Assembly: GCF_019038415.1 (NCBI RefSeq) | Contig: NZ_JAFKRG010000046.1 | Span: 1-64,000, forward strand | DNA length: 64,000 nt | Reading direction: 5' to 3' | DNA from: Synechococcus sp. CCY 9618 | Lineage (GTDB): Bacteria; Cyanobacteriota; Cyanobacteriia; PCC-6307; Cyanobiaceae | Shown here: positions 1 to 64,000 of the stretch, in pieces | How positions within the stretch are numbered: position 1 is the first letter of the stretch | Layout: each line of letters opens with the position of its first letter | Notes under the pieces: generated by a model | The model's database searches: none | What the model saw: the letters and a program-made list of their open reading frames with translations, nothing else | What the model was told of the DNA's origin: nothing | Program-made: the position numbers and the translations under genes

Positions 1-349
1 GCTGGGAGGCACCGGCGTGGAGGGCATCGCTGCGGTCGTCCTCGGAGATGTCCCAGAAGACATAGGCCCACTGGGGATCGCGGGGCAGGAAGACGACCCG
101 GGTCTCGGCGGCCGGGCGGGGGGCCGGGGCCATCTCCGACTCCACTGCCGCCATCGGCCTTTCCGCCGTGGCGGTGACCGGAGACGGGGCCGCCGGGGAC
201 GCCGGCTCGCCCGAGCGATCAGCGATGGCTCCTGCCAGGGCATCCCGACCCTGGGCGCTGTAGCGCTGGATGCCCAGAGTCCTGGCCAGCTCGCGCAACT
301 GGCGCATGCTCAGATCAGCCAGGTTCGCGAAGGGGTTGGACCTGGCCAT
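1..349 (-). CDS. DUF4912 / SAP-like domain protein (C-terminus beyond window)
   Basis: The visible 116 residues start at the ATG at 347-349 and run off the left edge. Residues about 7-45 look like a Rho-N/SAP-type helical motif (LSMRQLRELARTLGI), followed by a Pro/Ala-rich linker. The start of a DUF4912 domain (RVVFLPRDPQWAYVFWDIS) follows at about residue 84. Cyanobacterial DUF4912 proteins commonly have this order. The function is unknown; the SAP-like part suggests nucleic-acid contact, which is inference. It lies 40 bases downstream of the zinc-ribbon gene on the same strand. Confidence 0.8.
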   Translation of the reverse strand, partial: MARSNPFANLADLSMRQLRELARTLGIQRYSAQGRDALAGAIADRSGEPASPAAPSPVTATAERPMAAVESEMAPAPRPAAETRVVFLPRDPQWAYVFWDISEDDRSDALHAGASQ

Positions 350-389
350 GGTATTTCAAGAATCGTTACACCCATGATCCCGGATGGGA

Positions 390-728
390 TCAGGATGGGA
401 TTGCCCCTGTCAGCGGATGGCTATATGGCGGCAGCATGGCGCCCCGGGTGGCGTCGAAGCCCGGCCGCACCAGAGGGCGGGGCCGGCGTTCCGGCATGGC
501 GGCCAGCAGCGCCGAAACCGTCAGCAGGGCCCCCAGCGCCAGCCAGAGGCGCCAGCGACGCGACACCACCAGGGAGTTGCCGCGCCCCAGCCCGCCACGC
601 TCCCCGCCGCGGGCGATCCGTCGCGCCCTGCCGATGCCCAGGGGCTCTCCGCAGCGGGCGCAGACCATCCGACCCGCGAGGCTGCGGTCGGCCTTCACAG
701 CCCAGCTGCCGCAGTTCGGGCAAGCCAT
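390..728 (-). CDS. small zinc-ribbon membrane protein
   Basis: A 112-residue protein with an N-terminal zinc ribbon (C3-x2-C6 ... C23-x2-C26), a basic linker (about 34-60), one predicted membrane helix (about 61-78, rich in Leu/Ala) and a short tail. The ribbon would sit on the positive-inside (cytoplasmic) face. No enzyme motif is present. It lies between the cupin gene (65-base gap) and the DUF4912 gene (40-base gap), all on the minus strand, so co-transcription is plausible. Function unknown. Confidence 0.72.
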   Translation of the reverse strand: MACPNCGSWAVKADRSLAGRMVCARCGEPLGIGRARRIARGGERGGLGRGNSLVVSRRWRLWLALGALLTVSALLAAMPERRPRPLVRPGFDATRGAMLPPYSHPLTGAIPS

Positions 729-793
729 TCGTCACCGGATACATCGCCCCTCCATGGTGGCGGATGCCCCGGCACCACAGAGAAACCCGGGGA

Positions 794-1294
794 TCAGAGA
801 AGCGCCGGATCGGCACCGGCGGGGCGATCGCCGGGCGGGAGATCGGCCATCAGCCGGAAATCCTCGAAGTCGAAACCCGGTCCCACGCAGCAGTGGAGCA
901 GGCTCCAGCGGCCCTGGCTGCGGGCCGCCTGCCACCAGCCTGACGGGACGATCTCCATCGGACCCCGATCCGGCGTCCCGGGGTCCCCACCGGCACCCAG
1001 GGGACCCAGGACCAGCCGTTCGGCGCGTCCTCCCCTGGGGGCCAGCCGCCAGAGATCGAGGGGATCGCCCCCGGCGTGATGCCAGACCTCATCCGCCCCG
1101 TCGACCCGATGCCAGCGGCTGCGCTGACCCTCCGTGAGCAGGAAGGCGATCACGGTGAGGCCGGCGCGCTGCCCGCCGTCATCGGCGCGCCGCACCCGGC
1201 CGGCGGAGCGGTGCAGCTCCCGGTACCAGCCCCCCTCCGGATGGGGCCGCAGATCGAGGCGGGCGATCAGGGCGTCCGGATCGGCGGAACACAT
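794..1294 (-). CDS. DUF985 family cupin
   Basis: A 166-residue single-domain cupin of the DUF985 (cupin_5) family. Family signatures are visible: HPEGGWYRE near the N-terminus, SRWHRV and DEVWHHAGGDPL in the first cupin box region, and a conserved C-terminal DFEDF. Family members are about 150-170 residues, so it looks complete. I chose the ATG at 1292-1294; an upstream in-frame ATG at 1342 would extend into the LexA box and promoter of the divergent umuD-like gene. Substrate unknown. Confidence 0.82.
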   Translation of the reverse strand: MCSADPDALIARLDLRPHPEGGWYRELHRSAGRVRRADDGGQRAGLTVIAFLLTEGQRSRWHRVDGADEVWHHAGGDPLDLWRLAPRGGRAERLVLGPLGAGGDPGTPDRGPMEIVPSGWWQAARSQGRWSLLHCCVGPGFDFEDFRLMADLPPGDRPAGADPALL

Positions 1295-1349
1295 GGCCTG
1301 GCGGCGGAGGGTCGCTGCCGATGATCCCGCGGCCGCCGCCATCCGGAGT

Positions 1350-1363
1350 AGAACATCTGTACT
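1350..1363 (+). promoter_or_regulatory. LexA (SOS) box
   Basis: Read on the minus strand this is AGTACAGATGTTCT, a full match to the cyanobacterial LexA consensus RGTACNNNDGTWCB. It ends 11 bases before the ATG of the umuD-like gene, where a repressor would block transcription or initiation. It also lies in the short region shared with the divergent cupin gene. The match is seen directly; the function is inferred from the motif. Confidence 0.7.
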
Positions 1364-1374
1364 GTTCCGGATCG

Positions 1375-1875
1375 ATGGCCGCCCTGCCCCCCTCGCCGCC
1401 AGCGCCGTGGCCCCTGCCCCCGCGGGAAGGAGCCACGGCGCTGTTCTGTCTGCTGGCCACCGAAGCCGTCAGCGCCGGCTTCCCCAGCCCCGCCGACGAC
1501 TACGTGGAGGCCCGGATCGATCTCAACATCGAACTGATCCCCCGCCCCCTGTCCACCTTCTTCATGCGCGTCTGCGGCGATGCCATGCGGGGGGACGGCA
1601 TCGTCGACGGCGACCTGCTGGTGATCGACCGCAGCGTCGATCCCCGTCCCGGCATGGTGGTGGTGGCGGTGCATGCAGGCGGCTTCCTGCTGCGCCGCCT
1701 GGCCCGGCGTGGCACCGGTCTGTGGCTGGTGGCCAGCGATGGCACCAGTCCGCCCCTGGCGCTGGCCGGCGACGAAGCGGCCGACACCGGGACTGGCGGC
1801 GCGGGCGCCGACCTCTGGGGCGTGGTGATCCACGCCGTGCATCACCTGGCGGGCGCCCCCTCCCGGCGCCGCTGA
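1375..1875 (+). CDS. UmuD-like S24 family protein lacking the catalytic Ser-Lys pair
   Basis: A 166-residue protein that aligns with UmuD along its length: AGFPSPADDYVEARIDLN (cleavage region and core start), GDAM-RGDGIVDGDLLVIDR and WGVVIHAVHH near the end. In LexA/UmuD proteins the nucleophile is the Ser of GDSM and the general base is a Lys in the strand FTVKKL. Here these are Ala (GDAM, codon GCC at about 1581) and Arg (FLLRRL). Self-cleavage should therefore be impossible, although the cleavage-site dipeptide (Ala-Gly) remains. No umuC partner lies next to it. The ATG at 1375 keeps the LexA box outside the coding region; 1321 is an alternative start. Confidence 0.82.
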   Translation: MAALPPSPPAPWPLPPREGATALFCLLATEAVSAGFPSPADDYVEARIDLNIELIPRPLSTFFMRVCGDAMRGDGIVDGDLLVIDRSVDPRPGMVVVAVHAGGFLLRRLARRGTGLWLVASDGTSPPLALAGDEAADTGTGGAGADLWGVVIHAVHHLAGAPSRRR

Positions 1876-1894
1876 TCGGCCACCGGACCGGGCG

Positions 1895-2098
1895 TCAGGG
1901 ATCGGCCCGGTGGGGCAGGGCACGCGGGTCGCCGGAGATGGGGGGAGGGGTGACCAGCAGGCCGCGGCGGCGCAGCTCACGCCGGAATTCACCGGCCAGC
2001 CCATCCGCCATCCAGAGCTTGCGCAGATGGCCGAAGATCACCATGCAACGCAGCACGATGGTGACGCAGACAAGCACCTGCAGGCAGAGTTTCAGCAC
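1895..2098 (-). CDS. small membrane protein, unknown
   Basis: A 67-residue product beginning with one hydrophobic helix (LCLQVLVCVTIVLRCMVIFG, residues 4-23), then a basic amphipathic stretch (RRELRRRG) and a Pro-rich tail. It lies convergent to the umuD-like gene with a 19-base gap. No family is recognised. Frame and codon choice fit a gene, but short length leaves doubt. Confidence 0.45.
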   Translation of the reverse strand: MLKLCLQVLVCVTIVLRCMVIFGHLRKLWMADGLAGEFRRELRRRGLLVTPPPISGDPRALPHRADP

Positions 2099-2236
2099 GG
2101 TGGGAGCAGCTGCGACGCTGTGCTGGAACCAGCCTAGGGGCGGCGACGGCGAAAGGCCGCGGCGGGCCGCCGGAAAAGCGCCACCCAGGCGTCATGCTGG
2201 GGGCGATGGGCGTCGACGTCGCCCCTGCCCGCTTCG

Positions 2237-2506
2237 ATGATCGAGCCCCTGCCGGAGCTGAGCACCGCCGAACTGGAGACGCTGCTGGCCGCCCTGGATC
2301 CGCTGCTGGATGGCTTCGGGGAAGGCGGATCCTGCCTGGATGATGCCAGTGCCTTCCTGGAACGGCTGGGCATCGGCCAGCAGGCCGATGGCGAAGCAAG
2401 CGCCTCGCCCCTGCTCCAGTGGCTGGAGAGCTGGCGGGCCGCCGGCGGCAACCGGACCACCCTGCGACTGATGGTGCACACCCTGCTGTCAGGGCGGGAC
2501 GGCTAG
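2237..2506 (+). CDS. hypothetical acidic helical protein
   Basis: An 89-residue, mostly helical acidic protein (TAELETLLAALDPLLDGFGE, ASAFLERLG, LLQWLESWRAAGG). Codon third positions are nearly all G or C, as in neighbouring real genes, while the opposite-strand reading is a Ser-rich shadow. It ends 4 bases inside the 3' end of arsM, so the two genes converge. No domain or function is recognised. Confidence 0.5.
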   Translation: MIEPLPELSTAELETLLAALDPLLDGFGEGGSCLDDASAFLERLGIGQQADGEASASPLLQWLESWRAAGGNRTTLRLMVHTLLSGRDG

Positions 2507-3552
2507 CAGCAGCCGCCCGCCGGGGCGGCACTGGTCTCGTCGAAGGGAAGGGCGCTGCCGCAGCCCTGGAACAGGCCCAGATGGGCGCGGAAGTCGCCGC
2601 GGAAGTGGAAGTGGGGGGCGAAGCGGCTGGCCTGGAGCATGGACCAGGTGTTGCCGCAGACCCGCTGCTCCTCGCCGGCCGCGAACAGGTGGTGCTTGTC
2701 GAAGGCCAGCCGCTCGGCCTCGGCCTCCACCGTGCCCCGGTAGGTCACGCTCTGGCCGAAGTCCTCGCAGGCGTCCTCGAGGGCATCGATGGCGAACAGC
2801 CGGTAGGTGGCGGAGAAGAAGCGGGCCTCCCCCACCAGCGGGGCCAGCTGGGGCTCGGTGATGGCCAGGGGCCGGTCGCTCACCAGCCGGGGGTCAGCAA
2901 AGCCGGCGGCACGGGCCAGCCGCAGGAAATCGTTCCAGTAGAGGGCGCCGCCCAGGCATTCGCCGTAGAGCACCGGATGGGAACGCACCGCCTCGGGCAG
3001 GCGGCGATCGGCGTAGACGTCGGAAAAGTAGAACTCACCGCCGGGCTTCAGCAGCCGCCGGATGCCGGCCAGCACCGCCGCCTTGTCGGTGGAGAGGTTG
3101 AGCACGCAGTTGGAGACGATCACATCGAACCCACCCGGCTCCAGATCCAGGGCCTCGAGGGCTTCGATGCGGCCCTCCAGAAAGGTCACGTTGGCGAAGC
3201 CGAATGACTCGGCGTGGAAGGCCTGGTGGCGGCGGGCCACCGCCAGCTGCTCGGGCGTCATGTCGACCCCCACCACCGCACCGGTGGCACCGGCCAGCTG
3301 CGAGAGCAGGTAGACGTCGCGCCCCGCCCCGCAGCCGAGATCCAGGATGCGACAGCCCTCCAGCAGCGGTGGACACACCAGGCCGCAGCCGTAGTAGCGG
3401 CCTGTGACCTCCGGATGCACCCGGGCCAGCAGCGGCCGCAGCCAGGCCGGCACCGCATCGGCGTCGCAGCAGGCGGTGGTCTTGAGGTCGGCGGTGCCGG
3501 TGAGCTCCTGGCCGTAATACGCCTGAACGACCTCCTGCAGGGACGACGACAT
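2503..3552 (-). CDS. arsM: arsenite S-adenosylmethyltransferase
   Basis: A 349-residue class I methyltransferase that methylates As(III) using S-adenosylmethionine. The SAM motif is DLGCGAGRD (71-79). Arsenic-binding cysteines of the family are in place: C28/C29 (TTACC), C56 (YYGCG), C149 (SNCVLNL) and C199 (LYGECLGGALYW). A C-terminal GGCC resembles the Cys tail of many ArsM proteins. The length is normal. There is no arsR or ars transporter nearby, so this is a stand-alone arsM, as in many cyanobacteria. The family identification is strong. Confidence 0.93.
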   Translation of the reverse strand: MSSSLQEVVQAYYGQELTGTADLKTTACCDADAVPAWLRPLLARVHPEVTGRYYGCGLVCPPLLEGCRILDLGCGAGRDVYLLSQLAGATGAVVGVDMTPEQLAVARRHQAFHAESFGFANVTFLEGRIEALEALDLEPGGFDVIVSNCVLNLSTDKAAVLAGIRRLLKPGGEFYFSDVYADRRLPEAVRSHPVLYGECLGGALYWNDFLRLARAAGFADPRLVSDRPLAITEPQLAPLVGEARFFSATYRLFAIDALEDACEDFGQSVTYRGTVEAEAERLAFDKHHLFAAGEEQRVCGNTWSMLQASRFAPHFHFRGDFRAHLGLFQGCGSALPFDETSAAPAGGCC

Positions 3553-3583
3553 GACGGAACAAAGAAATGTGATGTGACCCTAA

Positions 3584-4453
3584 TCAGGTCCGGCAGAGGG
3601 CATCGGCCATGCGGACCGTCTGGACCACTGGGCCCACGTCGTGGACCCGCAGCACGTCGGCACCGGCGGCGATGGCCTGGGCGCAGACCGCCGCCGTGCC
3701 CCACAGCCGTGCGCGGGGACGGGGCTCGGCCAGCACCTCGCCGATGAAGCGTTTGCGCGACGGGCCCACCAGCAGCGGGAACCCCTCGTCCCGCAGCAGA
3801 GCCAGGTCCCGCAGCAGGGCCAGGTTGTGGGCGGTGGTCTTGGCGAAGCCCAGCCCCGGATCCCAGAGGATCCGCTCCGGCCGCACCCCCGCCGCCAGGG
3901 CCCGCTCGGTGGCACGCAGCAGCTCCTGCCGCACCTCGGCGACCACATCGCCGTAGACGGCCAGGTTGTCCATGGTGCGGCTGTCACCACGGCTGTGCAT
4001 CAGCACGCAGGGGCAGTCCGCCGCCGCCACCACCGCCAGCAGGGCCGGGTCGCGGCGGCCGCCGCTGACGTCGTTGATCCAGTGGGCTCCTGCGGCCAGG
4101 GCCGCCTCGGCCACCGGGGCGCGGAAGGTGTCGATCGAGAGCAGGGGGCCGCCGGCATCGGGGGCCGGCAGCGCCGCCAGGATCCTCTCCAGGGCCGGCA
4201 GCACCCGGGCGATTTCGGCTTCGGCGCCGACGTCGCAGGCCCCGGGCCGGGTGCTCTGGCCACCCAGATCGAGCAGGTCGGCCCCCTGGCGGTGCAGCAG
4301 CCGGGCCTGGCGCAGGGCGGCCTCAGGTGCCTCGAAACGGCCGCCGTCGCTGAAGGAGTCGGGGGTGAGGTTGAGGATGCCCATCACCAGGGTGCGATCT
4401 CCCCAGTGGAACCCAGGCAGCAAGCCGCCAGCCACGGGGGTGGTCCGCCCCAT
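3584..4453 (-). CDS. folP: dihydropteroate synthase
   Basis: A 289-residue TIM-barrel enzyme that joins p-aminobenzoate to dihydropterin pyrophosphate in folate synthesis. Family motifs are visible in order: GILNLTPDSFSDGGRF (about 25-40), DLGGQSTRPGA, SIDTFRAPVAEAAL with INDVSGG, PGLGFAKT, and the GPSRKRFIGE loop with the C-terminal RVHDV. It lies 8 bases downstream of tpiA on the same strand, so the two are probably one transcript. The ATG at 4453 was taken; no strong ribosome site separates it from nearby alternatives. Confidence 0.95.
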   Translation of the reverse strand: MGRTTPVAGGLLPGFHWGDRTLVMGILNLTPDSFSDGGRFEAPEAALRQARLLHRQGADLLDLGGQSTRPGACDVGAEAEIARVLPALERILAALPAPDAGGPLLSIDTFRAPVAEAALAAGAHWINDVSGGRRDPALLAVVAAADCPCVLMHSRGDSRTMDNLAVYGDVVAEVRQELLRATERALAAGVRPERILWDPGLGFAKTTAHNLALLRDLALLRDEGFPLLVGPSRKRFIGEVLAEPRPRARLWGTAAVCAQAIAAGADVLRVHDVGPVVQTVRMADALCRT

Positions 4454-4461
4454 GGGCCTGG

Positions 4462-5202
4462 TCAGGCCGTCACCGGCACCTGATAGTTGGCGATGCGGGC
4501 GAAGCTGACCGGATCGAGGGAGGCGCCACCCACCAGCACGCCGTCGATGTCGCTCTGGGCCATCAGCATGTCGATGGTGGCGGGGTTGACCGAACCGCCG
4601 TACTGCACCACCACATCGGGGTTGCCCACCCAGCCGCGGATCAGGCCGCAGATGCGGTTGGCCTCCTCGGCGGCGCAGGTCTTGCCGGTGCCGATCGCCC
4701 AGATGGGCTCGTAGGCCACGATCAGCCGCAGGGGATCGATGCCCTCCAGGCCCTGCTCCACCTGGCGGTGGATCACCCGCTCGGTCTCGCGGGCCTCCCG
4801 CTGGTCGTCACTCTCGCCCACGCAGAGGATCGGGATCAGGCCGGCCTTCTGGGCGGTGCGGGCCCGCAGATTGATCTGCTCGTCGGTTTCGCTGAAGTAC
4901 TTGCGCGGCTCGCTGTGGCCCACGATCGCGTGGGTCACCCCGTGCTCCAGCAGCATCGGGGCGGAGATCATGCCGGTGTAGGCGCCGCTCTCCTCCCAGT
5001 GCACGTTCTGGCCGGCGATGGCGACGTCGGTGCCGGCCAGGTGACGGCAGACCGTGGGAATGGCGGTGAACGGCGGGGCCAGGATCACCTCCCGGTCATC
5101 GGGCAGATCGGCGATCAGGGGCCGGAAGCGGGCGGCAAACGCCCGCGCCTCGGCGCAGGTCATGTGCATCTTCCAGTTGCCTGCGATGACGGCCTTGCGC
5201 AC
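4462..5202 (-). CDS. tpiA: triosephosphate isomerase
   Basis: Interconverts glyceraldehyde-3-phosphate and dihydroxyacetone phosphate for the Calvin cycle and glycolysis. Catalytic residues are visible: Lys in AGNWKMH, His in [11 protein letters not shown], Glu in [12 protein letters not shown], plus the phosphate loops GGSVNP and [10 protein letters not shown] chose the GTG at 5200-5202 (246 residues) because an AGGAGA ribosome site lies just upstream and this gives the family-typical N-terminus [11 protein letters not shown]. An ATG at 5223 would add seven residues. Confidence 0.95.
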
Positions 5203-5233
5203 GGAGTCTCCTGGCAGCGACATTCGAGGCAGG

Positions 5234-5452
5234 CTAAGGGGTGATGGCCCCCTTTCCCTCAGCGGCCAGGCGTGGGGAGAGCATCAGCACCTCGCGGCCG
5301 TCGATAGCCACGGCATCCCCCGGGGCCAGCTGGCGACCGCGGCGGGTCTCGATCGCCCCGTTCACGGTCACATCGCCCCGCTGGATGCGCTGCTTGGCCT
5401 CGCCGCCGGTGCCCACGAGGCCCTGCCATTTGAGGAACTGATCCAGCTTCAC
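5234..5452 (-). CDS. S4-domain RNA-binding protein
   Basis: A 72-residue single S4 domain ([20 protein letters not shown]...GDVTVNG...[12 protein letters not shown]), the compact fold that binds structured RNA in ribosomal S4 and pseudouridine synthases. Proteins this short match the YbcJ/RNA-binding S4 family. The start is a GTG at 5450-5452, giving the usual VKLDQFLKW start; the longer ORF to 5548 would overlap the divergent ABC exporter gene. It lies 31 bases upstream of tpiA. Confidence 0.82.
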
Positions 5453-5491
5453 CGTCCAGAGGCGCCCGAACAGCGCTGATAGGGTTCGTCG

Positions 5492-7231
5492 ATGCTTGCA
5501 CCCTCGCCGGCCGGCTTCCGCAGGCTCTGGCCGCTGCTGAAGCCCCACCGGCGACCCCTGCTGCTGGGGGGCTTCTGCATGCTGGTCTTCGTGGCCTGCT
5601 GGCCCCTGCTGGCCTGGCTGGCGGGCCAGCTGATTCCGGCCATCGGCGCCGGAGACTTCAACACGGTGCTGCGCACCGTGGCCGCCGCCCTGGGGGTGTT
5701 TCTGGTGCAGAAAGCGGCCCAGTTCGGCCAGGACACCCTGCTGGCGGGTCCGGCCCTGCGGGTGAGCCAGGAGCTGCGGCGCCAGCTGTTCGCCCGGCTG
5801 CAGCGGCTGGAGTTCGGAGCCCTCGAGAAGCTCTCATCCGGCGATCTCACCTACCGCCTCACCGAGGACGCCGACCGGGTGGGCGAAGTGATCTACAAGA
5901 CGATCCAGGACACCACCCCCAGCGCCCTGCAACTGGTGGTGGTTCTGGGCTACATGGTGTGGCTCGACTGGCCCCTGGCCCTGGCCACCCTGCTGCTGGC
6001 CCCGCTGGTGGCCCTGCTGGTGAGCGGCTTCGGCGCCCGGGTGATGGCAGCGGCCGAACGCAGCCAGAAGCAGGTGAGCGACCTGGCCTCCCTGCTGGGG
6101 GAAGCGATCGGCGGCCTGCCCCTGGTGCGGGCCTTCGCCGCCGAGCCCTGGCTTCAGGAACGGTTCGACACCGAGATCGACCTGCACCGCCAGGCCCGCT
6201 ACCGCACTCTGGAGCTGCTGGCGCTCCAGCATCCGGTGGTGGGATTCATCGAGGCGGCAGGCATCCTCTCGGTGCTGCTGATCGGCGCGGCCCGGATCCG
6301 GGCCGGTGGGCTCGACAGCCAGGGCTTCAGCAGCTATGTGGCCGCGTTGCTCATGCTGATCGACCCGATCTCCCACCTCACCACCAATTTCAACGAATTC
6401 CAGCAGGGCCAGGCCTCCCTGCGGCGGCTGCGGGCCATCGAGGCCGAACCGGTGGAGCCCCCCGACCATGCCGATGCCCGCCCCCTGGGCAGCGTCTCCG
6501 GCGAGCTGGTGCTGGAAGGGGTGAGCTTCGGCTACGAGCCGGCCAGTCCCGTGCTTCGCCACCTCGATCTGCGGATCCGGCCCGGCCAGGTGGTGGCCCT
6601 GGTGGGGCCTTCCGGTGCCGGCAAGAGCACCCTTTTCTCCCTGCTGCTGCGCTTCAACACGGCCCAGAGCGGCCGGGTGCTGCTCGACGGCCAGGACCTG
6701 GCCGACCTGAGGGCCAGGGAGCTGCGCCGGGCCGTGGCCCTGGTGCCCCAGCAGAGCAGTGTGTTCTCCGGCACGGTGGCCGATGCGATCGCCTTCGGGC
6801 GCCCCGCCAGCGCCGAGCAGATCCGCCAGGCGGCTCGGCTCGCCAATGCCGCCGACTTCATCGAAAGCCTCCCCGACGGGTACGAGAGCCGCATCGAGGA
6901 GCGGGGCAGCAACTTCTCCGGCGGCCAGCTGCAGCGTCTGGCGATCGCCCGGGCGGTGCTGGGCGACCCGGCGGTGATGCTTCTGGATGAAGCCACCAGC
7001 GCCCTGGACGCGGAGGCCGAGGAGGCGGTGCAACAGGGGCTGGAGCAGGCGATGGCGGGGCGCACCGTGCTGGTGATCGCCCACCGGCTCGCCACGGTGC
7101 AGGAGGCGGATCTGATCGTGGTGCTCGACGGCGGCCGCATCGTGCAGCAGGGGAGCCACGACCAGCTGATGGCCAGCGGCGGCCGCTACCGGGAGCTGTG
7201 CGAACGCCAGTTCATCCGCCTGGAGGCCTGA
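5492..7231 (+). CDS. ABC exporter, fused permease and ATPase (MsbA/lipid-A/multidrug type)
   Basis: A 579-residue half-transporter that would work as a homodimer in the inner membrane. Residues about 1-310 form the six-helix type I exporter domain. The ATPase follows, with Walker A GPSGAGKST (about 371), Q-loop LVPQQSSVF, signature NFSGGQLQR (about 475), Walker B VMLLDEATSALD (about 495) and H-loop VIAHRLATV. The cargo cannot be read from sequence; lipids, polysaccharide or peptides are possible. It is divergent from the S4 gene with a 39-base gap. Confidence 0.9.
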   Translation: MLAPSPAGFRRLWPLLKPHRRPLLLGGFCMLVFVACWPLLAWLAGQLIPAIGAGDFNTVLRTVAAALGVFLVQKAAQFGQDTLLAGPALRVSQELRRQLFARLQRLEFGALEKLSSGDLTYRLTEDADRVGEVIYKTIQDTTPSALQLVVVLGYMVWLDWPLALATLLLAPLVALLVSGFGARVMAAAERSQKQVSDLASLLGEAIGGLPLVRAFAAEPWLQERFDTEIDLHRQARYRTLELLALQHPVVGFIEAAGILSVLLIGAARIRAGGLDSQGFSSYVAALLMLIDPISHLTTNFNEFQQGQASLRRLRAIEAEPVEPPDHADARPLGSVSGELVLEGVSFGYEPASPVLRHLDLRIRPGQVVALVGPSGAGKSTLFSLLLRFNTAQSGRVLLDGQDLADLRARELRRAVALVPQQSSVFSGTVADAIAFGRPASAEQIRQAARLANAADFIESLPDGYESRIEERGSNFSGGQLQRLAIARAVLGDPAVMLLDEATSALDAEAEEAVQQGLEQAMAGRTVLVIAHRLATVQEADLIVVLDGGRIVQQGSHDQLMASGGRYRELCERQFIRLEA

Positions 7232-7270
7232 GGCTCGCCACCTAGGGTTGCCCGATCCGCACCCTTTCCC

Positions 7271-7501
7271 TTGGAAACGCCCAGCCAGCAACCTCCCGTG
7301 CTGACCTTCGAAGGCAAGCGCTACGACCTCAACGGCCTGCCCGACGAGGTCAAGGAGATGGTGCGGGGCATGCAGGTGGCCGATGCCCAGCTGCGCATGC
7401 ACGAGGACACTCTCAAGGTGCTGGCGGTGGGCCGCCAGGCCATGGCCATGCAGCTGAACGAGCGCCTCAAGGGCATCGCCCCCCTGTCCGAAGCGGGCTG
7501 A
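7271..7501 (+). CDS. DUF6447 family small protein
   Basis: A 76-residue protein matching a short cyanobacterial/proteobacterial family (DUF6447): LTFEGKRYDLNGLPDEVKEMV, then a long helix (RGMQVADAQLRMHEDTLKVLAVGRQ). The start is TTG at 7271, following the ABC exporter stop by 39 bases on the same strand. The first half may bind as a small beta unit and the second is likely coiled. Function unknown. Confidence 0.7.
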   Translation: METPSQQPPVLTFEGKRYDLNGLPDEVKEMVRGMQVADAQLRMHEDTLKVLAVGRQAMAMQLNERLKGIAPLSEAG

Positions 7502-7517
7502 TCCCGCCCCCTCCGGC

Positions 7518-8183
7518 TCAGGCCAGGGGGGCCAGGTCCTCAAACAGGAAGCGCTGCTCGGCCACGGGATCCTCACTGCTGATGCGGCGCTCGGCCAGCA
7601 CCCAGGGGCCCCCTTCGCCGAGGGGTACGAAGCGATCGGTGAAGCGGCTGGTGCCACCGCGGGCCTCGCCGCTGGCTGGGTCGCTGTAGCGGCTGGTGTA
7701 GGTGTGGCTGAGGTAGCCGTGGCCGGTGTCGGTGACGCTTTCCGTGAAGATCGTCACCACGGTGCCGTGGATGTGGCGGTGCACCATGGTCACCACGTTG
7801 TCCTTGATGCGGTAGCGGTCGCCCTCGGCCTTGCCGCCCATGATCACCTCGGTGCCCACCGCGTCGGTGTCGCCGGCGGTGAAGGTGTTGGCGCCGTGGG
7901 TCTGCTCGAAGGGGCGGCGCACCCGGTGAATCGCCACCTCCCACAGCTGGGAGGCGACCGCCTTGTGCACCTCCTCGTCGGCGATCCCCTCCACCGTGGC
8001 CTTGAGATCGGCACCGACCTGGAACGTGCCCTCCAGACGCTTTTCCCCCTGCTCCCAGATGCAGCGGCCCTGGTAGCCGGCGAAGCCGGGCTCCCAGGTG
8101 TAGCGGTTCTCGTAGGCGGCGCGGAAGGCCTCGCGCAGGTCGGTGCCGGGGGCGACGGGCTGGGCTGCCACTGAGCTGGTCAC
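7518..8183 (-). CDS. DUF3386 family protein
   Basis: A 221-residue soluble protein with the cyanobacterial/plastid DUF3386 pattern: AYENRYTWEPGFAGYQGRCI near the N-terminus, a central RRPFEQTHGANTF, and alternating strands such as GYLSHTYTSRYSDP. There is no signal peptide. The length is typical of the family. It lies 22 bases downstream of carB on the same strand. No biochemical role is established for the family to my knowledge. Confidence 0.78.
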   Translation of the reverse strand: MTSSVAAQPVAPGTDLREAFRAAYENRYTWEPGFAGYQGRCIWEQGEKRLEGTFQVGADLKATVEGIADEEVHKAVASQLWEVAIHRVRRPFEQTHGANTFTAGDTDAVGTEVIMGGKAEGDRYRIKDNVVTMVHRHIHGTVVTIFTESVTDTGHGYLSHTYTSRYSDPASGEARGGTSRFTDRFVPLGEGGPWVLAERRISSEDPVAEQRFLFEDLAPLA

Positions 8184-8205
8184 GGGGCGACGGGCGATCG
8201 GGGGT

Positions 8206-11529
<3,324 letters not shown>

Positions 11530-11652
11530 GGGGGGTCGGCTGGGCAAACCCGCCAAGCCTCTCACGGTCGCCGGCCCCACCGGCCCCCCGACACCGCTGG
11601 GACCGCAGGCAATCGCTAATCTGACGGGGTACCTTCGCCCGAGATACCGCCG

Positions 11653-12288
11653 ATGAGCGAACTCCAGCGCCTGAAGGGGTTGCTGCCCCCTGAGATGCAG
11701 AGCTGGGTGTTCGTGGAAGCGGCCGCCTCCGTCGATCCGCCCCTGATCACCATCGAGGAGATCGGCCGCGACGAGGTGGAGATCCAGGTGGATCTCGAGA
11801 AATGGGATGTTCTTGCCCTCGACCACCGCAACCTGCTCTTCTGGCACGAGGTGGGTCGCATCCAGAACGATGCCATCCCCCGCGACGGCTGGGAGATGGC
11901 CGCCCTGGCCATCGGCCTGGGGGGCGCCATCGGTGAACTCTGGGTGCAGGACGGCCTGCTGCTGCTGATGGCTCTGGGCCTGTCGGGCTTCGCCGGCTAT
12001 CGCCTCTATCTGAAGAACAACTCCGAGAAGCGTCTGCAGGACGCGATCCTGGCCGACGAACGGGCCATCGATCTCGCCTGCCGCTTCGGGTACAGCGTGC
12101 CCAATGCCTACAAGAGTCTGGGGGGCGCGCTCAAGGAGCTGGTCGAGCAGACCCGCAAGAAACGCCGCCGCACCTTCTACGAAGACCGCCTGGAGGCCCT
12201 GCGCAAGAGCGCCGGCAAGGCCCGGGCCGAGATGGCCCAGCAGCAGGGCTCCCGCCAGTCGGTCACCAGCGAGAACGTCTATGGATAG
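11653..12288 (+). CDS. DUF3318 family membrane protein
   Basis: A 211-residue protein of the cyanobacterial DUF3318 family. An N-terminal soluble part ([23 protein letters not shown]... [25 protein letters not shown]) is followed by two close hydrophobic helices (about 95-125) and a long charged helix ([23 protein letters not shown]). It overlaps rsfS by 8 bases, so translation is probably coupled, suggesting a link to ribosome or growth control; that is inference. It is divergent from carB with a 123-base gap holding a possible -10 (TAATCT). Confidence 0.8.
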
Positions 12289-12679
12289 TCGCGACCTGGC
12301 CCGGCTTGCCGCCGAGGCCTGTGATGACCGCAAGGCGGTCGACATCCGCCTGATCCGGGTCGACGAGGTCTCCTCCCTGGCCGACTGGTTTGTGATCTGC
12401 AGCGGCCTCAGCGACGTGCAGGTGCGGGCCATCGCCCGCTCCGTGGAGGATCGCCTCGAAACGGACGCCCAGCGCCTGCCCCTGCGGCGGGAGGGCCAGA
12501 GCGAAGGCCGCTGGGTGCTGCTCGACTACGGCGAACTGATCGTTCACGTGCTCACCCCCCAGGAGCGCAGCTATTACGACCTGGAATCCTTCTGGGGCCA
12601 CGGGGAGCAGGAGCGTTTCGTCGGCACCCCGGCCGAGGTGAGCGGCGTCGCCGGCGGCAGCCAGGGCGGCGGCACCTGA
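12281..12679 (+). CDS. rsfS: ribosome silencing factor
   Basis: A 132-residue RsfS/Iojap protein that binds ribosomal protein uL14 and blocks subunit joining when nutrients run low. Family residues are present: a helical start ([22 protein letters not shown]), [18 protein letters not shown], and the core [25 protein letters not shown] with a final FWGH. The start ATG overlaps the end of the DUF3318 gene. A Gly-rich tail of about 20 residues extends past the conserved domain. Confidence 0.92.
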
Positions 12680-12690
12680 GGAGGGTGTCG

Positions 12691-13209
12691 ATGGCCTCCG
12701 GCGTTCCCAGCCTGCCCAGCCAGGACACCCCCTGCCCGGTGCCGCCGGCCCAGCGGCCCCTGCAGGAGTACGAGCAGCTCTGCCGCTCCTGGTTCTTCAC
12801 CTGGCCCGCCGATGGTTCCGCCCGCCTCTGGAGAGCCCTCGGCGTCACCTGGCTCTTCTCCCTGCCCTTCGCCCTGCTGGTGGCCAGCGGCAGCATCCCC
12901 CTGCGCCACGATCCGCCCCGGCTGGTGGTGGCCGCCGCCGCCGCCGCGGTGCTGCTGCCCCTGTTCCTGCTGCTGCGCCAGTGGCTCGGCTGGACCTACG
13001 TGCAGAGAAGGCTGGTCTCGGAGCGGGTCGAGTACGAGGAGTCCGGCTGGTACGACGGCCAGGTGTGGGAGAAGCCGATCACCTGGCGCCAGCAGGACCT
13101 GCTGGTGGCCCGCCACCAGGTGCAGCCGGTGCTGGCCCGCCTGCGCCGGGCCTTCACCGTCGCCATCGGCCTGCTGCTGCTCGGGACGGGGCTCTGCCAG
13201 GCTCTCTGA
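12691..13209 (+). CDS. CGLD27/DUF1230 family membrane protein
   Basis: A protein of about 172 residues from a family shared by cyanobacteria and chloroplasts (DUF1230; CGLD27 in Chlamydomonas). Signatures: EYEQLCRSWFFTWP near the N-terminus, two hydrophobic helices (about 48-65 and 75-95), and the family block YEESGWYDGQVWEKPITWRQQDL followed by a third helix. It follows rsfS by 11 bases. Photosynthesis-related roles are suspected for the plant member; nothing specific can be read here. A GTG at 12685 is an alternative start. Confidence 0.82.
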   Translation: MASGVPSLPSQDTPCPVPPAQRPLQEYEQLCRSWFFTWPADGSARLWRALGVTWLFSLPFALLVASGSIPLRHDPPRLVVAAAAAAVLLPLFLLLRQWLGWTYVQRRLVSERVEYEESGWYDGQVWEKPITWRQQDLLVARHQVQPVLARLRRAFTVAIGLLLLGTGLCQAL

Positions 13210-13242
13210 CGTCGGCCCCCCCTCGGAGCGTCTCCGTCCGCC

Positions 13243-14214
13243 ATGACCCTGTCCTCCAGTTTCGCCGGCCCGGGCCGCCCCGGCATCCCTTCGCTGGAGG
13301 TCCGCCTGCTGCGCGACGGGATCGTGGAATCGCGCCACCGGGTCCACGCGGTGGTCTGCGACCAGCGTGGCCGGGTGCTGATGAGGGCCGGTGATCCCCA
13401 GCAGCTGAGCTTCGTGCGCTCGGCCCTCAAACCCTTCCAGGCGACGGTGTTCGTGGCCAGCGGCGCCGCCGATCGGATGGGGGCCGGCGAGCGGGGCCTG
13501 GCGATCGCCTGCGCCTCCCATGCCGGCACCGCCGCCCATGCCCGGGAGGCCTTCAAGCTGCTCTGGGGGGCCGAACTGGACACCGAGGACCTGCAGTGCC
13601 CCACCCCCCCGGGAGCCAGCAGCCCGCTGGAGCACAACTGCTCCGGCAAGCACGCCGCCTTCCTGGCGGCCTGTCGGCAGATGCACTGGCCTCTCGAGAG
13701 CTACCTGCAGAGCGACCATCCCCTGCAGCAGGAGGTGCTCAAGCGGGTGGGCGAACTGCTGGGCCTGCCTGGAGCCGAACTGATCACCGCCATGGACGAC
13801 TGCGGGGCCCCCACCCTGCAGCTGCAACTGGCCCAGATGGCCCTGCTGTTCGCCCACCTCGGCGGCGGTGAGCAGGCCGACCTGGAGCGGCTCAGCCGGG
13901 CCATGCTCGCCCACCCCGACCTGATCGCCGGTGAGGGGCAGTTCGACACCGAACTGATGCGACGGGGCCTGGGCCAGGTGATCAGCAAGGGGGGCGCCGA
14001 GGGCATCCAGTGCCTCAGCCGGGTGGGGGAGGGCATGGGGGTGGCCATCAAGGTGGAGGACGGCGCCCGCCGCGCCAAGCAGGCCGTGGCCCTGCACCTG
14101 CTTGAACAGCTCGAATGGCTCACCCCCTCCACCCTGGAGGAGCTGCGCCGGCGCTACCTGGCGCCCGCCGACCACCTGCGGCTCGACGTGATCGGCGAGC
14201 TGCGCTTCGACTGA
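13243..14214 (+). CDS. asparaginase (AsnA/thermolabile type II-like family)
   Basis: A 323-residue enzyme of the DUF-derived asparaginase family (PF06089), which hydrolyses L-asparagine to aspartate and ammonia and is unrelated to the E. coli AnsA/AnsB fold. Visible family segments are SLEVRLLRDGIVESRHR, LKPFQATVFV, IACASHAGTAAH, LEHNCSGKHAAFLAAC, DDCGAPTLQL and GEGQFDTELM. The protein is soluble, with no signal peptide. It lies 33 bases downstream of the CGLD27-like gene, and the operon could end at the terminator after the tRNA. Confidence 0.87.
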   Translation: MTLSSSFAGPGRPGIPSLEVRLLRDGIVESRHRVHAVVCDQRGRVLMRAGDPQQLSFVRSALKPFQATVFVASGAADRMGAGERGLAIACASHAGTAAHAREAFKLLWGAELDTEDLQCPTPPGASSPLEHNCSGKHAAFLAACRQMHWPLESYLQSDHPLQQEVLKRVGELLGLPGAELITAMDDCGAPTLQLQLAQMALLFAHLGGGEQADLERLSRAMLAHPDLIAGEGQFDTELMRRGLGQVISKGGAEGIQCLSRVGEGMGVAIKVEDGARRAKQAVALHLLEQLEWLTPSTLEELRRRYLAPADHLRLDVIGELRFD

Positions 14215-14312
14215 GGCGCCGGGGTCAGGCGCATCGGCTGATACAGTTAGCCAGCGATTGCAAGCGGATCCACGCCGGCGGTCGCGAGCGAGAGGTCAAC
14301 CCTCTGGTGCAT

Positions 14313-14389
<77 letters not shown>

Positions 14390-14421
14390 ATTCGTCGAGA
14401 CCCCCAACGGTCCGATCCTCA

Positions 14422-14445
14422 CCCCCGCCCCGCCGGGGGTTTTTT
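14422..14445 (+). terminator. Rho-independent terminator after tRNA-fMet
   Basis: A perfect 6-base-pair stem CCCCCG/CGGGGG with a six-base loop, followed directly by six T residues on the plus strand, 33 bases after the tRNA end. Confidence 0.88.
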
Positions 14446-14509
14446 ATGGCCGGTGCGTGCGGGGCCCGCTCCCTGGCAGGCCCGGCCGGTGCTGGCGATG
14501 CTGGGACCC

Positions 14510-14986
14510 ATGACCCATCCTCTGGCCGGTGCCCTCGCCCTGGTGGCCGGCTCCCCCCTCAACCCGATGCCCCTCAGCGCCCTGCCGGCCGACCTCCAGC
14601 CCCTGGTGAGGGAGCTGGGGCGCCACGGGTTCAGCGTGAAACTGGCCGTGCCCCCGGTGCGGGGGGTCTACGGGCTCTACCAGGCCCGCCAGCGAACGAT
14701 CTGGGTGGCGCCGATCAGCTTCGAACTCGGCATCGCCCGCCCGACCTTTCTGCACGAGGCGGTGCACGCCGTGCAGAGCTGCCCCACCGGCGTGGTGGCG
14801 CCCCTGGGCTGGCAGCTGCCCCTGGCACCGGTGGTGCGCCAGCAGATCGGCGGGATCCTCGCCACCGCCTACCACGGCAACAAGGCGGCGGAGCAGGAAG
14901 CCTTCGCCCTCCAGAGCCAGCCGGACGCGGTTCCGCGGCTGCTGGCCGCCCTGCGGCAGCGCTGTGCCGGCCGGGCCCGCTGAGCC
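14510..14986 (+). CDS. hypothetical protein with HEXXH motif
   Basis: A protein of about 158 residues with no recognised family. It contains LHEAVHAVQSC, an HEXXH zinc-protease-type motif preceded by hydrophobic residues. A downstream AEQEAFALQ, about 45 residues later, could supply the third (Glu) ligand as in gluzincin-like proteins. There is no clear signal peptide beyond a mildly hydrophobic N-terminus (LAGALALVAG). The start is probably the ATG at 14510; 14498 is possible. Peptidase activity is inference from the motif alone. Confidence 0.6.
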
Positions 14987-15021
14987 GGTGACCCACGGCC
15001 GATGCGGGGTGGCATCAGGCC

Positions 15022-16761
15022 TCAGGTGGGGGGAGGGTCGATCTGGCCTTCGGAAATGGTGATGAACACCCCATCGAAACTCCGGAAGGTGAAGGACAGC
15101 GGCCGCTCGGCGTACTCCAGGGTGCGCTTGCGGAGGATCTCCATCGCCACCCGCTCGCCGAGCCGCAGGCTGCGGGTGTTGTCCGAGCGCCAGTGCACCC
15201 CGCCCATGCTGCGCCCCATGGCCACGTTGGCGGCCAGCTTGTTCAGCTCGCCCCCCACGGTGATCTGGCCGCCGTCGGCGCCGGTGTAGGGGGCGGGAGC
15301 CGCGAAATTCTCGCCGCCCAGATGGGCACCGGGCTGGAGCAGGCCGTCGATCACCACGGGCTCCCTGCGCCGGGAGGCGCCGGCCGCCTGGGCCAGCAGG
15401 GGCTCAAGTCGGGCATCCTCGTCGTACCAGGCCTTGAGCACCGTCACGCAGGCACCGGCCACGGTGGCATGGCCGGCCCCGTAGGCCGGGTGGGGAGGGG
15501 AACCGGCGGAGAACGCCATCGGCAGAAAGTTCGTGCCGTGCTGCAGGCGCACCCGCTGCGCGGCCACCGAGTCGATGGCCAGCCGCTGGAGTCCATAGAA
15601 GCGCTTGCTGCCGCTGAGCCCGACTTCCTGCATCTCGATCATGCCGCCGTACACCTCGGGCCTGGCCCGGCGGTGCACCAGCCACTTCTGGCGCCACACC
15701 GCCTTGAGGGCACGGCTGGACACCTCCGAAACGACGGTCAGAAGGTCTGGGCCACCGAGGGTGGCGAAGCCTCCCTCCCTGCTCTTTCGCACCCCTTTGT
15801 AGGGATTGCCGTCATCGAGGGGGGTGTTGATGGCATCCAGGAACAGGGCGGCATTGAAGTAGGCCTGATGGAGAGCATCCCGGTTGACGAACCGGGCCAG
15901 ATCCCTGAGGGTCGAGATGTAACGCGGAGAGCTCGCGTAATAGATCTCCCCCCGGGCCGGATCCAGCTGATCGGCATAGTTGTTGCAGGCCCCGTAATCC
16001 CTCCCCCAGCGATCCTTGCCGGTGTTCTGGGCCCGCAGCCAGTCATCGCGGCTGGTCAGGAAGTCCTTCTCCCGCACGTAGGGCGTCTGCTTGCTCGAGA
16101 TCGTCTGCACGCCGTAGGGAATGTCCCGCAGGAAGAACTGGCTGACCAGGGGACCGAGGTCTTCATCGTGCAGCCCGCAGCGAAAGAGCGTCTCCTGGCG
16201 CAGATCCAGCCCGGAGGCGGAGGCGGGCAGATCCTCGACCAGCCGCAGGCCCCCTCTGGCGCGGTCCTGGTTCAGGGCCGCCTGAAAGGAGGAGCCGACT
16301 TCAGCGACGGCCGTGGCGACGTCCGGATCCGTGGCGAAGTCGTGCAGGGGCTTGTCGCGGAGCAGGGCCATCCAGTACAGCTCGACCATCTCCGCTGCCG
16401 AGCTGACGCTGTTGATCCCGGGGGCCGGAGGCATCTCCATGGCGGCGGGGTCGGGCCCCCAGCCCTCGGCGGCAGCGCCGGCCAGGGGGCTGGTGAACCT
16501 GGCGACGGCCGCCGTCGCGCCCGGGTCCGCCGCCGGCGCAAAGGGAGGAGCGAGGGAGCCCGGGCGGACCCGCTCAAAGGAGGTGCGCACCCCGGCGGCG
16601 ATGTCCTGACAGGTGCGGACGAAGTCCCGGTAGGCGTCCCGATCCACTTCGCCGAACTGATCATGGGGAAGGGTCTTGTGAAAATTTCCCAGAAAGGCGG
16701 CGGCTGAACCCGGAGTGCCGAACTCCTTGAGTTCATCGCTGTTGGCTGTCGGAAACGTCAT
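15022..16761 (-). CDS. vanadium-dependent haloperoxidase (bromoperoxidase type)
   Basis: A 579-residue enzyme that uses vanadate and H2O2 to oxidise halides to hypohalite. The three vanadate-binding blocks of the PAP2/haloperoxidase fold are present: KWLVHRRARPE (Lys and Arg), PHPAYGAGHATVAGA (acid-phosphatase-like loop with catalytic His) and GGVHWRSDN (the His that binds vanadium). The length and N-terminal extension match algal and Synechococcus bromoperoxidases rather than short bacterial phosphatases. There is no signal peptide. Start at the ATG 16761 (MTFPTAN); 16782 is an alternative. It is divergent from a GMC oxidoreductase. Confidence 0.88.
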   Translation of the reverse strand: MTFPTANSDELKEFGTPGSAAAFLGNFHKTLPHDQFGEVDRDAYRDFVRTCQDIAAGVRTSFERVRPGSLAPPFAPAADPGATAAVARFTSPLAGAAAEGWGPDPAAMEMPPAPGINSVSSAAEMVELYWMALLRDKPLHDFATDPDVATAVAEVGSSFQAALNQDRARGGLRLVEDLPASASGLDLRQETLFRCGLHDEDLGPLVSQFFLRDIPYGVQTISSKQTPYVREKDFLTSRDDWLRAQNTGKDRWGRDYGACNNYADQLDPARGEIYYASSPRYISTLRDLARFVNRDALHQAYFNAALFLDAINTPLDDGNPYKGVRKSREGGFATLGGPDLLTVVSEVSSRALKAVWRQKWLVHRRARPEVYGGMIEMQEVGLSGSKRFYGLQRLAIDSVAAQRVRLQHGTNFLPMAFSAGSPPHPAYGAGHATVAGACVTVLKAWYDEDARLEPLLAQAAGASRRREPVVIDGLLQPGAHLGGENFAAPAPYTGADGGQITVGGELNKLAANVAMGRSMGGVHWRSDNTRSLRLGERVAMEILRKRTLEYAERPLSFTFRSFDGVFITISEGQIDPPPT

Positions 16762-16933
16762 GTCGGTTCTCTCAAGGGTCACATCCCATCCCTACCCAAC
16801 AGGAATTCCCCGCACATCCCCAACGGAAGCTGCAGTGAAGCCCCCTCTTTGCCTCACAGGGCATCCAGGTGCCAGGTGCGCCCCTGGCCGCCCGTCAGCA
16901 GGCGACCCGCCACGATGAGGCGGCCCTTCCCCC

Positions 16934-18610
16934 ATGCCCATGGCCGTCGCCCCATCTGCCGCCCCCGGCAGCGAGCCTCCCTGGGACGCCGTGGTGGTGG
17001 GAGCGGGCGCGAACGGTTCGGTGGCGGCCATGGTGCTGGCGGAAGCGGGCCTGCGGGTGCTGGTCCTGGAGGCGGGCCCGGACCTCTCCCCCCGCCGCGC
17101 CCTGGGCAGCGAGCCCCTCAACAGCCTACGCCGGGCAGCCCACCTGAGCAGCGGCCGGCAGCGGCTGCAGCGCCATCACCCCGGCTTCTGGAAACACAAC
17201 CCCGAGCTGTTCGTCGACGAACGCCGGAACCCCTACACCACCCCCGCGGAGGCTCCGTTCCTGTGGACCCGGGGGCGCCAGGTGGGCGGCAAGAGCCTCA
17301 CCTGGGGCGGCATCACCCTGCGCCTCTCGGACACGGAGTTCCATGCCGCCCGACGCGATGGCCACGGCCCCGCCTGGCCCATCGCCAGCCGCGAGCTGAC
17401 GCCCTACTACGACCGGCTCGAGACCCTGCTGGGGGTCCATGGGCAGCGGGACGGCCTTCCCCAGCTGCCGGACGGCCGCTTCCAGCCACCGCTGCCGTTC
17501 ACCCCGGGGGAGCGTCACCTGCAGGAGGCGATCGGCCGTGACCTGGGCCTGCCCCTGATCCACTCCCGCGGCTTCGCCCTGCACCGGCCCACTCCGGAGG
17601 CCCCCTGGCCCCGCTCCAGCGCCCAGGGCCTCACCCTGCCCCGGGCGCTGGCCACTGGCCGGGTGCACGTGCGCAGCGGGGCCGTGGTGAGCCATCTGGA
17701 GATGGATGACCATCAGCGCCGCGCCGCGGCGGTGGTGCTGGTGGATGCGGCCAGTGGCCGGCGGGAGAGGATCCCCGCCCCCCTGGTGGTGCTCTGCGCC
17801 TCGACGATCGAAACGGTGCGGCTGCTGCTGCATTCCAGCGAGGCCGTGCGCCCCGGGGGCCTGGCCGATCCCTCCGGCAGCCTGGGCCGCTTCCTGATGG
17901 ACCACATCTCCACCAGCCGCTTCTTCTCGATCCCCGCGATCCCTGAACCCGCCGAGCCGGCCGAGCTCTCCGGGGCCGGCAGCTGCTTCATCCCCAACAC
18001 GCTGAATCTGGACGACACAGAGCGGCAGGCGTTCCTGCGGGGCTACGGGATCTGGGCGGCGGTGCAGCGCTTCGACCCTCCAGCCCTGCTGCGGCGCCGG
18101 CCCGGGGAGGCGGTGGGATTCCTGATCGGCCATGGGGAGGTGCTGCCCCGCGCCGGGAACCGGGTGAGCCTCGATGGCTCCCGCACCGACGCCTGGGGCC
18201 TGCCCGTCCCCCACATCGACTGCCGCTGGGGAGCGAACGAGCAGGCGATGGTGTCGCACATGCAGGCCCGCATGGCCGCGGTTGTGGCTGCGGCCGGTGG
18301 CCGCATCCGGCCGATCGAGGAGCTGTTCGTGCTGCCCCTGCTGGAGCCCCTGATCCGCACCAGCCTGGCGGTGCGGCCCGAGCCGCCGCCACCGGGCTAC
18401 TACATCCACGAACTGGGCGGGGCCCGGATGGCCGACCGGCCCGAGGAGGGGGTGGTCAACGGCTGGAACCAGTGCTGGGGGGCCGCCAACGTGCTGGTCA
18501 CCGATGGCGCCTGCTGGCCCAGTGCCGGCTGGCAGAGCCCCACTCTCACGGAGATGGCGATCACCTGGCGGGCCTGTGAAGCGGCTGCCGGCCGGATGCG
18601 GCGTGGCTGA
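16934..18610 (+). CDS. GMC-family FAD oxidoreductase
   Basis: A 558-residue flavoprotein of the glucose-methanol-choline family. The FAD-binding Rossmann motif is VVVGAGANGSVAAMVLAEAG (about residues 18-37), followed by a conserved WGGITLRL substrate-side loop. The C-terminal GMC signature includes HELGGARMA and NVLVTDGACWPSAGWQSPTLT. GMC enzymes oxidise alcohols or sugars, and many oxidases among them reduce O2 to H2O2. The substrate cannot be assigned. It is separated from the divergent haloperoxidase gene by about 170 bases. Confidence 0.85.
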   Translation: MPMAVAPSAAPGSEPPWDAVVVGAGANGSVAAMVLAEAGLRVLVLEAGPDLSPRRALGSEPLNSLRRAAHLSSGRQRLQRHHPGFWKHNPELFVDERRNPYTTPAEAPFLWTRGRQVGGKSLTWGGITLRLSDTEFHAARRDGHGPAWPIASRELTPYYDRLETLLGVHGQRDGLPQLPDGRFQPPLPFTPGERHLQEAIGRDLGLPLIHSRGFALHRPTPEAPWPRSSAQGLTLPRALATGRVHVRSGAVVSHLEMDDHQRRAAAVVLVDAASGRRERIPAPLVVLCASTIETVRLLLHSSEAVRPGGLADPSGSLGRFLMDHISTSRFFSIPAIPEPAEPAELSGAGSCFIPNTLNLDDTERQAFLRGYGIWAAVQRFDPPALLRRRPGEAVGFLIGHGEVLPRAGNRVSLDGSRTDAWGLPVPHIDCRWGANEQAMVSHMQARMAAVVAAAGGRIRPIEELFVLPLLEPLIRTSLAVRPEPPPPGYYIHELGGARMADRPEEGVVNGWNQCWGAANVLVTDGACWPSAGWQSPTLTEMAITWRACEAAAGRMRRG

Positions 18611-18703
18611 GGCGCGACCGGCCGGATGGGGCGGCGGTCAGGGAGCCCTCACCGGGAGGTGATGGCGGTGTCGATCACCACAAACAGCCCGGCGGACTGT
18701 GCG

Positions 18704-18781
18704 CACAATGGCGGGGCGACCTTCCAAGGGTCGGGCAAGGGAGAAAAACACGGGCGAGGGTTGGCACCCTCGCTTTTTTTT
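18704..18781 (+). ncRNA. candidate short two-hairpin transcript
   Basis: A CACAAT -10-like box (18704-18709) would start a transcript near 18716. Two hairpins follow, CGACC/GGTCG at about 18717-18733 and the terminator stem at 18754-18773 with its T-run. An unpaired A-rich stretch (GGGAGAAAAACACGG) lies between them. That geometry fits a cyanobacterial small RNA of about 65 bases. Alternatively it is simply the 3' end of the GMC transcript. I see no strong -35 box and no match to a named RNA. Confidence 0.28.
18754..18781 (+). terminator. Rho-independent terminator
   Basis: A perfect 8-base-pair stem GCGAGGGT/ACCCTCGC with a four-base loop (TGGC), followed by eight T residues. It serves plus-strand transcription, either of the GMC gene or of the candidate small RNA just upstream. 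Confidence 0.9.
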
Positions 18782-18820
18782 GTCCCTGACCTTCCAGGCC
18801 GGAACGTTCCGGCCAAACCG

Positions 18821-19072
18821 TCAGCGTCGCTGGAACAGGCCGTCGAGGTAGTGCTGGGAGACGGTGGGCTCCTGGCAGCCGTTCTGGAACAGGAAACCGG
18901 CCAGGGCGGAGGTGATGACGCTGTACTGATCCCAGTGGGGATGGGCGCTGATGAAGTCCCTCATGCCATCGAAGAGCACCTCGGGCACCTCGGCTTCGAG
19001 GCTGACACTGGCGCCATTGCCGGTGCTGACGCCGGCGATGCTGCACCCGGGGGGCTCCGGATCCTTGGCCAT
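18821..19072 (-). CDS. DUF2811 family protein
   Basis: A protein of about 83 residues with the DUF2811 pattern found in cyanobacteria: VSLEAEVPEVLFDGMRDFIS, HPHWDQYSVI, ALAGFLFQNGC and QHYLDGLF at the end. The conserved core starts at about residue 22, so the start is uncertain; I use the ATG at 19072 (MAKDPEP), and 19126 is possible. It is soluble and small, with no known role. It is convergent with the terminator of the preceding plus-strand gene. Confidence 0.78.
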   Translation of the reverse strand: MAKDPEPPGCSIAGVSTGNGASVSLEAEVPEVLFDGMRDFISAHPHWDQYSVITSALAGFLFQNGCQEPTVSQHYLDGLFQRR

Positions 19073-19463
19073 GCTCCTGGGTTTCGTCAGAGGTCGGACC
19101 CCAGTACGCCACAGGCGGCGTTCCACGTCAAAGGGGCCGCGACGGGGGCGGGTACCGGCTCAGAGGCGTGAGACCCGTTGCCCCGGTTGGGTCCGAGTCG
19201 GGGTGTTCCACAACACGACCGCGGGTGATGGCTGCGGGGCAAGGCTGTCAAGCAGGATCTGAGCAAACGACGGCTTTCCCCAGCCCCACGGCGCCGTGGC
19301 CGCCGAGCCGCCGCGATCTGTGGAAAAACCCCCGCGAATCTGTGGAAAAAGCTCCTGTCGTGGGGAAAGCCCCCATTGATTGGGAAAACTGATCAGATCG
19401 AAGTCTCCCTGACCCCGAGACGGGATGAGACCAGCCGGCCTGCGCCGTCACCGCCGCCGCCGC
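19073..19463 (+). other. gene-free stretch with DnaA-box-like 9-mers
   Basis: About 390 bases between the DUF2811 start and the 3' end of the CbiX gene with no convincing ORF. It holds TGTGGAAAA at 19319-19327 and again at 19341-19349, start-to-start 22 bases. The reverse-strand reading, TTTTCCACA, is the DnaA-box form known from Synechococcus elongatus oriC. A one-mismatch copy in the other orientation (TGTTCCACA) lies at 19204-19212. Looser relatives (GTGGGGAAAG, TTGGGAAAA) lie at about 19360-19388. Confidence 0.45.
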
Positions 19464-20570
19464 TCAGTCGGCGGAACGCCGCAGGGTCCTCGGACCCAGG
19501 GGGTGGTCGGCATGGGGATAGGGAGGATGGTGGTGGTGGCCATGGTCCTGGCCAGGCCCGGAGCCGCCCACAGCCAGGGGCACCCCATCGGGCTGGCAGG
19601 CGCCGGTGCATTCCCGCTCACAGAGGGTGCAGCTCTCCACCAGACCCTCCACGTGGTGATGGTGGCTGTGCTGGGGAGCTCCGACCTCCCGCTCAAACCC
19701 CAGCACCCGGGCCCGGTACTTGCAGAGGGAGCAGTTCATGTTCACGTCGCCCCCCAGGACCTCCTCCACCCGTTCGCGGAAGGTGTCCAGCACCAGCGGA
19801 TGGTCCCCCAGGTAGGAGGCCTGGACCATCTCCAGCTGGGGATGGTCGGCGGCCACCCGTTCGCTGTGCTGGCGGATGCGGCTCACCAGCACGCCGGAGA
19901 ACAGGAAATAGGGAAAGACGACGATGCGCCGGTGGCCGAGCTTCACGGCCTGGCGCAGGCCGGGTTCCACCAGAGGAAAGGTGACCCCTGAGTAGAGGGT
20001 TTCGCCCCAGCCGAAGCCGAAGCCCTCCACCAGCATCCGGGTCACCTTGGCCACATTGGAGTTGGCGTCGGGATCGGAGGAGCCGCGGCCCACCACCGCC
20101 AGCAACGTGTCGTGCAGGGGAACCGGGGTGCGGCCGGCGGCGAGGGCGGCGGCATCGGCGGCCTCCAGGGAGGCGCGGATGCGGGCGGCGGCAGCCTGGA
20201 TCATCTTCAGGTCGACGCCCAGCTCCCGGCCGTAATCAATGCGCAGTCCGGTCTCGGCGGCGTAGGTGTTGAGCACCGAAGGGATGTCGTTCTTGGCATG
20301 ACCGGCGGCGAAGAGCATCGCCGGCACCGCCAGCACGTGGCGCACACCCAGTCCCCGCAGGGCGTCTAGGCCATCGCGGAGGATCGGCCGGGCGAATTCC
20401 AGATAGCCGTGATCCACCGGCACGGGGCCGAGGTGGTGCCGCAGCTGATGGGCCAGGGAGGCGAACTCGGCCACCGCCAGCCGGTTGCGGCTGCCATGGC
20501 CGCAGACCAGCACCCCGATCGGGCCGTGGGGCCCCTCCGTAGCGATCACGCGATCAGGGGCGGTGGTCAT
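19464..20570 (-). CDS. cbiX: sirohydrochlorin chelatase, long CbiX type
   Basis: A 368-residue class II chelatase with two chelatase half-domains; it inserts Co or Fe into sirohydrochlorin for cobalamin or siroheme. Catalytic-region motifs are GVLVCGHGSRN near the N-terminus, LFAAGHAKNDIP and VFPYFLFSG. The C-terminal tail carries MNCSLC, an exact MXCXXC motif that houses an iron-sulfur cluster in Bacillus megaterium CbiX, and two His clusters (HSHHHH and HGHHHHPPYPH). A further CTLCERECTGAC adds cysteines between them. ATG at 20570 (MTTAPDRV) chosen over 20663. Confidence 0.87.
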   Translation of the reverse strand: MTTAPDRVIATEGPHGPIGVLVCGHGSRNRLAVAEFASLAHQLRHHLGPVPVDHGYLEFARPILRDGLDALRGLGVRHVLAVPAMLFAAGHAKNDIPSVLNTYAAETGLRIDYGRELGVDLKMIQAAAARIRASLEAADAAALAAGRTPVPLHDTLLAVVGRGSSDPDANSNVAKVTRMLVEGFGFGWGETLYSGVTFPLVEPGLRQAVKLGHRRIVVFPYFLFSGVLVSRIRQHSERVAADHPQLEMVQASYLGDHPLVLDTFRERVEEVLGGDVNMNCSLCKYRARVLGFEREVGAPQHSHHHHVEGLVESCTLCERECTGACQPDGVPLAVGGSGPGQDHGHHHHPPYPHADHPLGPRTLRRSAD

Positions 20571-20680
20571 GGAGCTCTGCGCCTGGGATGACCCTATCCC
20601 GGGGGCAACGAACGAGGGGAGCGTCAAAAGCGAAGCCGGTAAGCCGAACCCTGAGGCGGTCAAGCCATTGCATTGTTTTG

Positions 20681-20688
20681 TTACATTT
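20681..20688 (+). promoter_or_regulatory. HLR1-type half-site upstream of HLIP gene
   Basis: GTTACATT matches the HLR1 repeat unit KTTACAWW bound by the high-light response regulator RpaB. It lies 25 bases before the HLIP ATG and overlaps a TACATT that could be the -10 box. A degenerate second unit (TCGCAGTT) follows at 10-base spacing. Confidence 0.4.
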
Positions 20689-20713
20689 GCTCGCAGTTGC
20701 CCCCCAACCCCCC

Positions 20714-20917
20714 ATGACCAACACCTCCAACATTGACCAGGCCTGGTTCGAAAGCGCCGCCACCGCCCAGATCCACGCCGAGCAGCTTCAGGCTGTCGAA
20801 CGCTTCAACGGTCGGGCCGCCATGCTCGGTTTCGTGATCGGCGTGCTCACCGAAGCCCTCACCGGCCAGGGGATCCTGCACCAGATCGGTCTGGGCACCC
20901 TGCTCTCCCAGGGCTGA
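20714..20917 (+). CDS. high-light-inducible protein (HLIP), 67 residues
   Basis: A one-helix thylakoid protein of the chlorophyll a/b-binding superfamily that binds pigment and protects photosystem assembly under excess light. The signature is VERFNGRAAMLGFVIGVLTEALTGQGI: the E-x2-N-x-R chlorophyll-binding set followed by the helix AMLGFVIG. An N-terminal soluble arm of about 27 residues makes it longer than the two 47-residue HLIPs in this window. The start ATG is at 20714. The gene follows the divergent cbiX by about 145 bases that include an HLR1-like site. Confidence 0.93.
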   Translation: MTNTSNIDQAWFESAATAQIHAEQLQAVERFNGRAAMLGFVIGVLTEALTGQGILHQIGLGTLLSQG

Positions 20918-20975
20918 TCCGCCGCGGCTGATTCAGCGGGGAAGCCGTCAGGATGGGGCCGAACACCCGGCATCC

Positions 20976-21626
20976 ATGAGCCTCCACCTTCCCCCCTACC
21001 GGCCCCTGCCCCCCCCGGGCCCCCGGGAGGAATTGCTCAAGGTTGCCATCGCCGATCTCCAGCCCACCCAGATGTGCGTGGGTCTGGCGGAGGTCCGCAG
21101 TCGCCAGCAGGATTTCTCCCGCGAGTCGCCGGAACAGCGCCTCCGTTACCTGCGCGGCAAGCCGGTGCCCCTGGTGCGCAGCGGTGGCGGCGACCTCTGG
21201 ATGGTCGACCGCCACCACCGCCTCCGGGGCCTGATCGAGATCGATCCCACCGCCATGGCCTACGGCTACCTGGTGCTTGATCTGCCGGGCGCCGAACCCC
21301 AGGCGGTGCTGGCCGAACTGCAGGCGCGAGGGTGGCTTTATCTCTATGACGGCCGCGGACTTGGTCCCCTGGCAGCCGCGGCCCTGCCGGCCCGTCTGCA
21401 CGGTCTCCAGGATGATCCTTACCGCAGCCTGGTGTGGAAACTGAAGAAGGAGGGCATGATCGACCCGGCGCCCCTGATTCCCTTCCACGAGTTCCGTTGG
21501 GGAGCCTGGCTCAGGCGCCGGTCCCTGCCCCCTTTCAGTTCTTCCCGGCTCACCCCTGCCCTGGCCACCGCCCGTTCCCTGGTGCGCTCGAGTGCCGCCT
21601 CCCACCTGGCGGGCTGGAAGGGTTGA
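20976..21626 (+). CDS. ParB-like (PF08857-type) protein
   Basis: A 216-residue protein of the putative ParB-like nuclease family. The N-terminal half has DLQPTQMCVGLAEVRSR (the family's opening), RGKPVPLVRSGGGDLWMVDRHHRLRGL and a C-terminal LVWKLKKEGM with FHEFRWGAWLR. The DRHH motif corresponds to the conserved DhHH of the family. There is no HTH domain, so it is not a chromosome-partitioning ParB. Substrate and role are unknown. It lies 58 bases after the HLIP gene, same strand. Confidence 0.75.
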   Translation: MSLHLPPYRPLPPPGPREELLKVAIADLQPTQMCVGLAEVRSRQQDFSRESPEQRLRYLRGKPVPLVRSGGGDLWMVDRHHRLRGLIEIDPTAMAYGYLVLDLPGAEPQAVLAELQARGWLYLYDGRGLGPLAAAALPARLHGLQDDPYRSLVWKLKKEGMIDPAPLIPFHEFRWGAWLRRRSLPPFSSSRLTPALATARSLVRSSAASHLAGWKG

Positions 21627-21647
21627 GGTGGCCGGCATCGGTTGCCG

Positions 21648-22955
21648 TCATTCGTGACGATTGCGGGGCGGGTGGCCATCACCAGCCTGCAGCAGCTGTT
21701 CCCAGCGATCAAGACGACGACCCAGCAGCCATGCGGCACCGGCCAGGGCCACGCCTGCTGCCAGCACCGGCAGGCTGTGCCACCAGGCGATGCCGAGCAG
21801 GGCCAGCCAGGGGAGGGCCGCCACCAGGGGGCGCCAGCGGCGGATGCCACGCAGGGCACCGCTGCAGGCGGCGCAGTGGCGAGTGTGGCTGTGCCAGCGA
21901 TCCATCAGGGCCCCGTCATCGAGGCGTGGCGGAAGGCTCTGTCCGGGGAAGGGATCGCCTGCGAAGCGATTGACCCAGTCGTGCAGGGCCCGCACGTACA
22001 CGTCGGCACGGGTCGCCAGGAAGAAGGCCCGCTCGGCCCCGTCGCTGCGGCCCCGCTCCTCCAGCACCCGCTCCTGCCAGTGCAGGAAGACCTGATCGTC
22101 CTCCAGCACGATGTGATTGGCGATGTGCTGCAGCCACAGGGGGCGCAGGGCGAGCAACAGCGACGGCAGCCGCGACTCGAACCGGAAGGGGAAGCGCGCG
22201 AACAGGCGGCACTCTCCCCGGCGGATCGGAGTGGCATACACCACCGTCAGGATGCGGGCGAAGCCCGAAGCCGTGAGGTCGTGCCACATCAGGCCGGGGG
22301 CGGCGAAGGTGGTGTGCTGGCTGCCGAGCTTCCCCTTGCGGGGCCCCTCCTCCCACAGGGCCGTGAACCCCCAGGGGCCTGAGCCGGTGATCACCGCCTC
22401 CACCGGAGCGGCATTCTCCCGCTTGCCCACGGTGCGGTGGTGGGTGAAGGGGACATGGCTCACGTCGAGCACGTTCTCCAGCAGCGTGAGGGCGTCCATG
22501 GGCAGGTCCCGGAAGGTGTCCTGCACGAACCAGCCCGGTTCCTCCAGCACCGGCACCAGGGGCAGGGGCACCGCCGAGGCCCCGGCCGCCTCACCGGCGA
22601 AGACGAACAACAGCCCCTGGGCTTCGGCGGTGGCATAGGCCCGGCAGCCCGATCGCGTGGTGCTGGGGCTGGCGCCTTCCAGGGCCTGGGGGATGGCGGT
22701 GCAGTGGCCGTCGCCCGCGAAGCTCCAGCCGTGGTAAGGGCATTCCAACTCGCCTGCACTGTTGAGGCGTCCCTGGCTGAGGGGCACGAGCCGGTGCGGG
22801 CAGACGTCGGCGAAAGCGCGCCAGGCGTCTCCCGCCCTGTCCCACCACAACACCAGGTCCTGCTCCAGCAGGGTGAAGGCCGTGGGCTTCGACCGATCGA
22901 GGTCGCGCAGGAAGGCCACGGGAAACCAGTGCTGGCGCCAGGCGGTATCCGTCAT
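21648..22955 (-). CDS. Rieske oxygenase of the pheophorbide a oxygenase / TIC55 family
   Basis: A 435-residue iron-sulfur oxygenase. The Rieske centre is CPHRL ... CPYHGWSF (about residues 49-76). The mononuclear iron site is suggested by ENVLDVSHVPFTHH. The PaO-family C-terminus has RHCAACSGAL, the CXXC typical of PaO/TIC55/CAO proteins, followed by two hydrophobic helices that would anchor it in a membrane. Homologues act on chlorophyll breakdown products or related tetrapyrroles; the substrate here is not known. The very long minus-strand frame continuing to 25199 is an open-frame artefact; the ATG at 22955 gives the natural start. Confidence 0.87.
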   Translation of the reverse strand: MTDTAWRQHWFPVAFLRDLDRSKPTAFTLLEQDLVLWWDRAGDAWRAFADVCPHRLVPLSQGRLNSAGELECPYHGWSFAGDGHCTAIPQALEGASPSTTRSGCRAYATAEAQGLLFVFAGEAAGASAVPLPLVPVLEEPGWFVQDTFRDLPMDALTLLENVLDVSHVPFTHHRTVGKRENAAPVEAVITGSGPWGFTALWEEGPRKGKLGSQHTTFAAPGLMWHDLTASGFARILTVVYATPIRRGECRLFARFPFRFESRLPSLLLALRPLWLQHIANHIVLEDDQVFLHWQERVLEERGRSDGAERAFFLATRADVYVRALHDWVNRFAGDPFPGQSLPPRLDDGALMDRWHSHTRHCAACSGALRGIRRWRPLVAALPWLALLGIAWWHSLPVLAAGVALAGAAWLLGRRLDRWEQLLQAGDGHPPRNRHE

Positions 22956-23120
22956 GCCAACGATTCTGCTGGGCTGCGACCTGCTCCGGAGGATCGGGGC
23001 CCGGCCCGGGGGAGCGGAGCACCGGCACGGACCCGTTACGAGAACCCGCACGGACCCGATCAGCGGCCCGGTCGCTCCTAGGAAGACGGGGACGCTCCCT
23101 TCATCTCCCTCCGCAGTCCC

Positions 23121-25202
23121 GTGGGCACCTTTCTGGCCGCCAATCCCCTGGCGATCTTCGCCCTGCTGCTGGTGCTCAGCGTGGTGGTGCCCCCCCTGCT
23201 GCGGCCCCTGCGGCTGCCGGATCTGGTGGGCCTGCTGCTGGCCGGGGTGGCGATCGGCCCCCACGCCCTCGGCTGGCTGGCCTCCACCAACGAGACCGTG
23301 CGGCTGCTCTCCGACGTGGGGGTGATCTACCTGCTGTTCATCGCCGGGCTGGAGATCGACCTGGGAGAGTTCCAGCGGATCCGGGCCCGCTCCTTCCGCT
23401 TCGGGCTGCTCACCTTCACCCTGCCGATGCTGGCCGGCAGCGCGCTGGGATTCGCCTACGGCTACCCGGCCGTGAGCGCCGTGCTGATCGGCTCGATCCT
23501 GGCCTCCCACACGCCCCTGGGCTACCCGATCGTGCGCAGCTTCGGCGCCATGCGTGAGGAGTGCGTCACGGTGGCCATCGGCGGCACGATCTTCACCGAC
23601 ATCGCCGCCCTGGTGGTGCTGGCCCTCTGCGTCAGCCTCGGCCGGGGCCAGCTGAGCGCGCCGGGGGTGATCGCCCTGCTGCTCAAGGTGGCCGTCTATG
23701 CCGGGGCGGTGCTGCTGCTGATCCGCCTGCTGGGGCGCAGCCTGATCCGCCGCAGCGTCGACAACGACAGCCGCCTGTTCGTGGCGGTGCTGCTGGCCCT
23801 GTTCCTGGCGGCGGTGGGGGCTGAGCTGGTGGGGGTGGAGAAGATCGTCGGGGCCTTCCTGGCCGGCCTGGCGGTGAACGGGGTGCTGCCGGACGGCCGC
23901 GTCAAGGAGCAGGTGGTGGTGGTGGGAGCGAACCTGTTCATCCCCCTGTTCTTCATCGATCTCGGCCTGCTGCTCGATCTGCCGGTGTTCGTGAGCACCA
24001 TGACCGGTTCGATCTTCGCCATCGCCCTGATCCTGACCCTGATCACCAGCAAGGGCCTGGCCTCCTGGTTCTCGGGGCTGCTCTACCGCTACGACGGGCC
24101 CCAGATGCTGACCCTCTGGTCCCTGTCGCTGCCCCAGGTGGCCGCCACCCTCGCCGCCACCTTCGTGGGCTTCCGCCAGGGCCTGCTGGATGAACGCATG
24201 CTCAACAGCGTGCTGGCGCTGATGGTGGTGACCGCGACTCTGGGTCCGATCATGACCGCGATGGCGATGACCCGGATGGCCACCCGCCGGGCCCAGGATC
24301 TCAGCCTCCAGGAGAGCGGCCAGCTGGCCCTGGTGCGTCGGGCCCTGCGGGTGCTGGTGCCGATCCGGGAGGCCCGTGGCGAGGAACACCTGCTGGTGCT
24401 GGCAGGCCGGCTGATCGATGGCGACGCGGGCCTGCAGGGCACGGTGCTGCCGCTCTCGGTGGTGTCGCCGCGCCAGGCCGAGGCGGGTCGGGGGCCTGGG
24501 CCGGGGGTGCACCGGGCCCTGGCCACGGGGCGACGGCTGCTGGAGCGGGCCGATGCCATCACGGCGGCGGCGGGGGTGCCCAGCCGCTCCCTGCTGAGGG
24601 TCGACAACGACGTGCCCGGCGGCATCGCCCGGGCGGCCCTGGAACAGGGCGCCGACCTGGTGCTGGTGGGAGTGGCCTCCGGGCCCCGGCTGGGCCGCTG
24701 GCTGTTCGGCGATCTGGTGGCGGCCATCTGCCGTCAGGCCCACTGTCCGGTGGTGATGGCCCGGCTGAGCGAGGATCCGGCCACCTTCCGCCGTCTGCTG
24801 GTGCCGGTGAAGGACCTTTCCGCCGGCGCCCTGGAACAGTTCCAGCTGGCCGAACGGCTGCTGAGTGGCCGCCAGGCCGGCGACGGCGCCGCCATCACCC
24901 TGCTGCACGTCCATGACCCCTGGCTGCCCCAGGCGGAGCGGGAGCAGCTGGCGGTGCAGCTGCAGGGCTGGATCCCGGAGGGCTCCAGGCGCGGGGGAGG
25001 CGTGCCGGTGACCCTGGACCTCCAGGCCGGCCAGAGCGTGTCCGAGGCGATCGAGCGCAGCAGCGAGCACCACGACCTGGTGATCCTGCGCTCCCTGCGG
25101 CGCCTGGTGGAGGGACTGCCGATTCCCGCCAGCGACCAGGCCACCAGCCTGTTGCGGCGGCTGCGTTGCTCCGCCCTGGTGATCAGCGACCCGCTGCACT
25201 GA
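23121..25202 (+). CDS. CPA2-type Na+/H+ antiporter with C-terminal universal-stress domain
   Basis: A 693-residue membrane protein. Residues about 5-390 form a CPA2 antiporter domain with about 12 helices (LLLAGVAIGPHALG, IYLLFIAGLEIDL, ILASHTPLGYPIV, AFLAGLAVNG). The last 270 residues are soluble and UspA-like: two repeats, one with LVLVGVASG and AHCPVVMARL. Such fusions link ion transport to nucleotide or redox sensing. The start is a GTG at 23121. A free-standing UspA gene follows 40 bases downstream. Confidence 0.86.
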   Translation: MGTFLAANPLAIFALLLVLSVVVPPLLRPLRLPDLVGLLLAGVAIGPHALGWLASTNETVRLLSDVGVIYLLFIAGLEIDLGEFQRIRARSFRFGLLTFTLPMLAGSALGFAYGYPAVSAVLIGSILASHTPLGYPIVRSFGAMREECVTVAIGGTIFTDIAALVVLALCVSLGRGQLSAPGVIALLLKVAVYAGAVLLLIRLLGRSLIRRSVDNDSRLFVAVLLALFLAAVGAELVGVEKIVGAFLAGLAVNGVLPDGRVKEQVVVVGANLFIPLFFIDLGLLLDLPVFVSTMTGSIFAIALILTLITSKGLASWFSGLLYRYDGPQMLTLWSLSLPQVAATLAATFVGFRQGLLDERMLNSVLALMVVTATLGPIMTAMAMTRMATRRAQDLSLQESGQLALVRRALRVLVPIREARGEEHLLVLAGRLIDGDAGLQGTVLPLSVVSPRQAEAGRGPGPGVHRALATGRRLLERADAITAAAGVPSRSLLRVDNDVPGGIARAALEQGADLVLVGVASGPRLGRWLFGDLVAAICRQAHCPVVMARLSEDPATFRRLLVPVKDLSAGALEQFQLAERLLSGRQAGDGAAITLLHVHDPWLPQAEREQLAVQLQGWIPEGSRRGGGVPVTLDLQAGQSVSEAIERSSEHHDLVILRSLRRLVEGLPIPASDQATSLLRRLRCSALVISDPLH

Positions 25203-25242
25203 TCCGGGGCTTGACTAGACAGAACCCAGCTGAGCCGCTCCC

Positions 25243-25689
25243 ATGTCCTATCGCCACCTGCTGGTGCCCAGCGACGGCTCCGATCTCTCGATCAGGGCCG
25301 TGCGGCACGCCGTGGAGCTGGCTGCTGCCCTGGGGGCCCGGATCACCTTCTTCCATGCCCAGGCCAGCGTGCCGGTGCAGCTGGTGGGGCTGGGGGAGAT
25401 GCTCGATGCCGTCACCATGGAGGCCCTGATGAGCGCCAGCCACAAGGACGTGGAGCGCATTCTCGAGGACGCCCTGGCGGTGGCCCGGGAGGCCGGCATC
25501 AACGCCGACGCCGAGCGGGTGATGAGTGACCTGCCCCACCAGGCCATCGTCGAGGCCGCCAACCGGCTGGGCTGCGATCTGATCCTGATGGCCTCCCACG
25601 GCCGGCGCGGGCTGGTGGGGCTGCTGATCGGCAGCGAAACCCAGAGGGTGCTGGTCCAGTCCCGCTGTCCGGTGCTGGTGTACCGCTGA
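25243..25689 (+). CDS. universal stress protein (UspA family)
   Basis: A 148-residue single UspA domain: YRHLLVPSDGSDLSIRAVRHAV at the N-terminus, a central helix region, and the ATP-binding pattern LILMASHGRRGLVGLLIGSETQRVL (G-2x-G-9x-G-S/T) near the end, which suggests the ATP-binding subclass. It is probably co-expressed with the upstream antiporter, whose own tail has the same fold. Confidence 0.9.
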   Translation: MSYRHLLVPSDGSDLSIRAVRHAVELAAALGARITFFHAQASVPVQLVGLGEMLDAVTMEALMSASHKDVERILEDALAVAREAGINADAERVMSDLPHQAIVEAANRLGCDLILMASHGRRGLVGLLIGSETQRVLVQSRCPVLVYR

Positions 25690-25691
25690 AG

Positions 25692-25862
25692 ATGGACTGG
25701 GGGGAGCTGATCACCCACCTGGGACGACCCGGGGGCCCACAGCCCAGCTTCGTCATCCACTTGCAATGGATCGGTGCCCCCCGCTCGTTCCTCTCAGCGG
25801 CACGGGACGTGGACCTGAGCAAGCCGATCGTGCTGATCCAGGCCGGGAGTCCGGCGCCATGA
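25692..25862 (+). pseudogene. remnant of an NDP-forming acyl-CoA synthetase / GNAT gene
   Basis: A 56-codon open stretch directly behind the usp stop. It reads MDWGELITHL, then [20 protein letters not shown] and IVLIQAGSPAP before a stop. This matches the interior CoA-binding/ligase segment of bifunctional acetyl-CoA ligase-acetyltransferases (typically ...[27 protein letters not shown]...), but the rest of the roughly 900-residue protein is missing on both sides. I read it as a decayed fragment rather than a functional gene. The family match is from memory of the consensus. Confidence 0.6.
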
Positions 25863-25891
25863 TCCTCCATGGGAACCGGGCCATGCGGCGA

Positions 25892-26119
25892 TCAGCCTGA
25901 GGGATGCTCCAGCCTCCGCTCCGCCTGCCGAGGGGCCGGGGCTTCACCGCGCTGATGCAATTGCCAGGCCCGCTGCAGATCCACCCGGGTGACCCGGAAT
26001 CCCAGCCGGCGGGCCGCCAGCAGAAGCTCCGGGCTCGACCGGCAATGGCGCAGTCCGCGCCGGATCACCTCGTCCGTCTCGGCCTCCTCGACCAGCCGCT
26101 CCAGCTCGCTCCAGCTCAT
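25892..26119 (-). CDS. Nif11-like domain protein
   Basis: A 75-residue protein with a Nif11-type fold: MSWSELERLVEEAETDEVIRRGL, then SPELLLAARRLGFRVTRVDLQRAW. The family covers leader peptides of cyanobacterial RiPPs (for example prochlorosins) and stand-alone proteins. Here no Gly-Gly cleavage site or Cys/Ser/Thr-rich core follows, and the tail is Arg/Pro-rich, so a precursor role looks unlikely. No LanM-like enzyme is in the window. The ATG at 26119 has a GGGAG ribosome site; 26140 is an alternative. Confidence 0.75.
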   Translation of the reverse strand: MSWSELERLVEEAETDEVIRRGLRHCRSSPELLLAARRLGFRVTRVDLQRAWQLHQRGEAPAPRQAERRLEHPSG

Positions 26120-26313
26120 CGGGTTCTCCCACCGATCCACTCACCCTGGCAAGAACGGAGCGATCTGACCAGGGGTGGAGTAGCAAGCGATGCAAGGGCG
26201 TCAGTCACATCCTGTCGGACTTCCACAGGGTTCCATTCATGGCTGGGTCACAGAGCCTCGCTTGATTGAAGTCATCCCCGTCCACGGGGTCGCTCCTCAC
26301 AACGCGAACTACC

Positions 26314-26784
26314 ATGAAGACCATCCTTCGTCGCCCTTCCAGCCGCCTGGTGGGCCTGCTGGGCACCACCGGTGCCCTCGGACTCCTGGCCACTCCCCTG
26401 CAGGCCTGGGCCGGTCCCTGGAACCAGCCCTACTACGGCTATCCCCAGGCTGTCGACAGCCGTCGGGGCCCCTATCCGGTGCGCACCCTGCCCAGCCCCT
26501 CCGGCTACGGCGGGGGTTATGGCGGCGGCTATGGAGGCGGCTACCGGGCCGATTACGACGCCAACCGCTACCAGGGTGCCGTTCCCCTGAATCCCGGTTA
26601 CATCCAGGCCCAGAACGAGCAGCGCTGCACCGTGGGCCGGGTGGTGGGGGGCATCCTGGGCGGCAGCCTGGGCTATGCCGCCTCCCGTCAGGAAGGCCGC
26701 GCCTGGGCCGTGCCGATCGGCGCCCTGGTGGGCCAGCAGCTCGGTTGCAACATCGGTGCCCAGCGGCCTCCCCTCTCCTGGTGA
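26314..26784 (+). CDS. exported Gly/Tyr-repeat protein with glycine-zipper segment
   Basis: A 156-residue protein. An N-terminal signal peptide (Arg-rich start, then LVGLLGTTGALGLLATPLQAWA) is followed by a Tyr/Pro-rich part. A low-complexity block of GYGGG repeats (about residues 66-78) and a conserved C-terminal domain (CTVGRVVGGILGGSLGYAAS ... VGQQLGCNIG) come next. The glycine spacing resembles outer-membrane glycine-zipper proteins. Two cysteines in the tail may pair outside the cytoplasm. Function unknown. Confidence 0.7.
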   Translation: MKTILRRPSSRLVGLLGTTGALGLLATPLQAWAGPWNQPYYGYPQAVDSRRGPYPVRTLPSPSGYGGGYGGGYGGGYRADYDANRYQGAVPLNPGYIQAQNEQRCTVGRVVGGILGGSLGYAASRQEGRAWAVPIGALVGQQLGCNIGAQRPPLSW

Positions 26785-26803
26785 GGTCCTGACACTGCCA
26801 AGC

Positions 26804-27682
26804 TCAGGAGGCGGCTCCGTAGGCCACCTGACAGGCGGCATTGAGCAGCTCCGCCTCCTGGGCCGTCCGGGGCTCCTGTCCATTCAGCAGCCCGCTCTGG
26901 CAGTCCGCCGAGAGCTGGTAGACAGCGCCGTCGGCACTGACGTCGAAGGAGACCGCATAGGTCCCCGATGGCTGAACCGTGCCGTAGAGCAGCTGGTAGT
27001 CGGTGTTGGGCACCACGATGGTGGTCTGGTTGCCGGCCACGGCCGCGTCCACCGCGCTGTTGATGATGGCGGCGGTCGCCAGGGTTCCCACGCCCCAGGC
27101 GGCCGCCCTGGCGCCCCACCAGCCCCAGGAGGGGGTGGCCCAGCCGCCATACCAGCCGTGGTTCCACGGGCGGGCCACCCCCCAGCCAGGACGGGCCCAG
27201 CCCGGCCTGACGGCGTAGGCATTGACGTTGACGCTGCGGCTCCAGTTGCGGTTGACGTTGACGTTGGTGTTGCGGTTGACGTTGGTATTGCGGTTGACGT
27301 TGGTATTGCGGTTGATGGATCCGCTCCCGCCAGGCCTGCTGAGCCCCGCCGTGCCTCCGGGGCGGGTCGCCGGACGATCCAGCGAGGGACTCCCCACCCT
27401 GCCGGACCCGCCGCTGCTCCAACCACCACTGGGTCTCGTGGTGCCCCGGTTGAGACCACCGGCGCCGCCGGAACCCTGAAAGCCACTGCGGCCGGCCGAT
27501 CCCCCACCGGCCCTGCCGGCGCCGCCCCGGCCTCGGCCACCCCCACCGCCACGGCCCCCGCCGCCGCGGGCGATCAGCTGGACAGTGACTGAAGCGGAAG
27601 GGGTCTCGAGCGCCGGGGCCGCACCCACCGGGGCGACGAGCACACCGGCCATCAGCAGCGCGAGTCCCGCGGAGATCTTCAT
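26804..27682 (-). CDS. exported Gly-rich protein with RNTNVN repeats
   Basis: A 292-residue protein: a signal peptide (MKISAGLALLMAGVLVAP), a Gly/Arg-rich block (about 35-120), a tandem RNTNVN repeat (about 125-145), a Trp-rich segment (WNHGWYGGWATPSWGWWGAR), and a C-terminal domain with one likely disulfide pair (DCQSGLL ... AACQVAYG). The ATG at 27682 overlaps the stop of the upstream gene (ATGA), so the two are translationally coupled. Composition suggests an outer-membrane or extracellular structural role (inference). Confidence 0.72.
   Translation of the reverse strand: MKISAGLALLMAGVLVAPVGAAPALETPSASVTVQLIARGGGGRGGGGGRGRGGAGRAGGGSAGRSGFQGSGGAGGLNRGTTRPSGGWSSGGSGRVGSPSLDRPATRPGGTAGLSRPGGSGSINRNTNVNRNTNVNRNTNVNVNRNWSRSVNVNAYAVRPGWARPGWGVARPWNHGWYGGWATPSWGWWGARAAAWGVGTLATAAIINSAVDAAVAGNQTTIVVPNTDYQLLYGTVQPSGTYAVSFDVSADGAVYQLSADCQSGLLNGQEPRTAQEAELLNAACQVAYGAAS
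27245..27315 (-). repeat. 18-base in-frame tandem repeat (encodes RNTNVN)
   Basis: About four nearly identical 18-base units built on gttgcggttgacgttggt run in tandem inside the exported protein gene. Each unit is six codons, so copy-number change keeps the reading frame. The coding frame explains the repeat; there is no CRISPR-like spacing. Confidence 0.8.
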
Positions 27683-28245
27683 TTGAGGAGCAACGCGCAG
27701 GCGTCGTCGTAACAACTGGCATCCACCCGGCCGTCACTGCCGAAGTGCACCATCACCAGATCACGACCCTGCAGGCGGGTGTTGGCGCGGTCCTCCCGGA
27801 CGCTGTTGAGGTAGTTGGGGTTGACCACGCAGAGCTCCCGGCCGTTGAAACAGATCGTGTTGGTGGAGAAGCGTGCCGCCGCGCCGCGCAGGGGGCGCCA
27901 CTCCTTCCTGTCGTTCGCCCAGATCGCCATGGTCACCGGTTCATCGGTGATACGCACGGTTTCGATGCTGCGGCCGATGCGGTGGCGATAGAGGGTGGCC
28001 CCTCCCTGATCCACCGCCTCCACCGTGCAGGGGATCGGCGCTTCGCCCTGCAGACGGCACTCGGTGGAGAGGGTGTAGAGCACCCGGGCGGCCGGAACCG
28101 GCTGGGCGGCGGCAGCGGGCAGCACTGAGCACAGGCCCGCGACCGTCAGGCCGGCAATGATCGCGCCCCCAGCCGGGATGGGCCAGGGGGGGAGGACGCC
28201 CCTACAGCAACCGTGGACGGGATGGTTCGGCCGGTGCTGGGGCAT
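27679..28245 (-). CDS. exported protein of unknown function
   Basis: A 188-residue protein. A hydrophobic stretch (AIIAGLTVAGLCSVLPAAAA, about 28-47) is a likely signal peptide or anchor. The mature part has six cysteines (TECRLQ, PCTVE, TICF, LCVV, ASCYDDAC) that could form three disulfides. A beta-rich pattern runs through the middle (VTMAIWANDRKEW). It overlaps the downstream repeat-protein gene by 4 bases. No family recognised; a later start nearer the signal sequence is possible. Confidence 0.7.
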   Translation of the reverse strand: MPQHRPNHPVHGCCRGVLPPWPIPAGGAIIAGLTVAGLCSVLPAAAAQPVPAARVLYTLSTECRLQGEAPIPCTVEAVDQGGATLYRHRIGRSIETVRITDEPVTMAIWANDRKEWRPLRGAAARFSTNTICFNGRELCVVNPNYLNSVREDRANTRLQGRDLVMVHFGSDGRVDASCYDDACALLLK

Positions 28246-28444
28246 GGGATGGAGCGGCGATGGGATGAACTCCGTCAGTCCCAGGGTGGCCAGCCCTGAG
28301 CTGCCTTGACAACCTTCACGCCATGGAACGTAGCCCGGTCAGCGGCGGTGCTCCGCTGTCCTGCTGCCGGCGGGGTTCAGGGCTTTCGCCCATGCCCCTG
28401 CTCCCCTGGCTCGCTAGCGTTCAGGAGCCACTGAAAAGCCTTCG

Positions 28445-28819
28445 ATGGCCGTTCTCAACCGCTGTGCGATCGCGGTGGCACCACGGCAGCCGATGGTCGA
28501 CTGGACCCGACCGTTCTGGACCCGTGAGGACATGGAGGGGCTGGGGGAGGACCACAGCCTCTACCTGATCCCCACCTATGACAGCGAACTGGAAGCGCAG
28601 GACAGGCTGCTCGACAGTTACGGGCAGATCTTCACCGCCGAACTGGATCTCTGGTGCCGGGACCGCAGCCGCTGGCCCCACCCCCGAAGTCTGGAACTGT
28701 TCGAAGCCTGGTTCTCGGTACGTTTATTTCCCCTGGTCGAGGACCTGGGCGAGGAGCCGCTCCGCACCTATGTGATCGACGACGGCTTCCAGGACGCCCT
28801 GCGTGAGGCCATGGGCTGA
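28445..28819 (+). CDS. conserved hypothetical acidic protein
   Basis: A 124-residue soluble, acidic, Trp-rich protein (VDWTRPFWTREDMEGLGEDH, LIPTYDSELEAQDRLLD, LDLWCRDRSRWPHP). There is no signal, helix bundle or catalytic motif I can name. It ends 3 bases before the transglutaminase-like gene starts, so the pair is almost certainly an operon. Third codon positions are GC-rich as expected of a real gene. Confidence 0.7.
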   Translation: MAVLNRCAIAVAPRQPMVDWTRPFWTREDMEGLGEDHSLYLIPTYDSELEAQDRLLDSYGQIFTAELDLWCRDRSRWPHPRSLELFEAWFSVRLFPLVEDLGEEPLRTYVIDDGFQDALREAMG

Positions 28820-28822
28820 GCG

Positions 28823-29722
28823 ATGTTCTTCCGAATCCAGCACCAGCTCACATACCAGTACGAGCGGCCCGTCTTCCTGGAGCCGATGACCCTGCGGTTG
28901 ACCCCTCGCCAGGACTGCAGCCAGCGCCTGCTGGCGCACAGCCTGCGGCTGGTGGAGCCGGCGGCGGGCCTCACCCGGGTGCTCGAGCCCGACGGGACTG
29001 ACGCCGCGGTCGCCTGGTTCCAGCAGGAACGCGACCGGCTGGTGATCGAGGTCGACATGCTCGTGGAAACCCTGCGCAGCAACCCCTTCGACTGGATCGT
29101 CACCCACCCGGAGGCCCAGCACCTGCCGGTGACCTATCCATCGGCGGAGGCCCGCTCCCTGGCCGGCTGCCACGGGGATCACATCGATCCCGGGGTGGTC
29201 GCCTGGGCCGGGGGCCTCGCCCACCGGGTCAACGGCTCGGCCACGGCCTTCCTCAGTGCCATGGCCGATGAGATCCACCACGGCTTCCATCACATCGGGC
29301 GCCTGGATGGGGAACCCACCACGGCGGCCGAGACCCTGGCGACCCGCACCGGAGCCTGCCGGGACACAGCCATGCTCTTCGTGGCGGCCTGCCGCAGCCA
29401 GGGGCTGGCGGCCCGATTCGTCAGCGGCTACTCGATGCACCATCCCCCCGAGGTGAGCGAGCACGAACTGCACGCCTGGGCCGAGGCCTACCTGCCGGGG
29501 GGCGGCTGGAGGGGATTCGATCCCAGCCTGGGCCTGGCCGTCGCCGATGGCCACGTGGTGCTGGCCGCCGCTCCGGATCATCACCTGGCGGCACCGGTGA
29601 GCGGCCGGTACAGGGGCACCGGGGTCGGTTCCAGCCTCTCCTACCGGATCCAGCTCAAGGCCGGCCCCGAACTCGAAGGGCTGGACGGGACATCGCCCTC
29701 TCAGCCGACGATGCCCAGCTGA
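28823..29722 (+). CDS. transglutaminase-like cysteine protease-fold protein
   Basis: A 299-residue protein with an N-terminal beta domain (IQHQLTYQYERPVFLEPMTLRL) typical of the bacterial transglutaminase N region. The catalytic core follows: Cys in TRTGACRDTAMLFVAACRSQG, His in HELHAWAEAYLPGGGW and Asp in RGFDPSLG. The full triad is in place, so activity as a protease or amidotransferase is plausible. It overlaps the convergent small gene by 22 bases. A second, different transglutaminase-like gene lies 6 kb away. Confidence 0.86.
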   Translation: MFFRIQHQLTYQYERPVFLEPMTLRLTPRQDCSQRLLAHSLRLVEPAAGLTRVLEPDGTDAAVAWFQQERDRLVIEVDMLVETLRSNPFDWIVTHPEAQHLPVTYPSAEARSLAGCHGDHIDPGVVAWAGGLAHRVNGSATAFLSAMADEIHHGFHHIGRLDGEPTTAAETLATRTGACRDTAMLFVAACRSQGLAARFVSGYSMHHPPEVSEHELHAWAEAYLPGGGWRGFDPSLGLAVADGHVVLAAAPDHHLAAPVSGRYRGTGVGSSLSYRIQLKAGPELEGLDGTSPSQPTMPS

Positions 29723-29913
29723 AGCCAGCAACCCGCCGGCGCCAGCTTCTCGACGATCACCGGCGCATGGCGGGCCAGGGCCAGATTCTGGGCGTAGCGC
29801 TCCGCCTCGTCGCGCTGGTCGAAGAGGGGGCCCTGGACGTCGTTCGGGACCGTGGTCTCATTCTGGTCGGCGGGTCGGACCCGATAGCAGCCGCGCGGGC
29901 GGGGTTCACTCAT
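29701..29913 (-). CDS. small hypothetical protein
   Basis: A 70-residue protein beginning MSEPRPRGCYRVRPADQN, with a helical middle (FDQRDEAERYAQNLALARHA) and a beta-like end (PVIVEKLAPAGCWLQLGIVG). The start at 29913 is chosen because the conserved-looking part begins there; an upstream ATG at 30057 would run through the terminator of the neighbouring gene. Function unknown. Confidence 0.55.
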   Translation of the reverse strand: MSEPRPRGCYRVRPADQNETTVPNDVQGPLFDQRDEAERYAQNLALARHAPVIVEKLAPAGCWLQLGIVG

Positions 29914-30020
29914 GGACCCAATCTGCTCCCCGACAGCCTCGAAACGCTGCAGCAGCAGAGTGTCTTTCGATCCGTGCCGGAGACCCCACCGGGGACTGGA
30001 GGCACGGGGGCCTCGGGCAG

Positions 30021-30050
30021 AAAAAAACCGCCCCGGAGAGCGGGGCGGTT
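30021..30050 (-). terminator. Rho-independent terminator of the RRM gene
   Basis: Read on the minus strand: the stem CCGCCCCG/CGGGGCGG with a six-base loop, followed by seven T residues. It lies 31 bases after the stop of the RNA-binding protein gene. Confidence 0.92.
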
Positions 30051-30081
30051 GATGCATGGACTGGGCCTCAGGCCCGGCGAA

Positions 30082-30417
30082 TCAGTAGCGGCTGCGGCCA
30101 CCGCCACCGCCGTAGCCGCCACCGCCACCGCCGTAGCCACCGCCGCCGGAACGACCGCCGCCGCCGCCGCCGCCAGTGCGGGGTTCGGCCTTGTTGACCC
30201 GGATGCTGCGTCCCATCCACTCCACATCCTGGAGATCGTCGATGGCCTTGGTCTCATCGGCGTCGTTGGTCATCTCAACGAAAGCGAAGCCCCTCTTGCG
30301 GCCGGTGTCGCGGTCAAGGGGAAGGGTGCACTGGCGAAGCTCGCCATACTGAGCAAAAAGATTCTTAACATCTTCCACTTCGGCGTCGAAGGAAAGATTC
30401 CCGATGTAAATGGTCAT
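30082..30417 (-). CDS. rbp: RRM-type RNA-binding protein (cyanobacterial Rbp)
   Basis: A 111-residue protein with one RNA-recognition motif: RNP2 IYIGNLSF (3-10) and RNP1 RGFAFVEM (42-49), then a Gly-rich tail with GGGGYGGGGG repeats ending RSRY. This is the standard architecture of cold-inducible cyanobacterial Rbp proteins, which bind mRNA and help localise or stabilise it. The upstream region is relatively AT-rich and probably holds the promoter and a 5' leader. The terminator downstream is strong, so this is a single-gene transcript. Confidence 0.94.
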   Translation of the reverse strand: MTIYIGNLSFDAEVEDVKNLFAQYGELRQCTLPLDRDTGRKRGFAFVEMTNDADETKAIDDLQDVEWMGRSIRVNKAEPRTGGGGGGGRSGGGGYGGGGGGYGGGGGRSRY

Positions 30418-30487
30418 GAACCGAAAAAACTATGAACCGATCCTTCGACAGCTCACTAGAAAGTGATGAGCTTGCTGGAGAGAAATC

Positions 30488-30673
30488 TTGGAATCCCCAG
30501 AAGCCTACATCCACCCGCGTGCCCCTTCAGGAGGGAGGACCGAACCCGCGGGGATGGAAGGCCATGACCGGGCCAGCGTGCCCTTCCGCGGCAGCGGACC
30601 GATCAGCACGTTCAACAGCCCGGAGACCCTGCAGCCACTGGCCTCAACGACTGGCCAGCAAACAGGGCCGTGA
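30488..30673 (+). CDS. possible small protein with TTG start
   Basis: An open frame of 61 residues (ESPEAYIHPRAPSGGRTEPA ... VPFRGSGPISTFNSPETL) starting at a TTG preceded by a GGAGAG ribosome-like site. Composition is Pro/Gly/Ser-rich with no hydrophobic segment. GC-rich third positions support coding, but no family is recognised. Otherwise the 420 bases between rbp and the HLIP gene would hold only promoter and terminator signals. Confidence 0.35.
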   Translation: MESPEAYIHPRAPSGGRTEPAGMEGHDRASVPFRGSGPISTFNSPETLQPLASTTGQQTGP

Positions 30674-30763
30674 AGGGCAAAACAGAAAGGATTGACGGAT
30701 TGCTGCAGGAATTTCAGCGGGATGCAATCTTCGAAGCCGAACCGAAGGTGTGGAGAAATCCAC

Positions 30764-30791
30764 AAAAAACCCCAGCCGATCAGACTGGGGT
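30764..30791 (-). terminator. Rho-independent terminator of HLIP gene
   Basis: On the minus strand ACCCCAG pairs with CTGGGGT across a nine-base loop and is followed by a run of T. It lies about 50 bases after the stop of the 47-residue HLIP. A further inverted repeat, TGTGGA/TCCACA, lies just beyond at 30749-30764. Confidence 0.85.
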
Positions 30792-30840
30792 CAGAAGAAT
30801 CAACAGTCCCGCCAATACCGGGATGGAGCTTAAGAAATAA

Positions 30841-30984
30841 TCAGCCCAGACCGATCTGGGAAAGGATGCCCTGGCCGGTGAGAAGTTCGGTGCCGAGGCC
30901 GATCACGAAGCCGAGCATGGCCAGACGGCCATTCCAGGTTTCAGCGAAGGCAACAAAGCCGAAGCGGGAGTCGGTGGTGGTCAT
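30841..30984 (-). CDS. high-light-inducible protein, 47 residues (copy A)
   Basis: A minimal HLIP: MTTTDSRFGFVAFAETWNGR followed by LAMLGFVIGLGTELLTGQGI and LSQIGLG. It contains the pigment-binding E-T-W-N-G-R set and a single thylakoid-spanning helix. The protein is almost identical to the 47-residue HLIP at 44354-44497, differing near the N-terminus and at one helix position (Leu/Ile). An HLR1-like element lies 20 bases upstream of the ATG. HLIPs bind chlorophyll and carotenoid and protect photosystem II assembly. Confidence 0.95.
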   Translation of the reverse strand: MTTTDSRFGFVAFAETWNGRLAMLGFVIGLGTELLTGQGILSQIGLG

Positions 30985-31004
30985 AATGCTTGTTCGGGGC
31001 TGAC

Positions 31005-31022
31005 GTTACAAACCTTAACACG
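31005..31022 (+). promoter_or_regulatory. HLR1-like element upstream of HLIP copy A
   Basis: GTTACAAA-CC-TTAACACG: the first unit is an exact match to KTTACAWW, the second matches 5 of 8 at the correct two-base spacing. It lies 20 bases upstream of the start codon but reads in the opposite orientation to the gene, so function is less certain than position alone suggests. Confidence 0.4.
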
Positions 31023-31138
31023 TTTTGTTGCGTCGGCCCTGGTGCCGCTGGGGGGGATATCCGAACCATCGCGCGATCAATCGCAAGTGGCTCCCGGCAG
31101 GCAGATCCTGAGGAGCTGTTGGAGAGGATCCACCTCTC

Positions 31139-31474
31139 TCACATTTTCGCCATTGCGGCGATCTTGCTGAGCTTCTCCCGGTCCAGCCCCTCGAGTTCAT
31201 CGACCTGCAACAGGCCGTCCTTCACCAGGCTGGCAAAAACGAACAACAGCCCCGGGAGCCGGAAGTCAAAACGACCTTCGACCTCGTGGCGCTGAATGCT
31301 GAGGAAGTCATGGAGCTTCCAGCACTGCTCTGCGGATTCCAGGTTGCTGACCTGGGCCTGGACGGCCTGGACGATGCCGGCGACGGCCCGGGCGTGGGCC
31401 CTGTCGAAGGCACGGCGGGCGATGTCCTGCTCGAGCTCTGTCCAGCCCGCCACCACACTCACCATTGTTCTCAT
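31139..31474 (-). CDS. conserved cyanobacterial hypothetical protein
   Basis: A soluble protein of about 111 residues, largely helical (TELEQDIARRAFDRAHARAVAGI, SNLESAEQCWKLHDFLSIQR) with a C-terminal FRLPGLLFVFASLVKDGLLQ and a short helix rich in Lys. The pattern is one I associate with picocyanobacterial genomes, but I know no assigned function. The start at 31474 or the neighbouring ATG is likely. Confidence 0.7.
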   Translation of the reverse strand: MRTMVSVVAGWTELEQDIARRAFDRAHARAVAGIVQAVQAQVSNLESAEQCWKLHDFLSIQRHEVEGRFDFRLPGLLFVFASLVKDGLLQVDELEGLDREKLSKIAAMAKM

Positions 31475-31614
31475 CAATCACATTTCGACCTTACCGTGGT
31501 CCCAGGAGCGGGCGCGAGCCGTTCAGCGGAGCGATCTCGGCGGGGCACCGGAGCGGTCGACCGACCTGACGGAACAGCGACCTGCAGCGGTTGCTCAGTG
31601 TCTTCTCTGAATGC

Positions 31615-32355
31615 TCAACGATTGCTCAACTGGGGCAGCCGGAACCAGGGGACGGTGGGGCAGGCATGGTGTTCCCGGTGATAACCGAAGTGATAACAGG
31701 CCAGCAGGGAGAGAAACCATGAGCACGGCAGACTCCGGACCCCGTTGTCGTCCTCTCCCGGGCACACGCCATGACGATGGGGAAGATAGGTGCCGAAGAG
31801 AAAGAGCTGGAAGGAACTCAGCACCAGCGGCAGGATCCAGAAGATCATCACGTTGGTGGCCCGCAGGGGCTCTGTCCTGGCAAGGGCCAGCGCCACCACC
31901 GCCCAGGTGAGCAGCAGCCGGAGCAGTTGCGCCGTCGAGAGGTAGTTCCCCATGAAACGCACGTACCAGAGGAGCGGTCCATCGCTGCTGGTGGAGCGGA
32001 AGTCGGGATCACGGACGCTGCCAGGGCTGCGGTGGTGACGCAGATGCTGACGCCGGCAGTGGCCGTAGGGCAGGGCGGCATAGAGGAGCAGGGCCAGGCG
32101 TCCGAGCCCATCGTTGAACCAGCGGCGGGCGGGCACCAGGGTGCGGTGCATGGCGTCGTGGCCCAGGATGAACAGTCCCGTCTGCAGGAAGGTGCGCACA
32201 CCCACGGCCAGCAGCAGGGCCGGGGGAGACCAGCGAAGAGGGTCGACCAGCAGCAGCCCAAGGAGGGTGACCAGCCAAGCGCAGAAGATCAGCATGCCGA
32301 GCCAGAAGCCCCTGCTCATCACCGCAGGGTGAGTGACAGGGGCGACGGGCTCCAT
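31615..32355 (-). CDS. crtW: beta-carotene ketolase, CrtW type
   Basis: A 246-residue membrane di-iron enzyme that adds the 4-keto group to beta-carotene, giving echinenone and canthaxanthin. The three His motifs are present: GHDAMH, CRRQHLRHH and YHFGYHREHH, together with FGTYLPHR and PWFRLP near the end. Four or so hydrophobic helices surround them. The gene lies 46 bases downstream of ocp on the same strand, so both would be made together; OCP needs a 4-ketocarotenoid as pigment. The ATG at 32355 was chosen over the longer frame, which enters the ocp gene. Confidence 0.9.
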   Translation of the reverse strand: MEPVAPVTHPAVMSRGFWLGMLIFCAWLVTLLGLLLVDPLRWSPPALLLAVGVRTFLQTGLFILGHDAMHRTLVPARRWFNDGLGRLALLLYAALPYGHCRRQHLRHHRSPGSVRDPDFRSTSSDGPLLWYVRFMGNYLSTAQLLRLLLTWAVVALALARTEPLRATNVMIFWILPLVLSSFQLFLFGTYLPHRHGVCPGEDDNGVRSLPCSWFLSLLACYHFGYHREHHACPTVPWFRLPQLSNR

Positions 32356-32401
32356 CGGGCGGAGGCGGGGTGGCAGAAGTCGGAAGGAAGGGACGGGGTG
32401 A

Positions 32402-33358
32402 TCAGCGCGCGAACTTGAGAAGTTCAGCCGGCGAGGCCAGCAGATCGATCGCCACGAAGTAGATCTTGCCGTCGGGATCAAGCAGGAAGCGCCAGGCCAC
32501 ATTCATGCCGACACCGGCACCGAACCAGGGGGTCTGAACTTTGCCGGTCACCTTGATCTGGGTGAATCCACCATCGGAGGGCTCACTCACGCCACGCTCG
32601 GGCAGAAGCTGGAGGTTCTGGCAGTCTTCACGGAAAAACCGCAGCACGGCATCGGTGCCGACAATGGGGCGCTGGAAGGGAGGCTGCAGAGCTCCGTCTG
32701 GCAGGAACAGCTCGATCAGCTGATCAAAGTCGTTGGCATTGAGCAGATCCATGTAGGACTGGATCGTCGGGTTGTCGACGCCTTCGATCGACACCTTGGT
32801 GCGCTGCTCAGCAGCGGTGGGCAGCACGATCGGCTCGGCCACGCGCTGGGAGCCGTCCACCTTGCTGGGGTCGAAACCCATGTCGACCACGAAATTGCGG
32901 AGCACGGTGATCTGCTGGCCGGCATCGACGCTCTTGAGCGAATTGAGCACCGAAGCGGCGTTGGCGGAGAGCTGGTAGCCCTCGGGAATGGGGGCGACGA
33001 TCCCTTCCTCCATCCACTCGCCCAGCCTGTACCAGAAACCGAGCTTGATATTCACCGACCAGATCGCATAGGTGCGGCAGAACTCGGTGTCGGCCCGGTT
33101 GGCCAGATCGACCATCACCTGGCTCTGCTCGGCGAAGTTCATGGCCTTGATGCGGTTCAGCAACGGCTCGGCGAACTGCATGCGGGCCGCCCCGGGCGCG
33201 GCGATGGTGATGGTCTTGCCCATCTCGAGGTAGGCGTACCAGATCAGCGCCAGCTGGTCCTCGGCACTCAGCAGGTTGTAGCGGGCGTTGAGGGCGGGCA
33301 CCACATCGGCCGACAGGGTGTCCGGAAAGATCTGGGTCGCTTTCTCGAGCGTGAACAT
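32402..33358 (-). CDS. ocp: orange carotenoid protein
   Basis: A 318-residue photoactive protein that binds one ketocarotenoid and quenches phycobilisome energy in strong blue light. The all-helical N-terminal domain (about 1-165) has LALIWYAYLEMG (the Tyr equivalent to Y44) and GFWYRLGEWM (W110). A linker is followed by the NTF2-like C-terminal domain with IQSYMDLLNANDF and VAWRFLLDPDGKIYFVAIDLL, which supply the Tyr/Trp pair that hydrogen-bonds the keto group. Length is typical. A GGAGG ribosome site precedes the ATG. No frp gene is seen beside it. Confidence 0.96.
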   Translation of the reverse strand: MFTLEKATQIFPDTLSADVVPALNARYNLLSAEDQLALIWYAYLEMGKTITIAAPGAARMQFAEPLLNRIKAMNFAEQSQVMVDLANRADTEFCRTYAIWSVNIKLGFWYRLGEWMEEGIVAPIPEGYQLSANAASVLNSLKSVDAGQQITVLRNFVVDMGFDPSKVDGSQRVAEPIVLPTAAEQRTKVSIEGVDNPTIQSYMDLLNANDFDQLIELFLPDGALQPPFQRPIVGTDAVLRFFREDCQNLQLLPERGVSEPSDGGFTQIKVTGKVQTPWFGAGVGMNVAWRFLLDPDGKIYFVAIDLLASPAELLKFAR

Positions 33359-33385
33359 GGCTGAACCTCCGGAGGTCAATAAACC

Positions 33386-33393
33386 TTTACAAA
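33386..33393 (+). promoter_or_regulatory. HLR1-type half-site upstream of ocp
   Basis: TTTACAAA is an exact KTTACAWW match 28 bases upstream of the ocp start, in an AT-rich patch unlike the surrounding sequence. It is read on the strand opposite to ocp and has no good second unit at 10-base spacing. Confidence 0.35.
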
Positions 33394-33551
33394 ACCTAAA
33401 GCATGGGAGGTGCCTGCGACGTCGGCGCGGGCACCTCCTGATCCAAGCCAAGCACGTTTTCGTAGCTGTCCGCACAGCGGGTCAGAGCTCGCAACAACCG
33501 AGATCAACTGCGAACCCTGGCGTCAGGCCTCCCGGGTGTGGGCCGGGGCGA

Positions 33552-34325
33552 TCAGCCACCCCAGCCCGTGCTGAGCATCGCTGCGGCGGTCCAGAGCACA
33601 AAGCCGGTGAGCACAAACCCACCCGTGGTGACCAGGCCCTGCCACACCTGCCGGGCCAGAGGCGAGGGCTGGTCCCCCAGCCAGGCAGGTCGAGGGGTGC
33701 CGGGGACCCATGGGGCGGATCCGCCGCGCGGGGTTCGGCTGGCACTCACATCACGCCATCGGGCGTCGTAGCGGGGAGCTTGCTGGTTGAAAGGCAGGGC
33801 CCCCAGGGCCCGACCCGGCAACACCCTGGAGCGCTGGTAGGGCACCGTGTCGTAGCCGAAGGCGTCGAGGTACTCGGAGGAATCCAGCAGGGTGTCCACG
33901 AGGGCGGCCAGGCCATGCTGGGCAATCAGAATGGAGGAGGCGATGCGTTCCTGTTCGCCATAGACGGGCCGCCCAAGAACCCTGCCGACCAGCTGCTCCA
34001 CCATCCGGTAATTACTGTTGCATTCGTAGAAACCCTCCCGGAATCTCCTGGAGAGCAACAGTCCCCTGACGAAATCTCGCATCGTGATCTGGCCGCGGCG
34101 CAGCTGGGACTCGAGCACCACTTCCCGATCGATTTTGAAGGCATGAAAGAAGATCTGGCGGTAGGCCTGCTCGATCCGGGCATCGAGACCGGGCCGATCG
34201 ACCGACTCCAGGGTGCTGTCCAGGCCGGAGACGACCTGGCGAGGGGATTCCTCACTGGGAACGGCAAAGTTCCGCACCCTTGCATTGATGCTCAGAGGCG
34301 GGGAGTCAAGCAGGGGAAGTGCCAT
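33552..34325 (-). CDS. cpcL: phycobilisome rod linker with C-terminal membrane anchor (CpcL type)
   Basis: A 257-residue protein. Residues about 20-180 form a phycobilisome linker domain ([43 protein letters not shown] ... split by [21 protein letters not shown]). Near the C-terminus is a hydrophobic helix ([20 protein letters not shown]), absent from ordinary CpcG rod-core linkers. That anchor defines CpcL (CpcG2), which holds rod-only phycobilisomes at photosystem I or NDH-1. Start at the ATG 34325. It lies 193 bases upstream of ocp on the same strand. [Family blocks quoted in parts.]. Confidence 0.88.
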
Positions 34326-34400
34326 GGCGGGCAGGGAGGGGGAATGACCCGAAAAGGTACACGTGATGTAAATGGGCAACGATTAAGCAGGCGCATTTCC

Positions 34401-34730
34401 TTACACACCTTTACCTTCGCTGCAGGCCAGGGGCGGCTTCTGGAGCGTTATTGGCAGCTGGCGTGCGGGCAGCTCGGAGGGCTCACAATCGATTCTGAGC
34501 GCCCGCTCGAGCGTCTGATTGCGGTAATTACGCAGACAGTACTTGCAACCGCCGGTGGTCTGAAGATGACGCTCGGGAGTGATCACGATCTCCCTCACCG
34601 GATGCTCCCTGCAGTGGATCTTGATCGGGCTGCGGTAGCTCCTGTAGATCACCGCGGAATAATCGTATCTGGCACCGAATCTGGATAATGCTCTTTCCAG
34701 AAAAGTGGCTTCATCAATACGCAGGGCCAT
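34401..34730 (-). CDS. DUF723 domain protein
   Basis: A 109-residue protein with the DUF723 pattern: FLERALSRFGARYDYSAVIY, then IKIHCREHPVREIVITPERHLQTTGGCKYC, in which H/C pairs (C-x2-H and C-x2-C) look zinc-binding. DUF723 is usually found in phage, plasmid or restriction-related proteins and in GIY-YIG or endonuclease fusions. Here it is a stand-alone gene beside phycobilisome genes. The rest (RNYRNQTLERALRIDCEPSE) is unassigned. Codon use is less GC-extreme than neighbours. Confidence 0.65.
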   Translation of the reverse strand: MALRIDEATFLERALSRFGARYDYSAVIYRSYRSPIKIHCREHPVREIVITPERHLQTTGGCKYCLRNYRNQTLERALRIDCEPSELPARQLPITLQKPPLACSEGKGV

Positions 34731-34926
34731 CGCTGAGTTCCCGGTGATCAAGTTGACGGACCCACGACTCGCCACCTTCGGCAGGGGATCTGGCCGGTCG
34801 CGTGGTGGTGAGGCCGATGGGCAGGAATCGATCCGCGGATTCCTCAGTCACCGAGCGTAGGGGGATTCGGCTCCGGCGTCTCCGAGCCGATCCCTGGCGC
34901 ATGATTTCTCCATACAGCGCGCCAGG

Positions 34927-35202
34927 ATGCATGAACCGATCAGCTCCCCCATGCCGCTGCCTCCGCCCTGCCCCCTCTGCCCGTTCACAGCAGCCTCCCT
35001 GGCCGGCCTCAAGGCCACGGTGCTGCTTCTGCTGGTGCTGCTGATCAAGTCACGGATCCAGATCCGCTTCTTCTCTGCCCTGGGGGTTCTGCTGCTCGTC
35101 CTGCAGACCCTCACCGTCCTGGCGGTGGGGGGGCTGGCCGGCGCCGCGCTGCTGGCGGCCCTGGCCAGCGGCTGGATCGGTCAGCGCTCCGCGGCGGCCT
35201 GA
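34927..35202 (+). CDS. small membrane protein, unknown
   Basis: A 91-residue protein with a Pro/Cys-rich N-terminus (PPPCPLCPF, one CXXC) and two hydrophobic helices (about 25-45 and 50-82). No family recognised. It lies between the DUF723 gene and the second transglutaminase-like gene, with its own strand. Confidence 0.5.
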   Translation: MHEPISSPMPLPPPCPLCPFTAASLAGLKATVLLLLVLLIKSRIQIRFFSALGVLLLVLQTLTVLAVGGLAGAALLAALASGWIGQRSAAA

Positions 35203-35238
35203 ATCCAGACCCTGGCTTGCCTGCCACCAGCCAGGGGT

Positions 35239-36066
35239 TCAGCCGGTCGTGGCTTCAGTGGGTGCCATTTCCTCGGTGATGACCCGGAAACCGGTGAGCT
35301 GGTGATCGCCGAAGGAGCGCAGGAAGGGGACATCAGCCGCATCCCGCCCCCGGGCGATCAGCACCCTGCCGATGCGCGGGATGTTGTGACGGGCGTCGAA
35401 GACATGCCAGCGGTCCTCTAGGAAAACCTCGAACCAGGCGGAATAATCGATCGGATCCGGCAGGGGAGAGACTCCCGTGTACCCCAGGTAGCCGGTGCAG
35501 TAGCGCGCCGGGATGTTGAGGCAGCGGCAGAGGCTGATGGCCAGGTGGGCGAAGTCGCGGCAGACGCCGCGGCCTTCCCGCAGGGCGTCGTGGGCCGTCT
35601 TGTCGCTGCGGGCGGCGCCGTAGTCGAAGCGGAGCTGCTCATGCACCCAGTCGCAGATGGCCTGCACCCGCTGCCAGCCCGGACGGACACTACCGAAACG
35701 GCCCCAGGCGACCTGGGCGAGGCGATCGGTGTCGCAGTACCGGCTGGGATTGAGAAAGGGGTAGGTGACGATCGGCAGGGCCCCCACCGGGCATTCGCCG
35801 ATCTCCGGGACCACCGGATCGGGGCTGCCGTCGTCGGCCACCAGGGTCTCGAAGCCAAGGGTGGTGGTGCCGGCGGAGGCGATGAAGCGGCAGGCGCGGT
35901 TGCCGTCGGCGTCGGTGAGCACCTCAGCGATGCGATCAGGACTCAGCCACAGGCGTTCGGGACCGCGCCGATCCTCCGACCGGCTGGCATGGGGATGGAC
36001 CAGGGCCAGCACCGGCGTCGGGGCCCAGCAGGAAATCGTCAGTTCGCAGCCGAGCCGGATCAGCAT
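35239..36066 (-). CDS. transglutaminase-like protein with variant active site
   Basis: A 275-residue protein of the SMa/cysteine-protease-like transglutaminase family. N-terminal beta strands (MLIRLGCELTISCWAPTPVL) lead to the core GRGVCRDFAHLAISLCRCLN, which holds the catalytic Cys. The usual HAW(V/A)E is replaced by YSAWFEVFLEDRWHVFDARHN, with Ser where the catalytic His would be; a His is available in DARHN. This variant pattern recurs in the subfamily as I know it, so it may use another His or be a non-catalytic binder. It lies divergent from the 86-residue Cys-rich gene. Confidence 0.8.
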   Translation of the reverse strand: MLIRLGCELTISCWAPTPVLALVHPHASRSEDRRGPERLWLSPDRIAEVLTDADGNRACRFIASAGTTTLGFETLVADDGSPDPVVPEIGECPVGALPIVTYPFLNPSRYCDTDRLAQVAWGRFGSVRPGWQRVQAICDWVHEQLRFDYGAARSDKTAHDALREGRGVCRDFAHLAISLCRCLNIPARYCTGYLGYTGVSPLPDPIDYSAWFEVFLEDRWHVFDARHNIPRIGRVLIARGRDAADVPFLRSFGDHQLTGFRVITEEMAPTEATTG

Positions 36067-36203
36067 GAAGGGGGCAAGGGGGACGACACCACCCGGATTG
36101 CTGATTCTCGCCCGCCTGGAAGGGAATCGGGGAGGATCGGCCCTCCGGTCAGCGGGAGCGGAAACGGCGCCGTCCCGGCTGGCCAGCCGAGCCGGAAGGA
36201 GCT

Positions 36204-36217
36204 AGTACAGATGTATC
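36204..36217 (+). promoter_or_regulatory. LexA-box-like sequence
   Basis: AGTACAGATGTATC differs from the cyanobacterial LexA consensus RGTACNNNDGTWCB at one core position (GTAT for GTWC). It shares its first 11 bases, AGTACAGATGT, with the minus-strand reading of the box before the umuD-like gene. It ends 12 bases before the ATG of the Cys-rich small gene, almost the same spacing as at umuD. Functional if LexA tolerates the mismatch. Confidence 0.45.
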
Positions 36218-36229
36218 CATCCTTTGGCC

Positions 36230-36490
36230 ATGTCTCTCTCCCTCCCCGCTGGCGAAACCCTGGCCTCCTGGCCCTACCTGGGGTCCAAGCAGCTGCTTCC
36301 GTGCCGCAGCCGCCGCGTCTGTCTCACCTGCCACTGGTTCCGCCACCACGCCGAGGCCGACACCATCCCCCTGCTCAGCTGCCAGTGGCACCAGGCCCTG
36401 ATCAGCCACGGCGACCATCTCACCCACCGCTGCCCCTGCTGGTTGGAGCCCCGGCATGCCGGGAGCGGCTGGTGCCCGGAAGCGGCCTGA
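36230..36490 (+). CDS. small Cys/His-rich protein, possibly LexA-controlled
   Basis: An 86-residue protein with many potential metal ligands: CRSRRVCLTCHWFRHHAEAD, CQWHQ, HLTHRCPCWL and a terminal C. The spacing (C-x2-C-H ... C-x2-H ... H-x2-H-x-C-x-C) is zinc-finger-like. The start ATG at 36230 follows a LexA-like box. It looks like a conserved picocyanobacterial small protein; no function is assigned. It ends about 60 bases before the ABC exporter operon. Confidence 0.65.
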   Translation: MSLSLPAGETLASWPYLGSKQLLPCRSRRVCLTCHWFRHHAEADTIPLLSCQWHQALISHGDHLTHRCPCWLEPRHAGSGWCPEAA

Positions 36491-36551
36491 GGAGCCCGTC
36501 CCGCCCGGGGCGCTGGATAGGGTGAGCTCTGCCCCTCCCCCGTGCCGCCCC

Positions 36552-37535
36552 ATGGCCATCGTCCGCGCCCAGGGGCTCGGCAAGACCTATCGGGTCGCCG
36601 ACAAGCAGCCCGGACTCGCCGGCACCCTGCGCCACTTCCTGAACCGCCGCGAACGCACGATCAAGGCCGTGCAGGACGTCAGCTTCGCGATCGAACCGGG
36701 GGAGTTCGTGGGTTTCCTGGGAGCCAACGGCGCCGGCAAGACCACCACCCTCAAGATGCTCACCGGCCTGATCCATCCCACCAGCGGCACGGTGGAGGTG
36801 GCCGGCGCGATCCCCCATCGCCGCGAGGCCGACTTCCTCGGCCGGATCACCCTGGTGATGGGCCAGAAACAGCAGCTGATCTGGGATCTGCCGCCGCTCG
36901 ATTCCCTGCGGGTCAATGCGGCCGTCTACGGCATCCCTGAGGCGGAGAGCCGCCGCCGCATCGCCGAACTGGCCGACATGCTCGAGCTGGGCGACGAACT
37001 GCGCCGGCCCGTGCGCAAGCTCTCCCTGGGCCAGAGGATGAAGGCGGAGCTGCTGGCGGCCCTGCTGCACCGGCCGGCGGTGCTGTTCCTCGACGAACCC
37101 ACCCTGGGGCTGGATGTGAACGCCCAGGCCCGGGTGCGCAGCTTCCTGGCCGACTACAACCGCCGCTTCGGAGCCACCGTGCTGCTCACCAGCCACTACA
37201 TGGCCGACATCACCGCCCTCTGCCCGCGGGTGCTGCTGATCCATGAGGGCCAGCTCTTCTACGACGGAACCCTGGAGATGCTCACCCAGCGGCTGGCGCC
37301 CTGCCGGGAGGTGCGTCTCGAGCTGCACCAGCCCCTGGGTGCCGAGGCCTTCGCCGGCTACGGCGAGGTGGAGGCCATCGAGGGGCGCCAGGTGCGGCTG
37401 CTGATCCCGCGGGAGCGGCTCACCGAGCAGGTGGGACGGCTGCTGGCCGACCTGGCCGTGGTCGACCTCTCGGTGTCGGACCCGCCGATCGAGGACATCA
37501 TCGGCCGGCTGTTCCGACAGGGAGCACTGGCATGA
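36552..37535 (+). CDS. ABC-2 type exporter, ATP-binding subunit
   Basis: A 327-residue ATPase: Walker A GANGAGKTTT (about 56-65), Q-loop MGQKQQL, signature LSLGQRMKAEL, Walker B VLFLDEPTLGLD and H-loop TSHYM. It pairs with the two following permeases, which are of the DUF990/ABC-2 family often found with this ATPase type. The ATG at 36552 gives the typical MAIVRAQGLGKTY start. It overlaps the first permease gene by 4 bases (ATGA). The cargo is unknown. Confidence 0.92.
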   Translation: MAIVRAQGLGKTYRVADKQPGLAGTLRHFLNRRERTIKAVQDVSFAIEPGEFVGFLGANGAGKTTTLKMLTGLIHPTSGTVEVAGAIPHRREADFLGRITLVMGQKQQLIWDLPPLDSLRVNAAVYGIPEAESRRRIAELADMLELGDELRRPVRKLSLGQRMKAELLAALLHRPAVLFLDEPTLGLDVNAQARVRSFLADYNRRFGATVLLTSHYMADITALCPRVLLIHEGQLFYDGTLEMLTQRLAPCREVRLELHQPLGAEAFAGYGEVEAIEGRQVRLLIPRERLTEQVGRLLADLAVVDLSVSDPPIEDIIGRLFRQGALA

Positions 37536-38344
37536 ACGGTTCCCGCCACCGGCGGCTCGCCCATGGCCGCCGCATCGCGACCGCGCTGCTCTCCAGCCAG
37601 TACGCCTACATGCTCGAGTACAGGGCCGAGATCGTGCTCTGGGCCCTCTCCGGGGTGCTGCCCTTCATCATGCTGGGCCTCTGGAGCGCCGCCGATGTGG
37701 GTGGCGAGCTGGGCCTGAGTCAGCTGCAGCTGGCCCGCTACTTCCTGGCGGCCTTCGTGGTGCGCCAGTTCACGATCGTCTGGGTGATGTACACCTTCGA
37801 GGAGGACAACCTCAGCGGCCGCCTGTCCCCCTACCTGCTCCAGCCCCTGGCGCCGGTGTGGCGCTACGTGTCCTCCCACCTGGCGGAGCAGGCCACGCGC
37901 CTGCCGTTCGTGGTCGCCCTGGTGGGCCTGTTCTTCCTGCTCTATCCCGCCGCCTTCTGGTGGCCGCCGTTGCCGGCGCTGCTGCTGGCGGGTCTGGCCA
38001 CCATGGCGGCCTTCGCCCTGCGCTTCCTGATGCAGTTCACCCTGACGATGGTGTGCTTCTGGAGCGAGAAGGCCAGCGCCCTGGAGCGCCTCCTCTACCT
38101 GCCCTACCTCTACCTCTCCGGCCTGGTGGCGCCCCTGGCCCTCTACCCCGAGCCGGTGCGGGCCTTCGCCATGTGGACCCCCTTCCCCTACATGGTCGAC
38201 GTGCCTGCCCGGATCCTGGCCGGTGAGCCGGTGAACGTGGGGGCGAGCTTCGCCGCGGTGGCGGCCTGGGGGGCTCTGCTGCTGCCGATCAACCTGCTGC
38301 TGTGGCGCCGGGGGCTGCGCCACTACTCGGCCATGGGGGCCTGA
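37532..38344 (+). CDS. ABC-2 exporter permease 1
   Basis: A 270-residue inner-membrane permease with six predicted helices (LWALSGVLPFIMLGLW, VVALVGLFFLLYP, LLLAGLATMAAFALRF and others). It starts with a Leu/Ala region after SSQYAYMLEYRAEIV, the opening of the DUF990/ABC-2 family. It overlaps the ATPase gene by 4 bases and shares one base with the next permease (TGATG), so the three subunits are translated together and would form one transporter. Confidence 0.88.
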   Translation: MNGSRHRRLAHGRRIATALLSSQYAYMLEYRAEIVLWALSGVLPFIMLGLWSAADVGGELGLSQLQLARYFLAAFVVRQFTIVWVMYTFEEDNLSGRLSPYLLQPLAPVWRYVSSHLAEQATRLPFVVALVGLFFLLYPAAFWWPPLPALLLAGLATMAAFALRFLMQFTLTMVCFWSEKASALERLLYLPYLYLSGLVAPLALYPEPVRAFAMWTPFPYMVDVPARILAGEPVNVGASFAAVAAWGALLLPINLLLWRRGLRHYSAMGA

Positions 38345-39132
38345 TGGGCCGCTACCTCACCACCCTGCGGGTGTTCTGGATCGCCTCGCTGACCGCCGAG
38401 CTGGAGTACAAGGCGAATTTTCTGATCGAGCTGGTCGCCACGGCGGGGAACCTGGTGGGCAGTGTCTTCGTGCTGTCGCTGTTCTATGGCGGCGGCCGCT
38501 CCCTGGGGGGCTGGAGCTGGGAGGCGGCCCTGGTGGTGCTGGGGGTCTACACCCTGCTGGAGGGGGTCACCACCACCCTGCTGCAGCCCAACCTGAGCAC
38601 GATCGTGGCCCATGTGCGCACGGGCAGTCTGGATTTCGTGCTGCTCAAACCCATCGACAGCCAGTTCTGGCTCTCGGCCCGCACCTTCTCCCCCTGGGGC
38701 CTGCCGGGCATCGGCCTGGGGGCGGGCCTGATCATCTACGCCGCCTGGAAGGCCGGGGCCAGCCCCGATCCCCGCACCGTTGCGATCGCCGGCCTGATGC
38801 TGATCGCGAGCCTGCTGATCCTGTACAGCCTCTGGTTCGTGCTGGCGGCCACCAGCATCTGGTTCGTGAAGATCTGGAACGCCACCGAGGTGCTGCGCAG
38901 CGTCCTGGTGGCCGGCCGCTTCCCCGTGAGCGCCTTCCCGGCGGGCCTGCGGGCCTTCTTCACCTTCGTGGTGCCGGTGGCCTTCCTCACCACGGTGCCC
39001 GCGGAGGCGATCCTGGGCCGGGCCTCCGGCGCCTGGCTGCTGGCGGGGCTGGCGGTGGCCGCCGGATCGATCGCCGCCAGCCGCTGGTTCTGGCGCTTCG
39101 CCCTGCGCTTCTACACCTCCGCCTCCAGCTGA
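38344..39132 (+). CDS. ABC-2 exporter permease 2
   Basis: A 262-residue permease homologous in plan to its upstream partner (TAELEYKANFLIELVATAGN at the N-terminus, six hydrophobic helices, a conserved LLKPIDSQFWLS loop). The two different permeases imply a heterodimeric channel with the shared ATPase. Start ATG at 38344 overlaps the previous stop by one base. It directly abuts the PfkB kinase gene. Confidence 0.88.
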   Translation: MGRYLTTLRVFWIASLTAELEYKANFLIELVATAGNLVGSVFVLSLFYGGGRSLGGWSWEAALVVLGVYTLLEGVTTTLLQPNLSTIVAHVRTGSLDFVLLKPIDSQFWLSARTFSPWGLPGIGLGAGLIIYAAWKAGASPDPRTVAIAGLMLIASLLILYSLWFVLAATSIWFVKIWNATEVLRSVLVAGRFPVSAFPAGLRAFFTFVVPVAFLTTVPAEAILGRASGAWLLAGLAVAAGSIAASRWFWRFALRFYTSASS

Positions 39133-40041
39133 ATGGAGCCACTGCATCCCCTGCCCCTGGCGGCCCTGCCGCCGCTTCCGCCCCTGGCCCTGGCGGTGGT
39201 GGGGCACGTGGAGGTGGTGAGCTTCGTCGCGGTCGACCACCTGCCGGTTGCCGGTGAGATTCTCCACGGCAGCGACTGTCTGGAGCTCCCGGCCGGGGGC
39301 GGGGCCGTGGTGGCGGTGCAGATGGCCCGCCTCAGCGGAGAGCGGGTGCCCTTCTTCACCGCCCTGGGCCGGGACGGGGCCGGCCGACGGGCCGCCGAGG
39401 AGCTCGAGGCGCTGGGTCTGGAGCTGCACATCGCCTGGCGGGACGCCCCGACCCGCCGTGGGGTCACCTTCATTGATAAGAACGGCGAGCGCACGATCAC
39501 GGTGATCGGCGAGCGGCTGATGGCCACCGCCGCCGATGACCTGCCCTGGCAGCTCCTGGAACGGAGCGATGGGGTGTTCGTCACCGCCACCGACGCCGCC
39601 GGCCTGGTCCTGGCCCGGCGAGCCCGGGTGCTCACCGCCACGCCGCGGGTGCGCCTGGCGGTCCTGCGGGAAGCCGCTGTGGCGCTGGATGCCCTGATCG
39701 GCAGCGCCGCCGATCCGGGCGAGGCTTACCGGCCCGGAGATCTGGAGCCTGCGCCGCGGCTCTACATCGGCACCGAAGCCGAGCGGGGCGGGGTGCTGAT
39801 CCCAGGGGGGCGCTACGCCGCCGTCGGGCGGCAGCGGCCTGTGCTGGATGCCTACGGCGCCGGCGACAGCTTCGCCGCCGGGGTCACCACGGGCCTGGCC
39901 GCCGGCTGGCCCCTGCACCAGGCCCTCAGCCTGGGCGCCCATTGCGGCGCCGCCTGCCTGGACGGACGGGGCCCCTATGCGGGCCAGCTGCAGCTGGGTG
40001 CCGGTGGGCAACGCGCTGCCGGCGGCGATCCGCCAGCCTGA
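39133..40041 (+). CDS. PfkB-family sugar/nucleoside kinase
   Basis: A 302-residue ribokinase-like enzyme: an N-terminal HVEVVSFVAVDHLP region, a Gly-rich GGGAVVAVQMARLSG substrate part, and the C-terminal PfkB signature DAYGAGDSFAAGVTTGLAAG with the catalytic Asp and anion hole. The start ATG immediately follows the permease stop, so it belongs to the same transcript. The sugar substrate cannot be assigned. Confidence 0.86.
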   Translation: MEPLHPLPLAALPPLPPLALAVVGHVEVVSFVAVDHLPVAGEILHGSDCLELPAGGGAVVAVQMARLSGERVPFFTALGRDGAGRRAAEELEALGLELHIAWRDAPTRRGVTFIDKNGERTITVIGERLMATAADDLPWQLLERSDGVFVTATDAAGLVLARRARVLTATPRVRLAVLREAAVALDALIGSAADPGEAYRPGDLEPAPRLYIGTEAERGGVLIPGGRYAAVGRQRPVLDAYGAGDSFAAGVTTGLAAGWPLHQALSLGAHCGAACLDGRGPYAGQLQLGAGGQRAAGGDPPA

Positions 40042-40063
40042 AAGGCCGATCGCCCGGTCCCCA

Positions 40064-41398
40064 TTGAGCTTGCACGCCGTCGCGCCCCGCCCCCTGCCGC
40101 GCACGCCGGCGGTGAGCGGGCTGCTCGAAACCCTGGCGTTCTTCCGGGACCCGGAGTTCGCCGCCGACCGTTTCCGGCGCCACGGCGATCTGTGGGAAAC
40201 GCGGCTGCTGGGCCAGCGCACGGTGTTTCTGCGGGGCGAGCAGGCCGTGACGGACCTGTTCGCCCAGGGGGACGCCCTGGAGGGCTGGTGGCCGGAGAGC
40301 GTCCGCCGGCTGCTGGGCAGCCTGTCCCTGGCCAACCGCCAGGGGGCGGACCACCGGGCCCGGCGGCGGGTGGTGGGTCAGCTGTTCACCGCCGCTGCCC
40401 TGCGGCGCTATGCCCCGGCCATCGTGGGACTGGTCGACGCCCTCTGCCGGGACCTGGCGGCCAGCCCGGGGCCGGTGGCCCTGGCCGGCCGGCTGCGCCG
40501 GTTCGCCTTCGCGGTGATCGCCGGCCCCGTGCTGGGCCTGGACGCGGGCGAGCGGGACGCCCTCTTCCTCGATTTCGAAACCTGGACCCAGGGTCTGTTC
40601 TCTTTCCCTGTGGCCCTGCCCGGCAGCCCCTTCGCCCAGGCCCTGCGGGCCCGCCAGCGGCTGCTGGAGCGCATCGGCGCCGTGCTGGCGCGGGCCCAGG
40701 AGGCCGCCGCCGCCGGCAGGCCCCAGGCAGCTGGAGGCCTGGACCTGCTGGCGGGCGGCCTGGATGAGGCGGGCCTGCCCCTGGCGGATGCCGACGTGGT
40801 GGAACAGCTGTTGCTGCTGCTGTTCGCGGGCTACGAAACCACCGCCTCGTCGCTGGTGTGCCTGCTGCTGAGCCTGCTGCAGCATCCGACGGAGCTGGCC
40901 TGGCTGCAGGAGGAACTGGGGGGGATCTCCTGGCCGCCGGCCCCCGGCGAAGCCGCCACTGCCTTCGATCCGTCCCGGGCACCGCGGCTGGATGCGGTGG
41001 TGAAGGAGGTGATGCGGCTGATCCCACCCGTGGGTGGCTTCTTCCGCTACACCCGCCGGCCCGTCACCCTGGCGGGGGTGGCGATCCCCGCCGACCGGGT
41101 GGTGCAGGTGAGCATCGCGGCCAGTCACCGGCTCGGGTCGCCGGAGGCCGACCTGGACGCCTTCCGCCCGCGCCGCCATCTGGAGGCCGGCGGCTGCGGG
41201 GCCCTGCTGCTGCCCTACGGCGGTGGCGAGCGGGTGTGCCTCGGCAAGGCCCTGGCTGAGCTGGAGATCCGCCTGCTGAGCGTGGGGCTGCTGAAGCAGC
41301 TTGATCTGGAGCTGCTGCCGGATCAGGACCTGAGCCTGGCCATCATTCCCTCGCCCACGCCCCGCGATGGCCTGCGGGTGGGCCTCAGCCGGCGCTGA
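40064..41398 (+). CDS. cytochrome P450 (CYP120-like)
   Basis: A 444-residue heme monooxygenase. Features in order: the oxygen-binding I-helix LLLLFAGYETTASS, ExxR in VVKEVMRLIPP, and the heme-Cys loop LPYGGGERVCLGKALA, where Tyr replaces the usual Phe two residues before the first Gly. The start is a TTG at 40064, with no ATG in a sensible place; the gene begins 22 bases after the kinase stop. Cyanobacterial CYP120 enzymes oxidise retinoids, but the substrate here is not shown. It overlaps the convergent VOC gene by 14 bases. Confidence 0.88.
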   Translation: MSLHAVAPRPLPRTPAVSGLLETLAFFRDPEFAADRFRRHGDLWETRLLGQRTVFLRGEQAVTDLFAQGDALEGWWPESVRRLLGSLSLANRQGADHRARRRVVGQLFTAAALRRYAPAIVGLVDALCRDLAASPGPVALAGRLRRFAFAVIAGPVLGLDAGERDALFLDFETWTQGLFSFPVALPGSPFAQALRARQRLLERIGAVLARAQEAAAAGRPQAAGGLDLLAGGLDEAGLPLADADVVEQLLLLLFAGYETTASSLVCLLLSLLQHPTELAWLQEELGGISWPPAPGEAATAFDPSRAPRLDAVVKEVMRLIPPVGGFFRYTRRPVTLAGVAIPADRVVQVSIAASHRLGSPEADLDAFRPRRHLEAGGCGALLLPYGGGERVCLGKALAELEIRLLSVGLLKQLDLELLPDQDLSLAIIPSPTPRDGLRVGLSRR

Positions 41399-41777
41399 CC
41401 AGCAACAGCAGCCGATTGCCCTCCGGATCGGCCAGCCAGGACTCGGCCCCGAAGGACTCCTGCCGCGGCGGCTCCACCGCTGTGGCCCCCAGGGCCAGCA
41501 CACCGTCCAGCCAGGCGTTCAGCACCTCCAGCGGAGGGAAGCCCCCGGCCGATCGGGAAAGACAGAGGCCCAGCCGGCCTTCCCCCCGGGGGCGGGGCCG
41601 GCTCCGGGAGGGGGCGTAGATCTCCAGCAGACCCTCCCCCGGCCACGGCAGGCGCCAGTGGCTGGCGCTGAAGCCCGCCTGGGGGGCTGTCTCCAGCAGG
41701 GCGCCGTAGAACCGGGCCAGCCCAGCCGGATCGTCGGCGGCCAGCACGAGGGAACGGCGCGGGGCGGAGGAGCGCAT
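41385..41777 (-). CDS. VOC-family (glyoxalase/dioxygenase fold) protein
   Basis: A 130-residue single-domain protein of the vicinal oxygen chelate fold: LVLAADDPAGLARFYGALLE at the N-terminus, and ESWLADPEGNRLLLLV at the end. The second half carries the characteristic DPEGN turn. The usual metal-binding His/Glu set is not obvious (the first His is missing), so it may bind a small molecule rather than act as an enzyme. The ATG at 41777 is preferred to the longer frame. Confidence 0.78.
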   Translation of the reverse strand: MRSSAPRRSLVLAADDPAGLARFYGALLETAPQAGFSASHWRLPWPGEGLLEIYAPSRSRPRPRGEGRLGLCLSRSAGGFPPLEVLNAWLDGVLALGATAVEPPRQESFGAESWLADPEGNRLLLLVSAG

Positions 41778-41871
41778 CGGCAGAGGCTTCCGGCTGCGAT
41801 GGAGTCTGGCCCGCCCTCTCGCCCGGGCGCTCCGGCTCGCCACCATGGCAGGCGAACGAGGGCGACGGGTC

Positions 41872-42531
41872 ATGGCTGTGCAGGTGCTGAACGAAGCGGA
41901 GCGGCGCAAGCTGGACGGCAGCGACGATGCCCTCTTCTATGCCGAGCCGCGCTTCGTTCAGCACCTGGACGGGGCCTTCCGCCAGCGGCTCACGGCCCTC
42001 TACCGGGAGCGCATCCCCCCCTGCGCGGTGGTGCTGGATCTGATGGGCAGCTGGGTGAGCCATCTGCCGGAAGAGGTGCGCTACCAGGAGGTGATCGGCC
42101 ACGGACTCAACGAAGCCGAACTGGCGGCCAACCCCCGGCTGGATCGCCACTGGCTGCAGAACCTCAACCAGGACCAGACGCTCCCCCTGGCCGACGCCGC
42201 GGTGGATGCGGTGCTGATCGTGGCCGGCTGGCAGTACCTGCAGCGGCCCGAACCCGTGGCCGCCGAGCTGCTTCGGGTGGTGCGCCCGGGCGGCCTGGTG
42301 ATCGTGGCCTTCTCCAACCGGATGTTCTTCCAGAAGGCACCCCGGATCTGGACCGACGGCAGCGACCGGGATCACCTGGCCTACGTGAGCCGGGTGCTGC
42401 AGGCCCAGGGCTGGCCCGCCCCGGAGCAGATCGCCGAGCCGACGCGGGCGGAAGGCCCGATGGGCTGGCTGGGGGGGCAGGGGGATCCCTTCTTCGCCGT
42501 GATCGCCAGCAAGCCCGCGCCCCGGGTCTGA
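41872..42531 (+). CDS. SAM-dependent methyltransferase-like protein
   Basis: A 219-residue protein with class I methyltransferase topology: VVLDLMGSWVSHLPEE (motif I region, degenerate, lacking the GxGxG loop), DQTLPLADAAVDAVLIVAGWQYL, and VVRPGGLVIVAFSNRMF (post-motif II, strong). The family in cyanobacteria is conserved but its substrate is unknown. The ATG at 41872 (MAVQVLNE) is chosen over 41845. The next gene begins 3 bases after the stop, so the pair is an operon. Confidence 0.78.
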   Translation: MAVQVLNEAERRKLDGSDDALFYAEPRFVQHLDGAFRQRLTALYRERIPPCAVVLDLMGSWVSHLPEEVRYQEVIGHGLNEAELAANPRLDRHWLQNLNQDQTLPLADAAVDAVLIVAGWQYLQRPEPVAAELLRVVRPGGLVIVAFSNRMFFQKAPRIWTDGSDRDHLAYVSRVLQAQGWPAPEQIAEPTRAEGPMGWLGGQGDPFFAVIASKPAPRV

Positions 42532-42534
42532 ACC

Positions 42535-43128
42535 ATGGCGACGTCTGTCCCTTCCCCAGGCCCCGCCGATCCCCTGCCCCCCTGGCGCCCCCTGCTGCGC
42601 GGGGCGATCGAACGGCAGGGCCGCTCGCCCCAGGCCCGCTGGCTGCAGCTGGCCAGCCTGGGCAGCGACGGCACTCCGCGGGTGCGCACCCTGGTGTTCC
42701 GCTGCTGGGCCGGGTCATCGGCCCTTGATCTGCTCACCGACCGGCGCAGCGCCAAAAGCGGAGAGCTGACGGCGGAATCGCCCCTGGAGCTCTGCTGGCT
42801 GCTGCCGCGGGCCCGCAGCCAGTTCCGGCTGCGGGGTCACCGGCTGCAGCTCGACGGCGACGCGGAGGATCTGGCCCTGCGCCGGCACTGGGAGGCGCTC
42901 ACCCCCAGGGCCCGTGCTCTCTGGGGCTGGCCCACTCCCGGAGAACCGCTGGAGCCGGAGGCGGCATTTCCGCGCGAACTGCAGGATGGCGCCCCGATGC
43001 CGGAGCATTTCGAATTGCTGCGGGTGTGGCTGCAGCGGGTGGAACTGCTGGAGCTGCAAGGTCACCCGCACCGGCGCCGCTGCTGGCGGGAGGAGACGGG
43101 CTGGCAGGAGGAGTGGCTCAATCCCTGA
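42535..43128 (+). CDS. PPOX-type flavoprotein, Npun_F5749 family
   Basis: A 197-residue protein of the pyridoxamine-phosphate-oxidase-like split beta-barrel family that binds FMN. Signatures: QARWLQLASLGSDGTPRVRTLVFR, KSGELTAESPLELCWLLPRARSQFRLRG in outline, and a C-terminal VELLELQGHPHRRRCW. Only the cofactor fold can be assigned; true PdxH activity is unlikely because the substrate residues differ. It is three bases downstream of the methyltransferase-like gene. [Second signature abbreviated by reading only its outline: KSGELTAE ... CWLLPRARSQFRLRG.]. Confidence 0.82.
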   Translation: MATSVPSPGPADPLPPWRPLLRGAIERQGRSPQARWLQLASLGSDGTPRVRTLVFRCWAGSSALDLLTDRRSAKSGELTAESPLELCWLLPRARSQFRLRGHRLQLDGDAEDLALRRHWEALTPRARALWGWPTPGEPLEPEAAFPRELQDGAPMPEHFELLRVWLQRVELLELQGHPHRRRCWREETGWQEEWLNP

Positions 43129-43192
43129 GCCACTCGCCTGAGCCCATTGCTTCCAACGTCCCCACACGCCCCACCGGGACGTCCATCCACGA

Positions 43193-43210
43193 TTAACAGA
43201 TCTTTACATT
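43193..43210 (+). promoter_or_regulatory. HLR1 element upstream of the Psb35-like gene
   Basis: TTAACAGA-TC-TTTACATT: the second unit is an exact KTTACAWW match, the first matches 6 of 8, with the standard two-base spacer and in the same orientation as the gene. A TAAGAT -10-like box overlaps its end (43210-43215). Best two-unit match in the window. Confidence 0.55.
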
Positions 43211-43234
43211 AAGATGGGTGAAAAGGTGAGACCC

Positions 43235-43447
43235 ATGCTCGAGTTTCTGTTCCCCATCGTCTATCTGGTCTGTTTCGCGGCGATCGCCGGCGGGGCCTTC
43301 TCGCTGATGACGCAGAACCTGCGCAGCGCCTCCGCCATGCCCGCCCCTCGCCAGCGTCACCCCGAAGCCCCCGCCCAGGGAGAGGAAGTGCTGTACGTGG
43401 ACCTGAGCCGTGAACGGCTCGAGAAGCTCTACGAACAAGCCTCCTGA
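43235..43447 (+). CDS. DUF2973/Psb35-like thylakoid protein
   Basis: A 70-residue protein with one N-terminal membrane helix (MLEFLFPIVYLVCFAAIAGG) and a soluble tail ending LSRERLEKLYEQAS. The tail resembles the DUF2973 C-terminus (a short helix with L-x2-LY). The family includes Psb35, which stabilises the CP47 module together with HLIPs in Synechocystis. I chose the ATG at 43235, which has a ribosome site (AAAGGTGAG). An HLR1-type element lies 25 bases upstream. The match is moderate because the conserved part is short. Confidence 0.68.
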   Translation: MLEFLFPIVYLVCFAAIAGGAFSLMTQNLRSASAMPAPRQRHPEAPAQGEEVLYVDLSRERLEKLYEQAS

Positions 43448-43480
43448 TCCCTCACAGGCAGGCCCCACTCCACAAGCCGA

Positions 43481-44299
43481 TCAGTTGTCCGGACGTGGAA
43501 AGACCGTGATGCTGGCTTGCTCCCTGTAGGTATCCTCCGCCATGCTGTCCACCCGGAAAGCGGTCCAGGTGGCGAAGGGTTCCGGATCGGAACCGGTCAT
43601 GGGCCATTCGATGCGTCGCCTCTGGTAGGTCAGGCCGACGCAGGTGAGAGCTTGATCGTCGGCCATCAGCGACCACAGGAGCCTCAGATCACTGCGCTGG
43701 TAGGCGATCGGCTCTTGCTGAAGACTGCGCTCCGCGGGGAAACCGGGCGAGAATTCAAGGCGCCGTCGGTTTTCCCAGCAAAGATAGTTGCCATTTTCGG
43801 TGGGATAGAACCAGCAGGTCTCGTTATCGGCATCCCTCAGAGGGAACTGATCCAGACAGGTGATGCGTTCCAGCTGCAGGCGCCGGGCCGGATGGACGCT
43901 GATGTCCTCTTCCTGCTCCGATCCGGTCAGCTCATAGGCTCCCAGCCACAGAGACTTGGGATCGATGTGGGGAACCACTGCATCGCAGATCATTCGACGG
44001 GGCAGGGCTGAACCATTCGAAACCTCCGCTTGCTCCCCTTCGCAGGGTTCGGTGCGAACGGGTTCGAACGGATCAGCGCCACTCGCATCGGCCTGACCAG
44101 AGCCGACCAGCTCATCGAGAGTGCCGGCGTGGTGCGGAGGTACCCGGAACATGCGCAGGGCCACTCCGCTGGCGACCCCCTGACGCTGGGCCGCCACCAG
44201 GGACGTCCAGGCAACATCCTCATCGGGCAGCAATCCCTGAGGGGCGAGGACAAAGACGAGAGCGTGCGCCATGGCAGGAAGTGGGATCGCCGCAAACAT
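43481..44299 (-). CDS. exported hypothetical protein
   Basis: A 272-residue protein that starts with a short hydrophobic stretch (FAAIPLPAMAHALVFVLAP), which may be a signal peptide or buried core. The rest is hydrophilic with scattered cysteines (EPCEG, MICDAV, ITCLD, ETCWFYP, LTCVGL). The segment NETCWFYPTENGNYLCWENRR and later IEWPMTGSDPEPFATWTAF look beta-rich. No family recognised. Codon use is slightly less GC-rich than the neighbours. It lies directly after an 11-base-pair hairpin, 54 bases downstream of an HLIP gene. [Cys segment given in part.]. Confidence 0.62.
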   Translation of the reverse strand: MFAAIPLPAMAHALVFVLAPQGLLPDEDVAWTSLVAAQRQGVASGVALRMFRVPPHHAGTLDELVGSGQADASGADPFEPVRTEPCEGEQAEVSNGSALPRRMICDAVVPHIDPKSLWLGAYELTGSEQEEDISVHPARRLQLERITCLDQFPLRDADNETCWFYPTENGNYLCWENRRRLEFSPGFPAERSLQQEPIAYQRSDLRLLWSLMADDQALTCVGLTYQRRRIEWPMTGSDPEPFATWTAFRVDSMAEDTYREQASITVFPRPDN

Positions 44300-44303
44300 C
44301 AAA

Positions 44304-44328
44304 GCCCGGATGGCAGAGCCATCCGGGC
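44304..44328 (-). terminator. strong hairpin between HLIP copy B and the exported-protein gene
   Basis: A perfect 11-base-pair inverted repeat GCCCGGATGGC/GCCATCCGGGC with a three-base loop, followed on the minus strand by only TTTGATG. It can terminate HLIP transcripts partially and lies just upstream of the next start codon, so read-through could feed that gene. Confidence 0.6.
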
Positions 44329-44353
44329 CGTTGACGCAGAAGGCTTCGGAGGA

Positions 44354-44497
44354 TCAGCCGAGGCCGATCTGGGAAAGGATGCCCTGGCCGGTGAGGATCT
44401 CGGTGCCGAGGCCGATCACGAAACCAAGCATGGCCAGTCGGCCATTCCAGGTTTCAGCAAAGGCGACGAAACCGAAGCGGGAGGTGGAGTCAGTCAT
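44354..44497 (-). CDS. high-light-inducible protein, 47 residues (copy B)
   Basis: A minimal HLIP with AETWNGRLAMLGFVIGLGTE and LTGQGILSQIGLG, almost identical to copy A at 30841-30984. It has one thylakoid helix and the E-T-W-N-G-R pigment-binding set. The ATG at 44497 was found by translation; the gene is too short for many gene finders. The near-identity of two copies 13 kb apart suggests a recent duplication or gene conversion. Confidence 0.95.
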   Translation of the reverse strand: MTDSTSRFGFVAFAETWNGRLAMLGFVIGLGTEILTGQGILSQIGLG

Positions 44498-44527
44498 GAA
44501 GGGGAGTGGGTTGCGAAACTTGAAGAG

Positions 44528-44535
44528 AGTGTAAA
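44528..44535 (-). promoter_or_regulatory. HLR1-like half-site upstream of HLIP copy B
   Basis: On the minus strand TTTACACT matches KTTACAWW except one base (C for W). It lies 30 bases upstream of the ATG; TACACT itself could be the -10 box. Confidence 0.3.
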
Positions 44536-44560
44536 GGATCGTGAAGCCTTGTGACGGTAT

Positions 44561-44815
44561 TCAGCGATGCCGTTGTCGGCCAAGGGGCTCGATCCATTCA
44601 TCGAACAGGCCGGACGACGCCGTTTCAAGCGGGCTGATCGACGGCAGACGACAGCCGAGCTGGATGTCGCCCTGGTCGAGCAGCCGCCCGAGCCGCAGCG
44701 CCGTGGCCTCCTCGAGGCGGGAGAAGCGATCCTGGCCGTGGGTCAGCCAGGAGAGTTCTGAAGGGGTGATGACACCCGTCGAGAGGGATTCGAGATAAAG
44801 CTCACCGACCGTCAT
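44561..44815 (-). CDS. conserved cyanobacterial small protein
   Basis: An 84-residue protein: MTVGELYLESLSTGVITPSE, then LSWLTHGQDRFSRLEEATALRLGRLLDQGDI, then a variable tail. The first 60 residues look like a conserved helical domain found in picocyanobacteria, with no named family that I can give. It is soluble. The start ATG follows an AT-rich leader. Confidence 0.7.
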   Translation of the reverse strand: MTVGELYLESLSTGVITPSELSWLTHGQDRFSRLEEATALRLGRLLDQGDIQLGCRLPSISPLETASSGLFDEWIEPLGRQRHR

Positions 44816-44913
44816 GGCTTATGTAACGGAACATGAAGATTGTGGCGCAGCCCGCCGGGAACCGTGGGGCGGCCTCCGGATGGAGACAAGGTCGCGGCGT
44901 CGCGGCCGCTGTG

Positions 44914-44921
44914 TTTACAAT
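44914..44921 (+). promoter_or_regulatory. HLR1-type half-site / -10 box of a short unit
   Basis: TTTACAAT is an exact KTTACAWW match and contains TACAAT, a good -10 box. It lies 26 bases upstream of the strong terminator at 44940-44969, so transcription from it would give only about 40-45 bases unless termination is bypassed into the 45-residue ORF at 45017. Confidence 0.35.
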
Positions 44922-44939
44922 TCTTAAGACGTTCTTCGG

Positions 44940-44969
44940 GGACGGGTTCGCTGACCCGTCCTTTTTTTT
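44940..44969 (+). terminator. Rho-independent terminator
   Basis: A perfect 8-base-pair stem GGACGGGT/ACCCGTCC with a six-base loop (TCGCTG), followed by eight T residues. No plus-strand gene ends just upstream, so it either caps a very short RNA or acts as an attenuator for the small gene downstream. Confidence 0.88.
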
Positions 44970-45016
44970 GGCCTCGCCCTGCCCCGGCGACCCCCTTGCC
45001 TGCCCGAGAGAGCAGG

Positions 45017-45154
45017 ATGAACCTGCAGACGGTGAGGATGCTCATGGATACGGAAGTGGTGCTGCCCATCGCCGGGGCGGCGGTCCTGATCGTGATGGTG
45101 GTGGTCGGCGTGGTGGTGGTGGTGCTCCGGCCCAGCGATCTGCCGAAGCGCTGA
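45017..45154 (+). CDS. small single-helix membrane protein
   Basis: A 45-residue protein: a short N-terminus (MNLQTVRMLMDTEVV), a 25-residue hydrophobic helix (LPIAGAAVLIVMVVVGVVVV) and a tail LRPSDLPKR. An AGCAGG ribosome-like site precedes the ATG. The size and topology fit a photosystem or membrane-complex subunit, but no family is recognised. It follows the terminator and precedes the photolyase gene by 22 bases. Confidence 0.5.
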   Translation: MNLQTVRMLMDTEVVLPIAGAAVLIVMVVVGVVVVVLRPSDLPKR

Positions 45155-45176
45155 ACGCGGTTCCTAAGCTGAATTG

Positions 45177-46772
45177 ATGGCGTTGCAGGTGGTCTGGTTC
45201 AAGCGCGATCTGCGCAGCCACGACCACCGCCCCCTGCTGGAAGCTCGCCGACGGGGTCCGGTGCTGCCCCTGTTCGTGGCGGAGCCCGAGCTGTGGCGAC
45301 AACCCGACGCCTCCTCGCGGCAGTGGAGTTTCTGCCGCGAGGGGCTCGAGGAATTGCGCACAGCCCTGGCCGACCTCGGACAGCCCCTGGTGGTGCGCGT
45401 CGGCGATGTGGTGGCCGTGCTCGAAGCCGCCCACCGAGGCCACGGCATCGCCGGTCTCTGGAGCCACCAGGAGACGGGCAACCTCTGGACCTTCGAGCGG
45501 GATCGGCGCGTGGCCGCCTGGGCCCGTGAGCGGGGGATTCCCTGGCGGGAAACCGCCCCCTTCGGCGTGATCCGGGGGCTGAAGGATCGCCGCGGCTGGG
45601 CCCGGGCCTGGGAGCGCCGCATGGCCGACCCCCTGCCGGGCGCCCCCGAGGGCCTGCCCCCCCTTGACGGGATCCGGCCCGGTGCCCTGCCCGCCGCCGG
45701 GGAGCTGGGGCTGACGGAGGATCCCTGCCCCGGGCGACAACGGGGCGGACGGGCCAGGGGCCTCGACCTGCTCGAGGGATTCCTGCATCAACGGGGGCGT
45801 GCCTACCACCTCCGGCTCTCCAGTCCGCTGACGGCGTTCGAAGCGTGTTCGAGGCTCTCTCCCCATCTGGCCTGGGGAACCATCTCCATGGCGGAAGTGG
45901 TGCAGGCCACCCGCGCCCGGCGCCAGGACCTGATGGGGCTGCCCGCGGCGGCGGCGGCCGGCTGGCCCCGGGCTCTCGATGCCTTCCTCTCCCGTCTGCA
46001 CTGGCACTGCCACTTCATCCAGAAGCTGGAGAGTCAGCCTTCGATCGAGAACCTGGAGCTCCATCCCGCCACCCGCGGACTGCGCTGTACCGACCCGGAG
46101 CGGCTGGCGGCCTGGAGCACGGGGCACACGGGGGTGCCCTTCGTGGATGCCTGCATGCGTGCCCTGCGGGCCAGCGGCTGGATCAACTTCCGCATGCGGG
46201 CCATGCTGATGTCCTTCGCCAGCCACCACCTCTGGATCGACTGGCGCGACAGCGGCCTGCACCTGGCCCGCCAGTTCGTCGACTACGAGCCCGGCATCCA
46301 CTGGAGCCAGTGCCAGATGCAGAGCGGCACCACCGGCATCAACACGATCCGGATCTACAACCCGCTCAAGCAGGGCCTCGACCACGATCCCGACGGCCTG
46401 TTCCTGACCCGCTGGCTGCCGGAGCTGGCCCGGGTGCCCGCCGCCTGGCGGCATGAGCCCTGGCGGATGGATGGGGCCACCCAGGCGGCCTGCGGCTGCC
46501 GCATCGGGTCGGACTATCCGGCTCCGATCGTGGACCTGGCCGTCGCCGCCCGGCAGGCCCGTGAGCGGCTGTGGGCCCTGCGGCGCCAGGACGGCTTCGC
46601 CGCCACGGCGGCGGCCATCCAGGAGCGGCACGGCTCCAGGCGATCGGGGCTGCCTCCCACCGGGCGGCGCCGGAGCAGCGGCCGCCGTCGTGGCGACGAT
46701 GGCCAGCTCAGCCTCGACCTGAACCTGGGGCTCGGCCATGGGGCCGGCAGCAGCCCGCAACCAGGAGCCTGA
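45177..46772 (+). CDS. cryptochrome/photolyase family flavoprotein
   Basis: A 531-residue enzyme. An N-terminal alpha/beta antenna-binding domain (VVWFKRDLRSHDHRPLLEAR) is followed by the helical FAD domain. The latter has ASGWINFRMRAMLMSFASHH, WSQCQMQSGTTGINTIRIYN and PLKQGLDHDPDG, typical of the photolyase FAD pocket. The C-terminus is an Arg-rich extension of about 40 residues that may contact DNA. The family includes CPD photolyases and cryptochromes; the sequence alone does not decide. The ATG at 45177 matches the usual start (MALQVVWFKRDLR). Confidence 0.88.
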   Translation: MALQVVWFKRDLRSHDHRPLLEARRRGPVLPLFVAEPELWRQPDASSRQWSFCREGLEELRTALADLGQPLVVRVGDVVAVLEAAHRGHGIAGLWSHQETGNLWTFERDRRVAAWARERGIPWRETAPFGVIRGLKDRRGWARAWERRMADPLPGAPEGLPPLDGIRPGALPAAGELGLTEDPCPGRQRGGRARGLDLLEGFLHQRGRAYHLRLSSPLTAFEACSRLSPHLAWGTISMAEVVQATRARRQDLMGLPAAAAAGWPRALDAFLSRLHWHCHFIQKLESQPSIENLELHPATRGLRCTDPERLAAWSTGHTGVPFVDACMRALRASGWINFRMRAMLMSFASHHLWIDWRDSGLHLARQFVDYEPGIHWSQCQMQSGTTGINTIRIYNPLKQGLDHDPDGLFLTRWLPELARVPAAWRHEPWRMDGATQAACGCRIGSDYPAPIVDLAVAARQARERLWALRRQDGFAATAAAIQERHGSRRSGLPPTGRRRSSGRRRGDDGQLSLDLNLGLGHGAGSSPQPGA

Positions 46773-46849
46773 AGCGGCGCGGAGACGGCAGAAGGCGCTT
46801 CACGTTTCGTTACCTGAAGCGCCAGAATCTTCACACTTCAGCCGTTGTC

Positions 46850-47512
46850 ATGACCACCACTCTCCTGCTCGAGATCTTCGCGGGCTTCTTCACCGCCTTT
46901 GTGGCCCTCTGGATGATCGCCCTCAACCGTCCCCGTTCCGTCGCCTCCGGCCCCGCCAGCACCCCGCCTGCCTTCGCTCTTCCCCCCGTCGCCGCTATTC
47001 GAGGGGGACTTGAGAGCTACTTCCTGCGGGAAGGTCGCCTGGCCAACATCGGCCTGCTGGTGCTGCGGCTGGCCATCGGAGCGATGATGATCCACCACGG
47101 CCAGGACAAGCTGGGCAACCCCCAGTCCTTCGCTGACAACTACGTGGTGCCCCTGCACCTCCCCTTTCCCCTGTTCTTCGCCTACGCGGCTGGCTACGCG
47201 GAGATCTTCGGCAGCTGGCTGCTGATCCTGGGCCTGCTCTCTCCCCTCGGTGCCCTCGCCCTGACCGGGACCATGTCGGTGGCGGCTTACCACCACATCC
47301 TCACCAGCGGGCTCAACATCTACGTGCTCGAGCTTGTGGTGCTCTACCTGGGCGGCAGCCTGGCCCTGCTGCTGGTGGGCCCTGGCCGTTACTCCTTCGA
47401 TGCCGGGATCGTGGCGGAACTCCTGGCCGACGACACCCTCGCCGCGGACACTGCGACTGACGCCCCGGAAGCCGAGGCTCCCGCCTTCACCATGGTGTCT
47501 GACGCCGGCTGA
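46850..47512 (+). CDS. DoxX family membrane protein
   Basis: A 220-residue protein with an N-terminal anchor helix (LLLEIFAGFFTAFVALWMIA), a Pro-rich linker, and a four-helix DoxX domain (LLVLRLAIGAMMIHHGQDKLG, GYAEIFGSWLLILGLLSPLG, VLELVVLYLGGSLALLL). DoxX proteins are often linked to redox or quinone chemistry; the His-rich loop MIHHGQDKL is typical. An acidic tail extends past the domain. It follows the photolyase gene by 77 bases. Confidence 0.82.
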   Translation: MTTTLLLEIFAGFFTAFVALWMIALNRPRSVASGPASTPPAFALPPVAAIRGGLESYFLREGRLANIGLLVLRLAIGAMMIHHGQDKLGNPQSFADNYVVPLHLPFPLFFAYAAGYAEIFGSWLLILGLLSPLGALALTGTMSVAAYHHILTSGLNIYVLELVVLYLGGSLALLLVGPGRYSFDAGIVAELLADDTLAADTATDAPEAEAPAFTMVSDAG

Positions 47513-47583
47513 GCAGGCCCGGGTGAGCGTCGGGAGCCCTGCATCGCTGATACCTTGGGCGGCCCGGAAGGAGGAGGTCGTCC

Positions 47584-49302
47584 GTGCCCCCGCGCCACAC
47601 CCCTCTGAGCAGAGCTCCTGGACGTCGCCTGCTGCGCTGGCTGGCGCTCACTCTGTTGCTGATGGCCAGCCTGCTGGGGCCCATCCAGCCGGGCCGGGCT
47701 CAGCTCCAGACCCTGCCCACCGGGGTGATCCAGGACCCGAGAAAGCCTCCTGTCGGAGTCACCCGGTTGGGGGATCTCGAGTCAGCCCGGGTCAGCTCCC
47801 CGATCGACAACCGACCGCTCTTCGCCATCGCGTCCCCCACGGTCTTCAACCGGGAGCAGATCCCCGAGGACCGGGTTCCCGTCGAGGTACGGGCCCGGGA
47901 CGTCTCCAGGAAGCTGCTGCAGTCCCTGCCGCGGTCGCTGTTCGGAGACGAGACCGCCACGGTCAGGGTCTCCAGCTCCGATGGCAGGCCGATCCTGACG
48001 ATCGTCGATCCCGGAAACTCCTCACCGATCCAGCTGCTCGCCGTTACCGAGGAGGACGCGGCGTATCACGGCACCAGTGCCGACCAGCTGGCCTGGCAGT
48101 GGCGTGAGCGGCTGCAGCAGGACCTCGACCGGGCCCGGCAGGTGCTCTCCCGGGAGGAACTGCTCCAGCGGGCCGGCGAGGCGGCTCGCATTCTCCTGGC
48201 CCTGGCGGCGGCCAGCCTGGCCCTGGGATGGCTGCGCCACCGGTTGCTGCGCCACAACCGGGCCCTCATCGAGGCGCTTCAGCCTCCGGTCGAGGGCCCG
48301 CCGCCGCCCCGGGGGCCCGGTGCCGAAGCCGGAGAAATGCTGGATCTGCGCAGCCGCTTCCTGCGCACCGTCCAGCAGCGCTTCAGCCTTGAGCGACGCA
48401 TCCGCACCCACGGGGTCCTGGCCTGGGCCCTGCTCTGGATGCTGCTCGGTCTGTGGTACGCGGGCCTGTATCGCATCCTCTCGCGGCTGCCGGTGCTGAT
48501 GGGCTGGAGCCCCTATGTGCTGACGACCCCCCTGTTCCTGCTGCTGCTCTGGTTCGGAGTCAGCGCAGCGATCCGGGTGGGCCAGAGCCTGGTGGAACGG
48601 GCGCTCGACGGCTGGGCCGGCTCACCTGGGCTGGCCGGCGATGCAGGCCAGCGGCAGGCCCTGCGCGCCCGCACGATCTCCGGCGCCCTCAAGGGCCTGC
48701 TCACCGTGGTGCTGGTGATCATGGGCGTTCTTTTGACCCTGGGCCTGTTCAGCGTCCCCACCTATTCGATTCTGGCGGGGGGTGCGGTCATCGGTCTGGC
48801 GGTCTCCCTGGGCTCCCAGAACCTCGTCAAGGATCTGGTGCACGGCTGCCTGATCCTGCTGGAGGACCAGTACGCCATCGGGGACATCATCGAAGTGGGC
48901 GGCAGGACGGGCCTGGTGGAGAATCTGAACCTGCGCATCACCCAGCTGCGCAACAGCCAGGGCCATCTCATCACGGTGCCCAACAGCCTCATCAACGACG
49001 TCATCAACACCACCAGGGACTGGGCCCAGGTGGACCTGGCCATCCAGGTGGCGGGAAGCAGCGATCCCCATCGGGTGATGGCCGTGCTGTGGCAGGTGGC
49101 CGAGGATCTGCGACACGATCCCTCCTGGCGGCAGCGGCTGCCCCACCCTCCCGAGGTGCTGGGCATCGAGGACCTCTCACCGGCCGGCATCACCCTGCGC
49201 GTCTGGCTGAAGACCACGCCGATGGCCCAGTGGAGTGTGGCCCGGGAACTGCGCCTGCGGGTGCAGCAGGCTTTCACCCGGGAGGAGATCCGCCTGGCCT
49301 GA
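47584..49302 (+). CDS. MscS-type mechanosensitive channel
   Basis: A 572-residue membrane protein. A signal peptide (LLRWLALTLLLMASLLGPIQ) leads to a periplasmic region of about 170 residues. Two helices, further membrane segments and the MscS core follow: GAVIGLAVSLGSQNLVKDLV (the channel helix with Gly/Ala spacing) and GCLILLEDQYAIGDIIEVGG, then RTGLVENLNLRITQLRN and VPNSLINDVINTTRDW. The start is a GTG at 47584. It would release ions on osmotic downshock. Confidence 0.88.
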   Translation: MPPRHTPLSRAPGRRLLRWLALTLLLMASLLGPIQPGRAQLQTLPTGVIQDPRKPPVGVTRLGDLESARVSSPIDNRPLFAIASPTVFNREQIPEDRVPVEVRARDVSRKLLQSLPRSLFGDETATVRVSSSDGRPILTIVDPGNSSPIQLLAVTEEDAAYHGTSADQLAWQWRERLQQDLDRARQVLSREELLQRAGEAARILLALAAASLALGWLRHRLLRHNRALIEALQPPVEGPPPPRGPGAEAGEMLDLRSRFLRTVQQRFSLERRIRTHGVLAWALLWMLLGLWYAGLYRILSRLPVLMGWSPYVLTTPLFLLLLWFGVSAAIRVGQSLVERALDGWAGSPGLAGDAGQRQALRARTISGALKGLLTVVLVIMGVLLTLGLFSVPTYSILAGGAVIGLAVSLGSQNLVKDLVHGCLILLEDQYAIGDIIEVGGRTGLVENLNLRITQLRNSQGHLITVPNSLINDVINTTRDWAQVDLAIQVAGSSDPHRVMAVLWQVAEDLRHDPSWRQRLPHPPEVLGIEDLSPAGITLRVWLKTTPMAQWSVARELRLRVQQAFTREEIRLA

Positions 49303-49354
49303 GGGCAGAGGGCCCCCGCCACCGATAGGGTCGCAGCCAGCTGCCGCTGGCACC

Positions 49355-50263
49355 ATGGCCCTGGACATCGCCCTGCTGGGCAGCGGGCTTCTGGGCGGCG
49401 CCATCGGCGAACGGCTGCTGGAACGGGGGCACCGGCTCACGGTCTGGAACCGGACGCCGGAACGGGCGGCCTCCCTGGTGGACGCCGGCGCCACCGCGGC
49501 CACCGGCGCGGCCGAAGCCGCCGCTCGCTGCCCCTGGCTCATGACCGTCCTCAGCGACGGGGCCGCCTGCCGCAGCGTGCTGATCGACGCCATCGGCGCT
49601 GGACTGCGGGGACGCACCGTGATCCAGATCGGCACGATCGGAGTCGGCGAGAGCAGGGCGCTGGCCACCGAGGTCGAGGCCCGGGGCGGCGCCTTTCTGG
49701 AGGCGCCGGTGCTGGGCAGCCGACCGGAGGCCCGTGCGGGCCAGCTCCAGGTGATGGCCGGCGGCAACACCGAGCTGTTCGCGCGGGCCCTCCCCCTGCT
49801 GCGGGACCTGGACCCGGAACCCCGACGCATGGGGGAGAGGGGGGCCGGGCTGGAGACCAAGCTGGCCCTGAACCAGCTGATCGCCAGCCTCACCCACGCC
49901 TTCAGCCTCTCCCTGCATCTGGTGGAGGCCGCCGGCGTGGAGGTGGAGAGCTTCATGGCCATCCTGCGGGCCAGCGCGCTCTACGCCCCCACCTTCGACA
50001 AGAAGTTGCCGAAGCTGCGCAGCGGCGACTACGCCAACCCCAACTTCCCCACCGCCCACCTGCGCAAGGACCTCCGTCTCTTCATGGAGGCGGCTGAAGC
50101 CCATGGCCTGCGGACGGATGGCCTGGCGGGACTGGCCCAGCTGCTCGCAGAAGCCACGGCAGCCGGCATCGACAACCTCGACTACAGCGCCCTGCACCGG
50201 CTCACCGCGGCGGTCACCCCTTCAGGAGCGGCGCAGCCGGTTGGGAAAGAAGGCGGGGGCTGA
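49355..50263 (+). CDS. NAD(P)-dependent beta-hydroxyacid dehydrogenase family protein
   Basis: A 302-residue protein of the 3-hydroxyisobutyrate/glyoxylate-reductase family. The N-terminal Rossmann fold starts IALLGSGLLGGAIGERLLER; the substrate-binding TIGVGESRALA and the conserved Lys in ETKLALNQLIASLTHAF follow, and the C-terminal helical domain has YANPNFPTAHLRKDLRL. Substrate (glyoxylate, succinic semialdehyde or similar) is not determined. Its last 42 bases overlap the convergent kinase/WYL gene. Confidence 0.84.
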   Translation: MALDIALLGSGLLGGAIGERLLERGHRLTVWNRTPERAASLVDAGATAATGAAEAAARCPWLMTVLSDGAACRSVLIDAIGAGLRGRTVIQIGTIGVGESRALATEVEARGGAFLEAPVLGSRPEARAGQLQVMAGGNTELFARALPLLRDLDPEPRRMGERGAGLETKLALNQLIASLTHAFSLSLHLVEAAGVEVESFMAILRASALYAPTFDKKLPKLRSGDYANPNFPTAHLRKDLRLFMEAAEAHGLRTDGLAGLAQLLAEATAAGIDNLDYSALHRLTAAVTPSGAAQPVGKEGGG

Positions 50264-52390
50264 GGCCTGCCGTGCATAGGCGGCCAGCCCCTCCCGGCAA
50301 CGCTGCTGGTGTTCCTCGCGCAGGTCTTCGGGCGACTCGATGCGGATGCCCCCGGCGAAACCGAACAGCCAGCGGCGCAGGTCCACGTCCCGTGCCACGG
50401 TCCAGGTCGGCAGGTCGAACTCCACCGGATAGGGGTGGCTGTCGCCCCGGGGGTTGGGCTCGAGCACATGGGGAGCGCTGGGGTGGCACCACCAGGTGTC
50501 ACCAGCCAGGGGCCGGGAGAAGCGGGTGTGCTCGGCGGGATAGAGCTGCTGCCCTTCGCGGATGAAGGCGAAGGCCCAGTCCTGGCAGGAGACGCGCAGC
50601 GTCACCAGCAGCTCGGCCCGGCGGCGGGCGGGGCCATGGGCCAGAACGAGCTGCTGCTCCAGATCAGCGCCGAAGTAGATGCCGCCACAGTGCCGCAGGA
50701 GCTGGCGCACCCGCTTGAGGGAGCGGCGGTGGAGGGCCCCATCCCGGTGGGGCAGGGCCCCGGTCTGGCGCAGGGCCAGCCGCTCCAGCCGCTCGGTGTG
50801 GATCAGCCCCTCGGCCCGGCCGATGGGGTGGTCCTCGTAGACCAGGTACCAGGCGACGTTATGGAACAGCAACTGCAGCGGCCAGACCTGCAGGGTTCCC
50901 TGGGGGCTGTCGGAGAAGGCGGCGGCGGAGGCGTAGCGCTCCAGCACCACCAGGCGGTGCTCCAGGATCGCCGTCTCGATGCGCTCGGCCTGGGCCGCCA
51001 CCGCCAGGGAATCGGAGCGCACCCAGGAGGGATGGGCCACGGCGTGGTTGGCGAAGGCCCGCACGGGGGGATGGCCTTCGGTGTCGATGCCCCCCCAGTG
51101 GAGCCGTTCCTCAAGCTCCCGCAGCAGGTCCTGGGCGGAGGGATCGGCCAGGGGACCAGCCGCCTGCTGGACCAGGGCATGCACCTCCCGCAGCCGCGGT
51201 GCCGACAGCAAAGCCGTGCCGATGGCATAGCCGTGGCGCACGTTGTCGTTGCGCGCCCGGAATCCGTAGGGGGTGAGCAGCTTCTCCATGTCCTTGCGGA
51301 GGGTGGCCACCTCCCCGGGGAGATAGCTGCCGGGGATGGCCTCCAGACGGGCGATCAGATGCTCCGGAAGGGAGAGCTGGGGGTCCTGGTCGAAGGGTGC
51401 CTGCAGCAGGTGGCGCAGGAGGGTCAGGACCCGTATGAACACAGCCCTGTCCCCCAGGGAGGGATAGCCGCCGTGGACCCCGCCGGTGGCAGGGCAGGGC
51501 CCCTCCAGCGGGGACGGCGGCAGGGGCACCAGGGGCGTGGTGGCGGGCATGGTCGCCGTGAATCCCTCCCGCTCCAGCCAGGCCAGATCCTTCCGGATCG
51601 CCGCCGTATTCCCGTAGCAGGCGCCGTGAAGCCGTTGCAGGTAGGCCGCCGCCCGATCCGCCAGATCCCCCTGGGGCAGGGGGGAGACGATCGCCTCAAG
51701 CTGATCGCGGGTGCCGGAATCGGACGCCTCCAGGGCGGGGAAGCGGCTGAGCAGGCGAAGCAGGTGAAGCAGCCGCTCCAGATCCAGCAGCCGGGAGTGG
51801 CCGTGGAGCTGCAGAGCCTTCTCCCGGTTGGTGGCGGAGCGGATGCGGCGGTCCAGCCTGGCCAGCTCATCGGTGAGCAGGGGTTCGAGCTGTTCATGGT
51901 GCTGGGGCACCACACTCACCAGGGCAGCGAAGCCCTCGTCCCGGCTGGGGCCGAAGTGGCCATCGGCCAGGGCTGCCGCCATCTCGCGGATCACCGGTTC
52001 GGGCACCAGGCGGGGACGGCGGCGATTCCACTCCAGACAGGTGGCCACCGGGGTGAACAGCCACCAGCCGATCCACTCCACGGGAGCCGGCAGGCTGAGA
52101 GCCTGGGTGATCGCCAGCCGCCAGGGGCGCCGGGCATGGGTGGCATCCACGATCACCGGCCTGCCGGCGGCCACTTCCTTGATGATGCAGCCATGGAGCT
52201 GGTCCTCGATGGCGGTCCAGGGCCCCTGGACTGCGGCGTCCCCGAACACCTCCTGGCGGATCCGATCGGTGGACAGCACCCGGGCCGGGGCTTCCCCCGC
52301 TGCGGTGAGCAGAGGCGCCAGGGCATGGGCCAGGGTGGTCTTGCCGCTGGCCGGCGGACCGATCAGGAGATGGCAGCGGAGGGGCTTCAT
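50222..52390 (-). CDS. P-loop kinase / WYL-domain fusion protein
   Basis: A 722-residue protein. The N-terminal 160 residues form a polynucleotide-kinase-like P-loop domain: Walker A LLIGPPASGKTT (about 7-18), LSTDRIRQEVFGD, and VIVDATHARRPW. A central helical region and a winged-helix-like part (KDLAWLEREGFTA; MEKLLTPYGFR) follow. The last 300 residues resemble a WYL regulatory module (LQLLFHNVAWYLVYEDHPIG; AEGLIHTERLERLAL). WYL domains often sense nucleotides and control stress or defence genes. Start ATG at 52390 (MKPLRCH). Confidence 0.78.
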   Translation of the reverse strand: MKPLRCHLLIGPPASGKTTLAHALAPLLTAAGEAPARVLSTDRIRQEVFGDAAVQGPWTAIEDQLHGCIIKEVAAGRPVIVDATHARRPWRLAITQALSLPAPVEWIGWWLFTPVATCLEWNRRRPRLVPEPVIREMAAALADGHFGPSRDEGFAALVSVVPQHHEQLEPLLTDELARLDRRIRSATNREKALQLHGHSRLLDLERLLHLLRLLSRFPALEASDSGTRDQLEAIVSPLPQGDLADRAAAYLQRLHGACYGNTAAIRKDLAWLEREGFTATMPATTPLVPLPPSPLEGPCPATGGVHGGYPSLGDRAVFIRVLTLLRHLLQAPFDQDPQLSLPEHLIARLEAIPGSYLPGEVATLRKDMEKLLTPYGFRARNDNVRHGYAIGTALLSAPRLREVHALVQQAAGPLADPSAQDLLRELEERLHWGGIDTEGHPPVRAFANHAVAHPSWVRSDSLAVAAQAERIETAILEHRLVVLERYASAAAFSDSPQGTLQVWPLQLLFHNVAWYLVYEDHPIGRAEGLIHTERLERLALRQTGALPHRDGALHRRSLKRVRQLLRHCGGIYFGADLEQQLVLAHGPARRRAELLVTLRVSCQDWAFAFIREGQQLYPAEHTRFSRPLAGDTWWCHPSAPHVLEPNPRGDSHPYPVEFDLPTWTVARDVDLRRWLFGFAGGIRIESPEDLREEHQQRCREGLAAYARQASAPAFFPNRLRRS

Positions 52391-52808
52391 CGGACCAGGC
52401 TGCCAGCCGCCCGCAGGGGCGATGGAAGATCGTTGCCATTCACCCATCCAGGAAGCGGGCAGGCAACCGCCTGCGGCAACAGGCCCGGCAGAGGCAGACA
52501 ATAATTTTGACCCCGCCGCGTCAAAAAAGCAGCATTTTTCTGTTTCGTCTCAGTACAATCTGCGCAGCTCCAGAGGTAAGGAAGATCCGAGGACTACGGC
52601 AGTTTCCATGGGTTGAACGGTCCCGGGCGGTGGGGAGATGGGCCATATCGCTTCAAACAGGGTTGCCGACAAGGTGCGTCAGCGGTGACCGCTGCCTTCG
52701 GCGTTGGAGCCTGCGAGCACCAGGGAACGGATCTCGTTTTTCGCATGATCCGCATCCGCCGCCGGGCCGTGAAGGGGAAAGTTGGACATCTCTTCTCCTC
52801 CAGCTGCG
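52391..52808 (+). promoter_or_regulatory. gene-free divergent promoter region with a 22-base dyad
   Basis: About 420 bases between the kinase/WYL gene and the divergent HTH gene. It contains TTTTGAC-N8-GTCAAAA at 52505-52526, a perfect 7-base inverted repeat, followed by an A/T-rich patch (AAAAAGCAGCATTTTT, about 52524-52539) and a TACAAT -10-like box at 52553-52558. The rest is GC-rich with no convincing ORF. The dyad is a candidate operator for either neighbour. Confidence 0.4.
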
Positions 52809-53735
52809 ATGACCACTGCGCCCCCAGCCGACTCCGAGGCTGGTCCCCGCCGTCGCAGACCCGGGACCAGCGCCTACAGGATTCCCGATCCGCTGAGGGA
52901 TCTCCGGGTGATCGACCTGCTCGAACTCACCGGCAACCAGCTCCAGGCCGGCCAGGCCCTGCAGGTGCACCAGTCGACGGTCTGCCGGATCCGCAAGACC
53001 TGGATCGAGCAGTTCGGCATCGTCAGGACCGCCGGTGTGGAGCCCGGCCAGCGCCCGCCGCTCACCGGCATGGGCCTCTGCATCCAGCACCTGCGCATGG
53101 CGGCCCGGGCCCATCGCATGGAGGAGGGCTGGCTGCGACTGGCCACCGATGCCCTTCACCAGCCGCTGGTGGATGGGATGGAGGCCACGATCCTCGTGCC
53201 GCCCCGGTTCCGGAGTTCCCGCCACTGGGCTGAACTGGTGCGACTGGGGGTGATCGACGCAGCGCTCGTGTCCTCGCTCTGCCACGATCAATGGCTGGAG
53301 CCGGGGGGAAGACCCTCCTGGCCGGGCGTGAGGATGCTGCCCCTGGGGGAGCTGACCCTGGGGCTGGCCTCCCGCACGGGCCGGGCCCGCCAGGTTCTCG
53401 TGCCCCATCGCCTCAGCACGCCGCTGCTGCATCTCCAGCTGCAGGAGCGGAAGCTGGCCCTGATGACGGCCCCCCGCAGTTGCCAGGAGCAGGAGGACTG
53501 GCTGCACAGCGTGGCCGGTTCCAGCCGGGCGCTGCTGCTCTGCCGTCAGCTGGCCGGTGCCGGCCCGATGCGGGATCTGGGCCTGCGCTGGCACCGCGAT
53601 GCGCCGCCCCTGATGGAGCAGTTGTGGTTGCTGCTGCCCGCCGGCCAGCCCCATGTGCTGACCCCCACGGTGCGAGCGGCCGAGAAACGCCTGAAGCGCC
53701 GGCTCCAGTGGCTGCGCAGACGCCTCAGTGACTAA
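52809..53735 (+). CDS. HTH-type regulator, LysR-like
   Basis: A 308-residue protein. After a basic Pro/Arg-rich start, residues about 30-80 form a helix-turn-helix (LRDLRVIDLLELTGNQLQAG, QALQVHQSTVCRIRKTWIE). The C-terminal 200 residues have the alternating pattern of a LysR-type ligand domain (ATILVPPRFRSS, DAALVSSLCHDQW, LLPLGELTLGLA-like stretch) but lack a clear LysR signature. The start ATG at 52809 is preferred. It is divergent from the kinase/WYL gene and may control it. Family assignment is tentative. Confidence 0.62.
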   Translation: MTTAPPADSEAGPRRRRPGTSAYRIPDPLRDLRVIDLLELTGNQLQAGQALQVHQSTVCRIRKTWIEQFGIVRTAGVEPGQRPPLTGMGLCIQHLRMAARAHRMEEGWLRLATDALHQPLVDGMEATILVPPRFRSSRHWAELVRLGVIDAALVSSLCHDQWLEPGGRPSWPGVRMLPLGELTLGLASRTGRARQVLVPHRLSTPLLHLQLQERKLALMTAPRSCQEQEDWLHSVAGSSRALLLCRQLAGAGPMRDLGLRWHRDAPPLMEQLWLLLPAGQPHVLTPTVRAAEKRLKRRLQWLRRRLSD

Positions 53736-53794
53736 ACGCCATTGCACCGGCGGGCGCTTCTGGGGCAGGCTGGATCTCTGGTCGCACCGACACC

Positions 53795-54319
53795 ATGACC
53801 CGCGAGCTCGACCCCTTTCGCATTCCCCGTGCCGGCTGGGAGGCCGCACCGCTGGCGGGACTGGCCTCGGTGGATCTGAATCAGAACGGCGGTGCCTTCA
53901 GCGGCGGGGAATTCGTCTCGGAATCCACCGTCGGTGGGGTGGTGCTCTACGCCGCCTACCAGGCACTGCTGACGGCCCTGCGCACCGAGGCCCTGCGCAA
54001 GCGCGGCGAGATCGACCGCGGCACCCAGGTGCGCCTGGTGCTGCGCACCAGCCTGGAATCGGCGAAAACCGGCGTGGCGGTGGGGGCGGTGCTGTCGGTG
54101 GTGCTGCTGGTCTTCCCCTGGCTGGCGGGGCCGATGGCGGTGTTCGGGGTGGTGGGCAGCGCCAAGGCCTCCCTGGATCTGTTCCATGCCTTCTGGGATG
54201 GCCTCGATGAGGAGCAGAAGCTTCAGGTGACCGTGGCCGCCCACGAAGCGGGCGTGAACCTGGGCACCTTCTTCCGCAACGCCGACGACGGGGCGGGTCC
54301 GGTCGCGGTCCGGCCATGA
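53795..54319 (+). CDS. conserved membrane protein, unknown
   Basis: A 174-residue protein: a soluble N-terminus (DLNQNGGAFSGGEFVSES), a helical middle rich in Ala/Leu/Arg (AAYQALLTALRTEALRKRGE), then two hydrophobic helices (TGVAVGAVLSVVLLVFPWLA and GPMAVFGVVGSAK), and a soluble tail with AHEAGVN. It overlaps the next gene by 4 bases (ATGA), so both are co-translated. No family assigned. Confidence 0.65.
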   Translation: MTRELDPFRIPRAGWEAAPLAGLASVDLNQNGGAFSGGEFVSESTVGGVVLYAAYQALLTALRTEALRKRGEIDRGTQVRLVLRTSLESAKTGVAVGAVLSVVLLVFPWLAGPMAVFGVVGSAKASLDLFHAFWDGLDEEQKLQVTVAAHEAGVNLGTFFRNADDGAGPVAVRP

Positions 54320-54759
54320 GCGGCACCGACGGCGCGGCGCCCACGATCGAGGGCCTGCGGACCCTGTTCACCAAGCCCTACGGGGCCCCGGGGCCCACAG
54401 CTGAACAGTGGCGCGCGGTGTATGCCGAGAACGTTCACTTCCAGGACCCCACCCAGGAACGCCACGGCATCGAGTCCTATCTGGCCGCCCAGGAGGGACT
54501 GCTCAGACGCTGCGACGACGTCTACCTCGTCCCGGGGGCCATCGCCCTGACAGGCGACACGGCCTTCGTGGAGTGGGAAATGGGCCTGAAGATCCGGGGC
54601 ATCGAATTCATCTACCCGGGAGCCACCCGGCTGCATTTCAACGCTGAGGGGCGCATCGACAACCACCGGGATTATTTCGATTTCGTTCTTCCCACCTTCG
54701 GGCCGGTCCCCCTGCTCGGTGGTTTCACCCGCTGGCTCTACAGGCGATTCGTGGATTGA
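54316..54759 (+). CDS. SnoaL-like / NTF2-fold protein
   Basis: A 147-residue single NTF2-like domain: EQWRAVYAENVHFQDPTQE, then HGIESYLAAQEGLLRRC, VEWEMGLKIRGIEFIYPGAT and NHRDYFDFVLPTF near the end. Such domains bind small hydrophobic ligands or act as isomerases. It is coupled to the upstream membrane-protein gene. Its stop codon lies within a 14-base tandem duplication. Function unknown. Confidence 0.75.
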   Translation: MSGTDGAAPTIEGLRTLFTKPYGAPGPTAEQWRAVYAENVHFQDPTQERHGIESYLAAQEGLLRRCDDVYLVPGAIALTGDTAFVEWEMGLKIRGIEFIYPGATRLHFNAEGRIDNHRDYFDFVLPTFGPVPLLGGFTRWLYRRFVD

Positions 54760-54774
54760 GATTCGTGGATTGAG
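54747..54774 (+). repeat. 14-base tandem duplication spanning a stop codon
   Basis: ATTCGTGGATTGAG occurs twice in direct succession. The first copy contains the TGA stop of the SnoaL-like gene; the second duplicates it just outside the gene. It looks like a recent replication slippage event. Confidence 0.9.
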
Positions 54775-54816
54775 CGTCCCCGGCCGGGAACGCCCCACGC
54801 GCCTCCCATCGGACGT

Positions 54817-55890
54817 TCAATTGCCGCCGAACAGCTGCTGCAGAAGCCCCCCCAGGGCCTGACCCAGGGCTTCGGCATCGTTGGGCTGCACCTGGCCGTT
54901 GGCATCCACCACCTGCATGGCCTGGTTCAGCTGGGCTGTGGTGGCCTGGTTGGAGCTTCTGAAGCGCAGGTTGAAGACGTTGTTCCAGTCCATGGAGATC
55001 CTGGTGCTGGACTGGTTGGCATTGACATTGGAGCGGACCATCGCCGTGGATCCATTCGCCATCTGCATGGTCCAGGGGTTGTTGCCGACCGCCGAGAACC
55101 GGATCGTGCGCCACTGGTTCGACGTCGGTAATTTGTCGAATGTGAAGGCCAGGGTTTTGGTGCCGTTCATGTTGTTCTGCAGGATCTCGTAGCTGCATTT
55201 TCCGTCGTAGATGCTGCTCCCGGCATTCCTCCAGTTGCAGTTGCCTTTCTGCCGTGTGCGGGTGAAGGGCGCCTGGAAGCTGTTGGTGGGGTTCATGCCG
55301 GGATTCATACCGTTCCCGGACCCCCAGTTGGACCCGGCCCCACCGATCACCGTGCCCTGACCTCCCTGGTTGCCGGAGGGATTGGAACCGAACACCCAGG
55401 GATTCAGCTGCTGGTCGAACATGGAGCGCTGGCGGTTGGTCCAGCAGCCCCTGAGGTTGAAGTTGCAGTAGCGACCATCGGCGAAGGTGACATCGATGAT
55501 CGGGCTGTTGACCAGATTGGTCTCCAGATTGAGGCGCGCACGACGCCCGAATTCCCGCTCAGTGTCGGAGAGGGCGGCCCCTGTGGCGTTGAAGCAGACG
55601 CTCACCGAGCTGTCGCAGATCACACCCTGGGCCGGAAAGGACAGGGATGCGTTGCCCTGCTGGCCGAATCCAGGGCCTGAGGATCCTCCCCCGGTGCCCC
55701 AGGGGTTGGTGTTCTGCTGGGGCGGAGGTCCCCATGGATTGGTGTTCTGCTGGGGCGGAGGCCCCCAGGGGCTGCTGTTCTGCGGGGGGACCCCCCAGGG
55801 ATTGCCGACCTGGGCGAGGGCCGCTGGAGCCAGCAGCAGCGACGGTGTGGCGATGCCGAGAAAAGCCATCCTGCTGATGAAAGTGTTCAT
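54817..55890 (-). CDS. exported repeat protein, YcgJ-like Cys pattern
   Basis: A 357-residue protein: signal peptide (FLGIATPSLLLAPAALA), then an 11-residue repeat NPWGPPPQQNT (about 35-70), then a Cys-containing region (VICDSSVSVCFNATGAALSD ... FADGRYCNFNLRGCWT) resembling YcgJ-family proteins, an Asn/Gly-rich linker, a second domain (CNWRN, GKCSYEIL) and a Gln-rich C-terminus. Cysteines are paired in a way that suggests disulfides outside the cytoplasm. Function unknown. The ATG at 55890 gives a clean signal peptide. Confidence 0.72.
   Translation of the reverse strand: MNTFISRMAFLGIATPSLLLAPAALAQVGNPWGVPPQNSSPWGPPPQQNTNPWGPPPQQNTNPWGTGGGSSGPGFGQQGNASLSFPAQGVICDSSVSVCFNATGAALSDTEREFGRRARLNLETNLVNSPIIDVTFADGRYCNFNLRGCWTNRQRSMFDQQLNPWVFGSNPSGNQGGQGTVIGGAGSNWGSGNGMNPGMNPTNSFQAPFTRTRQKGNCNWRNAGSSIYDGKCSYEILQNNMNGTKTLAFTFDKLPTSNQWRTIRFSAVGNNPWTMQMANGSTAMVRSNVNANQSSTRISMDWNNVFNLRFRSSNQATTAQLNQAMQVVDANGQVQPNDAEALGQALGGLLQQLFGGN
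55697..55803 (-). repeat. 33-base in-frame tandem repeat (encodes NPWGPPPQQNT)
   Basis: About three copies of a 33-base unit, two nearly identical and one diverged, within the exported protein gene. The units are multiples of three, so the reading frame is kept. Confidence 0.8.
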
Positions 55891-56018
55891 CGCCCTAACC
55901 ATCTTTTTTTGATCGTATCAGCCAAGAAATTTCAGCTGTTTCGGTTTTCCCTCGACCGCCACTGAAGAAAAAGAATTATGTACGAATCCAGCCGCCGAAA
56001 AAGCTGCTGTGTAAGCAA

Positions 56019-56654
56019 ATGGTGCGGTCGAAGGCAGGCCCAGTCGACGCCAACCGCCACGGCACGGTGGCCGATCAGGTGTTCGGTGGCCTGGGGGGCG
56101 TGATCCTCGTGCGGGGGCCCCTGGATGGGATCCCGGAGCTGCGGCAGGCGCGGGAGGAGGTGCTGTTCCTGAAGGATTTTCCCACCACCGCAGAGGAACG
56201 GTGGCCCTCACCCATGGCCAGAAGGCTGGGACGGGAGAGTTCCCTGCTGACCGTCAACGGCGCGCTCCGGCCCGATCTGCCGATGGGGCCAGGCGGGGGC
56301 ATGGGAGGCATGGGGATGGGGATGGGGATGGCCTTCCTGATCAACGGGCGCGCCTTCGACCCCGCTCGGGTGGACACCACGGTGCGGCTGGGCAGCACCG
56401 AAGACTGGGTGGGGCGCAACTCCGGGGTGATGGATCACCCGTTCCACGTGCATGTGAATCCCTTCCAGATGCTCAGCCGCAACGGCCGGGCCGAACCCTT
56501 CCGGGCCTGGAAGGACACCGGGGTGGTGCGCCCCGGGGAGGAGGTGCGGATCCGGACCGCCTTCCGCGACTTCCCCGGCCGCAGCGTGTAACCCTGCCAC
56601 ATCCTCGATCATGAGGAGCTGGGGATGATGGGCGTGCTGCAGATCGAGGCCTGA
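56019..56654 (+). pseudogene. multicopper oxidase, truncated with internal deletion and stop
   Basis: The frame reads HGTVADQVFGGLGGVILVRG (end of cupredoxin domain 1) and soon after LLTVNGALRPDLPMGPGG, then jumps to MAFLINGRAFD, GVMDHPFHVHVNPFQML and GEEVRIRTAFRDFPGRSV. A TAA stop at 56589-56591 follows, then PCHILDHEELGMMGVLQIEA, the final copper-binding block (H-C-H-x3-H-x4-M). Intact enzymes read V-Y/H-H-C-H at that point. The N-terminal copper ligands and roughly a domain and a half are missing. I infer a decayed periplasmic copper oxidase. Confidence 0.85.
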
Positions 56655-56679
56655 GCGTTCCTGCGGGGCAGGCCTGGTT

Positions 56680-57105
56680 TCACTCCACTTCGAGACTGCC
56701 GCGCACCATGTTCATGCCGCAGTGGAAGGGATACACCCCCGGATGGTCGGGCAGCAGTTCGATGCTGGTGGTGGCCCCGAGGGGGAGTTCGAGGCTGCGA
56801 TGGAAGTCGGGAAAGATCACCTGGGCCACGCAGCCGCTGGGATCGGTGCGGTGAAACCGGAGCCGCAGGGGACGTCCGGCCTTGGCCCGGATGCGGGAGG
56901 GGCTGTAGCCGCCCTCCACGGTGATGGTGATCTCCTGCACCCCCTGCTCCCCTTCGGCGGCCGCCACGCCGCTGCCGTGGCGGCCCAGGAACCACCAGAG
57001 CTCGGCGGCGATGAGTGCCACGCCACCGACCGCCACCAACACCTGAACGGCCGGTGGCTGGGGGATCGTGCGCCAGAGCGGCGCCGCCGCCAGGAAGGGG
57101 ATCAT
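56680..57105 (-). CDS. membrane-anchored cupredoxin
   Basis: A 141-residue protein: an N-terminal membrane helix (VQVLVAVGGVALIAAELWWF) and a single cupredoxin domain (ITITVEGGYSPSRIRAKAGR, GCVAQVIFPDFHRSLELPLG, GVYPFHCGMNMVRG). The copper ligands visible are His in DFHRS, Cys/His in FHCGMNM and the Met, as in plastocyanin-like type 1 sites. It overlaps the P-type ATPase gene by 4 bases (ATGA) and lies downstream of it, so the pair is one operon. Confidence 0.85.
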   Translation of the reverse strand: MIPFLAAAPLWRTIPQPPAVQVLVAVGGVALIAAELWWFLGRHGSGVAAAEGEQGVQEITITVEGGYSPSRIRAKAGRPLRLRFHRTDPSGCVAQVIFPDFHRSLELPLGATTSIELLPDHPGVYPFHCGMNMVRGSLEVE

Positions 57106-59204
57106 GCCGGTACCTCCATGGGAAGCGGTGTGGGCCGGAAGCGACGCAACCGCAGGGCGTTGGTCACCACCGACACCGAGCTGAAGGCCATCGCGGCCCC
57201 CGCGAGCATCGGGCTCAGCAGCCAGCCGGTAAGGGGAAACAGCAGGCCGGCAGCGATCGGGATCCCCGCCACGTTGTAAGCGAACGCAAAGAACAGGTTC
57301 TGGCGGATGGTGGCCATGGTGCGCCGGCTGAGTTCGATCGCCGCAGGCACGCCGCCCAGGTGGCCCGAGAGCAGGGTGATGTCGCTGGCGGCGATCGCCA
57401 CATCGGTGCCGGTGCCCATGGCGAGGCCCACATCGGCCTGGGCCAGGGCGGGGGCATCGTTGACGCCGTCGCCCACCATCGCCACCGGGCCGGTCCGCTG
57501 CTCCTGCAGCTGCCGCACCACCGTGGCCTTGTCACCGGGACGCACCTCGGCGATCACCCGCACGATGCCCACCTCGGCGCCGACCAGCTCGGCGGTGCGG
57601 CGGGCATCGCCGCTGAGCAGCACCACCTCCAGCCCCAGACGGCGCAGGGCGGCCACGGCGGACCTGGCCTCCGGCTTGATGGGATCGGCGATGCCGAAGC
57701 AGGCCTCGATCAGCCCGTCCACCACCACCACCGCCACGCTGCGGGCGGCCCGCTCCAGCCGGTCCACCAGCGGATCGAGGTCGGTGGTGTCCATACCGGC
57801 TTCCGCCAGCCAGCGGGGGCTGCCCACCCGCACCTCCTTCCCGTCCACCGAGGCCTGGAGGCCGCGCCCGGCCCGGGCTTCGAAGGCCTCCACCGCCGGC
57901 GGATCGACATCGGCGCCCCGGCGGTGGGCATAGGCCACGATCGCTTCGGCCAGGGGATGCTCCGAACGGTCTTCCACGGCCGCCACCAGGGCCAGCAGGG
58001 TGAGGTCGGGCAGCACGCCACCGGGAAGGCGCTCGAAATCGGTCACCTCGGGCAGGCCGCGGGTGAGGGTGCCGGTCTTGTCGAGCACGATGGTGCGGAG
58101 CTGGCCGGCCGTCTCCAGGGCTTCGGCGCTGCGGAAGATCAGGCCGTTCTCGGCTCCCTTGCCGGAGGCCACCATGATCGCGGTGGGGGTGGCCAGCCCC
58201 AGGGCGCAGGGGCAGGCGATCACCAGCACGCTCACCAGGAAGAGCATGGCCAGCACGCCGTTGCCGCTGAACAGGAACCAGAGCACGTAGGCGGCGATGG
58301 CGATGGCGATCACCACCGGAACGAACCAGCCCACCACCTGATCCGCCAGGCGCTGCACCTGGGTGCGGGAGCTCTGGGCCTGGCGCACCAGCTCCACGAT
58401 CCGGGCCAGCACCGTGTCGCCCCCCACCCGGGTGACCCGGAAGGTGAAGCTGCCGCTGCGGTTCATGGAGGCACCGATCACCGGGTCCCCCGGGCCCTTG
58501 GCCACCGGCGTGGGTTCGCCGGTGAGCATCGCTTCCTCCACCCAGGAGCTGCCCTCCTCCACCACCCCGTCCAGGGGCAGCTTCTCCCCGGGACGCACCT
58601 GAAGCAGATCTCCCACCACCACCGTGGAGACGGGGATCGAGCTGGCCACGCCGTCCCTGATCACCCGGGCCGTGGGGGGCTGGAGCTGGAGCAGGCGCCG
58701 GATCGCCTCGGAGGTCTGGCCCCGGGCCCGGGCCTCCAGGAGCCGGCCGAGCAGCACCAGGGTGAGGATCACTGCGGCGGTTTCGTAGTACACATCGGCC
58801 GGCAGCCCCTCGGCGGTCAGCACCCCGGGGAACAGCGTGGCCACCAGGGAGGCGAGCCAGGCGATGCCTGTGCCGGCGGCCACCAGGGTGTTCATGTCGG
58901 CGGAATGGCGGCGGAAGGCCGCGGCGGCCCCGGTGAAGAACTCCCGGCCACACCAGAAGAGCACCGGGGAGCTGAGCAGCATCTGGCTCCAGGGACTGGT
59001 GAACCAGGGCGGCAGCCAGCTCAGGTGCACACCGCCGAGCATGTGGGGCAGGCTGGCCAGCATCACCAGCCCCGTGAGCACGGCCGCCACCGCCAGCCGG
59101 CGGCGCAGCAGGGTGCGTTCACGGGCCAGCTCCCGCTCCATCCCCAGCACCGAGGCGGCCGGGTCCTCGGAATGGCAGCAGGCGGAGACAGGAGCGGTAC
59201 CCAT
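57102..59204 (-). CDS. heavy-metal P1B-type ATPase (copper type), no N-terminal HMA domain
   Basis: A 700-residue pump. Features: the CPC metal-binding helix (VIACPCALGLATPTA), the phosphorylation site DKTGTLT, the actuator TGEPTPV, the hinge GDGVNDAPALAQAD, HP-type SEHPLAEAIV, and the membrane region HSADMNTLVAAGTGIAWLAS. CPC and the following helices are typical of copper-exporting PacS/CopA. The N-terminus is short: no GMTCxxC HMA domain, only a Cys/His pair (SACCHSED) in the first 20 residues. Start ATG 59204. Metal specificity is inferred from class and the cupredoxin partner. Confidence 0.9.
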   Translation of the reverse strand: MGTAPVSACCHSEDPAASVLGMERELARERTLLRRRLAVAAVLTGLVMLASLPHMLGGVHLSWLPPWFTSPWSQMLLSSPVLFWCGREFFTGAAAAFRRHSADMNTLVAAGTGIAWLASLVATLFPGVLTAEGLPADVYYETAAVILTLVLLGRLLEARARGQTSEAIRRLLQLQPPTARVIRDGVASSIPVSTVVVGDLLQVRPGEKLPLDGVVEEGSSWVEEAMLTGEPTPVAKGPGDPVIGASMNRSGSFTFRVTRVGGDTVLARIVELVRQAQSSRTQVQRLADQVVGWFVPVVIAIAIAAYVLWFLFSGNGVLAMLFLVSVLVIACPCALGLATPTAIMVASGKGAENGLIFRSAEALETAGQLRTIVLDKTGTLTRGLPEVTDFERLPGGVLPDLTLLALVAAVEDRSEHPLAEAIVAYAHRRGADVDPPAVEAFEARAGRGLQASVDGKEVRVGSPRWLAEAGMDTTDLDPLVDRLERAARSVAVVVVDGLIEACFGIADPIKPEARSAVAALRRLGLEVVLLSGDARRTAELVGAEVGIVRVIAEVRPGDKATVVRQLQEQRTGPVAMVGDGVNDAPALAQADVGLAMGTGTDVAIAASDITLLSGHLGGVPAAIELSRRTMATIRQNLFFAFAYNVAGIPIAAGLLFPLTGWLLSPMLAGAAMAFSSVSVVTNALRLRRFRPTPLPMEVPA

Positions 59205-59238
59205 GGGAGAACTGCGCAGGGCGATGGGCACAGCTTCA

Positions 59239-59269
59239 GCCTATGGGCTCCTCTCCACTGGAGAGTCAA
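59239..59269 (-). promoter_or_regulatory. candidate MerR-type promoter of the copper ATPase gene
   Basis: On the minus strand TTGACT (59264-59269) and ATAGGC (59239-59244) are separated by 19 bases, the long spacer typical of MerR-family metal promoters. The perfect 6-base inverted repeat CTCTCC-AGT-GGAGAG (59251-59265) overlaps the -35 and spacer, though off-centre. No merR gene is in the window. Confidence 0.4.
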
Positions 59270-59397
59270 GGCTTCCGAAGGCCGGAGCGGGCCTCACCCA
59301 GCCCCGCTCCATTGACGGCAGAGTGCATGGGGTGGGAGAGGCGAGATGAACCACTCCCTGAAGCTTCACCGGAGCAGCTCAACGCCGGACTGTGACG

Positions 59398-60192
59398 ATG
59401 CATCCCAACGACTACCAGTCGTTCTACGACGAGCGGCGCCAACAGACCTATGCCCACGACTACAGCAGATTCTGGGCAGATGAGCATGCCTATTACAAGG
59501 AACTCAGATCATTCATAGACACCTTTGATCTGAAGAACAAGACATGCCTGGAGATCGGATCCTCCGGTGGCTTTTTTCAGGACATGGTCGACGACTATCA
59601 CGGCACCGACATTGCCCATAGCCTCTCAAGGCATTACCACAAAACCTACCGCGTCGCCGAAGGCCAGCATTACCCCTACGAGGATCACGAATTTGATGCC
59701 ATCTGGACCATCACGGTCTTCGAACACATTCCCTATCTCCAGGCTGCCATGCTGGAGATCAAACGCCTGCTCAAACCCCGTGGGGTGGTGTTCTTTGCTC
59801 CGGCATGGCAGTGTCGCCCGTGGGCGGCTGAGGGCTACGAGGTCAGGCCCTTCAGTGATTTTGGTTTGGAAGGGCGGCTCATCAAGGCGTCGATTCCATT
59901 TCGAAACAGCCTCATCTGGCGGAGTTTACTTGTTTTCCCGAAACGGCTTTGGCGCCATTGCAGCTTCTTCTGCGGCAAGAGATACCATCAGATACGCTAC
60001 AGGAAACTAATACCCAATTACGACAGGTTCTGGACGTCTGATTCCGATGCCTGCAATCATATCGACCCCCATGATGCGATTCTCTGGTTTGAATCCCACG
60101 GCTTCACCTGTCTGTCCCATCCCCTGCACGCCCGGGCCCTTCTGGTGAGAACGGGAGCTCTGGTCTTCAGGAAACTGGGCGGTCATGGCTGA
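59398..60192 (+). CDS. SAM-dependent methyltransferase, AT-richer than neighbours
   Basis: A 264-residue class I methyltransferase: motif I CLEIGSSGGFFQDMVDD, post-motif YPYEDHEFDAIWTITVFEHI and LLKPRGVVFFAPAW. Its codon use includes many A/T-ending codons (for example AAA, AAT, ATA, TTT), unlike the flanking genes, suggesting transfer from a lower-GC donor. Such methyltransferases are common in surface-glycan clusters. Next to it lies a GH3 glycosidase. The substrate is unknown. The ATG at 59398 or the GTG at 59392 is the start. Confidence 0.8.
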   Translation: MHPNDYQSFYDERRQQTYAHDYSRFWADEHAYYKELRSFIDTFDLKNKTCLEIGSSGGFFQDMVDDYHGTDIAHSLSRHYHKTYRVAEGQHYPYEDHEFDAIWTITVFEHIPYLQAAMLEIKRLLKPRGVVFFAPAWQCRPWAAEGYEVRPFSDFGLEGRLIKASIPFRNSLIWRSLLVFPKRLWRHCSFFCGKRYHQIRYRKLIPNYDRFWTSDSDACNHIDPHDAILWFESHGFTCLSHPLHARALLVRTGALVFRKLGGHG

Positions 60193-60313
60193 CAGGGCCT
60201 CCCCCTGCCAGTGATCCGCGGAAGGTTTCCGGCAGGGTCCAGGTCGGAATCACCCACAGCCGAGAGCGGCCCATCGGCTCCCGGCACACTGAACGTCCGT
60301 ATCGCCTTCCCGG

Positions 60314-62512
60314 ATGCAACGCGATGCCCCCCTGCCGGCCCGGGCCCTGCTCGACCGGCTCAGCCTGGCCGAGAAGCTCGCCATGCTCGACGGCGACACG
60401 CACTTCTGGGGGGGCATGGCGGCCATCGCCCTCCACGACAGCTCCCACCGCCACCCCTGGCCGGCGGGGGTGGTGCGCCGCCTGGGGATCGGCGGCCTGC
60501 ACTTCGTCGACGGTCCCCGGGGAGTGGTGCTGGAGGGGGGGGCCACCACCTTTCCGGCACCGATCGGCCGCGGCGCCAGCTGGGACGTGGAGCTGGAGCA
60601 GCGCATCGGTGCGGCCATGGGCCGGGAGGCCCGCTCCTTCGGGGCCAACCTGCTCGGGGGGGTGTGCGTGAATCTGCTGCGCCATCCCGGCTGGGGCCGG
60701 GCCCAGGAGACCTTTGGCGAGGACCCGGTGCACGTGGGTGCGATGGGGGCGGCCATGACCCGGGGGGTGCGGCGCCATGCCATCGCCTGCGTGAAGCATT
60801 TCGCCCTCAACTCGATCGACAGCGCCCGCTTCCGCGTTGATGTGAGCGCCAGCGAGCGGGTGCTGCAGGAGCTGTACCTGCCCCAGTTCCGCGACTGCGT
60901 GGATGCTGGCGCCCTGGCGGTGATGAGCGCCTACAACAGCGTCAACGGCGCCTGGTGCGGACAGCATCCCCACCTGCTGGGGGAGATCCTCAAGCAGCGC
61001 TGGGGCTTCCGGGGCTTCGTGCTCACCGACTTCATCTTCGGGGTCCGCGACGGCGTGGAGGCCCTGCGGGCCGGCCAGGACCTGGAGATGCCCTTCCGGA
61101 TGATCTTCGAAGCCACGCTCCCGGCGGCGGTGGCGGCGGGCCGCCTGCCGATGGAGCGGATCGATGACGCCGTGCTGCGGCTGCTGCGGGCCCAGCAGTC
61201 GGTGCCGACGGGCCCCTATCCCGCATCGCTGCGGCGTTGCCCGGAGCACCGGGCCCTGGCCCGGGAGGCGGCCACCAAGGCGATCGTGCTGCTCCGAAAC
61301 GAAGGCCCTGTGCTGCCCCTGCGCGGAATCGGCTCGCTGGCGGTGGTCGGGCCGCTGGCCGACACGCCCAACCTGGGGGACCGGGGCTCGTCCGACACCC
61401 GGCCTTCGCCCGGATCGGTGGTGACGCCCCTGGCGGGCCTGCGGGCTGCGGCTCCTGAGATCGCTCTGCAGCACGCCGATGGCACCGACGTCGCCGCGGC
61501 AGCCGCCCTGGCGGCCCGCTGCGAGGCGGCCCTGGTGGTGGTGGGTCTGGACTGGCGCCAGGAAGGGGAACACATCCACCCCGGCGACCTGGCCCCGATC
61601 CTGCGCCAGGCCCCCCCCCCGGACGGGTTGCTGCGGCTGTTCGGCCGCCGGCGGCTGATGCCGCTGTGGGCGCCGCTGGCCGCGATGATGGCGGCGGCGA
61701 CCCGCCTCGGTTCGGCCCGGCCAGGGGGCGCCTTCGCCTCGGGCGATCGCACCGCGCTTGAGCTGCCCGGCGATCAGGAGCGCCTGATCCGCGCTGTGGC
61801 CGCCGCCAACTCCCGCACGGTGGTGGTGCTGATGGGTGGCGGCGCGATCCTGTGCGAAACCTGGCGCCAGCGGGTGCCGGGGCTGCTGATGCTGTGGTAC
61901 CCCGGCGAGCGGGGCGGGGAGGCTTTGGCCGATGTGCTGCTGGGGCGGGTGGCGCCCTCCGGTCGGATGCCCTACGCGGTGCCCACCGATCACGCCCACC
62001 TGCCACCTTTCGATCCCCGGGCCCGACGGATCACCTACGACCTCTGGCACGGCTACCGGCGCCTGGCCCGCCATGGACACCCAGCTGCCTTCCCCTTCGG
62101 ATTCGGGCTCTCGTACTCCACCTTCAGCCACACCGACCCGGCCGTGGAGCGCCTGCCGGACATCCCGGGGACGCCACCCCACGGGGCCGGTGGCCTTCAG
62201 TTGCACCTGACAGTGACCAACACAGGGGCCATGGCCGCCGCTGAGGTGGTGCAGATCTACGCCGAGCCGCCCGGCCGGGCCGCGGAGCGCCCGACCCGGT
62301 TCCTGGCGGGATTCACCCGGGTGAGCCTGGAGCCCGGCCGGAGCGAACGGGTGACGGTGGAGATTCCCCTGCGGCGCCTGGCCTGGTTCGACGAGGCCCG
62401 CGACGCCTTCGTGCTGGAGGGGGGGTGCCACCGGCTGGTGGTGGCCCGGCACGCCGAGGACGAAGGAATCAGAGTGGACCTCACCCTGGAGGCACAGGTG
62501 GTGGGCCCCTGA
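60314..62512 (+). CDS. glycoside hydrolase family 3 (beta-glucosidase-like)
   Basis: A 732-residue enzyme with the GH3 plan: an N-terminal TIM barrel (GIGGLHFVDGPRGV, GGVCVNLLRHPGWGRAQETF, the KHF in ACVKHFALNSI, and the nucleophile Asp in GFRGFVLTDFIFGVRDG), a second sandwich domain (VLLRNEGPVLPL; VVGLDWRQEGEHIHPGDLA), and a C-terminal fibronectin-III-like domain (LTVTNTGAMAAAEVVQIY). No signal peptide is visible, so it may be cytoplasmic. The substrate is not assigned. A Leu/Arg-rich loop in the second domain is longer than usual. Confidence 0.88.
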   Translation: MQRDAPLPARALLDRLSLAEKLAMLDGDTHFWGGMAAIALHDSSHRHPWPAGVVRRLGIGGLHFVDGPRGVVLEGGATTFPAPIGRGASWDVELEQRIGAAMGREARSFGANLLGGVCVNLLRHPGWGRAQETFGEDPVHVGAMGAAMTRGVRRHAIACVKHFALNSIDSARFRVDVSASERVLQELYLPQFRDCVDAGALAVMSAYNSVNGAWCGQHPHLLGEILKQRWGFRGFVLTDFIFGVRDGVEALRAGQDLEMPFRMIFEATLPAAVAAGRLPMERIDDAVLRLLRAQQSVPTGPYPASLRRCPEHRALAREAATKAIVLLRNEGPVLPLRGIGSLAVVGPLADTPNLGDRGSSDTRPSPGSVVTPLAGLRAAAPEIALQHADGTDVAAAAALAARCEAALVVVGLDWRQEGEHIHPGDLAPILRQAPPPDGLLRLFGRRRLMPLWAPLAAMMAAATRLGSARPGGAFASGDRTALELPGDQERLIRAVAAANSRTVVVLMGGGAILCETWRQRVPGLLMLWYPGERGGEALADVLLGRVAPSGRMPYAVPTDHAHLPPFDPRARRITYDLWHGYRRLARHGHPAAFPFGFGLSYSTFSHTDPAVERLPDIPGTPPHGAGGLQLHLTVTNTGAMAAAEVVQIYAEPPGRAAERPTRFLAGFTRVSLEPGRSERVTVEIPLRRLAWFDEARDAFVLEGGCHRLVVARHAEDEGIRVDLTLEAQVVGP

Positions 62513-62586
62513 TCCTTCAGGGGGTCGGTCCCCCCACCAGCATCACCAGCGCGGCGGGAACCACCTCACTGCCGTGCAGCAGGTGC

Positions 62587-63087
62587 TCACCTCCCGCTGG
62601 CTGGAGTCCTCCCCAGGGCCAGCAGGAGGGGCTGGAGCCGCAGGCGATTGTATCGCTGCAGCCAGAGGCAGGGCACGTTGAACAGGGTCGCGAAGACCAG
62701 GTTGATCAGCACGCCCGCGGGGGGCAGCCACAGGGCCGTGACCAGCCAGAACGGCCAGAGCGCCAGATGCACCAGCTCCGCCCGACGGGTTTCCTGCACC
62801 AGACGCTGCAGGGCGGTGGGGTCGCGCCGCATCAGGCTGTTCTTTCGAACCCCTCCGGGCAAGGAATCACCCGCATCCGGCAGCAGGGATTTCCAGCGCT
62901 GGATCCCCAGGCGCTCGTAGGACTGCTGGCTCTCGGGCCAGGGCCGCGGCCCCGTGAGCCAGCTGTCGCTCTCAAGGACCTGCGGCGGCAGGCGATGGGC
63001 CAGAGCGCCGATCAGCACCGACCACCCCATCCACCCCAGGGCACAACCCAGAACCGCTAGCGCGTCGGAAACCGCCTGCCTTTCCAT
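62587..63087 (-). CDS. glycosyl-diaponeurosporenoate acyltransferase-like (CrtO-type)
   Basis: A 166-residue protein with two hydrophobic helices (LAVLGCALGWMGWSVLIGAL; LVHLALWPFWLVTALWLPP) and the family block YERLGIQRWKSLLPDAGDSL, RAELVHLALW and VPCLWLQRYNRLRL. The closest known role is the final acylation of glycosylated carotenoids (staphyloxanthin CrtO). It overlaps the upstream glycosyltransferase gene by about 31 bases. The ATG at 63087 was chosen because longer frames run back into the partner gene. Confidence 0.72.
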   Translation of the reverse strand: MERQAVSDALAVLGCALGWMGWSVLIGALAHRLPPQVLESDSWLTGPRPWPESQQSYERLGIQRWKSLLPDAGDSLPGGVRKNSLMRRDPTALQRLVQETRRAELVHLALWPFWLVTALWLPPAGVLINLVFATLFNVPCLWLQRYNRLRLQPLLLALGRTPASGR

Positions 63088-64000
63088 TCGATCGTGCCTC
63101 TCTCCAGATTCAGGATCGCCAGGACAAATACCACCAGAAAGAAGAGCACGGGAATCGGAAACACCAGGCAGATCCAGCCGAAATCCCCCACCCGCCGGGT
63201 AAGCACCAGCAGCTGGAGGGCGAAGGCGCCGTAGAGAATCAGGTTGGGCAGCAGGGAGGAATCCCCCACCAGGGGCCAACCCAGCAGGGACGCCGGCAGA
63301 CACCAGGCCGCCCAGAACAGCCCGGAAAGCCACAGGAGCACCGCCAGCATCCAGAACCAGCGCACCTCCCCGGCGGCGGTGGCGAAGTTCTTGGCGAAGC
63401 CCACCACCATGTCGTGGAGGCCACCGGGGTACATGCGGTAGGCGATCAGCCCGTCACCGATGTAGGCGCTCACGGGCAGGCCCGCCTGCTCATAGAGATG
63501 GCCCATGAACCAGTCCTCCACCACCTTGCCGGCCACCGCCGCGTGGCCCCCGACCCGGTCATAGTCCACTCGGGTTGTAGCCATGGCCGGCCCGAAGGCC
63601 ACCCCGCAGCCCGCCCCCATCGGTACCGCCATCAGCCCCACCAGGTTGAACATGACCGACAGCAGCTCGTAGGGCTTCTCGGTGCGATGGAAGGGTTGCA
63701 CCGACACCAGTCCGCCCAGTTCCTGATGGGCCGCCACGAGGCGCTCCAGGAACTCGGGGCCGGGCTCGGTGTCGGCATCGAGGAACACCAGGATGTCCCC
63801 CTGGCTGGCCCGGACGCCGTGGTGCAGCGCCCAGGTCTTGCCGCACCACCCCTGAGGCAGGGGCGGCGGCTGGATGACCGTCACGCCGGCGTCCGCGGCG
63901 ACACCGGCGGTGCGGTCGGTGGAGTGATCGTCGATCACGATCACCTCCAGGGGGTGGAGGCTCTGGCCGGCCAGGGCCGGAAGCAGGTTGGGGAGGGTGC
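63057..64000 (-). CDS. glycosyltransferase, CrtQ-like (N-terminus beyond window)
   Basis: A family 2 glycosyltransferase of at least 314 residues. The visible part starts LPNLLPALAGQSLHPLEVIV and continues IDDHSTDRTAG, PQGWCGKTWALHHGVRAS, DILVFLDADTEPGPEFL (the DxD-type LDAD nucleotide site), and C-terminal helices (MLAVLLWLSGLFWAAWCLPA; VGDFGWICLVFPIPVLFFLV). The GW-x-GK pattern and the downstream acyltransferase match staphyloxanthin CrtQ/CrtO. The gene continues past the right edge. Confidence 0.82.
   Translation of the reverse strand, partial: TLPNLLPALAGQSLHPLEVIVIDDHSTDRTAGVAADAGVTVIQPPPLPQGWCGKTWALHHGVRASQGDILVFLDADTEPGPEFLERLVAAHQELGGLVSVQPFHRTEKPYELLSVMFNLVGLMAVPMGAGCGVAFGPAMATTRVDYDRVGGHAAVAGKVVEDWFMGHLYEQAGLPVSAYIGDGLIAYRMYPGGLHDMVVGFAKNFATAAGEVRWFWMLAVLLWLSGLFWAAWCLPASLLGWPLVGDSSLLPNLILYGAFALQLLVLTRRVGDFGWICLVFPIPVLFFLVVFVLAILNLERGTIEWKGRRFPTR

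What the first reader, a model, noticed from the sequence alone, without database searches (positions are those of the whole stretch)
50222..53735. P-loop kinase fused to a WYL regulatory domain, divergent from an HTH regulator across a perfect dyad
A polynucleotide-kinase-like ATPase joined to winged-helix and WYL parts is an unusual sensor-effector layout; WYL domains are known regulators of defence and DNA-damage genes and bind nucleic acids. The shared 420-base region holds TTTTGAC-N8-GTCAAAA, a symmetrical candidate operator. The arrangement could be a nucleic-acid-sensing switch. Function is inference from domains.
Basis: partly seen in the sequence, partly recalled or inferred. Interest (0 to 1): 0.6.

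Follow-up and report, generated by a model that had tools for sequence, protein, structure and literature searches.

The report
Kinase–WYL regulator cassette of cyanobacterial immunity
The two genes found here are a stray copy of a portable control unit (a DNA/RNA-end-kinase-like protein fused to a WYL sensor, usually paired with a LysR-type regulator) that in other cyanobacteria sits at the promoters of many different anti-virus systems, including CRISPR, and seems to carry its own conserved DNA switch site.

Summary
The protein at 50222-52390(-) is real: a polynucleotide-kinase-like P-loop domain (AF2 model matches CthPnkp, VIA Z 20.1) fused to winged-helix/WYL/WCX parts resembling PafBC and DriD. 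The divergent gene (52782 or 52809-53735) is a LysR-type regulator by fold.

The new result lies outside the window. In Cyanobiaceae the kinase-WYL/LysR pair sits directly upstream of unrelated defence operons: Hma, type III R-M, Druantia-E-like, DrmD-like helicase plus type IIG, Hhe-like and Mrr. In other cyanobacteria the fusion alone flanks type III-B CRISPR (Cmr) operons. Control loci: 0 of 40. Near-identical cassettes (95% over 3.4 kb) precede different operons. A conserved site, TCGTNNTTCGCATGA-like, recurs upstream of the fusion across the phylum; the window holds it at 52734-52748, the only exact match in its genome. The window copy is an orphan in a ~6.2-kb insertion with no defence operon.

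Best reading: a CapW/BrxR-like nucleic-acid-sensing regulator with a kinase domain added. Binding, ligand and kinase activity are inferred, not shown.

The parts
50222..52390 (-). Kinase-WYL fusion, 722 aa, start ATG 52390: residues ~2-181 Pnkp-like P-loop kinase; ~200-290 helical/winged-helix-like; ~315-400 winged helix; ~465-610 WYL; ~620-700 WCX
52782..53735 (+). LysR-type transcriptional regulator (N-terminal HTH, linker helix, PBP2-like effector domain); ATG alternative start at 52809
   Evidence: Foldseek: ArgP 3isp E 3.5e-12, LysG, CbnR, OxyR
52734..52748 (+). Candidate true operator TCGTTTTTCGCATGA; same consensus TCGTNNTTCGCATGA in type III-B CRISPR-linked fusions of other families
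52505..52526 (.).
47513..53745 (.). Inserted block (approximate ends) absent at the same site in six same-genus genomes; carries MscS-like, NAD-binding dehydrogenase, kinase-WYL and LysR genes
49235..50263 (+). 6-phosphogluconate/3-hydroxyisobutyrate-dehydrogenase-like gene, tail-to-tail overlap with the kinase gene; not defence
53795..54319 (+). 174-aa gene of unknown function, native to the chromosome, follows the LysR gene where other copies have a defence operon

Best explanation
A regulatory cassette for antiviral operons, here as an orphan copy. The kinase-WYL protein is most likely a DNA-binding regulator of the BrxR/CapW/PafBC kind that binds the TTCGCA-type site between the divergent genes through its winged helix. 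Its WYL domain, and probably its polynucleotide-kinase domain, sense nucleic acid made during infection or DNA damage (single strands or 5'-OH ends); binding or end-phosphorylation changes its hold on the operator and so the expression of the kinase gene, the LysR gene and the operon that follows. In Cyanobiaceae a LysR-type protein was added as second regulator and the cassette (kinase, spacer, LysR, about 130 bp beyond) stays while the defence operon behind it is exchanged. Shown by computation: domain make-up, fold of both proteins, linkage to many defence types, exchange of the operon behind near-identical cassettes, a conserved site. Inferred: that the site is an operator, which protein binds it, the ligand, kinase activity, and the sign of regulation.
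For: Kinase domain: profile vs CthPnkp E 1.5e-7 with Walker A, D42/R45 and lid R125 aligned, fold Z 20.1, K17 35/36, D42 30/36, R125 36/36 conserved. WYL half: PADLOC WYL 5.2e-15, Foldseek PafBC 3.1e-7 and DriD 4.6e-5. LysR fold. Linkage: first co-directional genes after LysR are HmaABC, type III Res/Mod, Druantia-E-like, DrmD-like + IIG, Hhe-like and Mrr: 18 of 25 LysR loci with at least 3 kb of sequence. Cmr genes near 19 of 32 fusions outside the family. 0 of 40 random 20-kb loci match the same references. Swap: L074 (Hma) and L093 (Druantia-like) 95.0% identical over 3365 bp, then unrelated; L087/L105 and L083/L104 likewise. Site: TNNTTCGCANGA in 20 of 84 upstream regions, 0 of 1960 control windows; inverted pair exactly 53 bp apart in eight loci; found also where no LysR gene is present.
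Against: Linkage is not regulation; no binding, expression or induction data. The window copy itself has no defence operon beside it. D42 is lost in a divergent subgroup. The whole-protein AF2 model has pTM 0.44, so domain packing is unknown. The 84 upstream regions are not independent and the patterns were derived from part of them. Some copies have no recognised defence neighbour, and some sit next to ordinary genes (L002-L005, L084, L102).
Confidence: 0.62

Rival explanations
1. The fusion is mainly an effector or repair enzyme: it phosphorylates 5'-OH ends of RNA or DNA cut by defence nucleases (Csx1, restriction enzymes, Mrr), and the winged-helix/WYL part only recruits it to nucleic acid or autoregulates its gene.
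For: Kinase residues conserved as in Pnkp; neighbours include nucleases that leave ends; stand-alone relatives of the kinase domain are common in cyanobacteria.
Against: Position at the divergent promoter of the operon, a conserved site next to it, and WYL/wHTH parts like PafBC, DriD point to transcription. No phosphatase or ligase domain in the protein.
Confidence: 0.18
2. The LysR-type protein, not the kinase-WYL protein, binds the TTCGCA site and is the main regulator of the operon; the kinase-WYL protein acts upstream or is a passenger.
For: LysR regulators typically bind the spacer to a divergent gene (established knowledge); sites remain beside LysR genes without a kinase neighbour, L103 and L107.
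Against: The site occurs upstream of fusions that have no LysR partner, L006, L106, L110 and Cmr-linked L146, L149, L150, L152.
Confidence: 0.3
3. Hitch-hiking: the pair marks the edge of an integration hotspot and is inherited with it; it does not control the cargo. In the window it is a non-functional leftover.
For: Several loci share ordinary flanking genes on the kinase side; many degraded copies; window copy has no cargo and lies in an insertion absent from relatives.
Against: Linkage to defence holds across lineages at about 30% protein identity and different genes (Cmr), with a conserved site; window ORFs are intact with kinase residues kept.
Confidence: 0.2

Closest known systems
BrxR / CapW (WYL regulators of BREX and CBASS; PMC9122601, PMC9122588, PMC9122589)
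   Same: Winged helix + WYL + WCX type parts; gene at the promoter of diverse defence operons; candidate operator in the upstream region
   Different: Carries an N-terminal polynucleotide-kinase-like domain and an extra helical/wHTH segment (722 aa); divergent, often with a LysR partner; different site
CapK/CapS (PMC13373217)
   Same: [quoted passage not shown] proposed nucleic-acid sensing
   Different: CapK is GHKL with STAS, CapS STAS-wHTH; here a P-loop Pnkp-like kinase fused to WYL and a LysR-type protein; no evidence that LysR is phosphorylated
Clostridium thermocellum Pnkp kinase domain (4gp6, 4mde)
   Same: Fold, Walker A, general-base Asp, lid Arg
   Different: No phosphatase or ligase module; fused to a transcription-factor-like half
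PafBC and DriD (WYL regulators that bind single-stranded DNA; 9fnd, 9cu3, PMC11804915)
   Same: Fold of the WYL half by Foldseek
   Different: No kinase domain; regulate DNA-damage genes, not defence cargo
Sll7009 of Synechocystis (WYL regulator of a I-D CRISPR system; cited in PMC4012209)
   Same: Cyanobacterial WYL protein at a CRISPR locus
   Different: Known from that review as a WYL protein regulating type I-D; relation to this fusion not tested here

Membership tests
WYL defence regulators (BrxR/CapW) | WYL domain with C-terminal extension (WCX) | tested here: met
   PADLOC WYL PDLC01652 5.2e-15; Pfam WYL/WCX weak, below cut-off; Foldseek PafBC, DriD
WYL defence regulators (BrxR/CapW) | N-terminal winged-helix DNA-binding domain and no enzyme domain | tested here: not met
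   N-terminus is a Pnkp-like kinase; winged-helix-like segments lie in the middle
WYL defence regulators (BrxR/CapW) | Encoded at the promoter of defence operons | tested here: met
   Met for the family; not met for the window copy
WYL defence regulators (BrxR/CapW) | Represses operon, released by single-stranded DNA or damage | not testable with these tools
   needs binding and expression assays
Polynucleotide 5'-kinase (Pnkp/T4 Pnk type) | P-loop, general-base Asp, lid Arg in Pnkp register | tested here: met
   profile alignment to 4gp6, residue counts, Z 20.1
Polynucleotide 5'-kinase (Pnkp/T4 Pnk type) | 5'-OH nucleic acid kinase activity | not testable with these tools
   -
LysR-type transcriptional regulators | N-terminal HTH + linker helix + PBP2-like effector domain | tested here: met
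   AF2 pLDDT 85, Foldseek PDB top hits all LysR-type, E down to 3.5e-12
LysR-type transcriptional regulators | T-N11-A operator in the divergent spacer | tested here: inconclusive
CapK/CapS | GHKL kinase with STAS; STAS-wHTH repressor | tested here: not met
   P-loop kinase and LysR fold instead; CapKS definition from PMC13373217
CRISPR type III-B accessory gene | Adjacent to Cas10b/Cmr genes | tested here: met
   met in 19 of 32 loci outside Cyanobiaceae, not in the window

The most novel reading that the evidence does not exclude
The fusion is a phylum-wide cyanobacterial infection sensor in which a polynucleotide-kinase domain reads or phosphorylates 5'-OH nucleic acid ends and hands the signal to the WYL half, so that one plug-in cassette with one conserved operator switches on CRISPR type III-B, restriction-modification, Hma, Druantia-like and other operons; orphan copies such as the window's act in trans on such sites.
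Probability: 0.25. Interest if true: 0.85.

Novelty: new variant of a known kind. Interest (0 to 1): 0.62.

Why it matters
How defence operons are kept off and switched on is largely unknown. This would be a third architecture, after WYL-only (BrxR/CapW) and kinase-repressor (CapKS) units, with an enzyme that acts on nucleic acid ends built into the regulator. The same unit in front of many unrelated systems, including CRISPR, makes a prediction that can be tested directly: one signal and one site controlling exchangeable immunity in cyanobacteria.

Tried and rejected
Dyad as operator: rejected. Sigma-70 promoter and terminator scan of the spacer: nothing. TTG 52501 as start of the kinase: unlikely, homologues begin at ATG 52390. 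Defence operon next to the window pair: none found; neighbours are dehydrogenase, SnoaL-like and a 174-aa gene without Pfam match. Target-site duplication at the insertion: no obvious one seen in the junction alignment. Prior description in the paper library: none found for a kinase-WYL fusion at defence loci; one relevant survey of type III accessory genes is not held. The tree is a quick one with long branches and is used only for near neighbours. VIA-align rows were filled by the kinase domain, so the WYL half rests on Foldseek and PADLOC.
Full report
Check of the observation. The minus-strand ORF is real and encodes a Pnkp-like P-loop kinase joined to WYL parts: AAA_33 at residues 7-140 with E 6.2e-18, PADLOC WYL at 465-700 with E 5.2e-15. 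Homologues align from the ATG at 52390, so the protein is 722 aa. The divergent ORF ends at 53735 and starts at 52782 or 52809. The dyad is at 52505-52526 and unique in the genome. However, 46% of dinucleotide shuffles of the spacer contain an equally long perfect inverted repeat with a loop up to 20, the spacer has other ones, and none of 42 homologous upstream regions has the dyad.

What the proteins are. An AF2 model from 36 homologues (mean pLDDT 76, pTM 0.44) matches the Clostridium thermocellum polynucleotide kinase over residues 2-181 (VIA Z 20.1, rmsd 2.4; Foldseek E 1.7e-9). The profile alignment keeps the Walker A motif, D42, R45 and the lid arginine; K17 is present in 35 of 36, D42 in 30 of 36 and R125 in 36 of 36 homologues. 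The other half matches PafBC and DriD, both WYL regulators; the abstracts of PMC11804915 and PMC12340889 (listed) describe single-stranded DNA binding by PafBC and DriD. Because pTM is low, only the domains, not their packing, are trusted. The partner (AF2 pLDDT 85) is a LysR-type regulator by fold: the best PDB matches are ArgP, LysG, CbnR and OxyR.

Distribution. In the family, 40 of 151 genomes carry the kinase-WYL gene and 29 of 151 the LysR gene, often in several copies and with degraded copies. In the genus, 38 of 42 genomes have at least a piece, up to eight matches per genome. Across the phylum about 35 genomes outside the family hold full-length fusions, and the two halves also exist apart, as ~170-aa kinases and ~400-aa wHTH-WYL proteins.

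Neighbourhood. In Cyanobiaceae the LysR gene is followed, in the same direction, by large defence genes. PADLOC names Hma A, B and C (E 0, 0 and 2e-234) in L100, type III Mod next to a ResIII helicase in L071, a Druantia-E-like helicase in L087, a DrmD-like helicase followed by a type IIG enzyme in L103, an Hhe/PDC-S37-like helicase in L088 and an Mrr nuclease in L108. BrxL lies next to the LysR gene on the opposite strand in L090 and L107, with PglZ in L107. Of 25 LysR loci with at least 3 kb of sequence behind the gene, 18 have a recognised defence gene in the same direction. Outside the family the fusion has no LysR partner but lies near type III-B CRISPR genes (Cas10b, Cmr3-6, Csx1) in 19 of 32 loci; 40 random 20-kb loci from 20 of the same genomes had no match to the same reference set. 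The loci are not all independent, and the references were chosen from these loci, so the contrast is a guide, not a P value.

Exchange of cargo. L074 and L093 are 95.0% identical over 3365 bp from the kinase to about 130 bp beyond the LysR stop; then one has Hma and the other a Druantia-like operon. L087/L105 (88.7% over 3183 bp) and L083/L104 (86%) behave likewise. Some loci share ordinary genes on the kinase side, so a shared integration hotspot with exchangeable cargo is part of the picture.

A conserved site. Alignment of eight spacers shows TGCGAAAGAGCA and TGCTCTTTCGCA facing each other exactly 53 bp apart, 84-85 bp apart in two more; single copies occur in others. A matrix built from 20 Cyanobiaceae sites, none from the window, gives one hit of 10 bits or more in the whole 64-kb window, in this spacer at 52728-52751 (6 of 500 shuffles as good). 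Fusions linked to Cmr in other families carry TCGTNNTTCGCATGA in the same place; that pattern occurs once in the window's 2.9-Mb genome, at 52734-52748. TNNTTCGCANGA is in 20 of 84 upstream regions and 0 of 1960 control windows. Since the site occurs at fusions without LysR, the kinase-WYL protein is the likelier binder, but sites beside LysR genes without a kinase neighbour (L103, L107) keep the question open.

The window copy. In six same-genus genomes the gene upstream (stop at 47512) is followed within about 100 bp by the 174-aa gene at 53795; the window has about 6.2 kb more, holding an MscS-like gene, an NAD-binding dehydrogenase, the kinase-WYL gene and the LysR gene. No defence gene is next to it. 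It is an inserted, intact orphan copy with its site.

How it most likely works. By homology to BrxR, CapW, PafBC and DriD the fusion should be a regulator that answers nucleic acid made in infection or damage; the kinase domain suggests reading or marking of 5' ends. None of this is shown here. CapK/CapS (PMC13373217) is the closest functional parallel but shares no domains. The papers found describe no such fusion at defence loci.

Verdict. A new variant of a known kind: WYL defence regulators with a built-in polynucleotide-kinase-like domain, spread over cyanobacteria as a plug-in cassette.

Noticed in passing
window 39995-41384: About 1.4 kb present in the window but missing at the same place in several same-genus genomes (L253, L255-L258, L260).
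   Followed up: no
L087:7093, L105:6523, L106:8410, L104:12514: Further strong matches to the TTCGCA-type site near small genes without Pfam matches, some kb from the kinase: a possible wider regulon.
   Followed up: partly
G429:C2:427746-472530, G438:C47, L096/L097 (G077): Several kinase-domain or kinase-WYL copies and fragments clustered within tens of kb.
   Followed up: no
window ~20819-20896 and ~30839-30984: Short stretches 82-91% alike to a part of the neighbouring 43-45 kb region, seen through relatives: a repeated coding segment.
   Followed up: no
L143:11119-12051: ORF next to a kinase-WYL gene made of tandem repeats (LHQFAPKPPILGACINLPPNPQFWG), probably a non-coding repeat array read through.
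   Followed up: no
L002-L005: A kinase-WYL copy without LysR or defence genes at a shared chromosomal place beside an AhpC/TSA-like gene in several genomes.
   Followed up: partly
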